From: Adlercreutzia faecimuris
GTDB taxonomy: Bacteria; Actinomycetota; Coriobacteriia; Coriobacteriales; Eggerthellaceae
DNA: 64,000 bases
Assembly (NCBI RefSeq): GCF_022669055.1
Contig: NZ_JAJMLW010000001.1
Span: forward strand, 248,001-312,000
Reading direction: 5' to 3'
This document shows, in pieces, positions 1 through 64,000 of this stretch (positions are counted from its first letter, which is position 1; each line of letters begins with the position of its first letter). A model generated the notes under the pieces. The model did not search any database. It saw only the letters and a program-made list of their open reading frames with translations, and had not been told where the DNA came from. A program made the translations under genes and the position numbers.

Positions 1-502
1 AGGCGAGGGCGTCCTGGAGCTTCTGCTGCAGGAGGTTGGTGCGGATGACCTCCTCGATGTAGTCTTCCTCGGTCATGCCGCTCTGCTCGAGGGCCTCCTT
101 CCACTTCTCCTCGTCCTCGAACATGGCCTTGGCCTGCTCGAGCTGCTCGTCGATCTCGCTCTGCTCGATCTTGATGCCCTTCTCCTCGCCGGCCTGCTTC
201 AGCAGCAGCTTGTCGGCGTAGAAGTTGATGACCTCCTCGCGGACGGACTCGGGCGTGTAGCCGTTCGACACCATCCACTGGGCCCAGGCGTCGTCGTCGG
301 TGAGCTGGGCGGTCTCGCGGAAGTCGGCGATGTAGTCGGTGACGGGCTTCTCGCCGATGGGCTTGCCGTTGAGCGTGGCGGCGGTGCCCTGCGAGGTGTC
401 GGAGATGCCGTCGCCGCCGCCGGAGCAGCCGGCCATGGTGGCGACGAGGGCCGCGCTGACGGCGAAGACGCCGAGGCGCTTGAGGTGCGATAGTTTAAGC
501 AT
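1..502 (-). CDS. PrsA/SurA-like lipoprotein (C-terminal part outside window)
   Basis: This gene reads leftwards from an ATG at 502 and runs off the window edge still open, so only about 167 residues are visible. It starts MLKLSHLKRLGVFAVSAALV and has a lipobox ending TMAGC followed by a GGG linker, which predicts a lipoprotein anchored outside the membrane. The rest (LNGKPIGEK.., WAQWMVSNGYTPESVREEVI) resembles the SurA/PrsA N-terminal chaperone domain and is clearly paralogous to the complete protein at 6795-8006. An AGGAAGG ribosome site lies about 10 nt upstream. Whether a parvulin domain follows cannot be seen. Likely role: folding of secreted proteins. Confidence 0.8.
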   Translation of the reverse strand, partial: MLKLSHLKRLGVFAVSAALVATMAGCSGGGDGISDTSQGTAATLNGKPIGEKPVTDYIADFRETAQLTDDDAWAQWMVSNGYTPESVREEVINFYADKLLLKQAGEEKGIKIEQSEIDEQLEQAKAMFEDEEKWKEALEQSGMTEEDYIEEVIRTNLLQQKLQDALA

Positions 503-744
503 CGTTTCTGTAACCTTCCTGTTACGTCCTGAAAGCTGCCCCATTTTAGTCACTGCAACCTGAAAAAAGGCTGAAAGAACCCCGAAACCGCCGCCCGCCC
601 CCCAACTCTCCACACCATCCACGAAACCCCACCAACCCGATGATCTTCCTAGTCATTGAAAAGCGGGGATAAAGAGGCGCGGGACGGGCGTGAGAGGATG
701 CGGCGTGGGACGCGGGGCGTCGGGCGGCGCGCAGGCGACGGGCG

Positions 745-1866
745 TTAGGCGGGCATCACCTTGAAGGCGATGGTCTCGCCGTTGATGAGGGCGGCCTCGT
801 GGCGGAAGAAGACCGTGCCGGCGACGGGGGCGCGCAGGGTCTCGATCACCTCGCAGTCCTCGGTGCTGAGGATGCGCGCCAGGGCATCACCCTCCTCCAC
901 GCGCTGGCCGATGGCGGCGACGCGCTTGAAGAACCCCGCGCGCGAGGTGCGCACGTTCACCAGCGCGTCCTCGCGACAGAACGCCGTCTCGTAGGGCCCC
1001 CGCGGCGATACCTCCCACCCCGTGCGCATGCCGGTGCGCAACGGCGCGGGCGCGGCGCCTTCCCCGTTTCCCGCTGTTTCACGTGAAACATCTTGGGCGC
1101 CGGCGGGCGCGACGGGCGCCTCGGGCACGGCGGGAGCTTCGCACGGCGCGGGCGCGTCTGCTGGCGGCGCGGGCGCGAGCTCGGGGCGGATGGCGCCGAT
1201 GCCCTCGAGGAAGCGCATGATGCAGTCGACCACGAAGTCGGCCGGGCCGGCGCTGATGCGGTCGACCACCGAGCTGAACAGCGAGAACGCGCGCACGCCC
1301 CACACCTGCCAGTTGTAGTTGAGCGTGGTGGTGTCGAAGGGCGCCGGCTGCTTGAGCAGCGCGTAGGGGAACCCGAACAGGTCGGCCAAACGGCGCGTCT
1401 CGGCCAGGTCGACGACGCCGGTGTCGGTGATGCGCACGTGGGGCTCGAACTCGCCGGGCAGGTAGTAGCTGGCCAGCTGGATGCCGTAGGTGGCGTCCTT
1501 GATGACGTCGAACAGCCCCGCTGCGATGCGTTGGGTGGTCTCGCCGGCGTCGTAGCCGGGGAACATGCGGTTGATGTCGGTGTTGTCCATCGGCCAGAAG
1601 CGGTGCGCGATGTTCATCGAGAACGAGTTGACCACGGGGATGACCAGGATCCCCACGTCCGCGAGCGCGCCGGCGTCCTCCAGCGCGCGCAGGCGCTTCA
1701 CCACGTTGGCGCAGATGAAGGCCTGCTGCATCTCGTTGCCGCGCAGAGCGCCGACGATGGCGACGCTCGCGCGGGCGTCGGCGGCAGCCGGCCCGAAGGC
1801 GAAGCCCTCGACGACCAGCGTCTCGCGGTAGGGGGTTTCCAGGCGGAAGAGCTCGATGGTACGCAT
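745..1866 (-). CDS. AstE/AspA-family (M14-like) protein lacking catalytic residues
   Basis: 373 residues, last gene of the minus-strand operon that begins at 5967. The fold signature of the succinylglutamate desuccinylase/aspartoacylase family is recognisable (ALRGNEMQQ at 41-48, INRMFPG at 98-104, C-terminal barrel-like region ending near 373). Compared with the neighbouring paralogue at 1919-3013, the zinc-binding HGDE becomes RGNE (Arg42), the second zinc His becomes Gln130, and the catalytic Glu of VVETG becomes Phe197 or an adjacent residue. It is therefore probably not an active hydrolase and may be a partner or binding subunit. A Pro/Ala-rich linker (about 230-295) contains a parS site read as VSRET (260-264). 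The family assignment is good; loss of activity is inference from an alignment made by eye. Confidence 0.78.
   Translation of the reverse strand: MRTIELFRLETPYRETLVVEGFAFGPAAADARASVAIVGALRGNEMQQAFICANVVKRLRALEDAGALADVGILVIPVVNSFSMNIAHRFWPMDNTDINRMFPGYDAGETTQRIAAGLFDVIKDATYGIQLASYYLPGEFEPHVRITDTGVVDLAETRRLADLFGFPYALLKQPAPFDTTTLNYNWQVWGVRAFSLFSSVVDRISAGPADFVVDCIMRFLEGIGAIRPELAPAPPADAPAPCEAPAVPEAPVAPAGAQDVSRETAGNGEGAAPAPLRTGMRTGWEVSPRGPYETAFCREDALVNVRTSRAGFFKRVAAIGQRVEEGDALARILSTEDCEVIETLRAPVAGTVFFRHEAALINGETIAFKVMPA
1075..1090. other. parS: parS, exact (coding)
   Basis: TGTTTCACGTGAAACA inside the AstE-like pseudoenzyme gene, read VSRET. Leftmost site in the window. Confidence 0.93.
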
Positions 1867-1918
1867 GGGAGGGTTCCTAGCTTCTCGTCAGGGGATCAGG
1901 GGCGAACGCGGGGCACAG

Positions 1919-3013
1919 TCATTCCGAGAGCACCCGGGCGAGGAGCGAGCCGGGGTAGACCACCGGGTACTCGCGCAGGGTGAACAGAAGGCCGCTGGCG
2001 GGGCAGGTGACGCGCTCGCGCACCTCGCCGGTCAGCGGGTCGACGATCACGCCGATGAGCTCGCCCTTCCCCACGCGCCGCCCGTGGGCGGCCTTGGGGA
2101 GGAACACGCCCGCCGCGCCGGCGTTCAGGAAGCTGACCGCCTGGTCGGCGCTGATGAGGGGCGCGCCGTGCTCCTCGAAGGGGCCGCTCCAGATGCCCAG
2201 GTGCGCGGCCAGGCACAACATCCCCTCAGTCAGGCGCATCACCTCGCTCGGCGTGATCCTCATGCCCACGCCGGTCTCGACCACCAGCGTGCGCGTCCCC
2301 AGCGCATTGAGCGCGTAGGCGAGCGTCGACTGGAGCACCGTCGCCGAGGCGTGAACCCACACGAAGTCGATGTTGAGCAGGGGCGCCAGGGGCAGCAGCT
2401 CGTCGGCTGACAGCTCGTTGATGCGGATCTGCGGCATCTCGCGCAGGAAGATGTTGCTGGCGTGGATGTCGACGCACGCGGCGGCGCCGGCGATGTCGGC
2501 CACCACGGCCGCGGCCAGGGCCTCGGTCAGCGGGCCGTCTGCGTCGCCGGGGAAGATGCGGTTGAGGTCGAGGTCGTAGCCGGGGACTCCGCGCTCGATG
2601 GCGTTGATCCCCAGCGGGTTGATGGCAGGGTAGATGTCGACGATGCCGTGCACCTGGTCGCGATGCTCGTTCAGGCGGCGGGCCAGCTCGAAGGCGACGT
2701 ACTGGCCCTCCAGCTCGTCACCGTGGATGCCCGTGACCACCGCCAGCCGCGGGGCCGCGTCCAGCAGCGCCCGCTGCGCGTCGTTGAGCGCGGGCGCGGC
2801 GTGGGCGCCCGAGCCCGCGTCAGGCGCGAGGCGCTCCTCCTCCCGTGCGAATGTTTCACGTGAAACATTCCCGCGCGGCCCGGGCGCGGCGGGCGCGTCG
2901 TCGTCCGCGGCGGCGTCCAGCGCGGCGGCCAGGTCGGCGCCGATGATGCGGTTCTTCTGCACGAGCAGGTGCTCGCGCACGGGAAGCTCGGCGGAGAAGA
3001 CGGTCTCGATCAT
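1919..3013 (-). CDS. AstE/AspA-family zinc carboxypeptidase-like amidohydrolase
   Basis: 364 residues. Members of this family hydrolyse N-acyl amino acids or small amides with one zinc ion. The catalytic set is intact: H97 and E100 in GIHGDE, H184 in VDIH, and E246 in VVETG; LNRIFPG is at 150-156. The C-terminal 90 residues form the usual beta-barrel-like extension. An insertion at about 28-88, rich in Ala/Asp/Pro, separates the N-terminal strands from the zinc motif and carries a parS site read as VSRET (50-54). The start lies 9 bp after the transglutaminase stop, so the two are probably co-translated. The substrate is unknown; the operon context suggests an amide or peptide made by the ATP-grasp protein. 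Confidence 0.85.
   Translation of the reverse strand: MIETVFSAELPVREHLLVQKNRIIGADLAAALDAAADDDAPAAPGPRGNVSRETFAREEERLAPDAGSGAHAAPALNDAQRALLDAAPRLAVVTGIHGDELEGQYVAFELARRLNEHRDQVHGIVDIYPAINPLGINAIERGVPGYDLDLNRIFPGDADGPLTEALAAAVVADIAGAAACVDIHASNIFLREMPQIRINELSADELLPLAPLLNIDFVWVHASATVLQSTLAYALNALGTRTLVVETGVGMRITPSEVMRLTEGMLCLAAHLGIWSGPFEEHGAPLISADQAVSFLNAGAAGVFLPKAAHGRRVGKGELIGVIVDPLTGEVRERVTCPASGLLFTLREYPVVYPGSLLARVLSE
2852..2867. other. parS: parS, exact (coding)
   Basis: Inside the active AstE-like gene, read NVSRETF; near-palindromic flanks (GAAT/ATTC). Confidence 0.93.
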
Positions 3014-3022
3014 GAGGCGCCC

Positions 3023-3961
3023 CTAGCCCAGCGCGCGCACGAGCCCGAGAGCCGGGGCGTCATCGGACTCGTTGTCGGTGAGCGACGCTGACACCGCCTG
3101 GGTCTGCGCCGCGCTGCCGCGGAACACGCCGCGCTCGATGGGGCAGTCGCCGAAGTCGCGGCCGGTGGCGAACAGCAGGTAGCGGTCGTCCACGGCGCGG
3201 TCGTGCGTCGGGTCGGCGCCGCGCCAGCGCACGCCGTCGTGCACCTCCACCCACGCGTGGGTGGCGCCCTCGCCCACCATCAGCCCCGTCACGTAGCGCG
3301 CGGGAATGCCCGCGCAGCGGCACAGCGCGATCAGCACGTGCGCGTAGTCCTGGCACACGCCGCGACCCAGCGCCAGCGCGGCGGCGGCCGTCGTCGCGGT
3401 GCTCGTCGCGCCCGGCTCGTAGGCGAACTGCGCGTGCACGGCCGCCATCAGCGCCACCGCGTCCTCCCACGCCCCGCGCGCCGAGTCGCCGGCGTCAGTC
3501 GGCGCGCCCGCGACATCCGCCGCGCCGCTCGCGTTCCCCATCCCGCCTGTTTCACGTGAAACACCGGCGGCTGGCGCCGCCCCGCGCTTCCCTTCCCCGC
3601 GCTCTCCCAGCACCTCGCGGGCCAGGGCGCGCAGGGCGTCGTCGGGCACCGTCAGCGCCGAAGGCTGAAGGAACACCGGGTGCGCCGGCGTGGGGCCCGC
3701 CAGCTCGTTGGACACCATGGCCTGCCCCGTCGCGTAGAAGTCGAAGCTTTTGTGGCGCTGCGGGCAGTAACCCGACACGATGCGGTTGCCGAACCCGTCC
3801 ACCTGCTCGCTCAGCGTCAGGCGCGGGAACGTGAACAGCTGCGACTCCATCACCTTCTGGGTGTTCGTCGACTTGGGCAGACAGCGCAGCACGAAGCTGT
3901 GGTCGGCCACCGGCTCGCTGAACCGCAGCGCCGTCTCGAAGACGTAGGTGAGAATCCTCAT
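3023..3961 (-). CDS. transglutaminase-like cysteine protease (operon with cpATP-grasp)
   Basis: 312 residues. The N-terminal half is the beta-rich domain typical of bacterial transglutaminase-like proteins encoded beside alpha-E and circularly permuted ATP-grasp genes. The C-terminal half carries the papain-like triad: C203 (GVCQDYAHV), H235 (THAWVEV) and D250 (ADPTHD). Between them, residues 115-165 form a low-complexity Gly/Ala insert containing a parS site read as VSRET (134-138). The gene lies 27 bp after the alpha-E gene and 9 bp before the AstE-like gene. Predicted to cleave or transfer amide bonds; the biological substrate of this operon type is not established. Confidence 0.88.
   Translation of the reverse strand: MRILTYVFETALRFSEPVADHSFVLRCLPKSTNTQKVMESQLFTFPRLTLSEQVDGFGNRIVSGYCPQRHKSFDFYATGQAMVSNELAGPTPAHPVFLQPSALTVPDDALRALAREVLGERGEGKRGAAPAAGVSRETGGMGNASGAADVAGAPTDAGDSARGAWEDAVALMAAVHAQFAYEPGATSTATTAAAALALGRGVCQDYAHVLIALCRCAGIPARYVTGLMVGEGATHAWVEVHDGVRWRGADPTHDRAVDDRYLLFATGRDFGDCPIERGVFRGSAAQTQAVSASLTDNESDDAPALGLVRALG
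3548..3563. other. parS: parS, exact (coding)
   Basis: Inside the transglutaminase gene, read GVSRETG, in the low-complexity insert. Confidence 0.93.
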
Positions 3962-3988
3962 GCGAAAACCTTCCGAAAAGCCATCGGC

Positions 3989-4672
3989 CTAGAATACCCG
4001 AGCGATCAGCTCCAGCATGACGCCGAGTTCCTCATAGGTGGTTTTCTCCGGGAAGCGCGGGCTGAACACCGCGTCGATGAGCTCCTTGAACGCCGCGCGG
4101 TCGTAGGGCAGCCCGGTGCGGTCGATGCGGCTGGCCAGCTTCTGCGTCTCGCGACGCAGGTCGCCCAGCTGGTAGCTCAGGCGGGTGTACAGGTCCATGC
4201 GCTCGATGGAAAAGCCGCACTTGATGATGTTGCGCGCAGCGTCGTTGACCACGTAGTCGTCGCAGCTTCCCTTGAACGCCAGGATGCAGTCGATGACCGT
4301 CTGCAGGTCGAGCAGCGGCGCGTCGGAGTGCTCGGCGCGCTCGATGTCGTTGAGCGCCATCTGCACGTAGGCCACCGACTCCGACCCGATCACGTCGCGC
4401 AGCACCACGGCGTTGTCGTAGGCCGCCGACATGGAGTAGTAGATGGAAGCCGTCAGCTCGCGGCTGAACAGGCACTCGCGGAAGAAGGCGATGGGATCGT
4501 CGTTCTCCTGGTCGAAGCCGAGCTCCTCGAGCTGGCCCTTCCAGTTGCCCTCCACCGAGTCCAGCGCGGCGTCGTAGGTGGCCAGGATGAACTGGAGCGT
4601 CGTGTAGCTGCGCTCGACGTAGCGGCCCAGCCACAGCAGCCGCCCGACGCGCTCTAGCGAGAGAGAACCCAT
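3989..4672 (-). CDS. alpha-E domain protein (DUF403)
   Basis: About 227 residues, starting MGSLSLERVGRLLWLGRYVE; the opening 'ERVGRLLWLGRYVERS' is characteristic of alpha-E proteins. Mostly alpha-helical with no recognisable catalytic motif. The ATG at 4672 follows AAGGA by a few bases and overlaps the end of the ATP-grasp gene by 19 bp, indicating translational coupling. Alpha-E proteins almost always accompany circularly permuted ATP-grasp and transglutaminase-like proteins, a conserved module predicted to build and process a peptide-like product. Somewhat shorter than many family members (about 300 residues). A start further upstream is open but lacks a ribosome site. Confidence 0.88.
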   Translation of the reverse strand: MGSLSLERVGRLLWLGRYVERSYTTLQFILATYDAALDSVEGNWKGQLEELGFDQENDDPIAFFRECLFSRELTASIYYSMSAAYDNAVVLRDVIGSESVAYVQMALNDIERAEHSDAPLLDLQTVIDCILAFKGSCDDYVVNDAARNIIKCGFSIERMDLYTRLSYQLGDLRRETQKLASRIDRTGLPYDRAAFKELIDAVFSPRFPEKTTYEELGVMLELIARVF

Positions 4673-5967
4673 GTGTCCTTGAACCCCCCTCCTTGGGACG
4701 AGTTGACGACACACGATCCGGCCTCGCGCGCGTAGCGGGTCAGCCCGCTCGGCCAGACGGTGGTCTTGCGGCCCGACAGCACGAAGGCGCGCAGGTCGGC
4801 CTTGCGCGGCACCATCTCACCGCCGATCCACGTGTCGAGGCACTTGAAGTCGACCACCTCCTGGGCGATGAAGCGCCGCGGCTCGGCGCGCACCTTGTCC
4901 AGCAGCTCGGCCAACGCCTCGGGAGCCAGCTCGCTGCCGAACACGACGCCGTAGCCGCCCGCCTCGGCCACGTCCTTGATGACGAGCCGCTCGGCGTTGG
5001 CCAGCACGTATTCCAAGTCCTCGGGGTAGTAGGGAAGGTAGGTCGGCGCGTTCTTGAGGATGGGCTCCTCGCCCAGGTAGTAGCGGATCATCTGCGGGAC
5101 GAAGTAGTAGATGCCCTTGTCGTCGGCCGCGCCGTTGCCCGGGGCGTTCAGGATGGCGACGTTGCCCGCGCGATAGGCGGCCATCAGGTTGGGCACGCCG
5201 ATCAGGCTCTCGGGCAGGAAGCACAGCGGGTCGAGGAACTCGTCGGACAGCCGGCGGTACACCGCGCCCACCCGCGTGTTGCGCGTGGCGTCGCGGTAGT
5301 AGAGCACCTCGTCCTCGACGAACAGCTCGCCGGCCTCGGCCAGCACCGCGCCGATCTGCTCGGCCAGGTAGGCGTGCTCGAAGTACGCCGAGTTGTAGCG
5401 GCCCGGCGTCAGCACCACGTTGATGCCGCCGCAGTTCACGTAGTCGACCACCTCGCGCAGCCGCGCGCCGTAGTCGCGGTTGTCCACCAGCGGCGCGTTG
5501 CGGAAGGTGTCCGCGTCGCAGCGGCGGCAGAGCCCCCGCGCCACCAGCGGATACGACGCGCCGGAGGGGATGCGCAGGTTGTCCTCGAGCACGTACCACT
5601 CGCCGTCCTCGCCCTCCACCAGGTCGATGCCGGAGATGTGCGAGTAGATGCCCTTGGGCGGCATGATGTGCTCGCACTGCGGCAGGTAGCCCGACGACGC
5701 GTAGGCGAAGTGCTCGGGGATGACGCCGTCGCGGATGATGCGCGCGTCGGAGTGCAGGTCGCGCAGGTAGGCGTTGAGGGCGTCGACGCGCTGGACGAGC
5801 CCGCGCTCGAGCTGCGCCCACTGCTCGGCCCCGATGACGCGCGGAACCGCGTCGAAGGGGAACAGCCGCTCGTCGAAGCGGCCGTCCTTGTAGATGCCGA
5901 ACTTCACGCCGTAGCGTGCGAGCTGCTGGTTGATCTTGTCGGTCTGCCCGACGAGCTTCGAGTACAT
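4654..5967 (-). CDS. circularly permuted ATP-grasp type 2 protein
   Basis: About 437 residues, first gene of the five-gene operon. Starts MYSKLVGQTDKINQQLARYG at an ATG preceded by AGGAAAGG. Diagnostic motifs are YVLEDNLRIPSGASYPL (permuted ATP-grasp), KDVAEAGGYGV (nucleotide-binding lysine and glycine loop) and the C-terminal SSQGGGFKDTWVL. Family members are predicted to form amide bonds at the expense of ATP. The reading frame stays open about 300 nt upstream of this ATG, but that stretch is arginine/alanine-rich and lacks family similarity, so I reject it as coding. No parS lies in this gene, unlike the three genes at the end of the operon. Confidence 0.9.
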   Translation of the reverse strand: MYSKLVGQTDKINQQLARYGVKFGIYKDGRFDERLFPFDAVPRVIGAEQWAQLERGLVQRVDALNAYLRDLHSDARIIRDGVIPEHFAYASSGYLPQCEHIMPPKGIYSHISGIDLVEGEDGEWYVLEDNLRIPSGASYPLVARGLCRRCDADTFRNAPLVDNRDYGARLREVVDYVNCGGINVVLTPGRYNSAYFEHAYLAEQIGAVLAEAGELFVEDEVLYYRDATRNTRVGAVYRRLSDEFLDPLCFLPESLIGVPNLMAAYRAGNVAILNAPGNGAADDKGIYYFVPQMIRYYLGEEPILKNAPTYLPYYPEDLEYVLANAERLVIKDVAEAGGYGVVFGSELAPEALAELLDKVRAEPRRFIAQEVVDFKCLDTWIGGEMVPRKADLRAFVLSGRKTTVWPSGLTRYAREAGSCVVNSSQGGGFKDTWVLSR

Positions 5968-6229
5968 GGCGTCCTTTCCTAGGAGGCGGGCAAGCGGTGA
6001 CGCAGATGGAGCAGGCGCGCGGGCGCGGGACGCGGGATGCGCGCTGCGTCCGCGCTCGGCCCAGCGGCGGAACAGGGCGGCGCGAGAGCGCAGCGCAACG
6101 TTGCCATTGTATGCCTTCTGAAGGCGCTGTGGAGACGAAACTACAACTCGATAACACCCGCATGCACGATGTCCCGCGACGCGCCCGAAACGCGCCTCGC
6201 ACCTCCCCCGCCGGTCGGGAAAATCCCGC

Positions 6230-6258
6230 TTGTGAGCGCGGGGCGGCTCCGCTATACT
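6230..6258 (+). promoter_or_regulatory. promoter of tRNA-Ser(GGA)
   Basis: A -35-like TTGTGA (6230-6235) and a -10 TATACT (6253-6258) are separated by 17 bp, about 46 bp before the tRNA. It is one of the clearest sigma-70-type promoters in the window. Confidence 0.7.
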
Positions 6259-6304
6259 ACGTATTTGCTGCATCGGCGTTTGCGCCGGTCGGCCTGTAAG
6301 CAGC

Positions 6305-6396
6305 GGAGAGGTGTCCGAGCTGGCCGAAGGAGCACGATTGGAAATCGTGTATGCGCCAAAAGCGTATCCGGGGTTCGAATCCCCGCCTCTCCGCCA
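6305..6396 (+). tRNA. tRNA-Ser (anticodon GGA)
   Basis: A 7-bp acceptor stem (GGAGAGG with CCTCTCC), the anticodon loop TTGGAAA in a 5-bp CACGA/TCGTG stem, a long class II variable arm, a GGTTCGAATCC T-arm and an encoded CCA. Reads serine codons UCC/UCU. Confidence 0.96.
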
Positions 6397-6424
6397 CTGA
6401 ACTTACGCAGCCATTCCCTTCCGA

Positions 6425-6440
6425 TGTTTCACGTGAAACA
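6425..6440. other. parS: parS, exact
   Basis: Between the two tRNA-Ser genes, 28 bp after the first. Confidence 0.93.
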
Positions 6441-6530
6441 CTTCCCCGAGGAAGCAGCCATGTGGAATATCACGGAAGCCGGAAGGGCGAATGACGATAG
6501 CGCCCGACGCATCGGGCGCACACCCCAAGC

Positions 6531-6623
6531 GGAGGGGTGGCAGAGTGGTTGAATGCGGCGGTCTCGAAAACCGTTTCACCGGTAACCCCGGTGACGAGGG
6601 TTCGAATCCCTCCTCCTCCGCCA
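6531..6623 (+). tRNA. tRNA-Ser (anticodon CGA)
   Basis: Acceptor stem starting GGAGGGG (one G-U pair) pairs with CTCCTCC. The anticodon loop CTCGAAA lies in a GCGGT/ACCGT-type stem. A long variable arm, GGTTCGAATCC and encoded CCA are present. Reads UCG. It lies 135 bp after tRNA-Ser(GGA), with a parS site between them. Confidence 0.95.
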
Positions 6624-6632
6624 GAAACGACG

Positions 6633-6667
6633 AGGGGCCCGTGCTCAAGGCACGGGCCCCTTCTTTT
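6633..6667 (+). terminator. terminator after the tRNA-Ser pair
   Basis: A 12-bp GC-rich stem (AGGGGCCCGTGC and its complement) with a short loop, followed by TTCTTTTT. It ends the tRNA-Ser transcript. Confidence 0.85.
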
Positions 6668-6733
6668 TCACACCCCGCCGTGGCGTCCGCTGCGATGCGC
6701 TCGCGCTGCCCTCCGCACCGCACCCCAACGCAA

Positions 6734-6768
6734 GAGGGCCCGCGCTCCTCGTGGGAGCACGGGCCCTC
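6734..6768 (-). terminator. probable terminator of the PrsA-like gene
   Basis: Inverted repeat GAGGGCCCG / CGGGCCCTC with a 17-nt loop, just beyond the stop at 6795. The T-tract on the minus strand is weak, so it may be inefficient or act as an mRNA-stabilising hairpin. Confidence 0.5.
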
Positions 6769-6794
6769 GGCAGGTCGCGGAAGCGGGTGCTGCG

Positions 6795-8006
6795 CTACTG
6801 CTGCGCGCTGCCCTGGCTCGCGGTGTCGGACGAGCCGGTCGCGCCGTCGCCCTCGGTCGGCTGGTCGCCGGTCGCATCACCGGCGTCCGGGGTCACGCCC
6901 TCAGGCGTCACGGGGGTCTCGCCGGTGCCGTCACCCTCGGTCGCGTTCTCGTCCGCCGTCTCGAACTGCGTCATGTCGACGTAGTACGGCAGCCCCTCGG
7001 GCATCGGGTTCACCACCACGTCGGCGGCCTCGCGCTGCTCAGTCAGCCACGTGTTGTAGTTCTGCGAGCTCTGGCTCTGGGTGAGCATGGTGCGGATGGA
7101 CTCGACGAACTCCTCGGGGAGCTGGTCGGTGCTCGTCACCTCGCCCGGCGCGGCGAACACGTCGGTGCACTCAATGATGTGGATGCCGAACTGGCTGGGC
7201 ACCAGCCCGCTCACGGCGCCCTTGTCCAGGCCGTCGAGCGCGTCCTGATACTCGTCGACGAACGTGGTCAGCTTGTCCCAGCCCACGTCACCGCCGCGGG
7301 CGGCGCTGCCGGTGTCCTTCGAGTACTGCGTGGCAGCCTCGGCGAAGTCCAGCTCGCCGGCGTTGATCTTCTCGAGCACCTCCTGGGCCGTGGCCTCGTC
7401 GCCCGAGTCGAACAGGATGTGGCTCGAGCGCTTGGCGCCGTCATAGGAGGACGCGAACATCTGCGCGTAGGTCAGCATATCCTCCTCGGCCGGCTCCGTC
7501 TCGGTGTCGACGGTCTCCATCAGGCGGTTGGACAGCAGCGACAGCTCGATGTTCTCGCGGTACTCCTCCTCGGTGAGGCCCGCCTGCTCGAGCGCCGTCT
7601 TCCACTGCTCGTCGGTCTCGTAGCGCGAGCGCATGTCGTCCACGTAGGAGTCGACCTCGGACGACTCGACCACGATCTCCTTGTCCTTGGACACCTGGCG
7701 GATGAGCTCCTGGTTCACCAGGCCGTCGATGACCTGCTCGCGGACGCTCTCGGGGGTGAAGCCGTTCTGGGCCATCCACTCGCCCCAGGCCTGCTCGTCG
7801 GTGAGCGACATGCGCTCGCGGATGGCCTGGATCTCCAGCGTGACGTCGTCCTCGGGGATCTCCGTGCCGTTGACGGTGGCGGCAGTGCCCCCCGTCAGCT
7901 TGACGCCGTTGACGGTCTTGCCGCCGGAGCAGCCGACGACGCCCCACACGCAGGCGAGCGCCAGGGCCGAGACGCAGACGGTCTTTGCGACAGATAGCTT
8001 CTTCAT
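6795..8006 (-). CDS. PrsA-like foldase lipoprotein with parvulin domain
   Basis: 403 residues. Signal peptide and lipobox (VVGCSGG near residue 26) predict a lipoprotein facing the cell wall. A SurA/PrsA N-terminal helical domain (about 45-180; WGEWMAQNGFTPESVREQVI) is followed by a parvulin-type peptidyl-prolyl isomerase domain (about 205-310; SSHILFDSGDEATAQEV, FGIHIIECTDVF). The C-terminal 70 residues are acidic, Gly/Thr-rich and disordered. The first gene of the window (1-502) is a paralogue, so this locus carries at least two secretion foldases around the ATP-grasp operon. RBS AAAGG precedes the ATG. Confidence 0.9.
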   Translation of the reverse strand: MKKLSVAKTVCVSALALACVWGVVGCSGGKTVNGVKLTGGTAATVNGTEIPEDDVTLEIQAIRERMSLTDEQAWGEWMAQNGFTPESVREQVIDGLVNQELIRQVSKDKEIVVESSEVDSYVDDMRSRYETDEQWKTALEQAGLTEEEYRENIELSLLSNRLMETVDTETEPAEEDMLTYAQMFASSYDGAKRSSHILFDSGDEATAQEVLEKINAGELDFAEAATQYSKDTGSAARGGDVGWDKLTTFVDEYQDALDGLDKGAVSGLVPSQFGIHIIECTDVFAAPGEVTSTDQLPEEFVESIRTMLTQSQSSQNYNTWLTEQREAADVVVNPMPEGLPYYVDMTQFETADENATEGDGTGETPVTPEGVTPDAGDATGDQPTEGDGATGSSDTASQGSAQQ

Positions 8007-8322
8007 AAGCGCCTTTCTCTATCATGAAGACCGGGGTTTGACGCCGGGTTTTGGGCATCGGCCTCCATGGTCATTTCGCGTGTATTCTTACACACGGGCG
8101 CGAGGGCGCGGGACGGTTCACGATATGACCACTTTCGTTTCACAGCCGATAAACAGCGCCAGTAGTCTGCAGCGTGCTTTTCAGCGCTCACCTGCAGAAA
8201 GAAGACCCTTTCGGTAATGGTTCAGACGCTAGGAGCTGGAAAGAAAGGACCCGGGATGTTTCACGTGAAACATCCCGGGTCCGAGAAAGCGGGGAACGCC
8301 GGCGGCGGAAGCGGCAGGCGCC
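8007..8322. other. intergenic region between typA and the PrsA-like gene
   Basis: 316 bp without a convincing gene. It contains the upstream region of the PrsA-like gene (AT-richer around 8080-8160) and the long parS palindrome at 8247-8282 beyond the end of typA. No clear -35/-10 pair was recognised. Confidence 0.6.
8247..8282. other. parS: parS, exact, in a 36-bp perfect palindrome
   Basis: The 16-mer is 8257-8272; GGACCCGGGA and its complement extend it to 36 bp. It lies beyond the typA stop, with no T-tract. Confidence 0.94.
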
Positions 8323-10137
<1,815 letters not shown>

Positions 10138-10258
10138 GGGTACGGGGTTCTCTTTTCTCTTGCGATGGCTGCGCGCGGGGAATGCGACGCGGAAGGCGCC
10201 CTGGCCGCGGCGTTCATGGTGCGGGCGTATTATACGCGCGGCAGGCGGCACCCGCGGA

Positions 10259-10274
10259 TGTTTCACGTGAAACA
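10259..10274. other. parS: parS, exact
   Basis: Upstream of typA, 25 bp above its -10 TATAAT. Confidence 0.93.
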
Positions 10275-10378
10275 CGCGGATGACGAGGCGAAAACGCCCG
10301 CGAGAGCCCGCGGGGGGGGTGCGTGCGGCGCGCGGGGACGATGAGCGCGCTGTGCGGGGCGCGCGGGAGACAGCGGAA

Positions 10379-10394
10379 TGTTTCACGTGAAACA
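10379..10394. other. parS: parS, exact
   Basis: Between the J-domain gene stop and typA; flanked by GGAA/TTCC, giving a 24-bp palindrome. Confidence 0.93.
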
Positions 10395-10420
10395 TTCCCG
10401 GCGAGGAGGGCGCGCGGCGG

Positions 10421-11131
10421 CTACTCGTCGAGGAGGCGCTCGTATTCCCGGCGCTGCTCGGCGAGCTCGGCCAGGTGGGCGTTGATCGACGTGAGGTTGC
10501 GCTGCGACGACACCACCTGGACGACGCCCCACACCGTGGCCGCCGAAGCCGCCGCAGCGATGACGCCCAGGATGCCGATGGGGCGGCGCGCGGTGAGCAG
10601 CGCGAGCACCGCGCCGATGGCGGCCATGACGGCGCCGTTGCGGCGCTCGTCGATAAGCGCGTCGCGTTGAGCGACCATCTGCACGCGCGCCGCGGCGATG
10701 CCGGCCAGCCGCGCGCGGATCTCCGCGTCGGTGACGTACTCGACCTCGTTGCCGTCCTCGTCCACCTCGACGTGCGCCCGCGCAGCGCCTGCCGACGCCC
10801 ATGCGGCCGCGGCCGCTGGCCCCGCCGCGTCGGATCCGCCCGCGCTGCCTGCGCGGGACGCCCCGCGCCCGCCCGTCGCTGCGCCGCCCGACGCGCCCGT
10901 CGCGCCGCGGGCCCGTCCGCGCGCGGCGGCGCGCCCCTCCTCGCGGCGGAGGAGGTCGTAGGCCTCCTGGAGGTTCTTGAACTGCTCGGTCGCACGATCC
11001 TGGAGCTTCCGGTTGCCGGCGAAGCGGTCGGGGTGCAGGATCTGCGCCGTCTCCTTGTAGGCGACGCGGATGTCCTCGGCCGTCGCATCGGCGTCGAGCC
11101 CCAGCGTGCGCAGCGCCTCGTTGCGGTTCAC
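10421..11131 (-). CDS. J-domain (DnaJ-like) membrane-associated protein
   Basis: 236 residues. The N-terminal J domain (1-65) has the HPD motif at 33-35, needed to stimulate DnaK ATPase. A Gly/Ala/Arg-rich linker (70-125) leads to a helical stretch, then two hydrophobic segments (about 172-215), and a short charged C-terminus. There is no DnaJ zinc-finger domain, so this is a type III J-protein, probably a membrane-tethered DnaK recruiter. The start is 21 bp downstream of the CPBP gene, suggesting one operon. Confidence 0.85.
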   Translation of the reverse strand: MNRNEALRTLGLDADATAEDIRVAYKETAQILHPDRFAGNRKLQDRATEQFKNLQEAYDLLRREEGRAAARGRARGATGASGGAATGGRGASRAGSAGGSDAAGPAAAAAWASAGAARAHVEVDEDGNEVEYVTDAEIRARLAGIAAARVQMVAQRDALIDERRNGAVMAAIGAVLALLTARRPIGILGVIAAAASAATVWGVVQVVSSQRNLTSINAHLAELAEQRREYERLLDE

Positions 11132-11152
11132 GGCTCCTCCCCTCCGCGTCCT

Positions 11153-11959
11153 TCAGTCCTGATCGTCGTCGTATGGTAGCACGCCGCGGGCCATCGCCCG
11201 CCATGCCAGCGCCGCCGGACACAGCAGAACCACGACGCTCGCGCCAAGCGCGGCCCACTCCGCGGGAGACGCGCATATATAGGTAAGGGGGAAGGCACCC
11301 GTCGCCAGCACGCTGGGCCCGAAGTACAGCAGGTCGAAGGCACCGTGGACGGCGATGGGCGCCCCCAGGCCGCCGGACTCCAGCCGCAGGCCCGCCATCG
11401 CGATGGCGAAGAGCAGCGCCTGGCTCACCTTGAGGGCGATGGACGCCCACGCCAGGCCGTCCGCCGGCCACGGCATGCCCGGCGCCGGCAGCCCGTGGAG
11501 CAGCGCGAACGCCGCCGAGCTGAGCACGGCGGCCGCCAGCACCGGCGCGCGCCATCCGCGCCGCCGGCCCAGGCGAGCGATCCAGCCCAGCAGCAGTCCG
11601 CGGAACAGCAGCTCCTCCACCACGGCCGCCAACGCGCACGTGATCACCAGCTCGCCCACGCGCCCGGCCAGGGCGCCGGCCTCTGCATTGGCGGGAATCG
11701 CCGAGGCTGATCCCGCGGCGGACGCGCCATCGGGGAGCCCCAAGGCCGATCCCGCGGGCGACGAGCCGTCGGGAAGCGCCGCGGCCGCTGCCCCCTCGGG
11801 ATGTTTCACGTGAAACATCCCGAGGGCCAGGATGACGCACGCGAGCAGGGCGGCAGCCAGCACGAGCCCCGCCACCACCGCCAGTCGCCTTCGCCTCGTG
11901 CGCCCGTCGTCCAACGCTCCCCCTGTCGTCACGTCGCCACACCGCCACGCCGCCGTCAC
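11153..11959 (-). CDS. CPBP-family intramembrane metalloprotease
   Basis: 268 residues with several membrane segments. The CPBP/Abi signature EELLFRG starts at 115 and a later His (LHGLP, VHGAFDLL) completes the predicted active site. After the first membrane segment, an Ala/Gly/Ser-rich extracytoplasmic or loop region (50-98) contains a parS site read in the other permitted frame, MFHVKH (48-53), followed by two 13-residue repeats. The start is uncertain: the first 25 residues are weak and a later start is possible. CPBP proteins act in prenyl-protein-like processing, bacteriocin immunity or signalling; its role here is unknown. Confidence 0.8.
   Translation of the reverse strand: MTAAWRCGDVTTGGALDDGRTRRRRLAVVAGLVLAAALLACVILALGMFHVKHPEGAAAAALPDGSSPAGSALGLPDGASAAGSASAIPANAEAGALAGRVGELVITCALAAVVEELLFRGLLLGWIARLGRRRGWRAPVLAAAVLSSAAFALLHGLPAPGMPWPADGLAWASIALKVSQALLFAIAMAGLRLESGGLGAPIAVHGAFDLLYFGPSVLATGAFPLTYICASPAEWAALGASVVVLLCPAALAWRAMARGVLPYDDDQD
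11706..11783. repeat. two tandem 39-bp units inside the CPBP gene
   Basis: Two imperfect 39-bp copies (starting at about 11706 and 11745) encode the 13-residue repeats LPDGSSPAGSALG and LPDGASAAGSASA directly next to the parS-coded peptide. Confidence 0.7.
11793..11826. other. parS: parS, exact, in a 34-bp palindrome (coding)
   Basis: The 16-mer is 11802-11817, inside the CPBP gene and the only coding copy read as MFHVKH. CCCTCGGGA arms extend it. Confidence 0.93.
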
Positions 11960-12040
11960 CGTCGCCGGCGACGGCGGCTGCCCCGTTGCAAAATGCAGAA
12001 TCTGCCGCTCAGTTTAGCGTCACTCCCTTACCATGGGCCC

Positions 12041-12841
12041 ATGGAAAACACGCGGGCGGGCATATCGTCGTTCTGGCTGAAGGTGGCGGCCATCGTCGCC
12101 ATGACCTGCAACCACGTGGCGAACGCCTTCGCGGGGATGCTGCCACTGTCGGCCGTCCTGGCGCTCTACTCCCTCGGCGGCGTCACGTTCCCCGTCATGG
12201 CGTTCCTGCTGACCGAGGGCTACGTCCACACCTCGAACCTCCGGCGCTACGCGCTGCGCCTCGCGGCGTTCGCCCTGGTGGCGCAAGTCCCCTACTCGCT
12301 TCTGTGGGGCGCGGTGCCCAACGTGCTGTTCACGCTGCTGCTCTCGCTCGGCGTGCTGTGGGCGCGCGACCGCCTGGGCACGCGGCCGGCCTTCGTCGCG
12401 GTGATGCTGGCGGCGGTGGTCGTGACGCTCCCCTTCGACTGGGGAAGCGTCGGCGTGGTGATGGTCTTCCTGTTCCGCACGGTTCCCGGTCGCCGCGGCA
12501 TCTTGGGTGGCATCCTGCTCGCCTTCGCGCTGCTCGGGCTGCCAGCCATCGCCGACCTGGCGTCTGCCCCGCCGGGCGTCATCACCAGCTTCTCCGGCTA
12601 TCCGCCCGACCCCCTCATCGCCGGCTCGATGGCGCCGGGCCTCGCGAACACCATCCTCCAGGCCGGCCCCCTGGCCACCACGTGGGGCGATGCCCTCTAT
12701 GCGGCTGTCGGCTTCACCATCGCCACCGTGCTCATCCTCGCCTACGACGGTCGACGCGGGCGCTCGCTCAAGTGGTTCTTCTACGCCTACTACCCGGCCC
12801 ATCTGCTCGTCATCTGGGCGATCAAGGCGCTCGTCTCCTAG
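12041..12841 (+). CDS. traX: TraX-family membrane protein
   Basis: 266 residues with about eight hydrophobic helices. The opening ISSFWLKVAAIVAMTCNHVAN matches TraX, named for the F-plasmid pilin acetylase but widespread on chromosomes, where its acyl-transfer role is not settled. The ATG at 12041 is chosen because the family similarity begins there; an in-frame ATG at 12032 is an alternative. No conjugation genes are nearby. The upstream open frame reaching 11801 starts at a parS palindrome and is antisense to the CPBP gene, so it is not coding. Confidence 0.88.
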   Translation: MENTRAGISSFWLKVAAIVAMTCNHVANAFAGMLPLSAVLALYSLGGVTFPVMAFLLTEGYVHTSNLRRYALRLAAFALVAQVPYSLLWGAVPNVLFTLLLSLGVLWARDRLGTRPAFVAVMLAAVVVTLPFDWGSVGVVMVFLFRTVPGRRGILGGILLAFALLGLPAIADLASAPPGVITSFSGYPPDPLIAGSMAPGLANTILQAGPLATTWGDALYAAVGFTIATVLILAYDGRRGRSLKWFFYAYYPAHLLVIWAIKALVS

Positions 12842-12865
12842 CGCGGCTCGCAGGGCACGCCCGCC

Positions 12866-13405
12866 CTACAGCGCGGTGCCCTTCTTCGGCACGTACAGAC
12901 CGGCCATGTCCACGCCCTCGTGCTCGAGCAGCCACGTCTTGCGCGCCAGGCCGCCCGCGTAGCCGGTCAAGCTGCCATCCGACCCTACCACGCGATGGCA
13001 GGGGATGATGATGCTGATGGGGTTGTGCCCCACCGCGCCGCCCACGGCCAGGGGCGCGGTGCGCCGGCCGCCGCGCTCGCGCGCTACCTGATCGGCGAGC
13101 GCGCCGTAGGTCGTCACCTCGCCGTAGGGGATCTCCGTGAGCAGCCGCCACACCAGGCGCTGGAACTCGCTGCCGATGGGCGCGAGCGGAACATCGGCGA
13201 TGGCCGGACGCTCGCCGGCGAAGTAGGCGTCGAGCCATCGGCGCAGCTCGCCGAATCCGGGCGCGTCATCGTCGCGCTCCATGGCGGCGGGGATGGTGGC
13301 GCCATGGTACTTCTGCCCGTCGAGCCACAGCCCGCAGACGGCCTTCCCATCGCTTGCCAGCGTGAGCGTGCCCACCGGCGATTCGTATTCGGTCGAGTAG
13401 TACAT
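12866..13405 (-). CDS. ogt: methylated-DNA-[protein]-cysteine S-methyltransferase
   Basis: 179 residues. The alkyl-acceptor motif IIIPCHRVVG (Cys136) and upstream IPYGEVTTYGALA are diagnostic. The protein irreversibly transfers the methyl group of O6-methylguanine to itself. It lies 13 bp after the ada-alkA fusion gene on the same strand, forming a compact alkylation-damage operon. The length is standard. Confidence 0.95.
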   Translation of the reverse strand: MYYSTEYESPVGTLTLASDGKAVCGLWLDGQKYHGATIPAAMERDDDAPGFGELRRWLDAYFAGERPAIADVPLAPIGSEFQRLVWRLLTEIPYGEVTTYGALADQVARERGGRRTAPLAVGGAVGHNPISIIIPCHRVVGSDGSLTGYAGGLARKTWLLEHEGVDMAGLYVPKKGTAL

Positions 13406-13418
13406 GAGCTTCCTCTCG

Positions 13419-14945
13419 TCAGTCGCCGCTAAGCGAGTTCCACAGGCATACGTTGACGTAGCTGCGCCAGGGGCGCCACCGCTCGGCCAGCGCCGCGCGC
13501 TCGCGCGGGCTCAGGTCGGGCAGCGCATGGGCCACACCCGCGTCGGTCTCCATGAAGGCGTCGGGATGGCAGAGCGTGCGCATGGCCAGGTAGTTCGCCG
13601 ACCACGGGCCGATGCCGCGCACCGCCAGCAGCCGCCGCATCTCGTCTTCCACCACGGCCCCGGCGCCCAACGTCACTTCGCCAGCCTCGATCAGCCGCGC
13701 GAGCTCGACGATGGTGCGCGACCGCGAGCGGATGACCCCGAGCACGCCGAACGCCTCCTCCACATCATCGAGGGCCAGCACCTCGGCTGGGGAGGGGAAG
13801 GCGAGCGAGAGCCCCTCCACCCCGTTGTCGATCGGCGCGCCGTAGGTCGCGGCGATGCGCCCCGCGAAGCGGTTGGCGGCGACCACCGTCACCTGCTGGC
13901 CGAGCACCGCGCGACAGGCCGTTTCGAAGGAATCGAAGCATCCGGGGACGCGCGTGCCCGCCACCGCGGCGCCGGGCACCACCTCGTCGAGCGAGCGTAT
14001 CCCCTCGTAGATCGCCTGCGGGTCGCTGTCGAGATCGAACTGCCGCCGAATGCGCGCGCATACCTGGGGGACGCATTCAATGAGCGTATCGCTCATGGTA
14101 ACGACGAGGGAGTGCCTCTGCGGATCATCAGAGACGCGTACCCACCCGCGGGCCTCGCCGCCGTCGGGCAGCGGGATGCGCGCCGTGCGGGCGTAAGACG
14201 ACCCGTCGACCAGCTCGACGCCCTCCAGCTGGCGCATCGCGAAGAACCGCAGCAGCAGGTCGAACCGATACGGCGCCCGATACCCCAGCCGAACCGTGAT
14301 TCCCTCCCCCTCGGACGCGGGCGCGCGGCGGCGCTTGCGCAGGTCGGTCGGAGTCATGCGGTACTGCTCGCGGAACACCTGGTTGAATCGGCGCACGCTG
14401 CCGAACCCCGCAGCGCGGGCCACCTGCGCCACCGGAAGGCGCGAGTCGGTCAGCAGGGACTTCGCCAGGAGAAGCCGGCAGGTGCGCACGTACTGGGCGG
14501 GTGTGACGTGAAACTCCCGCTCGAAGGCGCGACGCAGATGTCGGTCGGTATAGCCGAGGCGCGCGGCAAGGCGAGGCAGGCCGTCCCCTGCGGCGCATTC
14601 CACGCGGAGCAGGTCCGCCGCCCGACGGGCCAGGCTCGCCTGGGCGTCCACGGGCGCATGGCACGGGGCCACCTCCGGACGGCAGATCATGCAGGGACGG
14701 AACCCTGCCTCCTCGGCCTCGGCGGGCGTTCGGTAGAAGGTGCAGTTCTCGAACTTGGGCATGCGCGCCGAGCAGACGCTGCGGCAGTAGACCCCCGTCG
14801 ACGACACGCCGACGAACACCTGGCCGTCGAACCGCGCATCACCTGCGGCGAAGGCCGCGTAGAGGGCGCGGCGGCGGGCCTCATCGGCGTTGAGGCTTCC
14901 CCCATCGATCTCCGGCAGCAGCTCGACAGCCGCTCGGTCATCCAT
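13419..14945 (-). CDS. alkA: Ada-type regulator fused to AlkA DNA glycosylase
   Basis: 508 residues with three modules. The first is the Ada N-terminal zinc domain (C54, C58, C85, C88; VYCRSVC ... PCMICRP) that accepts methyl groups from phosphotriesters. The second is an AraC-type helix-turn-helix pair (about 105-200; GYTDRHLRRAFEREF, GFGSVRRFNQVFR). The third is an AlkA-like 3-methyladenine glycosylase (about 215-508) with a helix-hairpin-helix region (VRGIGPWSANYLAMR) and the conserved Asp shortly after it. The protein probably senses methylation damage, activates its own operon with ogt, and excises damaged bases. The start has AGAGGAG upstream. Confidence 0.93.
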   Translation of the reverse strand: MDDRAAVELLPEIDGGSLNADEARRRALYAAFAAGDARFDGQVFVGVSSTGVYCRSVCSARMPKFENCTFYRTPAEAEEAGFRPCMICRPEVAPCHAPVDAQASLARRAADLLRVECAAGDGLPRLAARLGYTDRHLRRAFEREFHVTPAQYVRTCRLLLAKSLLTDSRLPVAQVARAAGFGSVRRFNQVFREQYRMTPTDLRKRRRAPASEGEGITVRLGYRAPYRFDLLLRFFAMRQLEGVELVDGSSYARTARIPLPDGGEARGWVRVSDDPQRHSLVVTMSDTLIECVPQVCARIRRQFDLDSDPQAIYEGIRSLDEVVPGAAVAGTRVPGCFDSFETACRAVLGQQVTVVAANRFAGRIAATYGAPIDNGVEGLSLAFPSPAEVLALDDVEEAFGVLGVIRSRSRTIVELARLIEAGEVTLGAGAVVEDEMRRLLAVRGIGPWSANYLAMRTLCHPDAFMETDAGVAHALPDLSPRERAALAERWRPWRSYVNVCLWNSLSGD

Positions 14946-15057
14946 CCGCCTCGTCTCCTCTCGTTCCCTAGGCGCTTCCGCTCGCTACCAACTATAGCGC
15001 GGCGCCGGCCATAGGATAGCCGGATTCGGACATCTGCATCCCCACGCCGCAGACGCG

Positions 15058-15093
15058 GCAGCGCGAATGTTTCACGTGAAACATTCGCGCTGC
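15058..15093. other. parS: parS, exact, in a 36-bp palindrome
   Basis: The 16-mer is 15068-15083; arms GCAGCGCGAA and complement. Upstream of ada-alkA and beside the G-tract repeat. Confidence 0.94.
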
Positions 15094-15116
15094 GAGAAGA
15101 GGCGGGGAATGAACGG

Positions 15117-15172
15117 AGGGGTGCGGGGGGGTGCGGGGGGGTGCGGGGGGGTGCGGGGGGGGGTGCGGGGGG
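15117..15172 (+). repeat. G-rich tandem repeat (GTGCGGGGGG units)
   Basis: Four perfect copies of the 10-mer GTGCGGGGGG (15121-15160) with degenerate copies on either side. Runs of six or more G in close succession can form G-quadruplexes on the plus strand; a complementary C-tract follows at 15179-15190. Confidence 0.9.
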
Positions 15173-15200
15173 CACCACCGCACCCCCCCGTGCCCGCAGC

Positions 15201-15230
15201 AAAAAAAGAAGGCCAGCAAACACTGACCTT
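15201..15230 (-). terminator. terminator of tRNA-Ala
   Basis: On the minus strand AAGGTCAG pairs with CTGGCCTT (one wobble) around a TGTTTG loop and is followed by CTTTTTTT. It lies just after the tRNA 3' end. Confidence 0.75.
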
Positions 15231-15242
15231 CTCGCTAATATT

Positions 15243-15318
15243 TGGTGGAGCATAGGGGGATCGAACCCCTGACCTCAGGCTTGCAAAGCCCGCGCTCTCC
15301 CAGCTGAGCTAATGCCCC
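15243..15318 (-). tRNA. tRNA-Ala (anticodon TGC)
   Basis: Reads GGGGCATTAGCTCAGCTGGG on the minus strand, with anticodon loop TTTGCAA, GGTTCGATCCC T-arm and encoded CCA. It is downstream of tRNA-Ile on the same strand and not within an rRNA spacer. Confidence 0.97.
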
Positions 15319-15397
15319 TCGTCTGCCGCCGCGGCACCCGCGCCGCGCGGCCCTTCCCGCCGGGCCCTACCTTCTTCGCCACCTGTCCGCATAAGAG

Positions 15398-15413
15398 TGT
15401 TTCACGTGAAACA
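15398..15413. other. parS: parS, exact
   Basis: Between tRNA-Ile and tRNA-Ala. Last site before the 13.6-kb parS-free origin core. Confidence 0.93.
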
Positions 15414-15460
15414 TCTGCTGCAGAACGGGGCGGAAGCAGGCGGAACTCGCCGAGAAAATA

Positions 15461-15504
15461 ATAAACGCTCCACCGGCTAACTCGGCTCACGGTGGAGCGT
15501 TTAT
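15461..15504 (-). terminator. terminator of tRNA-Ile
   Basis: A 15-bp perfect stem (ATAAACGCTCCACCG and complement) with a 14-nt loop, followed on the minus strand by TATTATTTT. It separates tRNA-Ile from tRNA-Ala. Confidence 0.75.
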
Positions 15505-15513
15505 CGCAAAAAA

Positions 15514-15590
<77 letters not shown>

Positions 15591-15709
15591 TTGAAAAAGT
15601 GCTTGACTACTTTATACCAACTGATGACAGACGGTCAAGGGATTTTTCCTGGTAATTGCGATAAAGTTTGCCTGAGGCATTTCCGTCCGTCCCACCGACA
15701 GGAGCAGCC

Positions 15710-16234
15710 ATGGTTCCCCTTCGCGTCCTCACCCTCATCGTCACCGGGCCCACGCAGCCCTCCATCCTGGTGCTCGAGCCCGTCGAGGACTCGCCTGAGG
15801 GGAAGTCGCGCATCATCCCCATCTGGATAGGCACCCAGGAGGCCACGCAGCTCGGCATCGCCATCGAGCATCTGAAGCTGCCGCGGCCGACCACCCACGA
15901 CCTGTTCCTCGATGCGGTGACCAACCTCGACGCCCGCGTCGACCACGTGCTCATCAGCGGCGTGAAGGGCGCCACCTTCTTCGCGAAGCTCTACCTGCGC
16001 CAGGCCGGCCGCCTCATCGAGCTCGACGCGAGGCCCACCGACGCGCTGGCCCTCGCCATCCGCCAGGAGGTGCCGTTCTACGTCGACGAGGCCGTGCTCG
16101 AGCGCGCGTCGTTCCCCTACGTCTTCCGCAAGCGTCCCGACGACGAGGCCGTCATGCAGGAGTTCCGCACCTTCCTCGACACCCTCGCCCCCGACGACTT
16201 CGCCACCGGCGACGACGCCCCCCTCGAAAGCTAG
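15710..16234 (+). CDS. DUF151 / bifunctional nuclease-family protein
   Basis: 174 residues. The sequence (IIPIWIGTQEATQLGIAIE, RPTTHDLFLDAV, ELDARPTDALALAIRQEVPFYV) matches the DUF151 'bifunctional nuclease' family; most members are uncharacterised acidic proteins. The start at 15710 has AGGAG seven bases upstream; an in-frame ATG at 15668 lacks one. It is transcribed towards gyrA and ends at a shared bidirectional terminator. Confidence 0.85.
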   Translation: MVPLRVLTLIVTGPTQPSILVLEPVEDSPEGKSRIIPIWIGTQEATQLGIAIEHLKLPRPTTHDLFLDAVTNLDARVDHVLISGVKGATFFAKLYLRQAGRLIELDARPTDALALAIRQEVPFYVDEAVLERASFPYVFRKRPDDEAVMQEFRTFLDTLAPDDFATGDDAPLES

Positions 16235-16247
16235 CGCGCCCACCAAA

Positions 16248-16285
16248 AGGCAGGGCCCCGAAGCACACGCCTCGGGGCCCTGCCT
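16248..16285. terminator. bidirectional terminator between DUF151 gene and gyrA
   Basis: AGGCAGGGCCCCGAAG pairs with a near-perfect complement ending at 16285, between two convergent genes. T-rich sequence flanks it on the plus side (GTCTTT) and A-rich sequence on the other (CCAAAA). Confidence 0.75.
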
Positions 16286-16314
16286 GCGTCTTTCCCACGC
16301 GCTACCGCTCAGCG

Positions 16315-19098
<2,784 letters not shown>

Positions 19099-19107
19099 GG
19101 GGCCTCC

Positions 19108-21081
<1,974 letters not shown>

Positions 21082-21280
21082 TCAGGCGCCTTGGAACCTC
21101 GGGGATGCGTCCCCTCTAGCTATTATCTAAGGCGGAATCTGATCAATTCTACCATAGAGATGTTAGGAAAAGTTGCTTCAACCGCTCATAGGGCTTGTTT
21201 TAAGCCGTTCTAAGGCGTGCTCTTGCCTTTTTTCGAGTCAGATACTGATTCATAATAAAAACAAGTGCTTAAATCGGCGC

Positions 21281-22417
21281 TTATTCGGCAAGGGGAAGCT
21301 GGATGACGCGGGCCGCGGAGAGCATGGCCTGGTCGAAGTAGGCGAGGTTCGCCGTGGTGATGAAGGTCTGGACATCGTCGGATATGTAGGATACGAGCGC
21401 CGCGCGGCGTGCCTCGTCCAGCTCGCTCATGACGTCGTCGAGCAAAAGCACCGGCTTCTGGTCGAGCATCTCCTCGATGACCGCCGCCTCGGCCAGCTTC
21501 CAGGCGAGCACCACCGAGCGCTGCTGCCCCTGGCTGCCGTAGAGCGTGGCGTCCATGCCGTCGATGGCGAAGGCGATGGCGTCGCCCTGGGGGCCGACGA
21601 CCGCGCGGCGGCGGGCCCGCTCCTCGGCGCGGCGCCCAGCGAGTGCGGCCTCGAGCGCCTCGCGGGCGGCGTCGCGGGTGAGGGGCGCGAGCGCCGGGGC
21701 GGCGTCGGCGGCAGACTCGGACGCGGCGGGCGCCCCGGCCTCCCAGCACGGGCGGTAGGCGCACGCCAGGGCCTCGCCCCGGCCGGCGATCTCGCCGTAG
21801 CGGCGCGCGACCTGCGGGACCAGCCGCTCGAACAGCGACGCCCGGTAGCAGGCGAGCTGGGCGCCCACCGTCACCAGCATCTCGTCGATGCTGTCGATCA
21901 TCACGTCCGACGCCTCCTCCTTGAGCAGGCGGTTCTTGTACTGGAGTACCTTCTCGTAGTCCTTGAGGATGAGGTAGTAGTTCGCGTTGAGCTGCGACCC
22001 CAGCGCGTCGAGGGCCTTGCGGCGCGTGCCGTGCGAGCCCTTCACCAGGTCGAGGTCGTCCGGCGTGAACGTCACCGACGGCACGAGCCCCTTCAGGTCG
22101 GCCGTGCGCTTCGCCTTCCCGTTGAGCGCGTAGCGCTTGGCGTGGCCCTCCATCCGCAGCTCGACGTCGAGCTCGCGGTTGCCGTCGCTCACGTGTGCGC
22201 CGAGGAAGGCGCGCTCGGCGCCGCGGCGCACCATCTGCTCGATGGTCGGATGGCGAAACGACGTGAGCGCCGTCAGGAGCTGGATGCCCTCGACGATGTT
22301 GGTCTTCCCCACCGCGTTGGGCCCCACGAGCACGGTGAGCGGGCCGATGCCCTCAAGGCACAGCCGGCCGTAGCTGCGGAAGTCCCGCAGCTCGATGCTC
22401 TGGATGCTCAGCGTCAC
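21281..22417 (-). CDS. recF: RecF recombination mediator ATPase
   Basis: 378 residues. SMC-like ABC ATPase: Walker A GPNAVGKTNIVEGIQLL near 33-40, signature GSQGQQRSVVLAWKLAE, and Walker B PVLLLDDVMSELDEARR. It loads RecA at gaps with RecO/RecR. It lies 30 bp after dnaN in the same orientation. The central region (about 235-265) is Ala-rich. No obvious terminator follows before gyrB, so dnaN-recF-gyrB-gyrA may be partly co-transcribed. Confidence 0.96.
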   Translation of the reverse strand: MTLSIQSIELRDFRSYGRLCLEGIGPLTVLVGPNAVGKTNIVEGIQLLTALTSFRHPTIEQMVRRGAERAFLGAHVSDGNRELDVELRMEGHAKRYALNGKAKRTADLKGLVPSVTFTPDDLDLVKGSHGTRRKALDALGSQLNANYYLILKDYEKVLQYKNRLLKEEASDVMIDSIDEMLVTVGAQLACYRASLFERLVPQVARRYGEIAGRGEALACAYRPCWEAGAPAASESAADAAPALAPLTRDAAREALEAALAGRRAEERARRRAVVGPQGDAIAFAIDGMDATLYGSQGQQRSVVLAWKLAEAAVIEEMLDQKPVLLLDDVMSELDEARRAALVSYISDDVQTFITTANLAYFDQAMLSAARVIQLPLAE

Positions 22418-22447
22418 GCGGGCTCCCCGCCGTCTCGCCGTGGCGCG

Positions 22448-23548
22448 CTAGGAGAGGCGCACGGGCATGACCAGGTACAGGAAGTTCTCAGGCGCCTCGG
22501 CGCGGAAGATGCCGGGCTTGAGCGACGACTGCACCTCCAGGAACACCCGCTCGGTGGTCACCGACTGCAGGCCGTCCAGCACGTAGGCGTAGTTGAACGC
22601 GATCTCCACGTCCTCTCCCTCTATCTCGCAGGGCAGCGTCTCCTGGGCGGATCCCACGTCCTGCGACGCCGCCGATATCTGGGCGGTCTGCGACGCCATG
22701 TTCAGGTCGAAGCGCACCGGGGACGCGGTCGACCCCAGGATGGAGGCGCGCTTCACGCCGGCGATCAGGCGGTCGACCTCCAGGGTCGCGCGGGTCGTGT
22801 AGGCATCGGGGAGCAGCTGCTTGTAGTTGGGGAAGTTGCCCTCGATGCGGCGATTGATGAAGACGGTATCCTCGCAGGTCACGACGATCTGGTTCTCGGC
22901 CAGGGCGAGCGTGACCGGCGACTCGGTCTTGGGCAGCGAGGCGATCTCCTGGAGGAACGAGCCCGCGATGACCGCCTGGAACGGGTCGGCCGACGCGTCC
23001 CCGAGCACGGCCTCGGTGATGGCCAGGCGGTACGAGTCGGTGGCCACCATCCGCAGCAGCCCCTCCTCCAGCGTGATGAGCACGCCGGTGAGGATGGCGC
23101 GGCTCTCGTCCTTCGACACCACGCGCGCCACGCGGCGCACCATGGCGGCGAACTGGGCGAAGGGGATCTCTATGCGCTGGGTCACGTCCACGGCGGGGAA
23201 CCCGGGGAAGTCCTCGGAGTTGAGCGCCTTGATCGAGAACGACGACGTGTCACAGGTGATGAACGCCTGATCCTCGCCGGCGTCCACATGCACGGCCGCG
23301 TCGGGCAGGTTCTTCACGATATCGGAGAACAGCTTGCCCGGCACCACCGCCTTGCCCTCCTCCTCGACGAGCGCGGCGACCGAGTACTGGATGGACAGCT
23401 CCAGGTCGGTGGCCTGCAGGGTGAGCTTGTCGCCGTGGGCCTCCAGCAGGATGCCCGACAGCACGGGCAGGGTGGATCGGGTGGACACGCCCTTCAAGAC
23501 GATGGAGATGGCGTTCTGTAGCTCCGTGCGGTTGATGCTGAATTTCAA
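22448..23548 (-). CDS. dnaN: DNA polymerase III beta sliding clamp
   Basis: 366 residues, the usual size. Starts MKFSINRTELQNAISIVLKGVSTRST, has three clamp repeats and ends YLVMPVRLS, the conserved C-terminal strand. Transcribed leftwards away from the origin, divergent from dnaA rather than directly downstream of it as in many Gram-positives. Confidence 0.98.
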   Translation of the reverse strand: MKFSINRTELQNAISIVLKGVSTRSTLPVLSGILLEAHGDKLTLQATDLELSIQYSVAALVEEEGKAVVPGKLFSDIVKNLPDAAVHVDAGEDQAFITCDTSSFSIKALNSEDFPGFPAVDVTQRIEIPFAQFAAMVRRVARVVSKDESRAILTGVLITLEEGLLRMVATDSYRLAITEAVLGDASADPFQAVIAGSFLQEIASLPKTESPVTLALAENQIVVTCEDTVFINRRIEGNFPNYKQLLPDAYTTRATLEVDRLIAGVKRASILGSTASPVRFDLNMASQTAQISAASQDVGSAQETLPCEIEGEDVEIAFNYAYVLDGLQSVTTERVFLEVQSSLKPGIFRAEAPENFLYLVMPVRLS

Positions 23549-24297
23549 GGCGTCCCTCTTCCCTCGCGCGCCGGATGACCGCCCCCTCCCTCGGCCAGGG
23601 CGCGGGAAGGGGTGGAAAGCCGGTGATTATTCTTCTGAACCAGGGCCATTATAGGCGAGGCGGGCCCCTCCTGACGCGGCGGGGCAAGGCTCCTTCCCTA
23701 CCGTTCGGCGGGATGTCAGGTGCTTTTCCACTTTTTTCTCCCACCGGTTTGTGGAAAATGTTGAAAACTTCGCCGAAAAGGCATCTAAACGGGCGTTTCT
23801 CTGAAAACCATGGTGCAAATCTTAGAACTGGCCATGACTAACAGTTTTCGCCATGTCATCTTCCCTTATGAGGTCGATCTTAAGAAAATACCGTTTGAAC
23901 AGGCATTATGTAATAAATTATCCTATTGATGATCGTTTCCATCCCCTTTTTCCACGACGATGGCGAACAAAAGGGCGTTTATATCCCGAGGGCGCGTCCT
24001 CAACCTGCAGAAACCCTACTAAGGGTAAAAGTCAAGGAAATTCTTCCCTAGTTTTTCACATCGGCTTCCCGTTTTCCCTCTTTTCCGATTCACGGTTTTC
24101 AGCGTTTTCCACTTTCTATGAATAAATTGTTGATAACTTCGAAAACAGCAGGTCACAACCGTTCATAATTCATGAATCGTCGAATATCCTGCTTTTCAAC
24201 CGACGAAAGCGCAGGTGGGCTAGATTTAGGTCGGTGAATAACGGTAAAATGCCCTTGGAATTTCCTGAAAACGCTGAATAATCGAAGAAAAACTGGA
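23549..24297. other. oriC: oriC candidate: AT-rich region with DnaA-box-like 9-mers
   Basis: 749 bp between divergent dnaN and the ATPase-HTH gene, clearly richer in A/T than its surroundings (strongest 23860-24300). DnaA-box-like 9-mers: TTTTCCACT (23724), complement of TTTTCCACA (23750-23758) directly followed by complement of TTTTCAACA (23759-23767), TTTTCCACG (23948), TTTTCCACT (24105) and complement of TTATCAACA (24128-24136). Gene orientation switches here from minus to plus, as expected at an origin. No parS site is present. A 90-residue frame at 23853-24125 looks non-coding. Confidence 0.85.
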
Positions 24298-25389
24298 ATG
24301 ACCTTGAATAACGCTGAACCACATACCCTCGCCGAGCCTCCCGCAGGCGAGGATCCCTACGCCTTCGACTTCACCTTCGTCCCCACCACCGCGCGCATCG
24401 CCCTCTACGACGATCTGCTCAGCGCGCCGCGGGTCATCGAGGTCAAGCCGGCCGAGACCACCCAGTACATCGAGAGCCTGGCCTCGACCGTCTACGAGCA
24501 GGCGCGCCAGGCCGGCGGGTCGATCCCCTACACGGTCATCCGCGAGGTGTCGGAGAACTTCATCCACGCGCGGTTCCGCGAGATCATCGTCTCGGTGCTC
24601 GACGCGGGCAACACCATCCGCTTCGCCGACCAGGGTCCCGGCATCCCCTACAAGGATCAGGCGCAGAAGCCCGGGTTCTCCTCGGCCGTCGAGCCCATGA
24701 AGAAGTACATCCGCGGCGTGGGGTCGGGGCTGCCTATCGTGCGCGACTACCTGGACGTGTCCCACGGCAACATCACCATCGAGGACAACCTCGGGCGCGG
24801 GTCGGTGGTCACCATCAGCGTGACGCCGCACCCCTCGGCGCCGCCGGCAGGCGCGATGGCCGCGGGCTACCAGCCCCAGGTCGCACCGGGCACCACCGGC
24901 TACCCCGTCGGCGGGGCGACGAGCGCGATGCAGCCGAACAGCGCCTACGGGGCGCAGCCGACGATGGCCGGCTACGGCGCCGACCCCCGCCAGCAGGCCT
25001 ATCCGCAGGCCATGGCGTTCGACGCCTACGGCAACGCCATCCCCGCCGGGGCGGCCGGGATGCCCGCGGCGGCCTATGGGGCACCGAGCTCCTACCCCGT
25101 TGCCAGCGTCCCCGCGCAGGCCCAGCCCTGGGGAACGCCCGCCGCGGCCGCGCCGGCGCGCGTCCAGTCACTCGCCCCCCACCTGTCCGAACGGGAGCAG
25201 GACGTCCTGCGCCTCCTCTACCAGGATGGCGAGCTCGGCGTCACCGAGATCAGCCACATCCTCGAGGCGGCCCCGTCAAGCGTGCACAACGCGCTCAAAA
25301 AGCTCGAGCAGGCCGCACTCGTCATGAGCGGCCAGAACAAGAAGCGCCGCCTGACCGACCTCGGCGTGGCCGTGGCCCAGACCATCTAG
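24298..25389 (+). CDS. GHKL-type ATPase domain fused to winged HTH, next to dnaA
   Basis: 363 residues, not identified with a named gene. Residues 60-175 form a histidine-kinase-like (GHKL) ATPase fold: N-box-like SENFIHARF (85-93), DQGPGIP (111-117), GSGLPIV (142-148) and a final GRGSVVTISV strand. There is no phospho-acceptor domain, so it resembles anti-sigma-factor-type ATPases. A long Ala/Gly/Pro/Tyr/Gln linker (180-285) leads to a C-terminal helix-turn-helix (about 290-363; LSEREQDVLRLL, GVTEISHILEAAPSSVHNALKKLE) with MarR/BlaI-like architecture. It sits between the AT-rich origin and dnaA, same strand, so it could link ATP/ADP sensing to initiation. That role is inference. Confidence 0.8.
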   Translation: MTLNNAEPHTLAEPPAGEDPYAFDFTFVPTTARIALYDDLLSAPRVIEVKPAETTQYIESLASTVYEQARQAGGSIPYTVIREVSENFIHARFREIIVSVLDAGNTIRFADQGPGIPYKDQAQKPGFSSAVEPMKKYIRGVGSGLPIVRDYLDVSHGNITIEDNLGRGSVVTISVTPHPSAPPAGAMAAGYQPQVAPGTTGYPVGGATSAMQPNSAYGAQPTMAGYGADPRQQAYPQAMAFDAYGNAIPAGAAGMPAAAYGAPSSYPVASVPAQAQPWGTPAAAAPARVQSLAPHLSEREQDVLRLLYQDGELGVTEISHILEAAPSSVHNALKKLEQAALVMSGQNKKRRLTDLGVAVAQTI

Positions 25390-25401
25390 CCTCGGCGCGC
25401 T

Positions 25402-25429
25402 TTGCCGGCGCGCCCCACTTATATACAAT
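25402..25429 (+). promoter_or_regulatory. probable dnaA promoter
   Basis: TTGCCG (25402-25407), 16-bp spacer, TACAAT (25424-25429) in a TATATACAAT context, about 75 bp before the dnaA ATG. GC-rich inverted repeats (CCCCGGGGCC-like, 25431-25470) lie in the leader and may fold. Confidence 0.55.
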
Positions 25430-25504
25430 AGGCCCCGGGCCCCAAGCAGCCGGGGCGCCGGGGAGCGCCGCGGGTTCGGCGCCCATGCGGGAAGAGGAAA
25501 GCCT

Positions 25505-27073
25505 ATGGACAGCGGAAAGCTCAACGAGAACTGGAACGAGGTCTGCAACCTCGTCTGCGGCTATGAGGGCGTGGAGCCCTCCCAGTTCAAGGCCTTCTTC
25601 TACCGCCTGCAGCCCCAGGCCATGAGCGAGGGCTTCCTCATGCTCACGACCGACAACGAGTTCATCAAGACCTGGGTGGAGCGCCACTACATCGAGCTCA
25701 TCCGCCGTGCGCTTTCCCAGCTGCACCAGGGCGTGCCGTTCATGGTGGCCATCGAGGTCGACCCCTCGGCCGCCGCCGCGGCCGGTGCCGTGGCGGCTCC
25801 CCAGCCCTCCGCCGCGAGCCCGTTCCCGGCGCCGGTGGTCTCCCAGCCGATCCAGCCGGCCGTCCCGGCCGCCGCACCTGTCGCCGCCCAGCCCGACGCC
25901 TACCAGCCCACGGACTCGCCGATGCCGGCTGCTCCCGTTGCCGAGGAGCCGCGGTCGTTCCCGCCGCTCGACTTCCCCACCCCCGGCGTCACCGCCGCGC
26001 ACGCCCCGATCCCCGAAGGCCCGTCGAGCGCGCTCACCTTCGAGAACTTCGTCATCGGCGACTCCAACCGCATGGCCTACTCCATGGCCGTCAACGTCGC
26101 CGAGCAGCCAGGCTCCACGCCGCTCAACCCCCTGTTCATCTACGGCAAGAGCGGGCTGGGGAAAACCCATCTCATGTTCGCGATCCAGAACTACATCCGC
26201 GAGACGCAGCCTCAGCTGCGCACCGTCTACGTCGACTCGTCCGACCTGCTCGCCGACTACATGGAGGCCGGCGCGGCGCACGACAAAGAGAAGTCGAGCT
26301 ACAAGAACTTCAAGACGCGCTATGAGGAGGCCGACGTTCTCCTCATCGACGATATCCAGTACCTCCAGGGCAAGAAGCAGACCCTCGACATCGTCTTCCA
26401 GATATTCAACAGCCTCATCGGCCAACGCAAGCAGATCATCCTGTCGGCCGACCGCGCGCCGAAGAACATCGACATCGACGAGCGCTACCACTCCCGATTC
26501 AGCCAGGGCGGTACCGTCGACATCCAGCCGCCCGAGATCGAGACGAAGCTGGGGATCGTAAAGTCGTTCATCGACGAGTACAAGCGCAACGAGGGCCTCG
26601 ACCACTTCGAGGTGCCGCAGGACATCCAGATGTTCATCGCCGAGAGCTCCAGCTCCAACATCCGCGAGCTCAAGGGAGCCGTGACCAAGGTCATCTACCA
26701 GATGACCGTCTTCCAGCAGACCGACCTCACCGTCAACGACGTGCGCACCCTGCTCGAGAACCACTTCTCGGGCGGCGCATCGCGCAACCTCTCCATCGAG
26801 GACATCCAGAAGGAGGTAGAGGCATTCTACAAGGTCAAGCACTCTGAGATGGTGAGTAAGAGCCGCGCACGGAGCATCGCCTACCCGCGCCAGATCGCCA
26901 TGTACCTGTGCCGGCAGTTCCTCGACATGCCCTTCGCCGCTATCGGGAAGAAGTTCGACCGCGACCACAGCACGGTCATGCACTCGGTGGCCCAGATCGA
27001 GAAGATGATGCAGCAGAACCGCGACGTGCAGGAGGAGGTCGAGAACCTCAAGCAGATCATCCGCGAGATCTAG
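25505..27073 (+). CDS. dnaA: chromosomal replication initiator DnaA
   Basis: 522 residues. Domain I (1-85), a long Ala/Pro-rich domain II (about 90-175), AAA+ domain III with Walker A YGKSGLGKTHL and Walker B VLLIDDIQYLQGKKQT, and domain IV with the DnaA signature FDRDHSTVMHSVAQIEKM. The ATG has GAGGAAA upstream. It binds 9-mer boxes and melts the origin in its ATP form. It is on the plus strand 115 bp after the ATPase-HTH gene, and both have the same orientation as rpmH. Confidence 0.98.
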   Translation: MDSGKLNENWNEVCNLVCGYEGVEPSQFKAFFYRLQPQAMSEGFLMLTTDNEFIKTWVERHYIELIRRALSQLHQGVPFMVAIEVDPSAAAAAGAVAAPQPSAASPFPAPVVSQPIQPAVPAAAPVAAQPDAYQPTDSPMPAAPVAEEPRSFPPLDFPTPGVTAAHAPIPEGPSSALTFENFVIGDSNRMAYSMAVNVAEQPGSTPLNPLFIYGKSGLGKTHLMFAIQNYIRETQPQLRTVYVDSSDLLADYMEAGAAHDKEKSSYKNFKTRYEEADVLLIDDIQYLQGKKQTLDIVFQIFNSLIGQRKQIILSADRAPKNIDIDERYHSRFSQGGTVDIQPPEIETKLGIVKSFIDEYKRNEGLDHFEVPQDIQMFIAESSSSNIRELKGAVTKVIYQMTVFQQTDLTVNDVRTLLENHFSGGASRNLSIEDIQKEVEAFYKVKHSEMVSKSRARSIAYPRQIAMYLCRQFLDMPFAAIGKKFDRDHSTVMHSVAQIEKMMQQNRDVQEEVENLKQIIREI

Positions 27074-27433
27074 CGGCCGACGGGCGTCGATTCCCGGCGG
27101 ACAACCCGCTCAAAACCGCCGTTTTTTTCCACTGCCTGTGTGCAATGATAAAACCGGCGATAAAACCCTGTGGAAGACGCCTACTCTCCTTCAACCGTCT
27201 GCCATCACATCTTTTCAGAACCCATCAGGCCCTTTCCTTCTTTTCCACCATTCAACCGAGCTTATTATTACCATTATTCCTTTCTCTTCTTATCTTAGGC
27301 ATTGAGGAAGGTGCCATCCCCTCAGTGGAATCCCTCTTCGTTTTCACCGTCGAGCCATAAATTGCCCGTTGACACCCCACTTCCCGGGTATATAATTTGG
27401 AAGTTACTCTTTGAATATGAAAGGGAAAATACG
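27074..27433. other. AT-rich dnaA-rpmH spacer with a second set of DnaA-box-like sites
   Basis: 360 bp, pyrimidine-rich on the plus strand. Contains TTTTCCACT (27125), complement of TCTTCCACA (27169-27177), TTTTCCACC (27241) and the rpmH promoter. Together with 23549-24297 this could form a two-part origin flanking dnaA. No gene is seen. Confidence 0.6.
27369..27396 (+). promoter_or_regulatory. rpmH promoter
   Basis: Near-consensus TTGACA (27369-27374), 16-bp spacer, TATAAT (27391-27396), 37 bp before the rpmH ATG. It is the strongest-looking promoter in the window and probably drives rpmH-rnpA-yidD-yidC. Confidence 0.85.
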
Positions 27434-27568
27434 ATGAAACGCACCTACCAGCCCAACACCCGCAAGCGCGCCAAGTGCCACGGCTTCCGCGCCCGCATGT
27501 CCACCAAGGCCGGCCGTGCCGTCCTCTCTGCCCGTCGTGCGAAGGGCCGCAAGCGTCTCTGCGTCTAA
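27434..27568 (+). CDS. rpmH: 50S ribosomal protein L34
   Basis: 44 residues, [20 protein letters not shown] to the end RLCV. Standard L34 apart from the C-terminal Cys and CHGF in place of the more usual VHGF. First gene of the rpmH-rnpA-yidD-yidC cluster. Confidence 0.98.
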
Positions 27569-27582
27569 CCGGAGGCTGTCCG

Positions 27583-27942
27583 TTGGATACCATAAAATCC
27601 AGCGCTGACATATCCCACCTCTTCTCCACGGGGAGGCGCCAAAAGACCCCCTACCTCACACTCATCATCGGTGAGGGGCCGAAGGAGGCATCGCGACACG
27701 ACCGCCCGGGTCGTGTCGCTTTTATTGCGGGGAAGAAGCTGGGTAACGCCGTGTGGCGCAACGCGGCCAAACGGCGCATGAGGGAGGTCTGCCGCGCGCT
27801 CGGCGGCCCCTGGCCCGGCTACGATGTGATATTTCTCGCGAAGTCATCCCTTACCGACGCGTCTTATAGTAAAGTGCTAAAGGCGTGTGACAAGGCGGTC
27901 GCCGGGTCGTGTCTCGGTGAGGCGGAGGAAGGGCGTGGATAA
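27583..27942 (+). CDS. rnpA: ribonuclease P protein component
   Basis: 119 residues if translation starts at the TTG at 27583, which lies 7 bases after GGAGG (27571-27575), in the short gap after rpmH. An ATG further upstream in frame would overlap rpmH and is not favoured. The family core GNAVWRNAAKRRMREVCR is present, although the usual RNR motif reads RNA here. It assists the RNA subunit in 5' tRNA processing. It overlaps the start of yidD by 8 bp. Confidence 0.93.
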   Translation: MDTIKSSADISHLFSTGRRQKTPYLTLIIGEGPKEASRHDRPGRVAFIAGKKLGNAVWRNAAKRRMREVCRALGGPWPGYDVIFLAKSSLTDASYSKVLKACDKAVAGSCLGEAEEGRG

Positions 27943-28177
27943 GGTGCGCGGGGCCCTCGTTCGGGTTCCCTCCCTGATGGCCATCGGGTTCATCCTGTTC
28001 TATCGGGCGGCCATATCGCCGCTATTCCCCTCCTGCTGTCGCTTCGTTCCCACGTGCTCGGAATACGGACTCACCGCCTTCCGCCGCTACGGGTTCCGCA
28101 AGGGGCTCGTCCTCACGGTGAAGAGGCTGATGAAGTGCCATCCGGGTGGGCCGCACGGCTACGACCCCGTTCCCTAG
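27935..28177 (+). CDS. yidD: membrane protein insertion efficiency factor YidD
   Basis: About 80 residues from a GTG at 27935 that overlaps the rnpA stop. Diagnostic ISPLFPSCCRFVPTCSEYGLTA and CHPGGPHGYDPVP. A small membrane-associated protein that helps YidC/Sec insertion. An earlier ATG at 27887 would add 16 Arg-rich residues inside rnpA; the GTG has a better-placed GGAGGA. Confidence 0.92.
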   Translation: MDKVRGALVRVPSLMAIGFILFYRAAISPLFPSCCRFVPTCSEYGLTAFRRYGFRKGLVLTVKRLMKCHPGGPHGYDPVP

Positions 28178-28222
28178 GGGCCGCAGGCGTCTCCCCTCCC
28201 CGCGATGTAGAAGGGAATGTTC

Positions 28223-29002
28223 ATGTGGGAAGTATTTAAGGACTGGATATTCAACGCTATCGAGTTCTTCTACAACTTCTGCGGTGACTGGGGCCTGGCC
28301 ATCATCATCGTCACCATCATCTTCCGCGTCATCCTGGCTCCGCTCATGCACAAGCAGGCGAAGTCGAACTACCAGATGCAGAAGATCCAGCCGAAGATCG
28401 CGGCGATCCAGCAGAAGTACGCCGACGATCAGGTTCGCCAGTCCCAGGAGATGCAGAAGCTCTACGCCGAGGCCAAGTTCAACCCGCTGGCCGGCTGCGT
28501 GCCCATGCTTCTCCAGATGCCCATCTTCATCGCGCTGTTCCAGACGCTGCGCGAGATGGGCTCCCGCCCCGAAGTGGCGGGCGACTTCACCTTCTATAAC
28601 ATCGTACCTAACCTCACGATGACCCCTGCTGATGCTTTTGCCGGGGGTTTTGGAACGTTTGTTCCTTATTTGGTGCTGATGATCATCTTCGCCGGCGCCA
28701 CCTTCCTCCCCATGGTTCTCATGCAGATGAAGAGCGAGAACACCCAGCAGAAGAACCAGACCCTGATGATGGCCGGCGTCATGAGCATCTTCATGCTGTG
28801 GATCTCCTGGACGTCTCCCGCCGGCGTGCTCCTCTTCTGGGGTACCTCCTCGCTGATCGGCATCGCCCAGCAGCAGGGCAGCCTGGCGATCTGCCGCCGT
28901 GCCGATGCCCGTGCCGCCGAGGCCGAGGTCATCGAGGTCAAGCCGGTTGAGGTCAACGTCACCCGCAAGGTGAAGAAGCCCCGCCCGACCAAGAAGCGCT
29001 AG
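28223..29002 (+). CDS. yidC: membrane protein insertase YidC
   Basis: 259 residues, short Gram-positive form (Oxa1 type) with five membrane segments. Hydrophilic-groove Arg in TIIFRVILAPL, cytoplasmic hairpin (MQKIQPKIAAIQQKYADD), NPLAGCVPMLLQMPIFIALF, and a basic C-terminal tail (KVKKPRPTKKR) for ribosome contact. The ATG at 28223 is preferred over 28217 because of spacing from AGAAGGG. A lower-GC stretch (28611-28680) encodes the periplasmic loop. A parS-containing terminator follows. Confidence 0.95.
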   Translation: MWEVFKDWIFNAIEFFYNFCGDWGLAIIIVTIIFRVILAPLMHKQAKSNYQMQKIQPKIAAIQQKYADDQVRQSQEMQKLYAEAKFNPLAGCVPMLLQMPIFIALFQTLREMGSRPEVAGDFTFYNIVPNLTMTPADAFAGGFGTFVPYLVLMIIFAGATFLPMVLMQMKSENTQQKNQTLMMAGVMSIFMLWISWTSPAGVLLFWGTSSLIGIAQQQGSLAICRRADARAAEAEVIEVKPVEVNVTRKVKKPRPTKKR

Positions 29003-29022
29003 CGCCCAACCTTGTAGAACGG

Positions 29023-29059
29023 AGGAGTGTTTCACGTGAAACACTCCTTTTGTTTTATC
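29023..29059 (+). terminator. parS-stemmed terminator after yidC
   Basis: A 26-bp perfect palindrome (29023-29048) with parS 29028-29043 as its core is followed by TTTTGTTTTAT. It lies 20 bp after the yidC stop and has the form of an intrinsic terminator built from a centromere site. Confidence 0.65.
29028..29043. other. parS: parS, exact
   Basis: Core of the terminator-like hairpin after yidC. First site on the right of the parS-free core. Confidence 0.94.
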
Positions 29060-29088
29060 CAGAATGTTTCACGTGAAACATTCTGGAT
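29057..29088. other. parS: parS, exact, in a 32-bp palindrome
   Basis: The 16-mer is 29065-29080, 37 bp after the previous site and 41 bp before khpB. Confidence 0.94.
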
Positions 29089-29121
29089 CCGGAAGCTCCG
29101 ATTCAATCTAAAGGAGAGACC

Positions 29122-29712
29122 ATGGAAGAGGAACTGGAAGTGACTCCCGTCGAGGAAACCGAGGCCGTTGAGGCCGACACTGCGTCCGACGCGCCCTCTG
29201 AGGCTGCCGCATCGGCCGCTGCCGCCGACGGCGAGCAGGAGATCACCGATGAGATGCTCGACAACATCGCCGACACTGCCATCGCCGCGCTGCAGGACAT
29301 CCTGAAGTACTTCAACGTCGGCGAGGTCACCATCGACGAGTACGAGGGTGATGAAGGCGAGCTGATCCTCGACATCACCGGCGATGACCTGGCCGTGCTG
29401 ATCGGCCGCCACGGCAAGACACTCGATGCCCTGCAGTTCCTGGTGTCCGCCATCACGGTGCGCACCATCGGCTTCCGCTACCCGGTGGTCATTGACGTCG
29501 AGGGCTACAAGAGCCGCCAGCGTCAGAAGCTGGAGTCTATCGCCCGCACGAGTGCGAACCGCGCCGCCAGCCAGCACCGCAGCATCAAGCTGCGTCCGAT
29601 GACCCCCTACGAGCGCCGTATCGTCCACATCGCCCTGCGCGATGACGATCGCGTCGAGACCGCATCCGAAGGCGAGGGCAGCGCCCGCCACGTCGTGGTG
29701 ATTCCCCTCTAG
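29122..29712 (+). CDS. khpB: KH-R3H RNA-binding protein (KhpB/Jag)
   Basis: 196 residues. An acidic N-terminal region (1-45) replaces the Jag-N domain, then a KH domain (about 50-125; VLIGRHGKTLDALQFLV) and an R3H domain (about 130-196; RPMTPYERRIVHIALRDD). KhpB/Jag proteins bind RNA with KhpA and affect cell division and elongation. Conserved position after yidC. RBS AAAGGAG. Two parS sites lie just upstream. Confidence 0.93.
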   Translation: MEEELEVTPVEETEAVEADTASDAPSEAAASAAAADGEQEITDEMLDNIADTAIAALQDILKYFNVGEVTIDEYEGDEGELILDITGDDLAVLIGRHGKTLDALQFLVSAITVRTIGFRYPVVIDVEGYKSRQRQKLESIARTSANRAASQHRSIKLRPMTPYERRIVHIALRDDDRVETASEGEGSARHVVVIPL

Positions 29713-29738
29713 GCAAAACCGCCATCAAAGCAAAGCAA

Positions 29739-29781
29739 AGCAGGGCCAGAAAGTGAATTCCTGGCCCTGCTTTTTTTTTTT
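29739..29781 (+). terminator. terminator after khpB
   Basis: AGCAGGGCCAG pairs with CTGGCCCTGCT around an 11-nt loop and is followed by 11 T residues. A strong classical intrinsic terminator, placed directly before the five-parS array. Confidence 0.95.
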
Positions 29782-29789
29782 CTGCGGAA

Positions 29790-30012
29790 TGTTTCACGTG
29801 AAACATTCAGGCCTGTTGGTATCCCTCCCTTGTACCTTCCCCTCTTCTCATGCGCTAGAAATGTTTCACGTGAAACATTCCGTTTGTCGATCTCGCTCGT
29901 ATGTGCTTCAAAATGTTTCACGTGAAACATTTTCTTTCCGAAGAGCCGTTAGAATGTTTCACGTGAAACATTCTGCCTCCCTTAGAGCGTATGAAATGTT
30001 TCACGTGAAACA
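29790..30012. repeat. array of five parS sites upstream of rsmG
   Basis: Exact 16-mers at 29790, 29862, 29914, 29955 and 29997, with start-to-start spacings of 72, 52, 41 and 42 bp. This is the densest group in the window. The intervening DNA is not repeated. The 317-bp gap 29713-30029 is otherwise filled by the khpB terminator and the rsmG ribosome site. Confidence 0.97.
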
Positions 30013-30029
30013 TTTCGAAGGAGGAATCC

Positions 30030-30689
30030 GTGGAAAACGCTGAGCTGATCGATCGCTACCTTGATCTCATCCTGGAAGAGAACAAGACTACCAATCTGAC
30101 GCGAATCGATTCTAAGGAAAAGGCCCGCATCCTCCATATTGAAGACTCTCTCGTTGCTCTGCCGGAGGTGAACCGGGCGCCCGAGGGGCTCTACGGGGAT
30201 CTCGGCACCGGCGGAGGATTCCCTGGATTTCCCATCGCCGTGGAGACGGGCCGCAAGGCTATCCTCGTCGATTCAGTGAAGAAGAAGACGGCAATTGTCG
30301 AAAGATGTGTTGATAAGCTCGGAATGAGCGATCGAATATCCACTTTCAGTGGAAGGATAGAGGATTTAGCCCGAGAAATGCCCGGTAAGTTCTCTGTTCT
30401 CACCGCTCGGGCGCTTTCCCAGCTTCCCTCCCTGCTGGAACTGGCCTCTCCTCTCTTGAAAAAGGGAGGCCTTTTCGTGTGCTACAAGGGAGAGGCATCG
30501 CCTGAGGAGGAAGAAGCCGCCAAGAAGGTGGCGAAGAAGGTGGGGATGACCCTCGTATCTAAGAGATCTCTGATCCTCAGCGACGGAGAAACTCACCGTG
30601 AGATCTTCCTTTATGAGAAAACCGGTAAGCCTACGGTAAAGCTTCCTCGTCGCGTTGGTATGGCGCAGCATAAGCCCCTGATCGACTGA
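30030..30689 (+). CDS. rsmG: 16S rRNA (guanine527-N7)-methyltransferase
   Basis: 219 residues from a GTG start with AAGGAGG 5 bases upstream. GidB signature: TNLTRI, DLGTGGGFPGFPIAV (SAM-binding), VDSVKKKT, FSGRIED and TARAL. Basic C-terminus. It methylates 16S rRNA; its conserved place is beside parA-parB. The last parS of the array ends only 5 bp before the ribosome site, so it lies in the promoter or leader. Confidence 0.95.
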   Translation: MENAELIDRYLDLILEENKTTNLTRIDSKEKARILHIEDSLVALPEVNRAPEGLYGDLGTGGGFPGFPIAVETGRKAILVDSVKKKTAIVERCVDKLGMSDRISTFSGRIEDLAREMPGKFSVLTARALSQLPSLLELASPLLKKGGLFVCYKGEASPEEEEAAKKVAKKVGMTLVSKRSLILSDGETHREIFLYEKTGKPTVKLPRRVGMAQHKPLID

Positions 30690-30693
30690 AAAA

Positions 30694-30709
30694 TGTTTCA
30701 CGTGAAACA
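30694..30709. other. parS: parS, exact
   Basis: Starts 5 bp after the rsmG stop; AAAA/TTTT flanks. Confidence 0.93.
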
Positions 30710-30724
30710 TTTTCCACACCTGAT

Positions 30725-30740
30725 TGTTTCACGTGAAACA
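30725..30740. other. parS: parS, exact
   Basis: 31 bp after the previous site, the closest parS pair in the window apart from 33699/33723. Confidence 0.93.
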
Positions 30741-30767
30741 GTCACTCGAGAGCGCTGTTTCCTGGGA

Positions 30768-30783
30768 TGTTTCACGTGAAACA
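30768..30783. other. parS: parS, exact
   Basis: Third of three sites between rsmG and the DUF559 gene. Confidence 0.93.
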
Positions 30784-30995
30784 CTCCGAATAGGGCTTTA
30801 AAGCAGCTTTCATGCTGCCCCCACGCGTCTTTCGTGACGCTCAGGAGGGGCGGGGGCGACGCTTTCTACCCGTCATGACCCGTAGGGGGCCTGGAAATGC
30901 TGTAATGGGGGCACCATAGCTGCACCGCTCTGCGAGCGCTCTCGCGTCGCTGGGCGCGATTATGATCTTCTTGTTGCCATGGAGAGGAGACCATA

Positions 30996-31403
30996 ATGAC
31001 GAAGAACCGTAGACAGGTGTTGGCAGAGCGCGCCCAGCGGATGCGGCGTGAGATGACACGTCAGGAACGGAAGCTGTGGTATCAGTTCCTTAAAACTTAT
31101 GAGTTCTCCTTCGTCACGCAGAAGGTGATGGGAAACTATATCCTCGACTTCTACTGTAAGAAGCTCCACCTCAGCATTGAGCTTGACGGATCCCAGCATT
31201 TCGAGCCGCGGGCGCTGCGCTATGACCAAATCAGAACTACTTTCCTGGAGACAGAGGGAATCAAGGAGTTGCGCTTCACCAACCGTGACATCGATGAGAG
31301 CTTCGAGGGGGTGTGCGAGATCATCCATCAGGAGGCCCAGAAGAGACGCCCGGATGCGCGACAGTTCCAGTTTGACTTCATGAGGCTGCTGGAAAAGAGC
31401 TGA
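30996..31403 (+). CDS. DUF559 (Vsr-like endonuclease fold) protein
   Basis: 135 residues. Matches DUF559: MTRQERKLWYQFLKTYEFSF, YILDFYCKKLHLSIELDGSQHF, FTNRDI. The D-x-E-x-D like residues in DFYC...ELDGSQH suggest a very-short-patch-repair-type nuclease fold, but activity is unproven for the family. RBS GGAGAGGAG. It interrupts the usual rsmG-parA neighbourhood, so it could be a later insertion. The 212-bp gap before it holds only small hairpins and parS sites. Confidence 0.85.
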   Translation: MTKNRRQVLAERAQRMRREMTRQERKLWYQFLKTYEFSFVTQKVMGNYILDFYCKKLHLSIELDGSQHFEPRALRYDQIRTTFLETEGIKELRFTNRDIDESFEGVCEIIHQEAQKRRPDARQFQFDFMRLLEKS

Positions 31404-31428
31404 TTTCCCTTCGATGTCTGCTACTCGT

Positions 31429-31460
31429 CGTGAAAATGTTTCACGTGAAACATTTTCACG
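31429..31460. other. parS: parS, exact, in a 32-bp palindrome
   Basis: The 16-mer is 31437-31452; first of three sites before parA. Confidence 0.94.
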
Positions 31461-31508
31461 CGTAGCTCGTCTATAATCACTGATCAATTCCACGTTGAGG
31501 TGCCAGAA

Positions 31509-31524
31509 TGTTTCACGTGAAACA
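31509..31524. other. parS: parS, exact
   Basis: Second of three sites before parA; CAGAA/TTCTG flanks. Confidence 0.94.
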
Positions 31525-31567
31525 TTCTGCGGCCATTTTCTCGCCTTCATTCTTCTGATAGGAACAC

Positions 31568-31593
31568 CAAAATGTTTCACGTGAAACATTTTG
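31568..31593. other. parS: parS, exact, over the parA promoter
   Basis: The 16-mer is 31573-31588, in a 26-bp palindrome immediately before the -10 TATACT of parA. Confidence 0.94.
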
Positions 31594-31600
31594 CTATACT
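31573..31600 (+). promoter_or_regulatory. parA promoter overlapping parS
   Basis: -10 TATACT at 31595-31600. The -35 position (16-bp spacing) falls in the parS site 31573-31588, where only TGTTTC is present. ParB binding here would be expected to affect parAB transcription; that is inference from the overlap. Confidence 0.6.
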
Positions 31601-31627
31601 CTGAGCGATTTGAGAAAGGGGTTAGAC

Positions 31628-32590
31628 GTGGGCTTGTTAGACGGTCTGAAGCGGGAGAAGCCCGAGGAGGAGGCGCCTGTTCCCAGCGTTGCCTCGTCTC
31701 CTGACGACTTTGACGTAGAAAATGCGGAGGTGCTGGTGAGAGAGCCGGCTCCCATGGTGGTTGACCAGGCGGACAAGAAGCCGATCAAATCCTATAAGGA
31801 CAAGGCTCCGGTGCGCCATGTGGTCGGACAGACCAAGGTGGCGGCGATCATCAATCAGAAGGGTGGCGTGGGGAAGTCCACCACGGCCATCAACCTCTCG
31901 GCGGCGTTGGGGGCCATGGGGAAGCAGGTGCTCCTCGTCGACCTTGATCCTCAGGGCAATTCATCCAGTGGTCTGGGCATTGAGAAGGCGAACGTCGAGA
32001 ACTGCATCTACGACGTGCTCTTGAATGATGTCCCCATTGAGGAAGTCATTATCCCCGACGTGTGCCCCGGCTTGGATGTGGCTCCTGCTACCATCAACCT
32101 AGCCGGCGCCGAGGTCGAGCTGGTATCTGAGATGGCGCGTGAGAACCGCCTGAAGGACGCGGTGGGCACCATGCGGGGCAAGTATGACTTCATCTTCATC
32201 GACTGCCCACCCTCCCTGGGCCTTCTGACAGTCAACGCGCTGGTCGCGGCTGATAAGCTGCTCATTCCCATCCAGTGCGAGTTCTACGCACTCGAGGGCG
32301 TGACAAAACTTCTCGATTCGATGAAACGTGTCAAAACGCGCCTTAATCCCACGCTGGATATCTATGGCGTGCTTCTCACCATGTACGACGGCCGCACCAA
32401 CCTGTCCTTGCAGGTGGCTGAGGAGGTGCGGAACTACTTCGGCCGTGCCGTGTTCAAGACGGAGATCCCGCGCACGGTCAAGCTTTCCGAGGCTCCGAGC
32501 TTTGGACAGCCTATTACCGAGTATGAACCCAAGGGCAAGGGTGCTATTGCCTACATTGAGCTTGCGAAGGAAGTGATAAGCCGTGGCTAA
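31628..32590 (+). CDS. parA: chromosome partitioning ATPase ParA/Soj
   Basis: About 320 residues from a GTG at 31628, six bases after AAAGGGG; a TTG at 31610 is less well placed. An N-terminal acidic tail of about 70 residues precedes the ATPase: deviant Walker A QKGGVGKSTTAINLS, LVDLDPQGNSSSGLG, FIDCPPSLGLLTVNAL, IPIQCEFYALEG. The C-terminal DNA-binding Arg/Lys region is present. It drives origin segregation with ParB and the many parS sites. parB starts inside its end. Confidence 0.97.
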   Translation: MGLLDGLKREKPEEEAPVPSVASSPDDFDVENAEVLVREPAPMVVDQADKKPIKSYKDKAPVRHVVGQTKVAAIINQKGGVGKSTTAINLSAALGAMGKQVLLVDLDPQGNSSSGLGIEKANVENCIYDVLLNDVPIEEVIIPDVCPGLDVAPATINLAGAEVELVSEMARENRLKDAVGTMRGKYDFIFIDCPPSLGLLTVNALVAADKLLIPIQCEFYALEGVTKLLDSMKRVKTRLNPTLDIYGVLLTMYDGRTNLSLQVAEEVRNYFGRAVFKTEIPRTVKLSEAPSFGQPITEYEPKGKGAIAYIELAKEVISRG

Positions 32591-33641
32591 AGCGACGAAG
32601 GGCGGCCTGGGCCGTGGACTGAACTCCCTCTTGGGAGACTCTTACGATGAGGGAACCCCGGCACCTGCCCCGGCGCGTCCTGCTCGTCAGCGTGTGGTAG
32701 TGGAACCGGGTGAGATTCCGCAGTACGACCCCATTCTGGAGCCGCGAGATGTTTCACGTGAAACATTTTCCCCTGAGAAGGAGGAGCCGACGCCTGTTGA
32801 GCGTGAGGAGGCTTCTTCCGAGCACATCACCATCAAGGGGATCGTGTCCCGTAACGTGGATGAAGTGCCGATCGAGTGGGTGACCCCCAACCCGGATCAG
32901 CCGCGCACCCACTTCAAGCGCGAGGAGATCGAGGAGCTTGCGGCGTCAATCGAGAAGGACGGCCTGCTGCAGCCCATCCTCGTGCGCACGATGGGGAAAA
33001 ACGACTACCAGATCATCGCTGGCGAGCGTCGTTGGCAGGCTTGCAAGCTGCTCGGTGTCGAGAAGATTCCTGTGCGCATCAAGGATGTCGACGACGATCG
33101 TGCCCTCGAGCTGGCCCTAGTTGAGAACGTGCAGCGTTCCGACCTCAACCCCATCGAGGAGGCCTACGGCTATCGCCGCCTGATGGAGCGCAAGAACATG
33201 ACGCAGTCGGATGTGGCCCAGGCCATGTCGAAGGGCCGCTCTACTGTCGCCAATGCTCTTCGTCTGCTCGATCTGCCGCAGGATGCCCAGCAGCTGCTTT
33301 TCGAGGAGAAGATCACCGCTGGTCATGCTCGCGCTATCCTCTCCATCCCCAATAGCGAGGGCCGCGAGAAGCTCACCAGCAAGCTGATGGAGGAACGCCT
33401 CAACGTCCGTGAGACGGAGCAGCTGGCTCGCCTGCTGTCCGGTCGTCCCAAGGGTGAGGAAGCGCCGGTTCGCCAGCCGATGCCGGTCACTTACAAGCGC
33501 GTCGCCAAGGCCCTGCGTGATGTCCTCAAGACTAATGTGCGCGTGAGAACCAAGGGCGGGAAGAACAAGATTGAGATTGAGTTCCAAGATGAGGCGGAGC
33601 TGACCCGTCTTTTCGAGGAACTGCTTGCCTCGATTTCCTAG
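32583..33641 (+). CDS. parB: chromosome partitioning protein ParB/Spo0J
   Basis: 352 residues from a GTG overlapping parA by 8 bp. N-terminal GLGRGLNSLLG (ParA-stimulating peptide), CTPase motif AGERRWQA and ENVQRSDLNPIEEA, helix-turn-helix TQSDVAQAMSKGRSTVANALRLL that reads parS, and a C-terminal dimerisation domain. The disordered linker 20-95 contains VSRET (57-61), encoded by a parS site within the gene itself. Followed by a strong terminator. Confidence 0.98.
   Translation: MAKATKGGLGRGLNSLLGDSYDEGTPAPAPARPARQRVVVEPGEIPQYDPILEPRDVSRETFSPEKEEPTPVEREEASSEHITIKGIVSRNVDEVPIEWVTPNPDQPRTHFKREEIEELAASIEKDGLLQPILVRTMGKNDYQIIAGERRWQACKLLGVEKIPVRIKDVDDDRALELALVENVQRSDLNPIEEAYGYRRLMERKNMTQSDVAQAMSKGRSTVANALRLLDLPQDAQQLLFEEKITAGHARAILSIPNSEGREKLTSKLMEERLNVRETEQLARLLSGRPKGEEAPVRQPMPVTYKRVAKALRDVLKTNVRVRTKGGKNKIEIEFQDEAELTRLFEELLASIS
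32750..32765. other. parS: parS, exact, inside parB
   Basis: Read DVSRETF in the N-terminal linker of ParB. Confidence 0.95.
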
Positions 33642-33646
33642 TAACG

Positions 33647-33690
33647 CATAAAGAAAGGGCCCCGGCTTTGGTCGGGGCCCTTTCTTTATG
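33647..33690. terminator. bidirectional terminator between parB and rlmN
   Basis: A perfect 18-bp stem (CATAAAGAAAGGGCCCCG and complement) with an 8-nt loop. A/T-rich outer arms give a U-tract in both directions; it separates convergent parB and rlmN. Confidence 0.92.
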
Positions 33691-33698
33691 CAGGGGAA

Positions 33699-33714
33699 TG
33701 TTTCACGTGAAACA
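33699..33714. other. parS: parS, exact
   Basis: Between the parB/rlmN terminator and the rlmN stop; only 8 bp from the next site. Confidence 0.93.
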
Positions 33715-33716
33715 TT

Positions 33717-34769
33717 TCAGATTGTTTCACGTGAAACATTTTGGAGTGAGTTCTTCAGCTGTCCGCAGGCGCCGGCGATGTCCGAGCCGCGGGATCGTCT
33801 CATTGTGGCCTCGATGTGATGTTTACCAAGTGTGCTAATCCAGTGATCGGCGATGTAGCGAGGAGACGGCTGGAAGGGAGAGCCGGCGATTTTGTTCATG
33901 GGGAGCAGGTTCACGTGGCAGAGGAGTCCGTCGCAGAAGTCTAGCAGCGCCTGGAGGTCTTCCTCCCCATCATTGACACCCTTAATGAGGAGATATTCGA
34001 AGGACACGCGGCGGTTGGTCTTCTCGACGTAGTGTTTGAGGCTCTTCTTGAGAGAAGGAAGCGGCTGGTGAGAGACGCGGGGCATCAGCTGATCTCTCTT
34101 CTCCTGGATAGCCGAGTGCAGGGAAATGGCGAGGGTGAACTGCTCGGGCTCTTCGGCCAGCTGGTCAATCCCCGGGATAATGCCGCAGGTGGACACGGTG
34201 ATATGCCGTGCGCCGATATTGAACGAGTCAGCGGAGTTCGCCATGCGAAGGGCCTCGATGAGCGCATCGTAGTTGAGAAAGGGCTCACCTTGTCCCATGG
34301 CAACGAGATTAGTCACCCTGCGGCCGAAGTCACGCTCGACGAGGGATACCTGCTCCGTCATCTCATTGGCGGTGAGGTTGCGGCAGAAGCCCTCGCGACC
34401 TGTCGCACAGAACGCGCATTCCATGGCGCATCCCACCTGGGTGGAGAAACATACGGTCAGACGCTCGTCGTTCTCACCTGTCGGCATGGCGACGGTCTCG
34501 ACCATACAGCCGTCATGGAAACACACTACGTACTTCCTGGTTCCATCCTTGGAGACCTGGCGGTCGATCACCTCGCAGGTTGCGAGGGGGTAGTCTTGTG
34601 CGAGCTGAGCTCGGAAATCCTTAGGGAGGTTGGTCATCTCGTCATACGAGATGGCATGTTTTCCCACCAGCCACTCGTAGAGCTGCTTGGCACGGAATTT
34701 CGGCTGGCCATATCGTGAGGTCAGATCTTCAAGTTGGCTGAGGTTGTAGGTCTTTATCTCATTCATCAT
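33717..34769 (-). CDS. rlmN: dual-specificity RNA methyltransferase RlmN
   Basis: 350 residues. Radical-SAM cluster motif CAMECAFCATG, SAM-site GQGEPFLNYDAL, and C-terminal SRGSDIAGACGQL with the catalytic Cys. It methylates A2503 of 23S rRNA and A37 of tRNAs. The last seven residues, NVSRETI, are encoded by a parS site ending the gene, so the C-terminal tail is parS-derived. A TATAAT -10 lies at 34781-34776 on this strand, with parS 34803 at the -35 position. Confidence 0.97.
   Translation of the reverse strand: MMNEIKTYNLSQLEDLTSRYGQPKFRAKQLYEWLVGKHAISYDEMTNLPKDFRAQLAQDYPLATCEVIDRQVSKDGTRKYVVCFHDGCMVETVAMPTGENDERLTVCFSTQVGCAMECAFCATGREGFCRNLTANEMTEQVSLVERDFGRRVTNLVAMGQGEPFLNYDALIEALRMANSADSFNIGARHITVSTCGIIPGIDQLAEEPEQFTLAISLHSAIQEKRDQLMPRVSHQPLPSLKKSLKHYVEKTNRRVSFEYLLIKGVNDGEEDLQALLDFCDGLLCHVNLLPMNKIAGSPFQPSPRYIADHWISTLGKHHIEATMRRSRGSDIAGACGQLKNSLQNVSRETI
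33723..33738. other. parS: parS, exact (coding, rlmN C-terminus)
   Basis: Encodes the last residues NVSRETI of RlmN. Confidence 0.94.
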
Positions 34770-34775
34770 GCCGCC

Positions 34776-34818
34776 ATTATAGGCGACGGTGTGAGAGGAA
34801 AATGTTTCACGTGAAACA
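34776..34818 (-). promoter_or_regulatory. rlmN promoter with parS at -35
   Basis: Minus-strand -10 TATAAT (34781-34776), only 7 bp from the start codon, so the transcript would be nearly leaderless. The -35 position (34804-34799, 17-bp spacing) touches the parS site 34803-34818. Confidence 0.5.
34803..34818. other. parS: parS, exact
   Basis: Upstream of rlmN, touching its -35 position. Confidence 0.93.
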
Positions 34819-34846
34819 TTTGAACTTCAGAATGGGAAAAGCGCTC

Positions 34847-34874
34847 GCAAAATGTTTCACGTGAAACATTTTGC
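34847..34874. other. parS: parS, exact, in a 28-bp palindrome
   Basis: The 16-mer is 34853-34868, midway between divergent rlmN and ddl. Confidence 0.93.
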
Positions 34875-34900
34875 CCTGGTACAAGTGGAGGAAGTGGCCT

Positions 34901-34926
34901 AAGAATGTTTCACGTGAAACATTCTT
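34901..34926. other. parS: parS, exact, in a 26-bp palindrome
   Basis: The 16-mer is 34906-34921, overlapping the ddl -35 position. Confidence 0.93.
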
Positions 34927-34945
34927 CATAGGCAAATGCTATACT
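34906..34945 (+). promoter_or_regulatory. ddl promoter with parS at -35
   Basis: -10 TATACT (34940-34945). With a 17-bp spacer the -35 hexamer falls at 34917-34922, within the right half of parS 34906-34921. Confidence 0.5.
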
Positions 34946-34985
34946 TGCGGCCGCTTATCTTAGTTCATGGAAAGGTGGGGAACGT

Positions 34986-35939
34986 ATGTTCGAATCCTTT
35001 GATCCATCATCGTGTAAGGTTGTCATTCTGGCCGGCGGCTCCAGCGGGGAGAGGGAGATTTCCCTGGCCTCGGGTGAGGGTGCCCGCTCGGCGTTGGTCG
35101 AGGCAGGGTTTGAGGTCAGCGTGCTTGATCCAGCGAACCGCGGGGATCTAGAGGTTCTTCTGGGGGGCAGCTTCGACGTGGCCTTCCTCTGCCTTCACGG
35201 CAAGGGAGGCGAGGATGGGTCGATCCAGGGGTTCCTGGAGACCATCGGACTTCCCTATACCGGCTCGGGCGTGTGGGCGAGCGCGCTGGCCATCGACAAG
35301 GAGAAGGCCAAGGTGTTCTACCGTGCGGCCGGCATCCCCACTCCGGAATCGCTGGTGGTGACGCGCGATGAGCTGGTCTCCGTGGCCCAGATAGTCGCTG
35401 AGCTGGGGGAACGGTGCGTGGTGAAGCCTAATACCGAGGGGAGCTCGCTCGGCGTCTTCATCGTCGAGTCCGCCGAGGAGCTGGAGGGGGCCATCGATCA
35501 GGCCTTCCAGGTGGGCGAGAGGCTTCTGGTGGAGCGCTACGTCAAGGGCACCGAGCTGACGGTGGCCGTGGTAGGCAACGACGATCCGACGGCGCTGCCG
35601 ATCATCGAGATCATCCCGCAGAGCGCCTCCTACGACTTCGAGTCGAAGTACGCGCCCGGCGGATCGCAGCACATCTGCCCCGCCCGTCTGCCTGAGGATA
35701 TCGCCGCCCGCATCCGGGAGCAGGCCGTCGCCGCGCACCGGGTGCTCGGCTGCGCGGGGATGTCCCGCTCTGACTTCCTCCTGGACGAGGACGGGGTGGC
35801 GTGGATCCTCGAGACGAACACCATCCCCGGCATGACGGCCACGTCGCTTCTCCCCGACGCGGCACGAGCGGCGGGCATCAGCTTCCCCGACCTGTGCACG
35901 CAACTCATCGGCTTCGCCCTGGAGGATGCGCGGCGTTAG
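34986..35939 (+). CDS. ddl: D-alanine--D-alanine ligase
   Basis: 317 residues. ATP-grasp enzyme making the D-Ala-D-Ala dipeptide for peptidoglycan. N-terminal LAGGSSGEREISLASG, serine loop around EGSSLGVF, catalytic-site PARLPEDI and RSDFLLDEDG, ETNTIPGMTATSLLP. Complete and of normal length. RBS AAAGGTGGGG. A 44-bp palindrome centred on parS follows the stop. Confidence 0.96.
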   Translation: MFESFDPSSCKVVILAGGSSGEREISLASGEGARSALVEAGFEVSVLDPANRGDLEVLLGGSFDVAFLCLHGKGGEDGSIQGFLETIGLPYTGSGVWASALAIDKEKAKVFYRAAGIPTPESLVVTRDELVSVAQIVAELGERCVVKPNTEGSSLGVFIVESAEELEGAIDQAFQVGERLLVERYVKGTELTVAVVGNDDPTALPIIEIIPQSASYDFESKYAPGGSQHICPARLPEDIAARIREQAVAAHRVLGCAGMSRSDFLLDEDGVAWILETNTIPGMTATSLLPDAARAAGISFPDLCTQLIGFALEDARR

Positions 35940-35965
35940 GTTCCCGGATCAAGGGGTAACACGAA

Positions 35966-36009
35966 AACAGGGCCCGGAATGTTTCACGTGAAACATTCCG
36001 GGCCCTGTT
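35966..36009. other. parS: parS, exact, in a 44-bp perfect palindrome
   Basis: The 16-mer is 35980-35995, with 14-bp complementary arms (AACAGGGCCCGGAA). Longest palindrome in the window; follows the ddl stop without a T-run. Confidence 0.95.
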
Positions 36010-36108
36010 CGTTGGAATGGGTGGGTTACGAGGGGCAACGTGATGCGGCTCACCGCAGGGAAGTCGGCGTCATCGCGCCAGGACACGCCGTGGCGAGCCT
36101 CGTAAACG

Positions 36109-36747
36109 CTAGAACAGCCCGCAGGACTTGAGGGCGAACATAGCGCCGGCCACTAGTGCCAGAAGGAAGGCCCAGCTGATGATATAGCAGCCCTTATTGC
36201 CCTTGCGCCCCTGCTCGATGGCCTTCTCACTGAGGGAACGGCGGCTCTTCATGACCACCGTGCCCTTCTCCTTGGCGGGCATGGGAACGGTCTGGTCGGG
36301 CAGCCAGGTGCCGTTGCTCTCGATGACGCGCGTTACTCCCTCGTCGCTGAGGGTCACGTTCACGCGCACGCCGTCCTGCATGCGCAGCGCCACGTTCTGC
36401 ACAAAAGCTTCGAACGCGTCAGCCTGGTGGGGGTCGTAGGCCATGACGGCCATCTCGCCCCAGTAATGGCCCGGCTCGGGGGCCTCGGTGAAGGCGATGA
36501 ACGACAGCACGGCCGTGAGGGTGAGTCCGCGCGCGGAGAGGATGCTCAGGTCGCGCGAGAACTCGGGGTCGAAGAAGCCGATGCGCTGGTCGAACCGGCT
36601 GACGAGCCACGCCTTGTGGTCGGCGCCGTCCATGGTGCACTCGATGCGGTATGCGTCGCCGACGAGGTTGTCGGCGCCGAGCAGCCGCCCGGCGTCCTTC
36701 TTCGACTCAGTCTCGAAGCGATGATATGTACCGAAATACTGATTCAT
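36109..36747 (-). CDS. hypothetical protein with C-terminal membrane anchor
   Basis: About 212 residues, not recognised. Starts MNQYFGTYHRFETESKK with GGAGAG upstream; a start further out is possible but less likely. The soluble part has mixed alpha/beta composition (KAWLVSRFDQRIGFFDPEFS). A Lys/Arg-rich segment (170-190) leads into one hydrophobic helix at the very end (about 193-208), as in tail-anchored proteins facing the cytoplasm. It is divergent from the exonuclease-helicase gene. The gap 35940-36108 contains the parS palindrome and nothing else that I recognise. Confidence 0.7.
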   Translation of the reverse strand: MNQYFGTYHRFETESKKDAGRLLGADNLVGDAYRIECTMDGADHKAWLVSRFDQRIGFFDPEFSRDLSILSARGLTLTAVLSFIAFTEAPEPGHYWGEMAVMAYDPHQADAFEAFVQNVALRMQDGVRVNVTLSDEGVTRVIESNGTWLPDQTVPMPAKEKGTVVMKSRRSLSEKAIEQGRKGNKGCYIISWAFLLALVAGAMFALKSCGLF

Positions 36748-36941
36748 GGGGCTCTCCGTTCCGCGGGGTACGGTGGGGTTGTTACAATAGCGGGACGCGC
36801 AGCCGCCGGAAGGCGCCCTCTTCTGTTGTCGGGTCATTCTCCCTTGTTTTCGCCTTGAGAGGAACCCCTCACCTGCAAACGGCCGGCCATGCGCGGGAGA
36901 GAGGCGCGGAATTCACCTATCCAATGGGATTCGAGGAACGC

Positions 36942-39900
36942 ATGAGTGACAAGCTCGTTGAGGATACTGCGGAGGAGACCGCCAGCGCGGCGCCCCAGGG
37001 CGTCGAGAATGTTTCACGTGAAACATTCTGCGCGGGAGAAGGAGCGGAAGGCGCCGAGCTGCCGGGGGAGCTGGCGCGGTTCATCAGCGACGGGACGTGC
37101 GCGGATGTGGTGGCGCGCTACGCCGCGCTTCCCGCGCAGGCCGCGGCGGCGGACTACGGCGAGCTCGACCGCAACATCGTGGTCATCGACACCGAGACGA
37201 CCGGCTTCTCGCTCAGCCATGACGAGCTGACGCAGATCGCCGCCGCGCGCATGGAGCGCGGGGAGATAGTCGACTGGTTCATCACGTTTGTTAACCCTGG
37301 TAAACCTATTCCGGATGACGTCGCCCATCTGACGAACATCCATGATGAGGACGTAGCGGACGCGCCGCTTCCGGCGGAGGCGCTCGCCCAGCTGGTGGAG
37401 TTCGTGGGGGACGCCAAGGTGGTCGCCCACAACGCGGAGTTCGACCGTAACTTCACCACGAAGCACCCGGCGGGCTATCCACTGCTGGAGAACCAGTGGC
37501 TCGACTCGCTCGACCTGGCGCGCATCGCGCTGCCGCGCATGAAGTCCCACCGGCTGATCGATCTGGTGCGCGCGTTCGGCGCGCCGCTGTCGACCCATCG
37601 CGCGGACGAGGACGTGGCCGCCACCTGCGCGCTGTTCCGCATCCTGCTGGCCGGCGTCGACGCCATGCCCGAGCCGCTGGTGCGCGAGATCGCGAAGATG
37701 GCGCCGGCGGATCAGTGGCCCACGGTGGCCGTATTCGACTACTTCGCCCGGCGTAAGGCCCAGGAGGGCCTCGAGATAGCGCCCGACCTGCTGGAGGGCG
37801 CGCCCGCCACTGCGGATGTTTCACGTGAAATACCCGGCGTCACGCAGAAGGGGGACACCGCGCAAGGAGAAGGCGTGCTGCAGGGTGAGGGCGCCGTGCA
37901 AGGCGCGTCCATCGGGTCGCCCGCCGCCGCGCCGCGCGATGAGTTCGACGTGATGTTCGGCGTGCCTCCCGCGGCGCCCGCCGCAACGGCCGGCACCCAG
38001 CTGTCGGCGTTCGCCCCGGCGGCGGAGCGGTTCTCGCTCCGGGCGATGCGGCGTGAGCGGCTGCGCGGCGACGAGCGGCGCGCCAAGCTGGATGCCGACG
38101 CCATCGCCGAGGATCCCTATCGCGATCTACGCTTTCCGACGCAGCAGGACGTCGCCGAGGCCTTCACCGCCGAGGGCCTGGTCGGCGGTCTCTACGACGA
38201 CTACGTGCCGCGCGAGGAGCAGCGCGTCATGGCCGAGGCCGTGCGCCATGCCTTCGACAGCTCGCGCAACCTGATGGTGGAGGCGGGCACGGGCGTCGGC
38301 AAGTCCATGGCCTACCTGGTTCCCGCTACCATGACCTCCTTAATCAATAATGTGACCGTCGGCGTGGCCACCAAGACGAACGCCCTGCTCGACCAGCTGG
38401 TGCATCACGAGCTGCCGGCCCTGGCCGAGGCGCTGGCGGCGCGCGGGCAGGAGCTCACCTTCACGTCGCTCAAGGGCTTCTCGCATTACCCGTGCCTGCG
38501 CCGCATCGAGCGCATCGTGGAAGAGGGCCCGCGCCTGCGCACGGTCGGCAACAAGGAGTACCCGCAGGCCCCGGCGCTCGCCGCGCTGCTCTCGTTCATC
38601 GAGCAGACCGACTACGACGACCTGGACGGCCTGAAGATCGACTACCGCGTGCTGCCGCGGCGCAGCGTCACCACCACGAGCCACGACTGCCTGCGCCGCA
38701 AGTGCCCCTTCTACGGCACCAGCTGCTTCGTGCACGGCGCGCGTCGCCGCGCCGAGACTGCCAACGTGGTGGTCACCAACCACAGCCTGCTCTTCTGTGA
38801 CCTGGCCGCCGACAACGGGCTTCTGCCCCCCATCCGCTACTGGGTGGTCGACGAGGCCCATGGCGCCGAGAACGAGGCGCGCCGCGCGTTCTCCATCGAG
38901 ATGCCCGCCGACGACATCCGCTTCCTCGCGCGCCGCGTGGCCGGCGACGAGTCATCGCGCAACGTCTTCTCGCGCGCCGAGCGCGCGGCGGTCATCCCCG
39001 GCCGCGAGGAGGGCGCCGCCCTGTTCTACGCCCTGGCCAACAAGGCGCGCAGCGCCGGCCAGGCTTTCGCCGAGGCCGCCGAGCCGTTCTGCGAGGCCCT
39101 GCGCGGCTTGCTGTTCTTCGACACGAACCGCCGCGGCAAGGGCTACGAGGTGGTGGAGCTGTGGATCAACGCGGACATCCGCTCGTCGGCCACCTGGGCC
39201 GACGTGGTGGAGAAGGGCCGCGCCATGGCGGATCGGGCCGAGAAGCTGGTCACGGCGTGCCAGGAGATGGTGGCGCTGCTCGAGGACGCCGAGGGCGCCG
39301 CGGTGGTGCAGCGGGAGATCGCCTCCATCGCGCTGGAGCTCAAGGACATCATGCGCGCGGTCGAGGTCATCCTCGTCACCGCGCCCGACACCTACGTCTA
39401 TGCCGCCACGCTCAGCCGCAAGGGGGATCGCCCGGTCGACCAGCTGACGGCGATGCCGTTCAACGTGGGCGCCGCGCTTGACGAGATGCTCTACGCGAAC
39501 ACGCACTCGGTGGTGTTCGCCTCAGCCACGCTCACGGTGGGAGATTCCTTCGCGGCCTTCGAGGGGGCGATGGGACTCAACACGAGCGAGGCGTCGGCGT
39601 GCGACACGCTGCTGCTGGCGTCAAGCTATGACTTCGACGCCCACATGCACGTGTTCGTGGCCAGCGACATGCCCGAGCCCAACGACCCGCGCTACCTGGA
39701 GGTGCTCGAGCGGCTCCTCGTCGGCACCCACCGCGCCCAGCGCGGCAGCATGCTCACGCTGTTCACCAACCGCCGCGAGATGGAGAAGAGCTTCGAGGCC
39801 GTCCAGCCGGCCCTCAAGGAGGACGACCTGCGGCTGGTGTGCCAGAAGTGGGGCGTGTCGGTGAAGGGCCTGCGCGACGACTTCCTGGCCGACGAGCACC

Positions 39901-40259
39901 TGTCGCTGTTCGCCCTCAAGAGCTTCTGGGAGGGCTTCGACGCGCCGGGCGCCACGCTCAAGGGCGTGATCATCCCGAAGCTGCCCTTCGCCAAGCCCAC
40001 CGATCCGCTGTCCTGTGAGCGCGGGGCCCGCGACGACGCGGCGTGGCGCCGCTACGTGCTGCCCGCCGCCGTCATGGAGACCAAGCAGGCCGCCGGCCGC
40101 CTCATCCGCAAGGCCGATGACGAGGGAGTCCTCATCCTGGCGGACAAGCGGCTGGTGACCAAGGGCTACGGCAAGTCGTTCCTCAAGTCGCTGCCGAGCC
40201 GCAACATCACGGTGTGCACCATCGACGAGATCATCGCCGCGCTCGAGCAGGCGTCCTAG
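36942..40259 (+). CDS. dinG: DnaQ-like exonuclease fused to DinG-type helicase
   Basis: About 1105 residues, starting MSDKLVEDTAEETAS with GAGGAA at -9; ATG 36924 is an alternative. Domain 1 (about 65-245) is a DEDD 3'-5' exonuclease (VVIDTETTGFS, HNAEFDR, HRADEDVAA). Domain 2 (about 420-1100) is an XPD/DinG superfamily 2 helicase with VEAGTGVGKSMAY, iron-sulphur-type cysteines (CLRRKCPFYGTSC), VDEAH and C-terminal QAAGRLIRKADD. Disordered linkers carry two parS sites: VSRETF (about residues 24-29) and a one-mismatch site read VSREI. Such fusions act in DNA repair or R-loop/replication conflict resolution. Confidence 0.93.
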   Translation: MSDKLVEDTAEETASAAPQGVENVSRETFCAGEGAEGAELPGELARFISDGTCADVVARYAALPAQAAAADYGELDRNIVVIDTETTGFSLSHDELTQIAAARMERGEIVDWFITFVNPGKPIPDDVAHLTNIHDEDVADAPLPAEALAQLVEFVGDAKVVAHNAEFDRNFTTKHPAGYPLLENQWLDSLDLARIALPRMKSHRLIDLVRAFGAPLSTHRADEDVAATCALFRILLAGVDAMPEPLVREIAKMAPADQWPTVAVFDYFARRKAQEGLEIAPDLLEGAPATADVSREIPGVTQKGDTAQGEGVLQGEGAVQGASIGSPAAAPRDEFDVMFGVPPAAPAATAGTQLSAFAPAAERFSLRAMRRERLRGDERRAKLDADAIAEDPYRDLRFPTQQDVAEAFTAEGLVGGLYDDYVPREEQRVMAEAVRHAFDSSRNLMVEAGTGVGKSMAYLVPATMTSLINNVTVGVATKTNALLDQLVHHELPALAEALAARGQELTFTSLKGFSHYPCLRRIERIVEEGPRLRTVGNKEYPQAPALAALLSFIEQTDYDDLDGLKIDYRVLPRRSVTTTSHDCLRRKCPFYGTSCFVHGARRRAETANVVVTNHSLLFCDLAADNGLLPPIRYWVVDEAHGAENEARRAFSIEMPADDIRFLARRVAGDESSRNVFSRAERAAVIPGREEGAALFYALANKARSAGQAFAEAAEPFCEALRGLLFFDTNRRGKGYEVVELWINADIRSSATWADVVEKGRAMADRAEKLVTACQEMVALLEDAEGAAVVQREIASIALELKDIMRAVEVILVTAPDTYVYAATLSRKGDRPVDQLTAMPFNVGAALDEMLYANTHSVVFASATLTVGDSFAAFEGAMGLNTSEASACDTLLLASSYDFDAHMHVFVASDMPEPNDPRYLEVLERLLVGTHRAQRGSMLTLFTNRREMEKSFEAVQPALKEDDLRLVCQKWGVSVKGLRDDFLADEHLSLFALKSFWEGFDAPGATLKGVIIPKLPFAKPTDPLSCERGARDDAAWRRYVLPAAVMETKQAAGRLIRKADDEGVLILADKRLVTKGYGKSFLKSLPSRNITVCTIDEIIAALEQAS
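37010..37025. other. parS: parS, exact (coding)
   Basis: Near the start of the exonuclease-helicase gene, read NVSRETF. Confidence 0.94.
37817..37832. other. parS: parS, one mismatch (coding)
   Basis: TGTTTCACGTGAAATA in the exonuclease-helicase linker, read VSREI. Possibly decaying. Confidence 0.75.
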
Positions 40260-40278
40260 GAGGCGCGGAAGGCGAGCG

Positions 40279-41682
40279 ATGGCGAAACGGGGCCACAAGA
40301 TAACCCACGCGGCGCACGTGAAGCGCGCGACCCAGGGCACCTCCAATGAGCTGTCCTTCAGCGTGCTCGACGCGGCGCGCGAGTCGCTCGACGACGCGCA
40401 GGATCGCACGCGCGGGGGCCGGGGCGGGCGCGTGAAGTCACGCGGTCGCTCGGCGGCGGGCGCGCCTAAGGCCCCGGGCGGCGGTGCCCTGCGGAAGCTG
40501 GGCGCCATCCCGCTGTTCACCTTAGGTGGGCGCCGCAAGCCTCCCAGCACCCCGGCCCGCGAGCGCGGGATCACGCTGCCCTCGGGAGAGTTCGTGTCGA
40601 CCGAGGGCGACTACGCGCCCGTCGCGGGCCCGGTGCACGCCGCTCCCCGCACGGGCACGCGCGGCGGGGCCCCGCGCGCTCAGGGCCGCACCTCCTGGCA
40701 GGCGCCTCCCGAGGAGGTGGCGCGCCGCAAGTCGCTGCGCAAGCGCCGCCGCCTGGCCGTGTTCGCCGTGGGCGCCGCCGCGGCCCTGGTCGTCGCCGGG
40801 GTGCTCGGCAGCGTGGGGTACTCGTTCATCCAGGCGCAGAAGGTGCTGCGCGGCGACCTGTCGGTGGCGCTCGAGGACATCCAGCGCGCCGACGAGGCCA
40901 TCCTCCCCATGGACGAGCTGGTGACCGCCCGCGTCAACGAGGGCATCACCCAGGGGGACGCCTCCCAGCAGGCCGCCGACTGGGAGGCGATGCAGCCGGC
41001 CCTCGACGCGGCGCTCGCCGACCTCGCCACGGCGCGGGCCGACGTGCTGGCCGTGCAGCCCAAGCTGGTCGACGCCCGCGACAAGGAGGTCGCCAACCGC
41101 GCGCTCGCCTCCATCAACGCCCGCGAGAACATGATCGCAGCGGGACGCGCCCTCATGGCCGAGGCCCTGCCCGCGCGCCAGGCCCAGCAGGCCGCCGTCA
41201 CGTCGTGGGACAAGACTCTCGAGGCCGACGGCCTGGCCCGGGACGCCGCGGCCAAGCTGGCCACCATGTCGAAGGCAACGGTGGGCGAGTCCATGGCCAT
41301 AAGCGAGCAGGCCCTCGCCGCGTTCACCGAGGCGCGCGACGGGCTGGACGCCGCCGCGGCCGCCTACCCGCGGGCCGACTTCTCCGCCTTCCGCGACTAC
41401 CTTACCCTGCGCATCGACGCCCAGTACGCGGCCATCGCCTCGGATAAGGCCTACCTTGCGCGCAACAAGCAGGAGATGGCCGACCAGAATGCCCGCTACA
41501 ACGACCTGGACGCCCAGGCAGTCGAGGCAGCGCATGCGCTCACGGGCGACCCGACGGGCATCGTCGGCCCGCTCTACGCGGCCGCGGCGACGGACACGGC
41601 GGCGTCGTACTCCGCCGAGCGGCTCCAGGCTGGCGATGCAGACGCATTTCTGCGGGATTACTTGGGCAGCCTGGGGAAATAG
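40279..41682 (+). CDS. hypothetical membrane protein with extracytoplasmic coiled coil
   Basis: 467 residues, no family recognised. A basic, Arg/Gly/Ala-rich disordered N-terminus (1-155), one membrane helix (about 157-180; LAVFAVGAAAALVVAGVLGS), then a long Ala-rich helical region (180-455) likely to form coiled coils. It lies 19 bp after dinG with AGGAGG upstream, so it is co-transcribed. Predicted topology: tail inside, helical domain outside. It may be a cell-envelope structural or division-related protein, but this is speculative. Confidence 0.75.
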   Translation: MAKRGHKITHAAHVKRATQGTSNELSFSVLDAARESLDDAQDRTRGGRGGRVKSRGRSAAGAPKAPGGGALRKLGAIPLFTLGGRRKPPSTPARERGITLPSGEFVSTEGDYAPVAGPVHAAPRTGTRGGAPRAQGRTSWQAPPEEVARRKSLRKRRRLAVFAVGAAAALVVAGVLGSVGYSFIQAQKVLRGDLSVALEDIQRADEAILPMDELVTARVNEGITQGDASQQAADWEAMQPALDAALADLATARADVLAVQPKLVDARDKEVANRALASINARENMIAAGRALMAEALPARQAQQAAVTSWDKTLEADGLARDAAAKLATMSKATVGESMAISEQALAAFTEARDGLDAAAAAYPRADFSAFRDYLTLRIDAQYAAIASDKAYLARNKQEMADQNARYNDLDAQAVEAAHALTGDPTGIVGPLYAAAATDTAASYSAERLQAGDADAFLRDYLGSLGK

Positions 41683-41690
41683 CTTATACT
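41662..41690 (+). promoter_or_regulatory. promoter of the M28-like gene
   Basis: TTGGGC (41662-41667), 17-bp spacer, TATACT (41685-41690), overlapping the end of the upstream gene and 62 bp before the ATG. Confidence 0.65.
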
Positions 41691-41751
41691 AGCGGTAATT
41701 GTGCCCTGGTTGTTCCTTGGCATCGAAACGGAAAACCGAAAGGCTCCTTAC

Positions 41752-44700
41752 ATGGCCGCTATACAAGAGCACGTCGCGTACCTATCGCAGACCATCGGGC
41801 CGCGCCCTGCGGGCACCGAGGAGGAGCAGCAGGCCGCGCTCTACATCACCGAGCAGCTGCAGACCGACGCGGGCCTTCCCGCCTCCATCGAGGACTTCAG
41901 CTGTAACCCGGACGCCGACCTTCCCCGCGCCATCTGCAGCGCCGTCGTCGCCCTGGCAGCCGTGGTGGCCATCTTCGTGTCGGCGCTGGTGATCCCCGCG
42001 CTCGTCCTGACCGTCGTGGCCGGCGCCGTGTACGTCGCCGAGGCGCTGGGCAAGCCCGTCGTGTCCCGCTTCCTCAACCGCGGCGTCAGCCAGAACGTCA
42101 TCGCCAAGTACGAGCCCGACTTCTCGCCCGAGGCCGGCTCGGGCCGCCGCCGCAAGATCGTGCTGGTGGCCCACTACGACAGCGGCAAGGTGCAGGTGGA
42201 GGCGAACCCGCCGCTGCTGTCGGCCCTGCCCATCCTGAACTGGGCGGCCATCGGCGGCATCGTCGTCTCGGCCGTCATCCTGGCCGTGCGCTGCCTTACC
42301 ACCCTCGAGGGGACGGCGGCCGTCGCGCTCAACGTCGTGGCCGTCATCGCGCTGCTCGCCGCCGCGTGGCCGCTGCTGCTGGCCATCCTGCACCGCTCCG
42401 CCTCGTACAACGAGGGCGCCAACTGCAACGCCGCCGGCGTGGCCGTGCTCATGGACGTGGCCTCCCGCGTGGGCCGCGGCCGACTGTCCGCCGCCGAGCT
42501 GGAGCGCCTGCGCGACGGCGATGCCGTGATCCACGGGGCGGACGCCGCGCGTGCCGCCGGTGCGGCCCCCGACGGGGCCGAGCTCGTCTACGAGACGGGC
42601 ACCCCCGCGCCGCGCGAGGAGAGCGCCGCCGAGCGCCTGCTGTCGGCGAAGGCCGCCGTCGCCGCCCTCACCGGAAAGCCCGTGAGCGAGACCATCAGCA
42701 TCGACCTGCCCGAGCCCGAGCCCGAGCCGCTGCCCGAGGAGGAACCGGCCGCCCTGGCAGCCGCCGATGGCGAGGCCGCGCAGGACGCCGCCCCGGACGG
42801 CGCCGCGCCCGAGGTCGACGAGCCCATCGAGATCGAGCCGGAGGAGCGCGACGAGCCCTCCGTTCCCGACTGGTTCAAGGCCGCGCAGCAGAAGGCGAAG
42901 AAGGCCGACGACCGCGAGGCCCCCGTGCAGCGGTCACGCTACGCCGAGGCCCTCGACGCCGCGCTGGCCGAGCAGCGCCCCAACCGCTTCAGCGCGCCGG
43001 CCGAGACCGGCATCTCCGAGACGGAGCAGCGCCTCCAGCAGATGCGCGAGAGCATCATGGAGGTGAAGGCGCCCGGGTTCCGCCGCGCCGAGGACACCGA
43101 GGCCCCGGCTGCCGTCCCTGCCGTGGACGCCGCCGAAGCCGCGTCTGCGCCCGCGCCCGCCCCGGCCGATGCCACGCCCGCCGCGCCCCAGGACGCCGAC
43201 GAGCCGGCCGGCGGCGCTACCATCGCCTTCCGTCCCGTGCCCCTGGACATCCCGACCCCCGCGGCTCCCGATGTGCTGGGGGCGGAGCGCCGTGAGACCC
43301 CGGCGGCCATCTTCGACGACGCCGTCGAGGAGGTGCGCGCCCAGGAGGTCACCTTCCGCGAGCCGCGTCCGCTGACCGGTTCCGCCGAGGCCACGCCGGT
43401 CGACCGTGCCGCCGTGGCTGAGAGCCTGGCCGCCGCCATCCCCTCCATCCAGACCCCCGCGGCCGCCCTGGCCGATGCCGTTCCCGCGGTGGGCGCCGCC
43501 GGCAAGAAGCCGACGAAGCGCAAGCGCCGCGCCATCTCGCTGCCCTCCATCGGCGCCGAGGCCGACGCGCTCACCCCGCTCGACGAGCTGAGCAAGCAGC
43601 CCGCGCCCCTGGCCGAGGAGCGCCAGCCCGCCACGGGCCGCGTGCAGGACCTGCGCTCGGTGCTGCCCTCCATCGCTAACGCCCCCGCGGCCGAGCCCGC
43701 GCTCTCCGCTGCATCGCTTCCCTCGCTCTCCGGCGCGATGGCCCCCGCGGCCGTTGTCGAGGAGGAGTCCTTCGAGGCGACGAGCGTCAGCCGGGCAGGC
43801 GCCTTCGCCGTGGCCGGCTCCACCGGCGCCTTCGCCCCGGTGGGCGACGAGCTGCTCGACGACGTGGATCCCGACGACATGTACGTCGACGATGCCGACG
43901 ACTCCGACTACGAGGAGGTCATCACCGAGACCGGCGCGTTCTCGGGGCCCGGCTACGTCGACATGCCCAAGTCGCGCGCGTCCCGCTTCCTCGGGAAGTT
44001 CGGCTTCGGCCGGAAGAAGGCCCAGGAGGAGACGACCCCGCAGGAGTGGCTCGACGTCGACGACGAGTTCGAGGCCCAGGCGGCCGGCGCCGCGCGCGGC
44101 GGCTGGGAGAGCTTCCGCGAGGATGCCGACGGCTACGACGACGGCTATGATGACGATGGCTACTACGACGAGGCCGACGATGAGGACGGGGGCGAGGTGT
44201 ACGAGGCCCTCTACGAGGAGCAGGACGAGCCCGCCGGCCGCACCCGGCGCTGGCACGGCGGCGGATTCTCGCGCGAGCAGCTCGGTCGCGTGTCGACCCT
44301 GTCCGAGGACGTGCGCCCCGAGCAGCCCGCTGAGCTGCCGGACGAGGGCGTCGGCGTGGAGGATATCGTCCGCTTCCGCAACCCCGACATCAACACCGAG
44401 GTGTGGTTCGTGGCCCTGGGCGCCGAGCTGGCGGGCAACGGCGGCATGAACGCGTTCCTCGACGAGCACGCGCAGGACATGCGCGGCGCCATCATCATCG
44501 ACCTGGACGCCCTGGGCGCCGGCGACCTCACGCTCATCGAGAAGGAGGGCGCCTACCTGCCGCGTCAGGCGTCGTCGCGCATGAGGCGCCTGGTGAAGAA
44601 GGCCTCGGGAGCCGTCGGCCTGACGGTGGGCTCCGGCTCGATGACCTGGATGGACAGCGCGGCCGCCTGCGCCATGCGCCGCGGCTGCCAGACCATGCAC

Positions 44701-44826
44701 CTGGCCGGCATGGAGGGCGGCAAGCCCGCCTACTTCGGCCAGAGCGACGATGTGGTGGAGAACGTGTCGGCTGACAAGATGGCCGTCAACGCCGACTTCG
44801 TCATGGAGCTGCTGAAGAGCATCTAG
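41752..44826 (+). CDS. M28-like membrane protein split by a large disordered insertion
   Basis: About 1024 residues. Residues 1-240 start like an M28 aminopeptidase (VLVAHYDSG with H141 and D143), with membrane segments at about 60-100 and 163-215. GANCNAAGV (222-230) aligns with the M28 GANDNASG, replacing the bridging Asp with Cys225. Residues about 245-860 are Ala/Pro/Glu/Asp-rich and disordered, with basic FGFGRKK and Tyr/Asp repeats. The M28 fold seems to resume at 865-1024 (ALGAELAGNGGMNAFL, GAIIIDLDALG), but the last zinc His is not evident. Probably an inactive or altered peptidase used as a scaffold. Start chosen at ATG 41752; GTG 41701 is also open. Confidence 0.75.
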   Translation: MAAIQEHVAYLSQTIGPRPAGTEEEQQAALYITEQLQTDAGLPASIEDFSCNPDADLPRAICSAVVALAAVVAIFVSALVIPALVLTVVAGAVYVAEALGKPVVSRFLNRGVSQNVIAKYEPDFSPEAGSGRRRKIVLVAHYDSGKVQVEANPPLLSALPILNWAAIGGIVVSAVILAVRCLTTLEGTAAVALNVVAVIALLAAAWPLLLAILHRSASYNEGANCNAAGVAVLMDVASRVGRGRLSAAELERLRDGDAVIHGADAARAAGAAPDGAELVYETGTPAPREESAAERLLSAKAAVAALTGKPVSETISIDLPEPEPEPLPEEEPAALAAADGEAAQDAAPDGAAPEVDEPIEIEPEERDEPSVPDWFKAAQQKAKKADDREAPVQRSRYAEALDAALAEQRPNRFSAPAETGISETEQRLQQMRESIMEVKAPGFRRAEDTEAPAAVPAVDAAEAASAPAPAPADATPAAPQDADEPAGGATIAFRPVPLDIPTPAAPDVLGAERRETPAAIFDDAVEEVRAQEVTFREPRPLTGSAEATPVDRAAVAESLAAAIPSIQTPAAALADAVPAVGAAGKKPTKRKRRAISLPSIGAEADALTPLDELSKQPAPLAEERQPATGRVQDLRSVLPSIANAPAAEPALSAASLPSLSGAMAPAAVVEEESFEATSVSRAGAFAVAGSTGAFAPVGDELLDDVDPDDMYVDDADDSDYEEVITETGAFSGPGYVDMPKSRASRFLGKFGFGRKKAQEETTPQEWLDVDDEFEAQAAGAARGGWESFREDADGYDDGYDDDGYYDEADDEDGGEVYEALYEEQDEPAGRTRRWHGGGFSREQLGRVSTLSEDVRPEQPAELPDEGVGVEDIVRFRNPDINTEVWFVALGAELAGNGGMNAFLDEHAQDMRGAIIIDLDALGAGDLTLIEKEGAYLPRQASSRMRRLVKKASGAVGLTVGSGSMTWMDSAAACAMRRGCQTMHLAGMEGGKPAYFGQSDDVVENVSADKMAVNADFVMELLKSI

Positions 44827-44864
44827 CCGCGCGCCCGACCGCGAGGACGACGGCGCGAAAAGGA

Positions 44865-44895
44865 GAGGGCCCCCGACGGGATATCGGGGGCCCTC
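44865..44895. terminator. terminator between the M28-like gene and the hybrid kinase
   Basis: GAGGGCCCCCGA pairs with TCGGGGGCCCTC around a 7-nt loop, between two convergent genes. The T-tract is short (TTGCGTG on the plus side), the AAAAGG flank gives CCTTTT on the minus side. Confidence 0.7.
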
Positions 44896-44935
44896 TTGCG
44901 TGTAGGGTCGGGCGCGCGGCGCGGCCCCACACGCG

Positions 44936-47206
44936 TTACCCCAGGTACTCGCGCAGGTTGCGCTCCAGCTCGGCCAGGTTGATGGGCTTGGCCATGAAGC
45001 CGTCCATGCCGGCCGCCAGCGCGCGGGAGCGATCCTCGTTGAAGGCGTTGGCCGTCATCGCCACGATGGGCACGTGCGCGCGCCCGGCCTCGCGCTCCTG
45101 GGCGATGATCGCCTCGGTGGCCTCGATGCCGTCCATGCGGGGCATCTGCCAGTCCATGAAGATCAGCTGGTAGCGGCCCTCCTCGGCGCGGGCTGCCATG
45201 TCCACGGCCTCCTGGCCGTCGCAGGCGCACTCGACCGACGCGCCCAGCTGCTCGATGAGCTCGGTCGCGATCTCGCGGTTAAGCTCGTTGTCCTCCACCA
45301 GCAGCACGCGCCCCGACACCGGGCGGCGCGACGACCCGGCCACCAACGCCTCCTCGGGCGCGCCGTCGACGCATACCGACCGGAGCACGTGGAACAGGCG
45401 CGAGCGGAACAGCGGCTTGGACACGAAGGCCGACACCCCCACCTCGCGCGCCTCCTCCTCGATCTCCGTCCAGTCGTAGGCGCTCATCAGCACGATGGGC
45501 ATGGCGTCGCCCACCTCGCGGCGGATCTGGCGGATGGTGGCCAGCCCGTCCATCCCCGGCATGATCCAGTCGACAATGACGGCGCGGTAGTCGTCCCTCT
45601 CCTCGTGGGCGGCCTTCGTCAGCGCCACCGCCTCGAGCCCCGACGCCGAGCACTCGCCGCGCACGCCGAAGCCGCGCAGCACCGCGCGGGTGTTCTCCAG
45701 CACGTCGCGGTCGTCGTCGACCACCAGCACGCGCAGCCCCTCCAGGCAGTCGTCGCTCAGATCCTCCTCGTCGTCGGCGATGGGGCGCATCGGCACGATC
45801 ACGGTGAAGGTCGATCCGACGCCCGGCTGGCTCTCCACCGTGATGGTGCCGCCCATGAGGTCGACGATGTTCTTCGTGATGGCCATGCCCAGGCCCGTGC
45901 CCTCGGTGAAGCGCGTCTTCTCGTTGCCCTCACGCTCGAACGGGTCGAAGATGTGCTCGAGGAACTCCGGCTCCATGCCGATGCCCGTGTCGTGCACGAC
46001 GAAGCGGTAGTTGCTGTAGCCAGGGCGCAGCGTGGGCTCCTCGGTGACCGAGATGCGCACGGAATCGCCCTCCTCGGTGTACTTCACGGCGTTGCCCGCC
46101 AGGTTCATGAGCACCTGGTTCACGCGCATGGCGTCGCCGATCACCATCTCGCTGGCGATGTTGCCCACCACCACGTCGAAGTGCAGCTTCTTCGCCTTGG
46201 CCTGGGGCTGCACGATGGTGACGAACTCGCCGATGAGGTCGGGGAACGAGAAGGGATCCTCGTTGAGCGACATCTTGCCGCTCTCGATCTTTCCCATGTC
46301 GAGCACGTCGTTGATGAGCCCGAGCAGGTGGCGCGACGAGGTGGCGATGCGCGCGAGGCACTCCTTGACGCGGATGGGGTCGTCCAGGTGAGAGTCGGCG
46401 ATGGCGGTCAGCCCGACGATGGCGTTCATCGGCGTGCGGATGTCGTGGGACATGTTGGAGAGGAACGACGACTTGGCCGCATTGGCGCTCTGGGCCAGCT
46501 CGAGCGCCTCCTCCAGGCTCTCGCGCAGCTGGTTCTCGCGGTCGGACTTGCGCCGCAGGATGGTCAGGTAGACGGTGAGAGAGAACACGACGGCGGCCAT
46601 GAGCGCGCAGGACACGATGAGCGTCTGGTGTCCGGCGGCGGTGACCGTCGTGTACATGGCGTCCACCGCGTCGGTGGACTCGTCCAGGATGGCGATGTCG
46701 ATGGCCAGCAGGTTCTCGATCTGCGGGAAGATGGTGCCCTCGGCGTAGGCGCGGATGGCCTCGTCGGATATGGCGGGGTTGGACACCATGCCCAGGTAGT
46801 AGCGCACGTCCCCTGCGAGCTCGCGGTAGCCCTCGGAGAGCTCCTCGGCGGCGGAGGGGTCGCTCACGTGGTTGTCGGCGATGAAGTCCAGCTGGGCGGC
46901 GAGCCCCGCGTCGATCCCCTGGAACGACGAGCGTAGGCTCTGGGCCACCTCGGCGTTGCGCACGTAGGCCGGCCGCTCGGATATGGTGCGCAGCTGGACG
47001 AGCAGCGTCTCGACGCGGCCCGCCGCCACCGACACGGGGTAGGGCCCCTGCCTCACGGTCTGCACCTGGCCGTTGATGGTGACGGTGTTGTTCAGCGTGA
47101 CCCCGAAGAAGGCCAGGAGGAACAGCGCGAGGATGACGGCGGTCAGCCGTGACAGGATGTCGGATCGCACGCTCGCGCGACGGTTCAGATCGGCGGAACT
47201 TGGCAT
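44936..47206 (-). CDS. hybrid sensor histidine kinase with two receiver domains
   Basis: 756 residues. Two membrane helices (about 20-42 and 195-218) enclose a helical extracytoplasmic sensor (45-190). Then HisKA (NMSHDIRTPMNAIVGL with the phospho-His), HATPase (NLAGNAVKYTEEG, DTGIGM, GTGLGMAITKNIV), receiver 1 (VDWIMPG Asp) and receiver 2 (MDWQMPRMDG Asp). There is no HPt domain, so phosphotransfer must use a separate protein or end at a receiver. Transcribed leftwards; the LysR gene upstream reads the same way. Ligand unknown. Confidence 0.93.
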   Translation of the reverse strand: MPSSADLNRRASVRSDILSRLTAVILALFLLAFFGVTLNNTVTINGQVQTVRQGPYPVSVAAGRVETLLVQLRTISERPAYVRNAEVAQSLRSSFQGIDAGLAAQLDFIADNHVSDPSAAEELSEGYRELAGDVRYYLGMVSNPAISDEAIRAYAEGTIFPQIENLLAIDIAILDESTDAVDAMYTTVTAAGHQTLIVSCALMAAVVFSLTVYLTILRRKSDRENQLRESLEEALELAQSANAAKSSFLSNMSHDIRTPMNAIVGLTAIADSHLDDPIRVKECLARIATSSRHLLGLINDVLDMGKIESGKMSLNEDPFSFPDLIGEFVTIVQPQAKAKKLHFDVVVGNIASEMVIGDAMRVNQVLMNLAGNAVKYTEEGDSVRISVTEEPTLRPGYSNYRFVVHDTGIGMEPEFLEHIFDPFEREGNEKTRFTEGTGLGMAITKNIVDLMGGTITVESQPGVGSTFTVIVPMRPIADDEEDLSDDCLEGLRVLVVDDDRDVLENTRAVLRGFGVRGECSASGLEAVALTKAAHEERDDYRAVIVDWIMPGMDGLATIRQIRREVGDAMPIVLMSAYDWTEIEEEAREVGVSAFVSKPLFRSRLFHVLRSVCVDGAPEEALVAGSSRRPVSGRVLLVEDNELNREIATELIEQLGASVECACDGQEAVDMAARAEEGRYQLIFMDWQMPRMDGIEATEAIIAQEREAGRAHVPIVAMTANAFNEDRSRALAAGMDGFMAKPINLAELERNLREYLG

Positions 47207-47334
47207 GGCGGCTTCTCTTCCCGGTTAGGTGGGGCGATGGGTATTTAGATTCAGGATACCGTTTCCTGCCGGCACCTCGATGCTGGGCGGGGAAAATTAT
47301 CCGGATGGGCCGCCAGGGGCGCGGGAATCCGCCC

Positions 47335-48258
47335 CTAGCGCAGGCACTCGTCGACGGTGGGGTTGCGCGCGATCACCTCGCGCAGGGCGTCGATGTAGCG
47401 CACGAGCAGCTCGCTCGGCTTGCGCTCGTCGTGCATGAGGTAGCCGACCTCCATGGTGGCGTCGGTGTCGAGGGGGATCGACGCGATGCCGGAGTGCATC
47501 TCCTCGGACAGCACGCCGGTGGACAGGGTGAAGCCGCTGTGATGGGTGAGCAGGTTGGTGAGCGTGCCGCGGTCGGATATGCGGATGACCTTCTTATGAG
47601 GCAGGAAGCTGAAGGGCTCCTCGGCGTAGTAGAACGAGTTGTCCGCGCCCTGCTCGAAGGAGTAGCGCGGGTAGGGCTCCAAGTCCTCCGGCGTCAGCAC
47701 GGCGCGCCCGGCCAGTGGGTGGCGCTCGCTCAGGAAGACGTGGACTCCGGCGCGGAAGAGGGGGTAGAACGACACGCCCGCCTCGGCGAAGGCGCGCTCG
47801 AGCACGCGGCGGTTGAAGTCGTCGACGTAGAGGATGCCGGCCTCGCTGCGGAAGGAGCGCACGTCGTCGATGATCTGGCCGGTGGCGCACTCGCGCAGGA
47901 TGAAGTCGTACTCGTCGCCCTGGAACTCGTCGGCCACCTGCATGAACGCCTGCACGCTGAAGTAGTAGTGCTGGGTGGACACGGCCAGCCGCGCGTGGGG
48001 CGCATCGCCGGCGTAGCGTGCCTCGAGCATGTCGGCCTGCTCGACCACCTGGCGCGCGTAGCCCAGAAGCTCGGTGCCGTCGTTGGTGAGCGTGACGCCG
48101 CGGTTGCTGCGCGTGAAGATGGTGATGCCGAGCTCGCGCTCGAGCTCCTTGACGGCCGTCGACAGGTTCGACTGCGACGCGTAGAGCCGCGCCGCCGCCG
48201 CGTTGATGGATCCCTGCTCCGCGATGGCGATCAGGTACCGAAGCTGCTGCAAGGTCAT
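47335..48258 (-). CDS. LysR-family transcriptional regulator
   Basis: 307 residues. N-terminal winged HTH (1-60; QLRYLIAIAEQGSINAAAARLYASQSNLSTAVKELE) and a periplasmic-binding-protein-like effector domain (90-300). It is divergent from the CoA-ligase gene, the usual place for a LysR regulator of that gene. Its effector domain is clearly related to the stand-alone protein at 49852-50505 (shared STQHYYF/SGQHYLF, IIDDV/VIDDV, IPLDTD/VPLDTD). A parS site lies 58 bp upstream. Confidence 0.94.
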   Translation of the reverse strand: MTLQQLRYLIAIAEQGSINAAAARLYASQSNLSTAVKELERELGITIFTRSNRGVTLTNDGTELLGYARQVVEQADMLEARYAGDAPHARLAVSTQHYYFSVQAFMQVADEFQGDEYDFILRECATGQIIDDVRSFRSEAGILYVDDFNRRVLERAFAEAGVSFYPLFRAGVHVFLSERHPLAGRAVLTPEDLEPYPRYSFEQGADNSFYYAEEPFSFLPHKKVIRISDRGTLTNLLTHHSGFTLSTGVLSEEMHSGIASIPLDTDATMEVGYLMHDERKPSELLVRYIDALREVIARNPTVDECLR

Positions 48259-48315
48259 GCCGGCTCTCCCTTCGAATGCCGAGGCGCGCGCCGTCTCGCC
48301 GCGGCGGCGCGAGAA

Positions 48316-48331
48316 TGTTTCACGTGAAACA
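48316..48331. other. parS: parS, exact
   Basis: Between divergent LysR and CoA-ligase genes, over the ligase -35 position; isolated by more than 10 kb from the site to its left. Confidence 0.93.
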
Positions 48332-48345
48332 TTCTCCCCTATAAT
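48316..48345 (+). promoter_or_regulatory. CoA-ligase promoter with parS at -35
   Basis: -10 TATAAT (48340-48345); with a 17-bp spacer the -35 hexamer GTTTCA (48317-48322) lies inside parS 48316-48331. The leader to the ATG would be about 150 nt. Confidence 0.55.
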
Positions 48346-48498
48346 TCTCTTCCCAATGCTAAGCCAGGTTATCGTTTTTTCCTATAGCATTCCATCAGAA
48401 CATCGAATCATCGGGAGCCTTGCCCGCGCGCGCGAACAGTGGTTTCATACGACGTGCTGGTTTTTCCGGCGCACGACCCCAGAAGCGAAGGAGCCCCC

Positions 48499-49839
48499 AT
48501 GGCCAAGGACATTCCCTACGATCAGAAGTACTACGATCCGGAGATCGAGTGCATGCCGCGCCCCGAGCTCGAGGCGATGCAGCTCGAGCGCCTGAAGGCC
48601 ATGGTCGCCTACGCCTACGAGAACACCGTCTACTACAAGCGCAGCTTCGACGAGGCCGGGGTTCATCCCGACGACATCACCTGCCTGAAGGACATCGAGA
48701 AGTTCCCCTTCATCGACAAGAAGACCGAGCGCGACACCCAGCACGTCGGCAGCTTCTTCGGCGAGATGTGCTCGGTGCCCGAGGAGGAGGTCGTCTTCAT
48801 GGCCACCTCGTCCGGCTCGACCGGCGTCCCCACGGTGAGCCCCTTCACCCAGGAGGACTTCGACCTGTGGCAGGACACTGAGGCGCGCCTGTTCTGGCAG
48901 GCCGGCATGCGCCCCAACGACCGCTACGTCCACGGACTGAACTTTGCCCTGTACGTCGGCGGCCCCGACGTCATCGGCGCGCAGCGCCTGGGCGCGCTGG
49001 CCATCTGGGTGGGCGCCGTGCCCTCCGACCGCCTGCTGTTCGTGCTCAAGCAGTACCAGCCCACCGTCATCTGGACGAGCCCGTCGTACGCCTGGCAGCT
49101 GGGCGAGAAGGCGAAGGAGAAGGGCTTCGACCCGCGCGAGGACTTCTCCATCCACACCATCATCGTGGCCGGCGAGCCGGGCGGCTCCATCAAGTCCACG
49201 CGCGAGGCCATCGAGAACCTGTGGGGCGCGAAGGTGGTCGACTTCTTCGGCCTGTCCGACATCTACGGCGCCTGCGCGGCCATGTGCGAGGCGAAGGACG
49301 GCCTGCACATCGTCGAGGACCAGATCCTCGTGGAGACGGTCGACCCCGCCACCGGCGAGGTGCTCGAGCCGGGCGAGCAGGGCGAGCTGGTGTACACCAC
49401 GCTCATGAAGAAGGCGCGCCCGATGATCCGCTTCCGCACCGGCGACATCGGCTACGTGTCCACCGAGAAGTGCGAGTGCGGCCGCACGCTGGCCCGCATC
49501 CACGTCACCGGCCGCAAGGACGAGATGTTCATCGTCGGCGCCGTGAACGTGTTCCCCACCGACATCGAGTACGTCGTGCGCGCTGAGCAGGGCCTGACCG
49601 GCGAGTACTCCATCCGCGTGTACGACCAGGACTTCACCACCAAGTACGAGGTGTCCGTCGAGCGCGCCCAGGGATCCGAGGAGCCCTACGATGAGGTGGC
49701 GCGCCGCGTTGAGAACGCGCTGAAGACGCACACCGGCGTGCGGCCCGCCAAGGTCATCGTGTATGATGCGGGCAGGCTCGGCACGTCGTCGGAGCACAAG
49801 GCGTCGCGCTTCGTCGACGAGCGCACGTCCGCCAAGTAG
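48499..49839 (+). CDS. phenylacetate-CoA ligase-family acyl-CoA synthetase
   Basis: 446 residues, typical PaaK length. AMP-binding motif TSSGSTGVPTVSPFT, RFRTGDIGYV, CECGRTLARI, TGRKDEMFIVGAVNVFPTDIEYV. It activates an aryl or branched carboxylic acid to its CoA thioester. Its location near a 2-oxoacid:ferredoxin oxidoreductase suggests a shared pathway with acyl-CoA products of amino-acid fermentation (arylpyruvates or branched oxoacids). GAAGGAG precedes the ATG at 48499. Substrate not determinable from sequence. Confidence 0.92.
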   Translation: MAKDIPYDQKYYDPEIECMPRPELEAMQLERLKAMVAYAYENTVYYKRSFDEAGVHPDDITCLKDIEKFPFIDKKTERDTQHVGSFFGEMCSVPEEEVVFMATSSGSTGVPTVSPFTQEDFDLWQDTEARLFWQAGMRPNDRYVHGLNFALYVGGPDVIGAQRLGALAIWVGAVPSDRLLFVLKQYQPTVIWTSPSYAWQLGEKAKEKGFDPREDFSIHTIIVAGEPGGSIKSTREAIENLWGAKVVDFFGLSDIYGACAAMCEAKDGLHIVEDQILVETVDPATGEVLEPGEQGELVYTTLMKKARPMIRFRTGDIGYVSTEKCECGRTLARIHVTGRKDEMFIVGAVNVFPTDIEYVVRAEQGLTGEYSIRVYDQDFTTKYEVSVERAQGSEEPYDEVARRVENALKTHTGVRPAKVIVYDAGRLGTSSEHKASRFVDERTSAK

Positions 49840-49851
49840 AAAGGAGCCGTC

Positions 49852-50505
49852 GTGGCCAAGACCTTCTCCGTTTCCGGTCAGCACTACCTCTTCGACGTGC
49901 AGACCTTCGCCCAGGTGGTGCTCACCGCCGGCGGCGACGAGTTCCACTACGCGCTGTACGACCGCACGACCCAGGGCGTCATCGACGACGTGGTGTCGGG
50001 CAAGAGCGACCTGGGCGTCATCTTCCAGACCACCGAGACGGCCGACGACCTGAACGCCGCCCTGGCCGCCGCCGGGCTCGAGTTCCACGAGCTCATCCGC
50101 AGCGCGCCGCGCGTGGCCCTGCCGGCGAGCCACCCCATGGTGAACGCCGACAAGCTGACGCTCGACGCCATGGCCGACTATCCCTACATCTACTTCGACC
50201 AGGGCGACGACGCGCCGGAGAGCTTCTTCGAGGAGGCGCTGGCCACGGTGCCGCGCGCCAAGACCATCGCGTGCACCGACCGCGCGTCGCTCTCCGAGCT
50301 GATCGTCGCGCTCAACGGCTACACGGTGACCAGCGGCATCCTGGTGGGCATCTCCGACGGCGCGTCGCTCAAGACCGTGCCGCTCGACACCGACGTGCAG
50401 CTGTACCTGGGCTACGTCACGCGCCAGGGCGCCCAGCTGAGCGAGCTGGAGCAGCGCTTCGTCGAGAAGCTGGAGAAGAACCTGGAGAAGTACGCGCGGT
50501 TCTAG
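49852..50505 (+). CDS. stand-alone LysR-type effector-binding domain (no HTH)
   Basis: 217 residues from a GTG with AAAGGAG upstream, 12 bp after the CoA-ligase gene. The whole protein aligns by eye with residues about 90-305 of the LysR regulator at 47335-48258, but there is no DNA-binding domain and no signal peptide. It begins exactly at the effector fold (SVSGQHYLFDVQTFAQVV). It may buffer the inducer or form mixed oligomers with the LysR regulator and modulate it; both ideas are inference. There is no frameshift or HTH remnant between it and the ligase gene, so it is not a recent fragment. Confidence 0.85.
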   Translation: MAKTFSVSGQHYLFDVQTFAQVVLTAGGDEFHYALYDRTTQGVIDDVVSGKSDLGVIFQTTETADDLNAALAAAGLEFHELIRSAPRVALPASHPMVNADKLTLDAMADYPYIYFDQGDDAPESFFEEALATVPRAKTIACTDRASLSELIVALNGYTVTSGILVGISDGASLKTVPLDTDVQLYLGYVTRQGAQLSELEQRFVEKLEKNLEKYARF

Positions 50506-50614
50506 CGCGTGGAGCCCGCGAGTGCGCGACGCGTGCTAGAGCGTGGCGCGAGCAAGTGCGCGGCGCGGGAGGGCGAGTGGCGCAGCCGGACGCGCGGTGC
50601 GAGCAAGAGTAGGG

Positions 50615-50659
50615 CGCCCCCTATGTTTCACATGAAACATAGGGGGCGTTTTTTCTTTT
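50615..50659 (+). terminator. terminator with degenerate parS stem
   Basis: A 16-bp stem (CGCCCCCTATGTTTCA and its complement) flanks a central CA and is followed by TTTTTTCTTTT. The stem contains parS with one change, central G to A (50624-50639). It ends the CoA-ligase/effector-domain transcript. Confidence 0.88.
50624..50639. other. parS: parS-like, central mismatch
   Basis: TGTTTCACATGAAACA within a terminator stem; the central CG is CA, which should weaken ParB binding. Confidence 0.65.
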
Positions 50660-50705
50660 GATAATACGGATCGCCCTTGGGAAATGTCACAGCGCCCGCT
50701 GAGAA

Positions 50706-50721
50706 TGTTTCACGTGAAACA
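50706..50721. other. parS: parS, exact
   Basis: First of three exact sites in the gene-free stretch before the oxidoreductase operon. Confidence 0.93.
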
Positions 50722-50772
50722 CTTAGCTATGGTTAACTCTCTTGTCATGCTCCATCTGAGGCATGCTCCCAG

Positions 50773-50788
50773 TGTTTCACGTGAAACA
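50773..50788. other. parS: parS, exact
   Basis: Second of the three, 67 bp on. Confidence 0.93.
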
Positions 50789-50876
50789 TCTGCGCGATTC
50801 GAGAAGCTCTGGCGGAACGGGGGGCGCTGCGCCGGTGGGGCTGCTAGGCGGAGGCGAATGGGTGTCATGCCGGCGA

Positions 50877-50892
50877 TGTTTCACGTGAAACA
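50877..50892. other. parS: parS, exact
   Basis: Third of the three, 104 bp on. Confidence 0.93.
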
Positions 50893-51096
50893 TTCTCAGG
50901 GGGAATCAGAGGTGCCGGGAACAGAATGCTGGGACAGCAGGGTCGTCGGGAAGGAGGGGGTGGGATGCAGGGCGGGACGCGATGTGCCGGGGCGGGGGCG
51001 CCGGGGGTGGGGAGGAAGCGTGCGGATGGGGAAGTCGCCCGGGGGCGGCGCGGCGGGTTTCCCTATACTGGGGGGATGAAGAGAAGGGACTCACCT

Positions 51097-52506
51097 ATGA
51101 TCGAAGTTCTGTGGCACGGCCGCGGCGGGCAGGGCGCGTTCACGGCGGCGCGGCTGCTGGGCGCGGCAGCGTCGATGGACGAGGACGCCTACGCGCTGGC
51201 GTTCCCGTCGTTCGGGCCCGAGCGCCGCGGCGCCCCCATGCGTGCGTTCACCAAGATGTCCGATGCGCCCATTGGCGACCGCAGCGCCATCACGCGGGCC
51301 GACTACGTGGTGTACCTGGACGACACGCTGCTGGCCGGCGGCTGGGAGGATGAGCTGAAGCCCGGCGGCGTCGCGCTTGTGAACAGCGCGAAGGCTGCGG
51401 ACGCGCTGCTGGCTGCCGTCGGCGGAAGTCCCGAGGCGGCGGGCAGGCTGCTCGTGATCGACGCCAACGGCATCTCGGAGGCGCTGCTCGGGCGGCCCAT
51501 CCCCAACACGGTGTTCCTGGGGGCGCTGTCGATCCTGTGCGACCGGGTGACGGTCGAGGCGGTGGCCGAGGCCGTGCGCCAGTACATGGCCCCCAAGCTG
51601 CATGAGAAGAACCTGGCCATCGTCGCCGAGGCGCGCCATGCCACGGCCCAGGCCCTCGTCGCCCGCGCCGAGGCGCGTCGCGCTCGGGGGGAAGGCGCGG
51701 GAGGCGCGGAAGGCACGCGGGCGGCCGCTGGGGTGGGTGCGCGTGCTGTGAGTGGAGCGAGCGTTTCACGTGAAACATCGGCTGGCGGGAATCCGCCGAC
51801 GCCTGTCGCGGAGCATCCGGCGGCGGAAGCCCCGGCGTCTGCGGAGCTGCGCGGCGGCGCTGCCCCCGCGTCTCCGGCGCCCTGTGGCGGCGTTGCCCTG
51901 GCGGCGTCTGCGCCCCTTCGGGACGGCGCCGTCGCCATTCCCCGGCTTCGCGAGGAGATCGCGGCGACCGGCTCCGGCGACGCCGACGCGCCCACCCTCC
52001 CGAGCCTCGACCCGCGGGACTTCGCGCGATCCACGTGCTACCAGGCGGGGCACCTGGTGACGCGCAACGCCGGATGGCGCAACGAGCGCCCGCTGCTGGC
52101 CCCCGCGCTGTGCACCGGCTGCCTCCAGTGCTATCTCTACTGCCCGGACGGCGCCATCGTCCGGACGCACGCGACCAAGGATCAGCTCTCCGCGTCCGAT
52201 TCCGCCATCGCCGCCGTCGCCTTCGACTACGGCTTCTGCAAGGGCTGCGGTGTCTGCGTCAAGGCCTGCCGCTTCGACGCCATCACGATGATCCCCGAGG
52301 AATCCGCCCTGGCCGTCGAGCGCCAGGTTGCCGCCGAGCGTGCCGCCGCTTCTGCCACGCCCGTCGGGTCGCCTGTGCCCGCCGGCGCACCCGCCGGGTC
52401 GCCCGCGGCCGGCCCCGGCGCGGCTTCCGGCTCCGCTCCCGCCGCCGGCGAGCGGCTGGCCGGCGCCTTCCTGTCCGACTACGAGAGCGAGGGTGGTGCC
52501 CGATGA
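51097..52506 (+). CDS. 2-oxoacid:ferredoxin oxidoreductase, gamma-delta fusion
   Basis: 469 residues. Residues 1-185 are the gamma subunit (MIEVLWHGRGGQGAFTAARL, FPSFGPERRGAPMRAF). Residues 330-425 are the delta ferredoxin-type subunit with two 4Fe-4S motifs (CTGCLQCYLYCPDG and CKGCGVCVKACRFD). The joining linker (about 195-320) is Ala/Gly/Pro-rich and includes a one-mismatch parS read VSRET. Start chosen at ATG 51097 (AAGGGA upstream); ATG 51076 would add seven residues. It overlaps the alpha gene by 4 bp. Role: electron transfer and assembly for oxidative decarboxylation of 2-oxoacids to acyl-CoA. Confidence 0.9.
   Translation: MIEVLWHGRGGQGAFTAARLLGAAASMDEDAYALAFPSFGPERRGAPMRAFTKMSDAPIGDRSAITRADYVVYLDDTLLAGGWEDELKPGGVALVNSAKAADALLAAVGGSPEAAGRLLVIDANGISEALLGRPIPNTVFLGALSILCDRVTVEAVAEAVRQYMAPKLHEKNLAIVAEARHATAQALVARAEARRARGEGAGGAEGTRAAAGVGARAVSGASVSRETSAGGNPPTPVAEHPAAEAPASAELRGGAAPASPAPCGGVALAASAPLRDGAVAIPRLREEIAATGSGDADAPTLPSLDPRDFARSTCYQAGHLVTRNAGWRNERPLLAPALCTGCLQCYLYCPDGAIVRTHATKDQLSASDSAIAAVAFDYGFCKGCGVCVKACRFDAITMIPEESALAVERQVAAERAAASATPVGSPVPAGAPAGSPAAGPGAASGSAPAAGERLAGAFLSDYESEGGAR
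51762..51777. other. parS: parS, one outer mismatch (coding)
   Basis: CGTTTCACGTGAAACA at the gamma-delta junction, read SVSRETS. The inner 14-mer is intact. Confidence 0.85.
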
Positions 52507-53741
52507 AGCGCTTCCTTTCCGGCGACGAGGCCCTGGCCGAGGGCGTGCGCCTCGCGCGCCCGCAGGTGATATCGGCCTATCCCATCACGCCGCAGACCGT
52601 GGTGGTCGAGCGCCTGTCCGAGATGGTGGAGTCCGGCGCGCTGGCTGCCGAGTACGTCCACGTCGAGTCCGAGCACTCGGCTCTGTCCTGCGCCATGGGC
52701 GCGTCGGCCACCGGCGCGCGCACGTTCACAGCCACGTCGAGTCAGGGCCTGCTGTACATGGCCGAGGTGCTGACCTACGCCGCGGGCGGCCGCTTTCCCA
52801 TCGTGATGATGAACGCGAACCGCTCCACCGCGCTGCCGTGGAACATCTACGGAGATCAGCGCGACTCGCTGGCGCTGCTCGACCACGGCTGGATCCAGGC
52901 CTACGCCGAGAGCAACCAGGAAGCGCTCGACCTGGCGCTCATGGCCTACGCCATCGCCGAGGACCCGCGCGTCAGCACGCCGTTCATGGTGAACCTGGAC
53001 GGCTTCGCGCTGACGCACACCTACGAGAACGTGGACATTCCCGACCCCGAGCAGGCCGATGCGTTCCTGCCGCCCTACCGGACGGCCAACCGCTTCGACT
53101 TCGGGAATCCCGTGAACATGGGGTACTCGGCCGGCCTGGAGTACAACCGCTACTTCAAGTACTGGGAGCATCGCGACATGGCCGCCGCGCCCGCGGTGAT
53201 CGCCGAGGTGGAGGATCGCTTCGCCGCCGTGTTCGGGCGGCGCTACCCGGGGATGGTCGAGGCGTACCGCGCCGAGGACGCGGACGTGGTGCTGGTGACG
53301 CTCGGGTCGGTCGCGGGGCTCGTGCGCGAGGTGGTCGACCGCCTGCGCGCGGCGGGGCTGCGCGCCGGGCTCGTGCGCATCCGCTACATGAGGCCGTTCC
53401 CGGCCGCGGCGCTGGCCGGGCTGCTGTCCGGCGCGCGGGCGGCGGGCGTGCTGGAGAAGGACGTGTCGTTCGGCGCGGAGGGGACGGTCTTCACGAACGT
53501 GAACTCGGCGCTGCAGCAGGCGGCGCTCACGGTGCCTACGATGGACTTCATCGGCGGACTCGGCGGCGACGACATCTCTGCCGAGCAGGTGGAGGAGGCG
53601 TTCTTCGAGCTGGCGGCCCTGGCCGAGGTGGCGGCGGAGGATCCGCGCGCCGCCGCGGCGGTGGATCGCGTGCGCTTCCTGGGCATCGAGGATAGCGAGC
53701 CCGCGGTCCCGGCGGACTGCGGCGCAGAAGGCGGTGAGTAG
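52503..53741 (+). CDS. 2-oxoacid:ferredoxin oxidoreductase, alpha subunit
   Basis: 412 residues. The YPITPQT motif (near 26) and ESEHSALS, followed by the transketolase C-terminal-like region (VLVTLGSVAGLVREVVDRL). Contains FFELAAL and an Ala-rich tail. Starts inside the gamma-delta stop (ATGA overlap) and ends 1 bp before the beta start, so the three genes are translationally linked. Likely branched-chain or aryl 2-oxoacid specificity, not decidable here. Confidence 0.92.
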   Translation: MKRFLSGDEALAEGVRLARPQVISAYPITPQTVVVERLSEMVESGALAAEYVHVESEHSALSCAMGASATGARTFTATSSQGLLYMAEVLTYAAGGRFPIVMMNANRSTALPWNIYGDQRDSLALLDHGWIQAYAESNQEALDLALMAYAIAEDPRVSTPFMVNLDGFALTHTYENVDIPDPEQADAFLPPYRTANRFDFGNPVNMGYSAGLEYNRYFKYWEHRDMAAAPAVIAEVEDRFAAVFGRRYPGMVEAYRAEDADVVLVTLGSVAGLVREVVDRLRAAGLRAGLVRIRYMRPFPAAALAGLLSGARAAGVLEKDVSFGAEGTVFTNVNSALQQAALTVPTMDFIGGLGGDDISAEQVEEAFFELAALAEVAAEDPRAAAAVDRVRFLGIEDSEPAVPADCGAEGGE

Positions 53742-53742
53742 G

Positions 53743-54924
53743 ATGACCCAGGAGCGATGGTCCGAGGTGCTCTTCGGCGCCGGGGTGGACGCCCCGGTGG
53801 AGGCGCCCTCCGGTGAGCCCGGCGTGGCCGGGCGCCTGTCCGCCGCCACCCCCCGTGGCCGCCATGCCGCGCCCGAGCGCCGCCCCGGTGACGCGGCAGA
53901 CCCGGCGACGCGTCGCCCCGGCGATGCGAGCGCCGCGCCCGAGCGCCGCCCCGCGGCTGCCGATGCGTCCGCCGAGCGCCGCCCCGGTGACGCGGGAGCG
54001 CCTGCCCCGCGCCCGAGCGCGCGCACCATTCCCGACGACGAGCTCTTCTTCGGCCACAAGGCCTGCGCTGGCTGCGGCGGCAGCCTGGCCGTCCGCGCCG
54101 CGCTCAAGGTGCTGGGCCCCCACGCGGTCTGCGCCCTGCCGGCCGGCTGCATGAGCGCCGTCGGCTTCAACTTCCCGCAGCTTTGCTTCGCCAACAACGC
54201 GATGATCACCCCTTTTGCCGCCACGGCCGCGGTGCTGACCGGCATTGAGGCGGGGCTGCGCGCCCAGGGGATCAAGCCCGAGGACTGCACGGTGGTCGGT
54301 TTCGCCGGCGACGGCGGCACGGCCGACATCGGGCTGCAGGCGCTCTCCGGCGCCATCGACCGCGACGACGACATCCTCTACATCTGCTACGACAACGAGG
54401 CGTACATGAACACGGGTATCCAGAAGAGCTCGCTGACCCCGTTCGGCGCCAAGACCACCACCACGCCGGCGGGCCGCAACGCCCACGGCTGCCTCACGCA
54501 GAAGAAGAGCCTGTTCGAGATCGTGGCCGCGCACGGCATCCCCTACGCCGCCACCGCGTCCATCGGCTACCTGCCGGACTTCATGGCGAAGGTGCAGAAG
54601 GCGGCCTCCATCCGCGGGACGAAGTACATCCACGTGATGGCACCGTGCCCGACCGGCTGGGGCTGCGGCGTGGACGAGGCGGTGGAGCTGGCGAAGGAGG
54701 TCGTCGACTGCGGCCTGTGGTACCTGGCCGAGTACGAGGGGCCGGCCGTCAGCGGCCGCCCGGGCGGCACGTTCTCGCTCACCCGCAACCCGCGCAGCTT
54801 CACGAGCGTCGAGGCCTACCTGCGTCGCCAGGGCCGCTTCCGCGCGCTGACCGATGAGGAGGTGGCCTCCGTCGTGGTGGGCCGCGACCAGAAGTGGGAG
54901 GCGCTCCGGCGCGACTGGGCCTAG
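53743..54924 (+). CDS. 2-oxoacid:ferredoxin oxidoreductase, beta (TPP-binding) subunit
   Basis: 393 residues. The first 90 residues are an Arg/Pro/Ala-rich extension with repeated ERRPGDA units; the conserved part begins at ELFFGHKACAGCGGSLAVR. TPP-binding signature GDGGTADIGLQALSGAIDRDDD with YDNEAYMNTG, and cluster-ligating Cys (CAGC and CPTGWGC). It couples thiamine-dependent decarboxylation to ferredoxin reduction. The N-terminal extension is unusual; a start at residue about 85 lacks an obvious ribosome site, so the long form is kept. Confidence 0.9.
   Translation: MTQERWSEVLFGAGVDAPVEAPSGEPGVAGRLSAATPRGRHAAPERRPGDAADPATRRPGDASAAPERRPAAADASAERRPGDAGAPAPRPSARTIPDDELFFGHKACAGCGGSLAVRAALKVLGPHAVCALPAGCMSAVGFNFPQLCFANNAMITPFAATAAVLTGIEAGLRAQGIKPEDCTVVGFAGDGGTADIGLQALSGAIDRDDDILYICYDNEAYMNTGIQKSSLTPFGAKTTTTPAGRNAHGCLTQKKSLFEIVAAHGIPYAATASIGYLPDFMAKVQKAASIRGTKYIHVMAPCPTGWGCGVDEAVELAKEVVDCGLWYLAEYEGPAVSGRPGGTFSLTRNPRSFTSVEAYLRRQGRFRALTDEEVASVVVGRDQKWEALRRDWA
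53865..54010. repeat. decayed tandem repeat in the beta-subunit gene
   Basis: GAGCGCCGCCCCG recurs at 53875, 53941 and 53974, with variants between (TCGCCCCGGCGATGCG near 53912). It encodes ERRPGDA-type units in the N-terminal extension. Confidence 0.7.
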
Positions 54925-54925
54925 C

Positions 54926-54949
54926 CTCTTACTTATATATAAGTAAGAG
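54926..54949. promoter_or_regulatory. 24-bp perfect palindrome after the oxidoreductase operon
   Basis: CTCTTACTTATA and its exact complement, immediately after the beta-subunit stop. It could be an operator or an AT-rich hairpin; no T-tract follows. Confidence 0.55.
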
Positions 54950-54986
54950 AATGGAGGATAGACGGCTCGCGCTGATCCGTCCTCTT

Positions 54987-55028
54987 CGTCCGCCGCGGTT
55001 GGCCTCCTGAGGCTGTCCGCGGCGGACG
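54987..55028 (+). terminator. GC-rich hairpin, probable operon terminator
   Basis: CGTCCGCCGCGG pairs with CCGCGGCGGACG around an 18-nt loop, followed by GCTTTATAT. It is likely to end the oxidoreductase transcript, although the T-tract is poor. Confidence 0.6.
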
Positions 55029-55604
55029 GCTTTATATCTATGGTGAACGGTTATATAGTTGACAATCGTCGAATCGATAGTATTTATTCTTTATTCTGTC
55101 AAATATTCATTCATCTTAGTCAAAAATTATAAAACTCCTGTTCACTAACGGTGTTTTCCATAGCTTATTTGCTGAGTGAATTAGTGAAAAATGATTCATC
55201 AACTTAGTGAAGAAGAGAAAAGAGTGCCTTTCCGGCCAGAATTCGACTCTCTCATTGGTTAGTTTTACAATTAAAGTGAACGAACGACATAAAAAATGTA
55301 ATGAACGAAAACAGGGCGAAAAATCACTCCCGTCCGCTCTTGAGAGTGCCGTTTTCTCCTGGCTAATATGGCCCTGTCGTCAGCGGGAGAGCAACCGCGG
55401 CGGCGACGTTGAAAACCTACCGGCCGTCGGATTCTGGCAATCGCGCGCCGCGCGCCCTCGGAAAGAGGCGTCGCGAAGGCAGCGCAAACCCGAGGGCTCG
55501 CGATATCCGCACGAGGCTTCCCTGCACGGCCGTCAGGGAACGCCCGGTGCGAAGAAGAGGGGAGGCGTCCCGGCAAAGCCGCCTCCCTCCTTACGATTCT
55601 CAGG

Positions 55605-55663
55605 CAAAGGCGCCTGGAACGCTGGCACGTGCCCCCGCTGTGCCGGCGTTCCAGGCGCCTTTG
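55605..55663. repeat. large inverted repeat
   Basis: An 18-bp perfect stem (CAAAGGCGCCTGGAACGC and complement), extendable by GGCAC/GTGCC with one bulge, around a short C-rich loop, just before parS 55682. It may be a minus-strand barrier, terminator or structured RNA end. Confidence 0.7.
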
Positions 55664-55681
55664 CTGCGTTCAGGCGAAAAA

Positions 55682-55697
55682 TGTTTCACGTGAAACA
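55682..55697. other. parS: parS, exact
   Basis: In the long gene-free region, 18 bp after the large inverted repeat. Confidence 0.93.
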
Positions 55698-55819
55698 TTC
55701 CGAGCACTTCGAGGAAGCGCGTGCGCGCGTAGGGGTGCGCGTCTGAGCGTAGCGCGCAAAAGGAGGGGGGCGTGTGTTCAACGCTCGCGTGGGGGGGGCA
55801 GATCGGACGATCCGCGAAT

Positions 55820-55835
55820 TGTTTCACGTGAAACA
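55820..55835. other. parS: parS, exact
   Basis: 42 bp beyond the stop of the AlbA-type regulator gene. Confidence 0.93.
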
Positions 55836-55877
55836 TTTCGGGCGCGTCGAGTGGGCGCGGCGCGTAGGTGGCGTGCG

Positions 55878-57167
55878 CTAGGCGAGGGGGTGCCAGAAGC
55901 CGGTCTTGGTGGAGCCGATGCGCTCGATGAGGCGCAGCTGGGTGAGGCGGCGGAGGGATCGCCGCACGGTGCTGTCGCTCACGGCGAGGTCGGCTGCCAG
56001 GACGGCGGCGGTGGGGCGGTCGTCGGCGCGCAGGCGCTCGAGCACGCGGCGATCCACGCGCGACAGGCGCAGGTCGGCCAGGGGGTCGGGCGGCGCGGGC
56101 TCGAGCGGCAGCGTCACCGCGACCTCGTCGGCGCCCAGCGCGAAGCGCGGCGCGGGAAGGCCGGCCTCGGCGCAGGCCGCGGCCATCAGCACGCAGCCCC
56201 CGCCCCAGGCGCCCACGGCGCCGAGCCGCCCCAGGGCCGCGGTCAGCGCGGGGTTGGCCGGCCGGGCGGAGTGGGGCGCGCCCAGGGTCTCGGCCGTCCA
56301 CGCGGCAGGCGGCCGCCCGACGTTGACGACGGTCATGCGATCGGGCATCACGCTCACCTGCACCGGCGCCCCGCTGGCGTAGTCCTTGTGGGCGAGCGCG
56401 TTCAGCAGCGCCTCGCGCAGGGCGCCGGCGGGCAGCGACCCGGCCACGACGCGGTCGCCGCGCCGCGGCCCCAGCACCGCATCGACCACCTGGTCGGCCT
56501 GGGAGGGGAGGGTCCCGCGCGCCTCCAAGCGCTGAGCGGGTCGCGGGCTGGCGTCATCGTCGAAGAACCCCACGCGCACGAACGCGCCGTCGATCACCTG
56601 GTCGGGGGAGCGGTGCGCCAGCAGCACGCCCGCATGGTTGAGGAACCCGGTCGCCTCGTCGGCCAGGCCCGCAGCTGCCAGGCAGCGCACGACGGCCGGT
56701 GCGCTGCGCAGGTCGTCCTCGGGCACGCCCAGCCGCGCGAGCATCGCGGGATCTAGGTCGTCGAGCCGCGCGCCCGGCACGGGGCGGCGCTCCCAGGGCG
56801 CCTCCTCCTCGGTGTCGCGCCCGCGCAAAAAGCGCACCAGGTCGGCACCCACCAGCAGGGCCGTCTCGCCGTCGCGCCGCTGGAAGAAGCGCCCCTCGCA
56901 GCTGACGGGCGCCGCGCTCGGCAGCACCGTCACCTCCACGCCCATGCGCCCGCCGACCATCACCAGGTTCACCTCGCAGGTGATCCCCAGCTCCTCGTAG
57001 ATGCGCACGGGCAGCCACTCGAGCGTCTCCAGCGACGACGACTTGCCGCGCCGCGACTCGGGAACCTCCACCAGGAGCGACCCGCCGTGGCCGTTCGCGA
57101 ACGCGCACACGGTCTCCAGCCACGCCCCCTGGCGCAGGTCGGCCTGCTCGATGACTTCCTGATCCAC
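55878..57167 (-). CDS. AlbA_2/Schlafen-type ATP-binding transcriptional regulator
   Basis: 429 residues from a GTG with GAGGGGAA upstream. The N-terminal 130 residues resemble the AlbA_2 domain (GAWLETVCAFANGHGGSLLVEV). The middle has a GHKL-like segment (PAGALREALLNALAHKDYASGAPVQVSV, DRMTVVNVG). The C-terminus is a winged HTH (about 365-429; AAVLAADLAVSDSTVRRSLRRLTQL). It matches the COG2865 class of putative regulators, whose signals are mostly unknown. Divergently placed from the AGCS symporter, which it might control. Confidence 0.85.
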   Translation of the reverse strand: MDQEVIEQADLRQGAWLETVCAFANGHGGSLLVEVPESRRGKSSSLETLEWLPVRIYEELGITCEVNLVMVGGRMGVEVTVLPSAAPVSCEGRFFQRRDGETALLVGADLVRFLRGRDTEEEAPWERRPVPGARLDDLDPAMLARLGVPEDDLRSAPAVVRCLAAAGLADEATGFLNHAGVLLAHRSPDQVIDGAFVRVGFFDDDASPRPAQRLEARGTLPSQADQVVDAVLGPRRGDRVVAGSLPAGALREALLNALAHKDYASGAPVQVSVMPDRMTVVNVGRPPAAWTAETLGAPHSARPANPALTAALGRLGAVGAWGGGCVLMAAACAEAGLPAPRFALGADEVAVTLPLEPAPPDPLADLRLSRVDRRVLERLRADDRPTAAVLAADLAVSDSTVRRSLRRLTQLRLIERIGSTKTGFWHPLA

Positions 57168-57423
57168 GGCGGTTCCCCTCTGGTCTCTCTAGGGGGATTC
57201 TAGCAAAACCAAGATGGGGAAGGGGGCGGCGGGCGCGCTCCGCGCGGGACGGGTGCGCGCGACATCCCCCACGGACGAGCGCGTCGTCGGCGCGCTGCCG
57301 AGGGAGGGTGGGGAAGGGGCCGGGCGCGGCGGGCGCGGCGCGCGGCGGGTCTGATAGAATGGCGGCTTGCAAAGGGGATCGGCCGGGCCTTCCGGTCGGG
57401 ATATCGCGAAGGAGGAGGGGCCC

Positions 57424-58947
<1,524 letters not shown>

Positions 58948-59024
58948 CCCGCGTCTGCCTGGCGTCCGCCGCGCTTGCGCCCGCCGCACCCGCGCCCGCG
59001 CGCGACGCACGCTGACCGCCTTCG

Positions 59025-59058
59025 AGCCCCCGGCCCCGCTGCCGGGGGCTTCTCTTTT
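59025..59058 (+). terminator. terminator after the AGCS symporter
   Basis: AGCCCCCGGC pairs with GCCGGGGGCT around CCCGCT-type loop bases and is followed by TCTCTTTT. Confidence 0.85.
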
Positions 59059-59248
59059 CCGCCGCGGCGTCCTCGCCGCTTTTCGTGGCGGCGTCGCCGT
59101 CGTTCGTTACGGCGGCGACGTAGCTCGTTCGCCGCCGCGCTAGAATAGGGTTTTCGATTCCTGAGAAGCAGCCAGCCGGCCGACGTGCCGGCCCGGTGCG
59201 GGGGCCCGGGAGCGAAGAGACCGACGCGACGGGAAGGAAGCAACGCCC

Positions 59249-60592
59249 ATGACCGTGTTCCATCGACTCTCCAAGGGCGCCGACGGCGAGATGAACGAGG
59301 AGGTCGTCAACGCCGAGGTATCCCGCGAGTTCCTCGAGCGCATCCCCGGCGGCCTGTTCCGCTACCGCGCCGAGGGCGAGCGCGCGGGCCAGATCGACTA
59401 CGTCAGCAAGGACCTGCTGACGATGTTCGGCTGCGAGACCTACGACGAGTTCGTCGCCCTCACCGGCTGTTTGTTCTCCGGCATAGTGCACCCTGACGAC
59501 CGCGCCCGCGTCGACCGCGAGATCGACGAGCAGATAGCCCGCGGCGACGTGGACCAGGTGACCTACCGCCTGAACCGCGTCGACGGGGAGACGGTGTGGG
59601 TGGACGACCGCGGCCGCTTCGTGCGCGACTCCGACGGCACCGCATGGTTCTACGTGACGCTCGTCGACATCACCGAGAAGGTGAGCTACCAGCACCAGAT
59701 GGAGCGCGGCAACGAGCGCCTGGAGATACTCACCGCCCTCAGCAACGACGTCGTGTTCGACGTGGACTGCCCGTCGGGCGCCACCGAGGTGTTTGGCGAC
59801 TTCGAGGGCCGCTTCGGCCGCAAGCCCCAGATGCCCGACCTCGTGCTGCGCCGCCGCTGCCAGGGCGAGTGCTGCCTGGACATATCCTGCTTCGACATCG
59901 AGCCCATGATGCAGCGCGTCACCCAGGGTAGCTTCGTGGAGTGCGAGACGTCCATCCTCGACTCCGACGAGCAGCCCATCTGGTTCCGCTACCAGTCGTT
60001 CGTCCAGTTCGACGAGAACGGCAACCCCGTGCGCCACGTGGGGCGCCTGCTCGACACCCACGAGATGGTGCTGCGCGAGAATCAGTTCCGCCGCAAGGCC
60101 GAGCACGACAGCCTCACCCAGCTCTACAACCGCGAGGCCGCCACGACGCGCATCGAGGAGTTCCTGGCCGAGGAAGAGGGCCCGTGCAGCTTCTTCATCA
60201 TCGACGTGGACGACTTCAAGCACATCAACGACCGCTTCGGGCATCCCGAGGGCGACCGCGTGCTGCGCGAGATCGGGTCGTTCCTCGGCAAGGTCATGCG
60301 CAAGGAGGACGTCGTGGCGCGCTTCGGCGGCGACGAGTTCACCATCTTCGCGAAGGGCCTGGGGCCCGGGCCTGCCATCGAGAACATCCTGGCGCGCATC
60401 GCGAAGGGGCCGTCCGTCGGCGACGGCGACGGCGACGCCTGCGGCTGCGTGATGCCGACGCTCTCCATCGGCGCCGTGACCTGCCCCACGCCGGGCAAGA
60501 CCTTCGATGAGATCTACCAGGCCGCCGACGAGACGCTCTACGAGGCCAAGCGCGCCGGCAAGGCCCAGGCGAAGCTCCGCGTCCTGGAGTAG
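59249..60592 (+). CDS. PAS-PAS diguanylate cyclase (GGDEF)
   Basis: 447 residues, no membrane segment. Two PAS-like domains (about 25-150, with GIVHPDDRARVDREI and WFYVTLVDITEKV; about 155-280) precede a GGDEF domain (285-447) with intact RFGGDEFTIFAKG. The second PAS contains a cysteine cluster (CQGECCLDISC), possibly redox- or metal-sensing. Predicted to make cyclic di-GMP in response to a cytoplasmic signal. GGAAGG precedes the ATG. A parS-stemmed terminator follows. Confidence 0.92.
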   Translation: MTVFHRLSKGADGEMNEEVVNAEVSREFLERIPGGLFRYRAEGERAGQIDYVSKDLLTMFGCETYDEFVALTGCLFSGIVHPDDRARVDREIDEQIARGDVDQVTYRLNRVDGETVWVDDRGRFVRDSDGTAWFYVTLVDITEKVSYQHQMERGNERLEILTALSNDVVFDVDCPSGATEVFGDFEGRFGRKPQMPDLVLRRRCQGECCLDISCFDIEPMMQRVTQGSFVECETSILDSDEQPIWFRYQSFVQFDENGNPVRHVGRLLDTHEMVLRENQFRRKAEHDSLTQLYNREAATTRIEEFLAEEEGPCSFFIIDVDDFKHINDRFGHPEGDRVLREIGSFLGKVMRKEDVVARFGGDEFTIFAKGLGPGPAIENILARIAKGPSVGDGDGDACGCVMPTLSIGAVTCPTPGKTFDEIYQAADETLYEAKRAGKAQAKLRVLE

Positions 60593-60621
60593 CGCGGCCC
60601 GCACCCTTCCCCCGATCGACC

Positions 60622-60659
60622 GAGCAGGATGTTTCACGTGAAACATCCTGCTCTTTTTA
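60622..60659 (+). terminator. parS-stemmed terminator after the GGDEF gene
   Basis: A 32-bp perfect palindrome (60622-60653) with parS 60630-60645 at its centre, followed directly by TTTTTAT. It sits 30 bp after the GGDEF stop and has the form of an intrinsic terminator. Confidence 0.75.
60630..60645. other. parS: parS, exact
   Basis: Core of the terminator hairpin after the GGDEF gene; rightmost site in the window. Confidence 0.94.
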
Positions 60660-60794
60660 TGTAGGCGAGTCTACCTCAGCTGGCGCTCTTCCGGGGCCGG
60701 TATCGTTCCCCGCTGCCCTGGCGTGACCGCTGCGGGCGTTTTGTGGGGAAATAGGGGAGCCGCCTGCGTCGACGCCGGCTTTCACTTGAATTAG

Positions 60795-60843
60795 TGTACC
60801 GAATTTGGTACAACTGTTCCCACAAAACCTAGTAAGTAACTAG
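60795..60843. promoter_or_regulatory. operator-like inverted repeats before the LPXTG gene
   Basis: TGTACCGAATTTGGTACA (60795-60812, one mismatch from a perfect palindrome) and CTAGTAAGTAACTAG (60829-60843) lie 40-90 bp before the ATG, in an AT-richer stretch. Both look like regulator-binding sites. Confidence 0.5.
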
Positions 60844-60883
60844 ACTTTATGAACACCCCTTCCGCCCATGCGGGAGGATCCCG

Positions 60884-62233
60884 ATGAAGACCAGAGGATG
60901 GAGGCATCCCTTGAGCAAGAAGACCAACGTGCGTGCCGCCGGGCCCCTGCCCGGGCTGCGAGGCAAGCTCGTCATCGCCGCGCTGGCCCTGGCCCTGGCG
61001 CTGGCCCCCGTGGGCACCTACGCCGGCCTGGCCGACGCCGCTGCCGTGCCCGATGCCGCTGTGGGCGGCGCCGCCGACGCGCCTGACGCTGCCACGACCG
61101 CGTCCCTGACCGCCGACGACGCCGCGCAGGACGCCCCCGCCGCGCCGGAGCCTGCCGATATCGCGGCCCCGCCCCGCTTCGCCGATGAGGAGACGCGCCC
61201 CAATCCGCCCGTCGACGGCGACAGCGCCGCCGACCACACCATGACGTTCTACTACTGCGAGCCCATGGGCTACGAGGATCCCGACTACAGCCATCCCAGC
61301 GGCATCCGCCTGCTGAAGAAGCGCGTGGTCACGGGCCTCAAGGCCGGCCAGGAGCTCGACACCTGGGACTACGTCGAGCAGATCGAGGGGCACGTGTTCT
61401 TCGACGCCTACCCCTCCAAGCCGGTGGTGTCTTCCGACGAGTCGAAGAACTACGTCGAGCTGGTGTACTTCAAGACCATGAATAGCGCCTGCACGGTGAA
61501 CTACTTCGAGGTGAAGGGCACTCCGGGGGCCGTGGTGGGCTCTAACGACATCGCCATCGAGAAGATGGGCGAGTTCACCATCGAGAACCAGCGCTACGAC
61601 CAGAAGATCGAGGGGCGCCAGGTGGCCGTCCCGATCGACGAGATGATCTACCTGGACAGCTACCCCCAGTCCATCCGCCTGAAGTCCGACCCGGCGGACA
61701 ACGTGATCAACGTCTTCTACGCCGACACGCTGGCGACGCTGCCCGACGCCACGCCCGTGCCGGACGCCGGCGCCGCGCCCGACCCGGACGCGCCGGTCAC
61801 GCCCGGCCCGGATGCCCCGACCACGCCCGGCGACGGCTCGGGCTCGGGTGACGCCGACGGCTCCGGCAAGCCCGAGGTCGTCCCGCCCGCGGACGGCGCC
61901 GTGCCCCCGGCCGGCGATGACGCCGACAAGCCCGCCGGCGACGGCGGCGCGAGCGGCGGCGCGGGCGACGCCACGCCCCCGGCCGGCGACGGCGCCAAGC
62001 CCGAGGGCGGCTCCGGCGCGGAGGCTCCCGCCGCGCCGGCTCCCACGCCGGCCGACCCGCCCGCCGCGTCCGGCTCCGACGCCGCCGGCGCCCCTGCGCC
62101 GAAGGCCGCGTCCGAGCTGCCCCAGACCGGCGACGCCCTGCCCGCGGCCATCGTCGGCTCGCTCGCCGCAGCCGCCGCGGCCGGCGCAGCGCTCCTGACG
62201 GCCAGCCGCCGCCTGCGCGCCACGCGCGGCTAG
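60884..62233 (+). CDS. LPXTG-anchored surface protein
   Basis: 449 residues. Long N-terminal signal sequence (about 1-50; KLVIAALALALALAPVGTYA) and a C-terminal sorting signal LPQTG followed by a hydrophobic helix and a SRRLRATRG tail, so sortase would attach it to peptidoglycan. The folded part (about 110-275) is short and unrecognised; residues 285-410 are a Pro/Asp/Gly/Ala-rich wall-spanning region. No sortase gene lies in the window. The adhesin or other surface role is unknown. Confidence 0.88.
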   Translation: MKTRGWRHPLSKKTNVRAAGPLPGLRGKLVIAALALALALAPVGTYAGLADAAAVPDAAVGGAADAPDAATTASLTADDAAQDAPAAPEPADIAAPPRFADEETRPNPPVDGDSAADHTMTFYYCEPMGYEDPDYSHPSGIRLLKKRVVTGLKAGQELDTWDYVEQIEGHVFFDAYPSKPVVSSDESKNYVELVYFKTMNSACTVNYFEVKGTPGAVVGSNDIAIEKMGEFTIENQRYDQKIEGRQVAVPIDEMIYLDSYPQSIRLKSDPADNVINVFYADTLATLPDATPVPDAGAAPDPDAPVTPGPDAPTTPGDGSGSGDADGSGKPEVVPPADGAVPPAGDDADKPAGDGGASGGAGDATPPAGDGAKPEGGSGAEAPAAPAPTPADPPAASGSDAAGAPAPKAASELPQTGDALPAAIVGSLAAAAAAGAALLTASRRLRATRG

Positions 62234-62556
62234 CGCACCGGGCGACCCGCTCGCGGCCGGCTCCTCGCCTGGTCGCTCGCACCCGCACTCATCGCCCCGC
62301 TTCTCCCTCCCCATCGCGAAAAGGGGCCCCTCCGCTCGGAGGGGCCCCTTTTCTATTCAGCGTCCCCTCTCATCGTTGATCGGAAGGCTCATGCCTTACG
62401 CCCCGGCGACGCGCCGTCCCAGCGAGGGTAACGCATGACGTTCCCGCTCGGGGATTCTTCTTCGCAGGCTGTACCTTCAGGGCACCCTATCAATTGTGTC
62501 AGGACGTGTGCTGAGGGGCACGCATTCTAGCACCGGCAAAAGAAAGGAGAGCGAGC
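62234..62556. other. gap between the LPXTG gene and APC transporter gene
   Basis: 323 bp holding the terminator at 62318-62353 and the upstream region of the transporter gene. I see no further gene or clear promoter pair. Confidence 0.6.
62318..62353 (+). terminator. terminator after the LPXTG gene
   Basis: A perfect 16-bp stem (GAAAAGGGGCCCCTCC and complement) with a GCTC loop; the distal arm provides CCTTTTC. Symmetric and probably bidirectional. Confidence 0.9.
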
Positions 62557-64000
62557 ATGAGCGCATCACAGAAGGCGCCTGTGGCGACCACGCCGGCATC
62601 CGGGTCGGCGTCGCCGCTCAAGACGCTCGGGTTCTTCGGCTTCTTCGCCATCACCGCGTCCATGGTGATGACGGTGTACGCCTACCCGAATTTCGCTTCC
62701 TCCGGCATGCACCTCATCTTCTTCCTGATTCTGGGAGGTGTCTTCTGGTTCCTTCCCGTCGCGTTGTGCGCGGCCGAGATGGCAACCGTGAAGGGATGGG
62801 AGTCCGGCGGAATCTTCGCCTGGGTGGGTAACACCCTGGGCAAGCGCTGGGGCTTCGCCGCGCTGTTCTATCAATGGTTCCAGATCACGGTTGGTTTCGT
62901 GACCATGGCGTTCTTCGTCCTGGCCGCCATTTCCTTCATCGTGGGCTGGGACGCCCTCTATGACAACCCGCTCGTCATGTTCATCGGCGTCGCCATCATC
63001 GTGTGGGGCCTCACCCTCACGCAGCTGGGCGGCACGAAGCTGACGGCCCGCATCGCCAAGATCGGCTTCTTCGGAGGCGTGCTCGTTCCCGCCGTGCTGC
63101 TGCTGGTGGGCCTGGTGGCCTACCTGGCCACGGGCGGCGTCTCCCAGATCGACCTGGCCACCGCGAGCTATGTGCCTGACTTCACCAAGACCGGCACCCT
63201 CGTCATCTTCGCATCGTTCATCTTGGCCTTCGCCGGCGTCGAGGCATCGGCCTCTCACGTCAACGAGCTCAAGAACCCCGGTAAGATCTACCCGCTCGTC
63301 ATGATCGTGCTGTGCGTGCTCACCATCGTGCTCGATACCCTGGGCGGCATGGCCGTGGCCATGACCATCCCGCTGGAGCAGCTCGAGGGCAACATGAGCG
63401 ACGGCGTCATCGCCGCGTTCGCCGCCATCTTCGAGACCCACTTCCATGCTGGCTGGCTCGTCTACGTCATCGCCTTCCTGCTGGCCGCCGGCGTGCTGGC
63501 CGAGATCTCGTCCTGGATCGTCGGCCCGTCGCGCGCCCTGCTCGAGACTGCTAACGACGGCATCATCCCGAAGTCCTTCGCCAAGACCAACAAGCACGGT
63601 GTGAGCGTGAAGACGGTCGTCATCCAGGGCATCATCGTCACCATCTGGGACGCGGTGCTCTGCGGGTCGATGGCGCTTTCCGGCGGCTCCAGCTCGTCGG
63701 TGGCGTACCTGACCGCTGTCGGCCTGACCGTGGTCATCTACCTGGTCGGCTACGTGCTCTTCTTCCTGGGCTACTTCAACCTGGCCCTGAAGAAGAAGGA
63801 CCTGCCCCGCGTGTTCCACGTGTTCGGCAAGAGCACCGTCGGCAAGTGCATCATGGCCGGCGTCGGTCTGGCCGTGACGCTGTTCGCCCTCATCATCTCG
63901 TTCTTCCCCTCCAGCGAGCTGTCCGCGCAGGCCAACATCGTCTACGTGATCACGCTTATCGTCTGCTGGGTCGTGTCCGTGGCCATCCCGTTCGTCATCT
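62557..64000 (+). CDS. APC-family amino-acid transporter (truncated by window end)
   Basis: 481 residues visible, still open at the edge. At least eleven hydrophobic segments; ITASMVMTVYAYPNFASSG, SGGIFAWVGNTLGKRWGFAA and FAGVEASASHVNELKNPGK fit the GadC-like glutamate:GABA antiporter branch of the APC superfamily. AAAGGAGAG lies upstream of the ATG. Substrate uncertain. Not enough is visible to see the C-terminal plug typical of GadC. Confidence 0.87.
   Translation, partial: MSASQKAPVATTPASGSASPLKTLGFFGFFAITASMVMTVYAYPNFASSGMHLIFFLILGGVFWFLPVALCAAEMATVKGWESGGIFAWVGNTLGKRWGFAALFYQWFQITVGFVTMAFFVLAAISFIVGWDALYDNPLVMFIGVAIIVWGLTLTQLGGTKLTARIAKIGFFGGVLVPAVLLLVGLVAYLATGGVSQIDLATASYVPDFTKTGTLVIFASFILAFAGVEASASHVNELKNPGKIYPLVMIVLCVLTIVLDTLGGMAVAMTIPLEQLEGNMSDGVIAAFAAIFETHFHAGWLVYVIAFLLAAGVLAEISSWIVGPSRALLETANDGIIPKSFAKTNKHGVSVKTVVIQGIIVTIWDAVLCGSMALSGGSSSSVAYLTAVGLTVVIYLVGYVLFFLGYFNLALKKKDLPRVFHVFGKSTVGKCIMAGVGLAVTLFALIISFFPSSELSAQANIVYVITLIVCWVVSVAIPFVI

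Follow-up and report, generated by a model that had tools for sequence, protein, structure and literature searches.

The gap between jag and rsmG of Adlercreutzia faecimuris contains five exact parS cores, and we interpret these as five probable loading sites for ParB within a chromosomal centromere that has undergone expansion. It is the scale of this expansion, rather than the five-site array, that is novel. The gap spans 317 bp (29713-30029; all positions are those of the window, the complete stretch of 64,000 nucleotides that was analyzed), and within it GTTTCACGTGAAAC occurs exactly five times, starting at 29791, 29863, 29915, 29956 and 29998. The start-to-start spacings of 72, 52, 41 and 42 bp and the extent of the outer 16-mers, which cover 29790-30012, reproduce the original prediction exactly. 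Common to all five sites is AATGTTTCACGTGAAACATT, each copy of which encloses one GTTTCACGTGAAAC, and 5/5 sites match without mismatch TGTTTCACGTGAAACA, the 16-bp palindrome of chromosomal parS. Every site is a perfect palindrome, with outer bases that differ among the sites: 22 bp in site 1 (29788-29807, core 29791-29804; GAATG...), 20 bp in site 2 (29860-29879, core 29863-29876; AATG...), and 24 bp in site 3 (29910-29933, core 29915-29928; AAAATG...), site 4 (29951-29974, core 29956-29969; AGAATG...) and site 5 (29993-30016, core 29998-30011; GAAATG...). The fifth 16-mer stops at 30012, 5 bp short of the rsmG ribosome site AAGGAGG (30018-30024), exactly as had been claimed, and rsmG starts with GTG at 30030.

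With 5 sites in 221 bp, the array is the densest parS cluster of the window. When the 31 intergenic sites were scattered at random over the 9.7 kb of intergenic DNA in the window, the probability of five sites falling within 221 bp somewhere was 0.048, and that of some gap receiving at least five sites was 0.47; the clustering is only mildly unusual given the local intergenic density (p ~0.05). The sequence between the sites, originally described as unrelated, is so for most of the spacers, and the array is not a homogeneous tandem repeat; the exception is a weak similarity between the last two spacers (z 2.3). A search for DnaA boxes within the array found none, and a plasmid BLAST of the array region returned no match.

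The array sites are almost certainly ParB sites of the chromosomal ParABS system, an identity borne out by the consensus, the neighboring parAB genes and the predicted oriC close by. On the plus strand, parA (31610-32590) lies 1.6 kb downstream of the array and overlaps parB (32583-33641). There is one canonical ParB, with ParB_N and HTH_ParB domains, in which the CTP-pocket motif GERRWQA was recognized by inspection and for which the best PDB matches are solved ParB/Spo0J/Noc proteins. In this protein family, the residues R173 and G201 are of the parS type, as opposed to the Noc-type Q173 and R201 (PMC7383237). Inspection of the alignment to solved ParB chains indicates that the host ParB keeps the R173- and G201-equivalent residues and, because the sites also have the parS core, the Noc binding site (NBS) was rejected as their identity. 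SMC is present in the genome. The ParB columns M215, N205 and A310 and the C-terminal EEL.A.S track high parS number, an association that is confounded with phylogeny.

The genes around the array are arranged in the order dnaN (minus strand), predicted oriC gap, HATPase gene, dnaA, rpmH, yidD, yidC, jag, rsmG, DUF559, parA, parB, rlmN and ddl. The assignments of dnaN, the HATPase gene, yidC, jag (khpB, with KH and R3H domains; 29122-29712, plus strand), rsmG (GidB; 30030-30689, plus strand), DUF559, parA, parB and rlmN were checked with Pfam; dnaA, rpmH, yidD and ddl are presumptive names, from position and resemblance. We place the predicted oriC at approximately 23549-24297, in the gap between dnaN and the HATPase gene and some 6 kb from the array, because the DnaA boxes of relatives cluster either in the dnaN gap or in the HATPase-rpmH gap and because a comparison of 22448-29712 with relatives shows that the orientation of the dnaA-HATPase-oriC block with respect to dnaN and rpmH is reversed in some lineages of the family compared to others. 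The local GC-skew minimum at 29-31 kb of the window was not used for this placement, given that the DnaA-box clusters of the relatives indicate the dnaN-side gap. The gene beside dnaA and oriC (24298-25389), which encodes a HATPase_c domain and a MarR-like HTH, is conserved. Another minor feature of the locus is a DnaA-box-like word, TTTTCCACA, at 30710-30718, between the parS sites at 30695 and 30726 in the rsmG-DUF559 gap.

The window contains 39 exact parS sites and 42 matches at no more than two mismatches, against 0.08 expected, so these sites are not due to chance. Across the 2.79 Mb genome, we found 114 exact parS and only 6 further copies at one mismatch, which implies that the copies are kept intact. 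The density peaks in the 5.9 kb from yidC-jag to rlmN-ddl (29029-34920), where 19 sites are located. The 14 of these that surround rsmG-parA-parB besides the array include two sites in the yidC-jag gap (29029 and 29066; 29029-29079), three in the rsmG-DUF559 gap (30695-30782), three immediately upstream of parA (31438-31587), two at the convergent ends of parB and rlmN (33700-33737) and three between rlmN and ddl (34804-34920). Two sites fall in coding sequence, one at 32751 in the N-terminal linker of parB (DVSRETF) and one at 33724 in the 3' end of rlmN (NVSRETI). Over 264 kb surrounding the origin, 56 of the 67 sites are intergenic and about 87% of the DNA is coding, according to genes called by a simple codon-usage script that places gene edges approximately. 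The intergenic density declines from 4.1 per kb within 10 kb of the predicted oriC to 0.4 per kb beyond 90 kb. In a relative with 150 sites (G201), whose rsmG-parAB genes at the end of the contig adjoin its start, the density is 160 per Mb at that start and drops to about 20 per Mb, its floor, across most of the chromosome.

The class was represented by 396 genomes, and those with more than 13 parS all belong to Eggerthellaceae; the other families have 0-6 sites. The maximum outside Eggerthellaceae among 296 genomes of the phylum is 33, in large genomes of 6-10 Mb that, judging by size and count, resemble Streptomyces. Within the family, the nearest named relative, Enterorhabdus sp. P55 of the same genus, has 129 parS; the genus that includes Eggerthella sinensis (g8) has 110-150 (135 in G070), Rubneribacter 110-127, Gordonibacter 28-82 and Enteroscipio 49. 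Judged by its topology alone, a tree of rsmG, ParA and ParB places the high-parS state at three or more positions, separated by low-parS lineages. The low-parS relatives, among them Adlercreutzia and Slackia, share the jag-rsmG-parA-parB order and the parS sites between rsmG and parA but differ in having only about 2-8 sites per genome and a jag-rsmG gap that is usually empty: parS is present in the rsmG-parA gap in 48 of 56 low-parS relatives and in the jag-rsmG gap in 14 of 56. All 14 high-parS genomes that were scored have parS in both gaps. These counts indicate that the rsmG-parA gap, within which the three rsmG-DUF559 sites of the window fall, is the ancestral place of parS and that the array, beside this older core, is derived and specific to its lineage. 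The array is conserved neither in position nor in number, as the jag-rsmG gap of relatives contains 0-4 sites, usually 0-2 (2 in P55, 3 in L002 and 4 in L011). Dense parS clusters recur around rsmG-parAB in other high-parS genomes; P55 has six sites downstream of rsmG, at spacings of 45, 44, 44, 44 and 40 bp, and Candidatus Gordonibacter avicola has six downstream of parB.

If the array functions as the sequence suggests, one ParB dimer would bind each palindrome, take up CTP, close as a clamp and slide into the neighboring DNA, and the departing clamp would free the parS for the next dimer. With 19 loading sites in 5.9 kb around parAB, the array being the densest patch, a high local density of ParB would be expected; ParA would pull this dense ParB and so move the origins, and ParB would also load SMC. 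Because the gap is sealed by the jag terminator, transcription from upstream should not strip the array. ParB bound at the array probably represses rsmG as well. More sites need not improve function, however, given that in Bacillus subtilis extra SMC loading sites cause SMC collisions and disturb arm alignment and folding (PMC8357415).

The original prediction went further and suggested that the array may be the main ParB nucleation centre, with its last two intervals close to four helical turns. A single dominant centre, in which four-turn spacing gives cooperative loading, seems to us quite unlikely. The array does have the top local density in the window, and its 41- and 42-bp intervals fall within the 40-49 bp at which the spacing of adjacent parS peaks across relatives, but pooled adjacent pairs up to 130 bp show no 10.5-bp periodicity (Rayleigh p 0.53), on which ground we rejected a helically phased binding array. 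Moreover, the array lacks conservation, and relatives have arrays of equal density in other gaps, such as the six sites downstream of rsmG in P55; 14 other sites lie within 6 kb, and it is between rsmG and parA that low-parS relatives keep their sites. Nucleation at the array as part of a core centered on rsmG-parAB is plausible. Still less probable is the possibility that parS has spread as small repeats, either dispersed or duplicated in tandem, that have little function. Eggerthella-type genomes do contain a dispersed element, about 60 bp long, that carries two parS 34 bp apart. The arrays of L001 and L010 contain decayed 44-bp tandem units, and the spacers in P55 and L010 are alike (z up to 4.3), as would be expected of such units. 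However, the paucity of one-mismatch copies argues for active maintenance, the parS density is centered on the origin, and the spacers of the arrays in the window are mostly unrelated. Tandem duplication, supported in L001 and L010, was mostly rejected as the source of this array.

Somewhat more weight, although we still consider it unlikely, can be given to the possibility that the intergenic palindromes double as RNA hairpins or terminators, with parS recruited into, or growing into, hairpins at transcript ends. The bases 4-9 outside the core are complementary beyond shuffling in tandem (0.407 vs 0.281, z 9.1), convergent (0.481 vs 0.276, z 11.4) and divergent gaps (0.406 vs 0.266, z 5.5), whereas coding DNA shows no excess (0.315 vs 0.323, z -0.3). 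This test included 371 unique sites; those that are orthologous between related genomes do not count as independent, but within single genomes z is still 2.9-3.5. Control intergenic palindromes are barely extended (z -0.3 to 2.8), and Streptomyces-like sites show a smaller excess of flank complementarity. Overall, parS density decreases from convergent (2.27 per kb) to tandem (1.31) to divergent gaps (0.82); in the host genome alone, it is the tandem gaps that have the highest density. A sense T tract accompanies 23 of 184 tandem sites compared to 3 with an A tract, sense G-U pairs slightly exceed A-C pairs (p 0.008), and the jag terminator of L002 (7183-7488), itself a perfect palindrome, has a parS at its tip and is accompanied by a T tract. 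Against a role in RNA, a T tract is missing at most sites, and at no fewer than four of the five in the array, and the AT-rich stems of the array sites are of low stability (-6.6 to -13.9 kcal/mol), unlike the GC-rich stem and T tract of an intrinsic terminator. Furthermore, template-switch correction during replication would yield the same covariation without function, and avoidance of promoters alone would produce the positional bias. Template-switch palindrome correction and selection for RNA hairpins are both possible sources of the flank symmetry. The location of intergenic parS within individually extended palindromes, a few of which are terminator-like, is a new observation. We retain ParB loading within an expanded centromere as the favored reading of the array.

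The jag terminator, immediately ahead of the first array site, is a strong inverted-repeat hairpin followed by a T run (29737-29781, plus strand; -25.1 kcal/mol for 29732-29790) and is the sole terminator from a scan of 29600-30200, where it is listed on the minus strand. Downstream, a candidate -10 box of parA, TATACT (31595-31600, plus strand), is located 7 nt past the parS at 31574-31587. This geometry is conserved: it is present upstream of parA in the window, P55 and L002 and upstream of rsmG in Eggerthella, Rubneribacter and another genus; loci or genomes with the arrangement upstream of parA or rsmG include L001, L002, L007, L018, G030 and G070. The geometry would place the -35 region within parS, so ParB is expected to repress such promoters. 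The arrangement of parS, 7 nt and TATACT as a promoter is new here. The proposal that any rsmG promoter lies within or between the parS sites gains indirect support from the jag terminator and from the TATACT boxes 7 nt past parS in relatives, but at rsmG of the window itself no TATACT box was found upstream and the array scan gave no sigma-70 match.

Most bacteria have fewer than five parS sites. Published accounts put chromosomal parS numbers at one to 20 (PMC10197239). The highest count that we found in the literature is 65, in one Streptomyces, where this number was called remarkable, and the published Streptomyces mean is 22.8 (PMC8743542). Streptomyces resembles the host in being actinobacterial and in having numerous consensus parS that surround oriC and parAB, some in close arrays, but the Streptomyces-like genomes in our sample have 8-33 exact parS per 6-10 Mb compared to 114 in 2.79 Mb in the host and up to 150 in its relatives. 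The parS/Spo0J system of Bacillus subtilis shares the 16-bp palindrome, the CTP-clamp ParB family and SMC loading and differs in having few sites (8-10), mostly isolated. A search of the open-access literature, the coverage of which is incomplete, found no published report of parS expansion in Eggerthellaceae. The presence of 114 parS in the host genome and of up to 150 in relatives challenges current ideas on the tolerable number of sites. Tentatively, and with considerable doubt, we suggest that in several lineages of Eggerthellaceae the centromere might have been repeatedly rebuilt as a chromosome-wide field of 50-150 perfect parS, located at transcript ends in site-specific extended palindromes, such that ParB would serve as a clamp loader in intergenic DNA throughout the genome, organizing the whole chromosome and bordering transcription units. 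If so, the behavior of SMC must depart from the low-flux rule of Bacillus. In genera of the human gut, Eggerthella and Gordonibacter among them, exact parS number roughly 30-150, with many far from the origin, and these genera offer a natural test of the coexistence of ParB clamps with SMC traffic and transcription.

Two minor observations concern closely spaced parS. A Streptomyces-like genome contains four parS spaced by 22, 22 and 21 bp (G651:C7:512852-512930). The element of about 60 bp mentioned above has the structure CGAAT-parS-ATTCGTTCGCGCAAACARAT-parS, with the two parS exactly 34 bp apart, and occurs in G201 (L204-L207), G070, G138, G030 and G359; it is found far from the origin and is a possible vehicle of parS spread.
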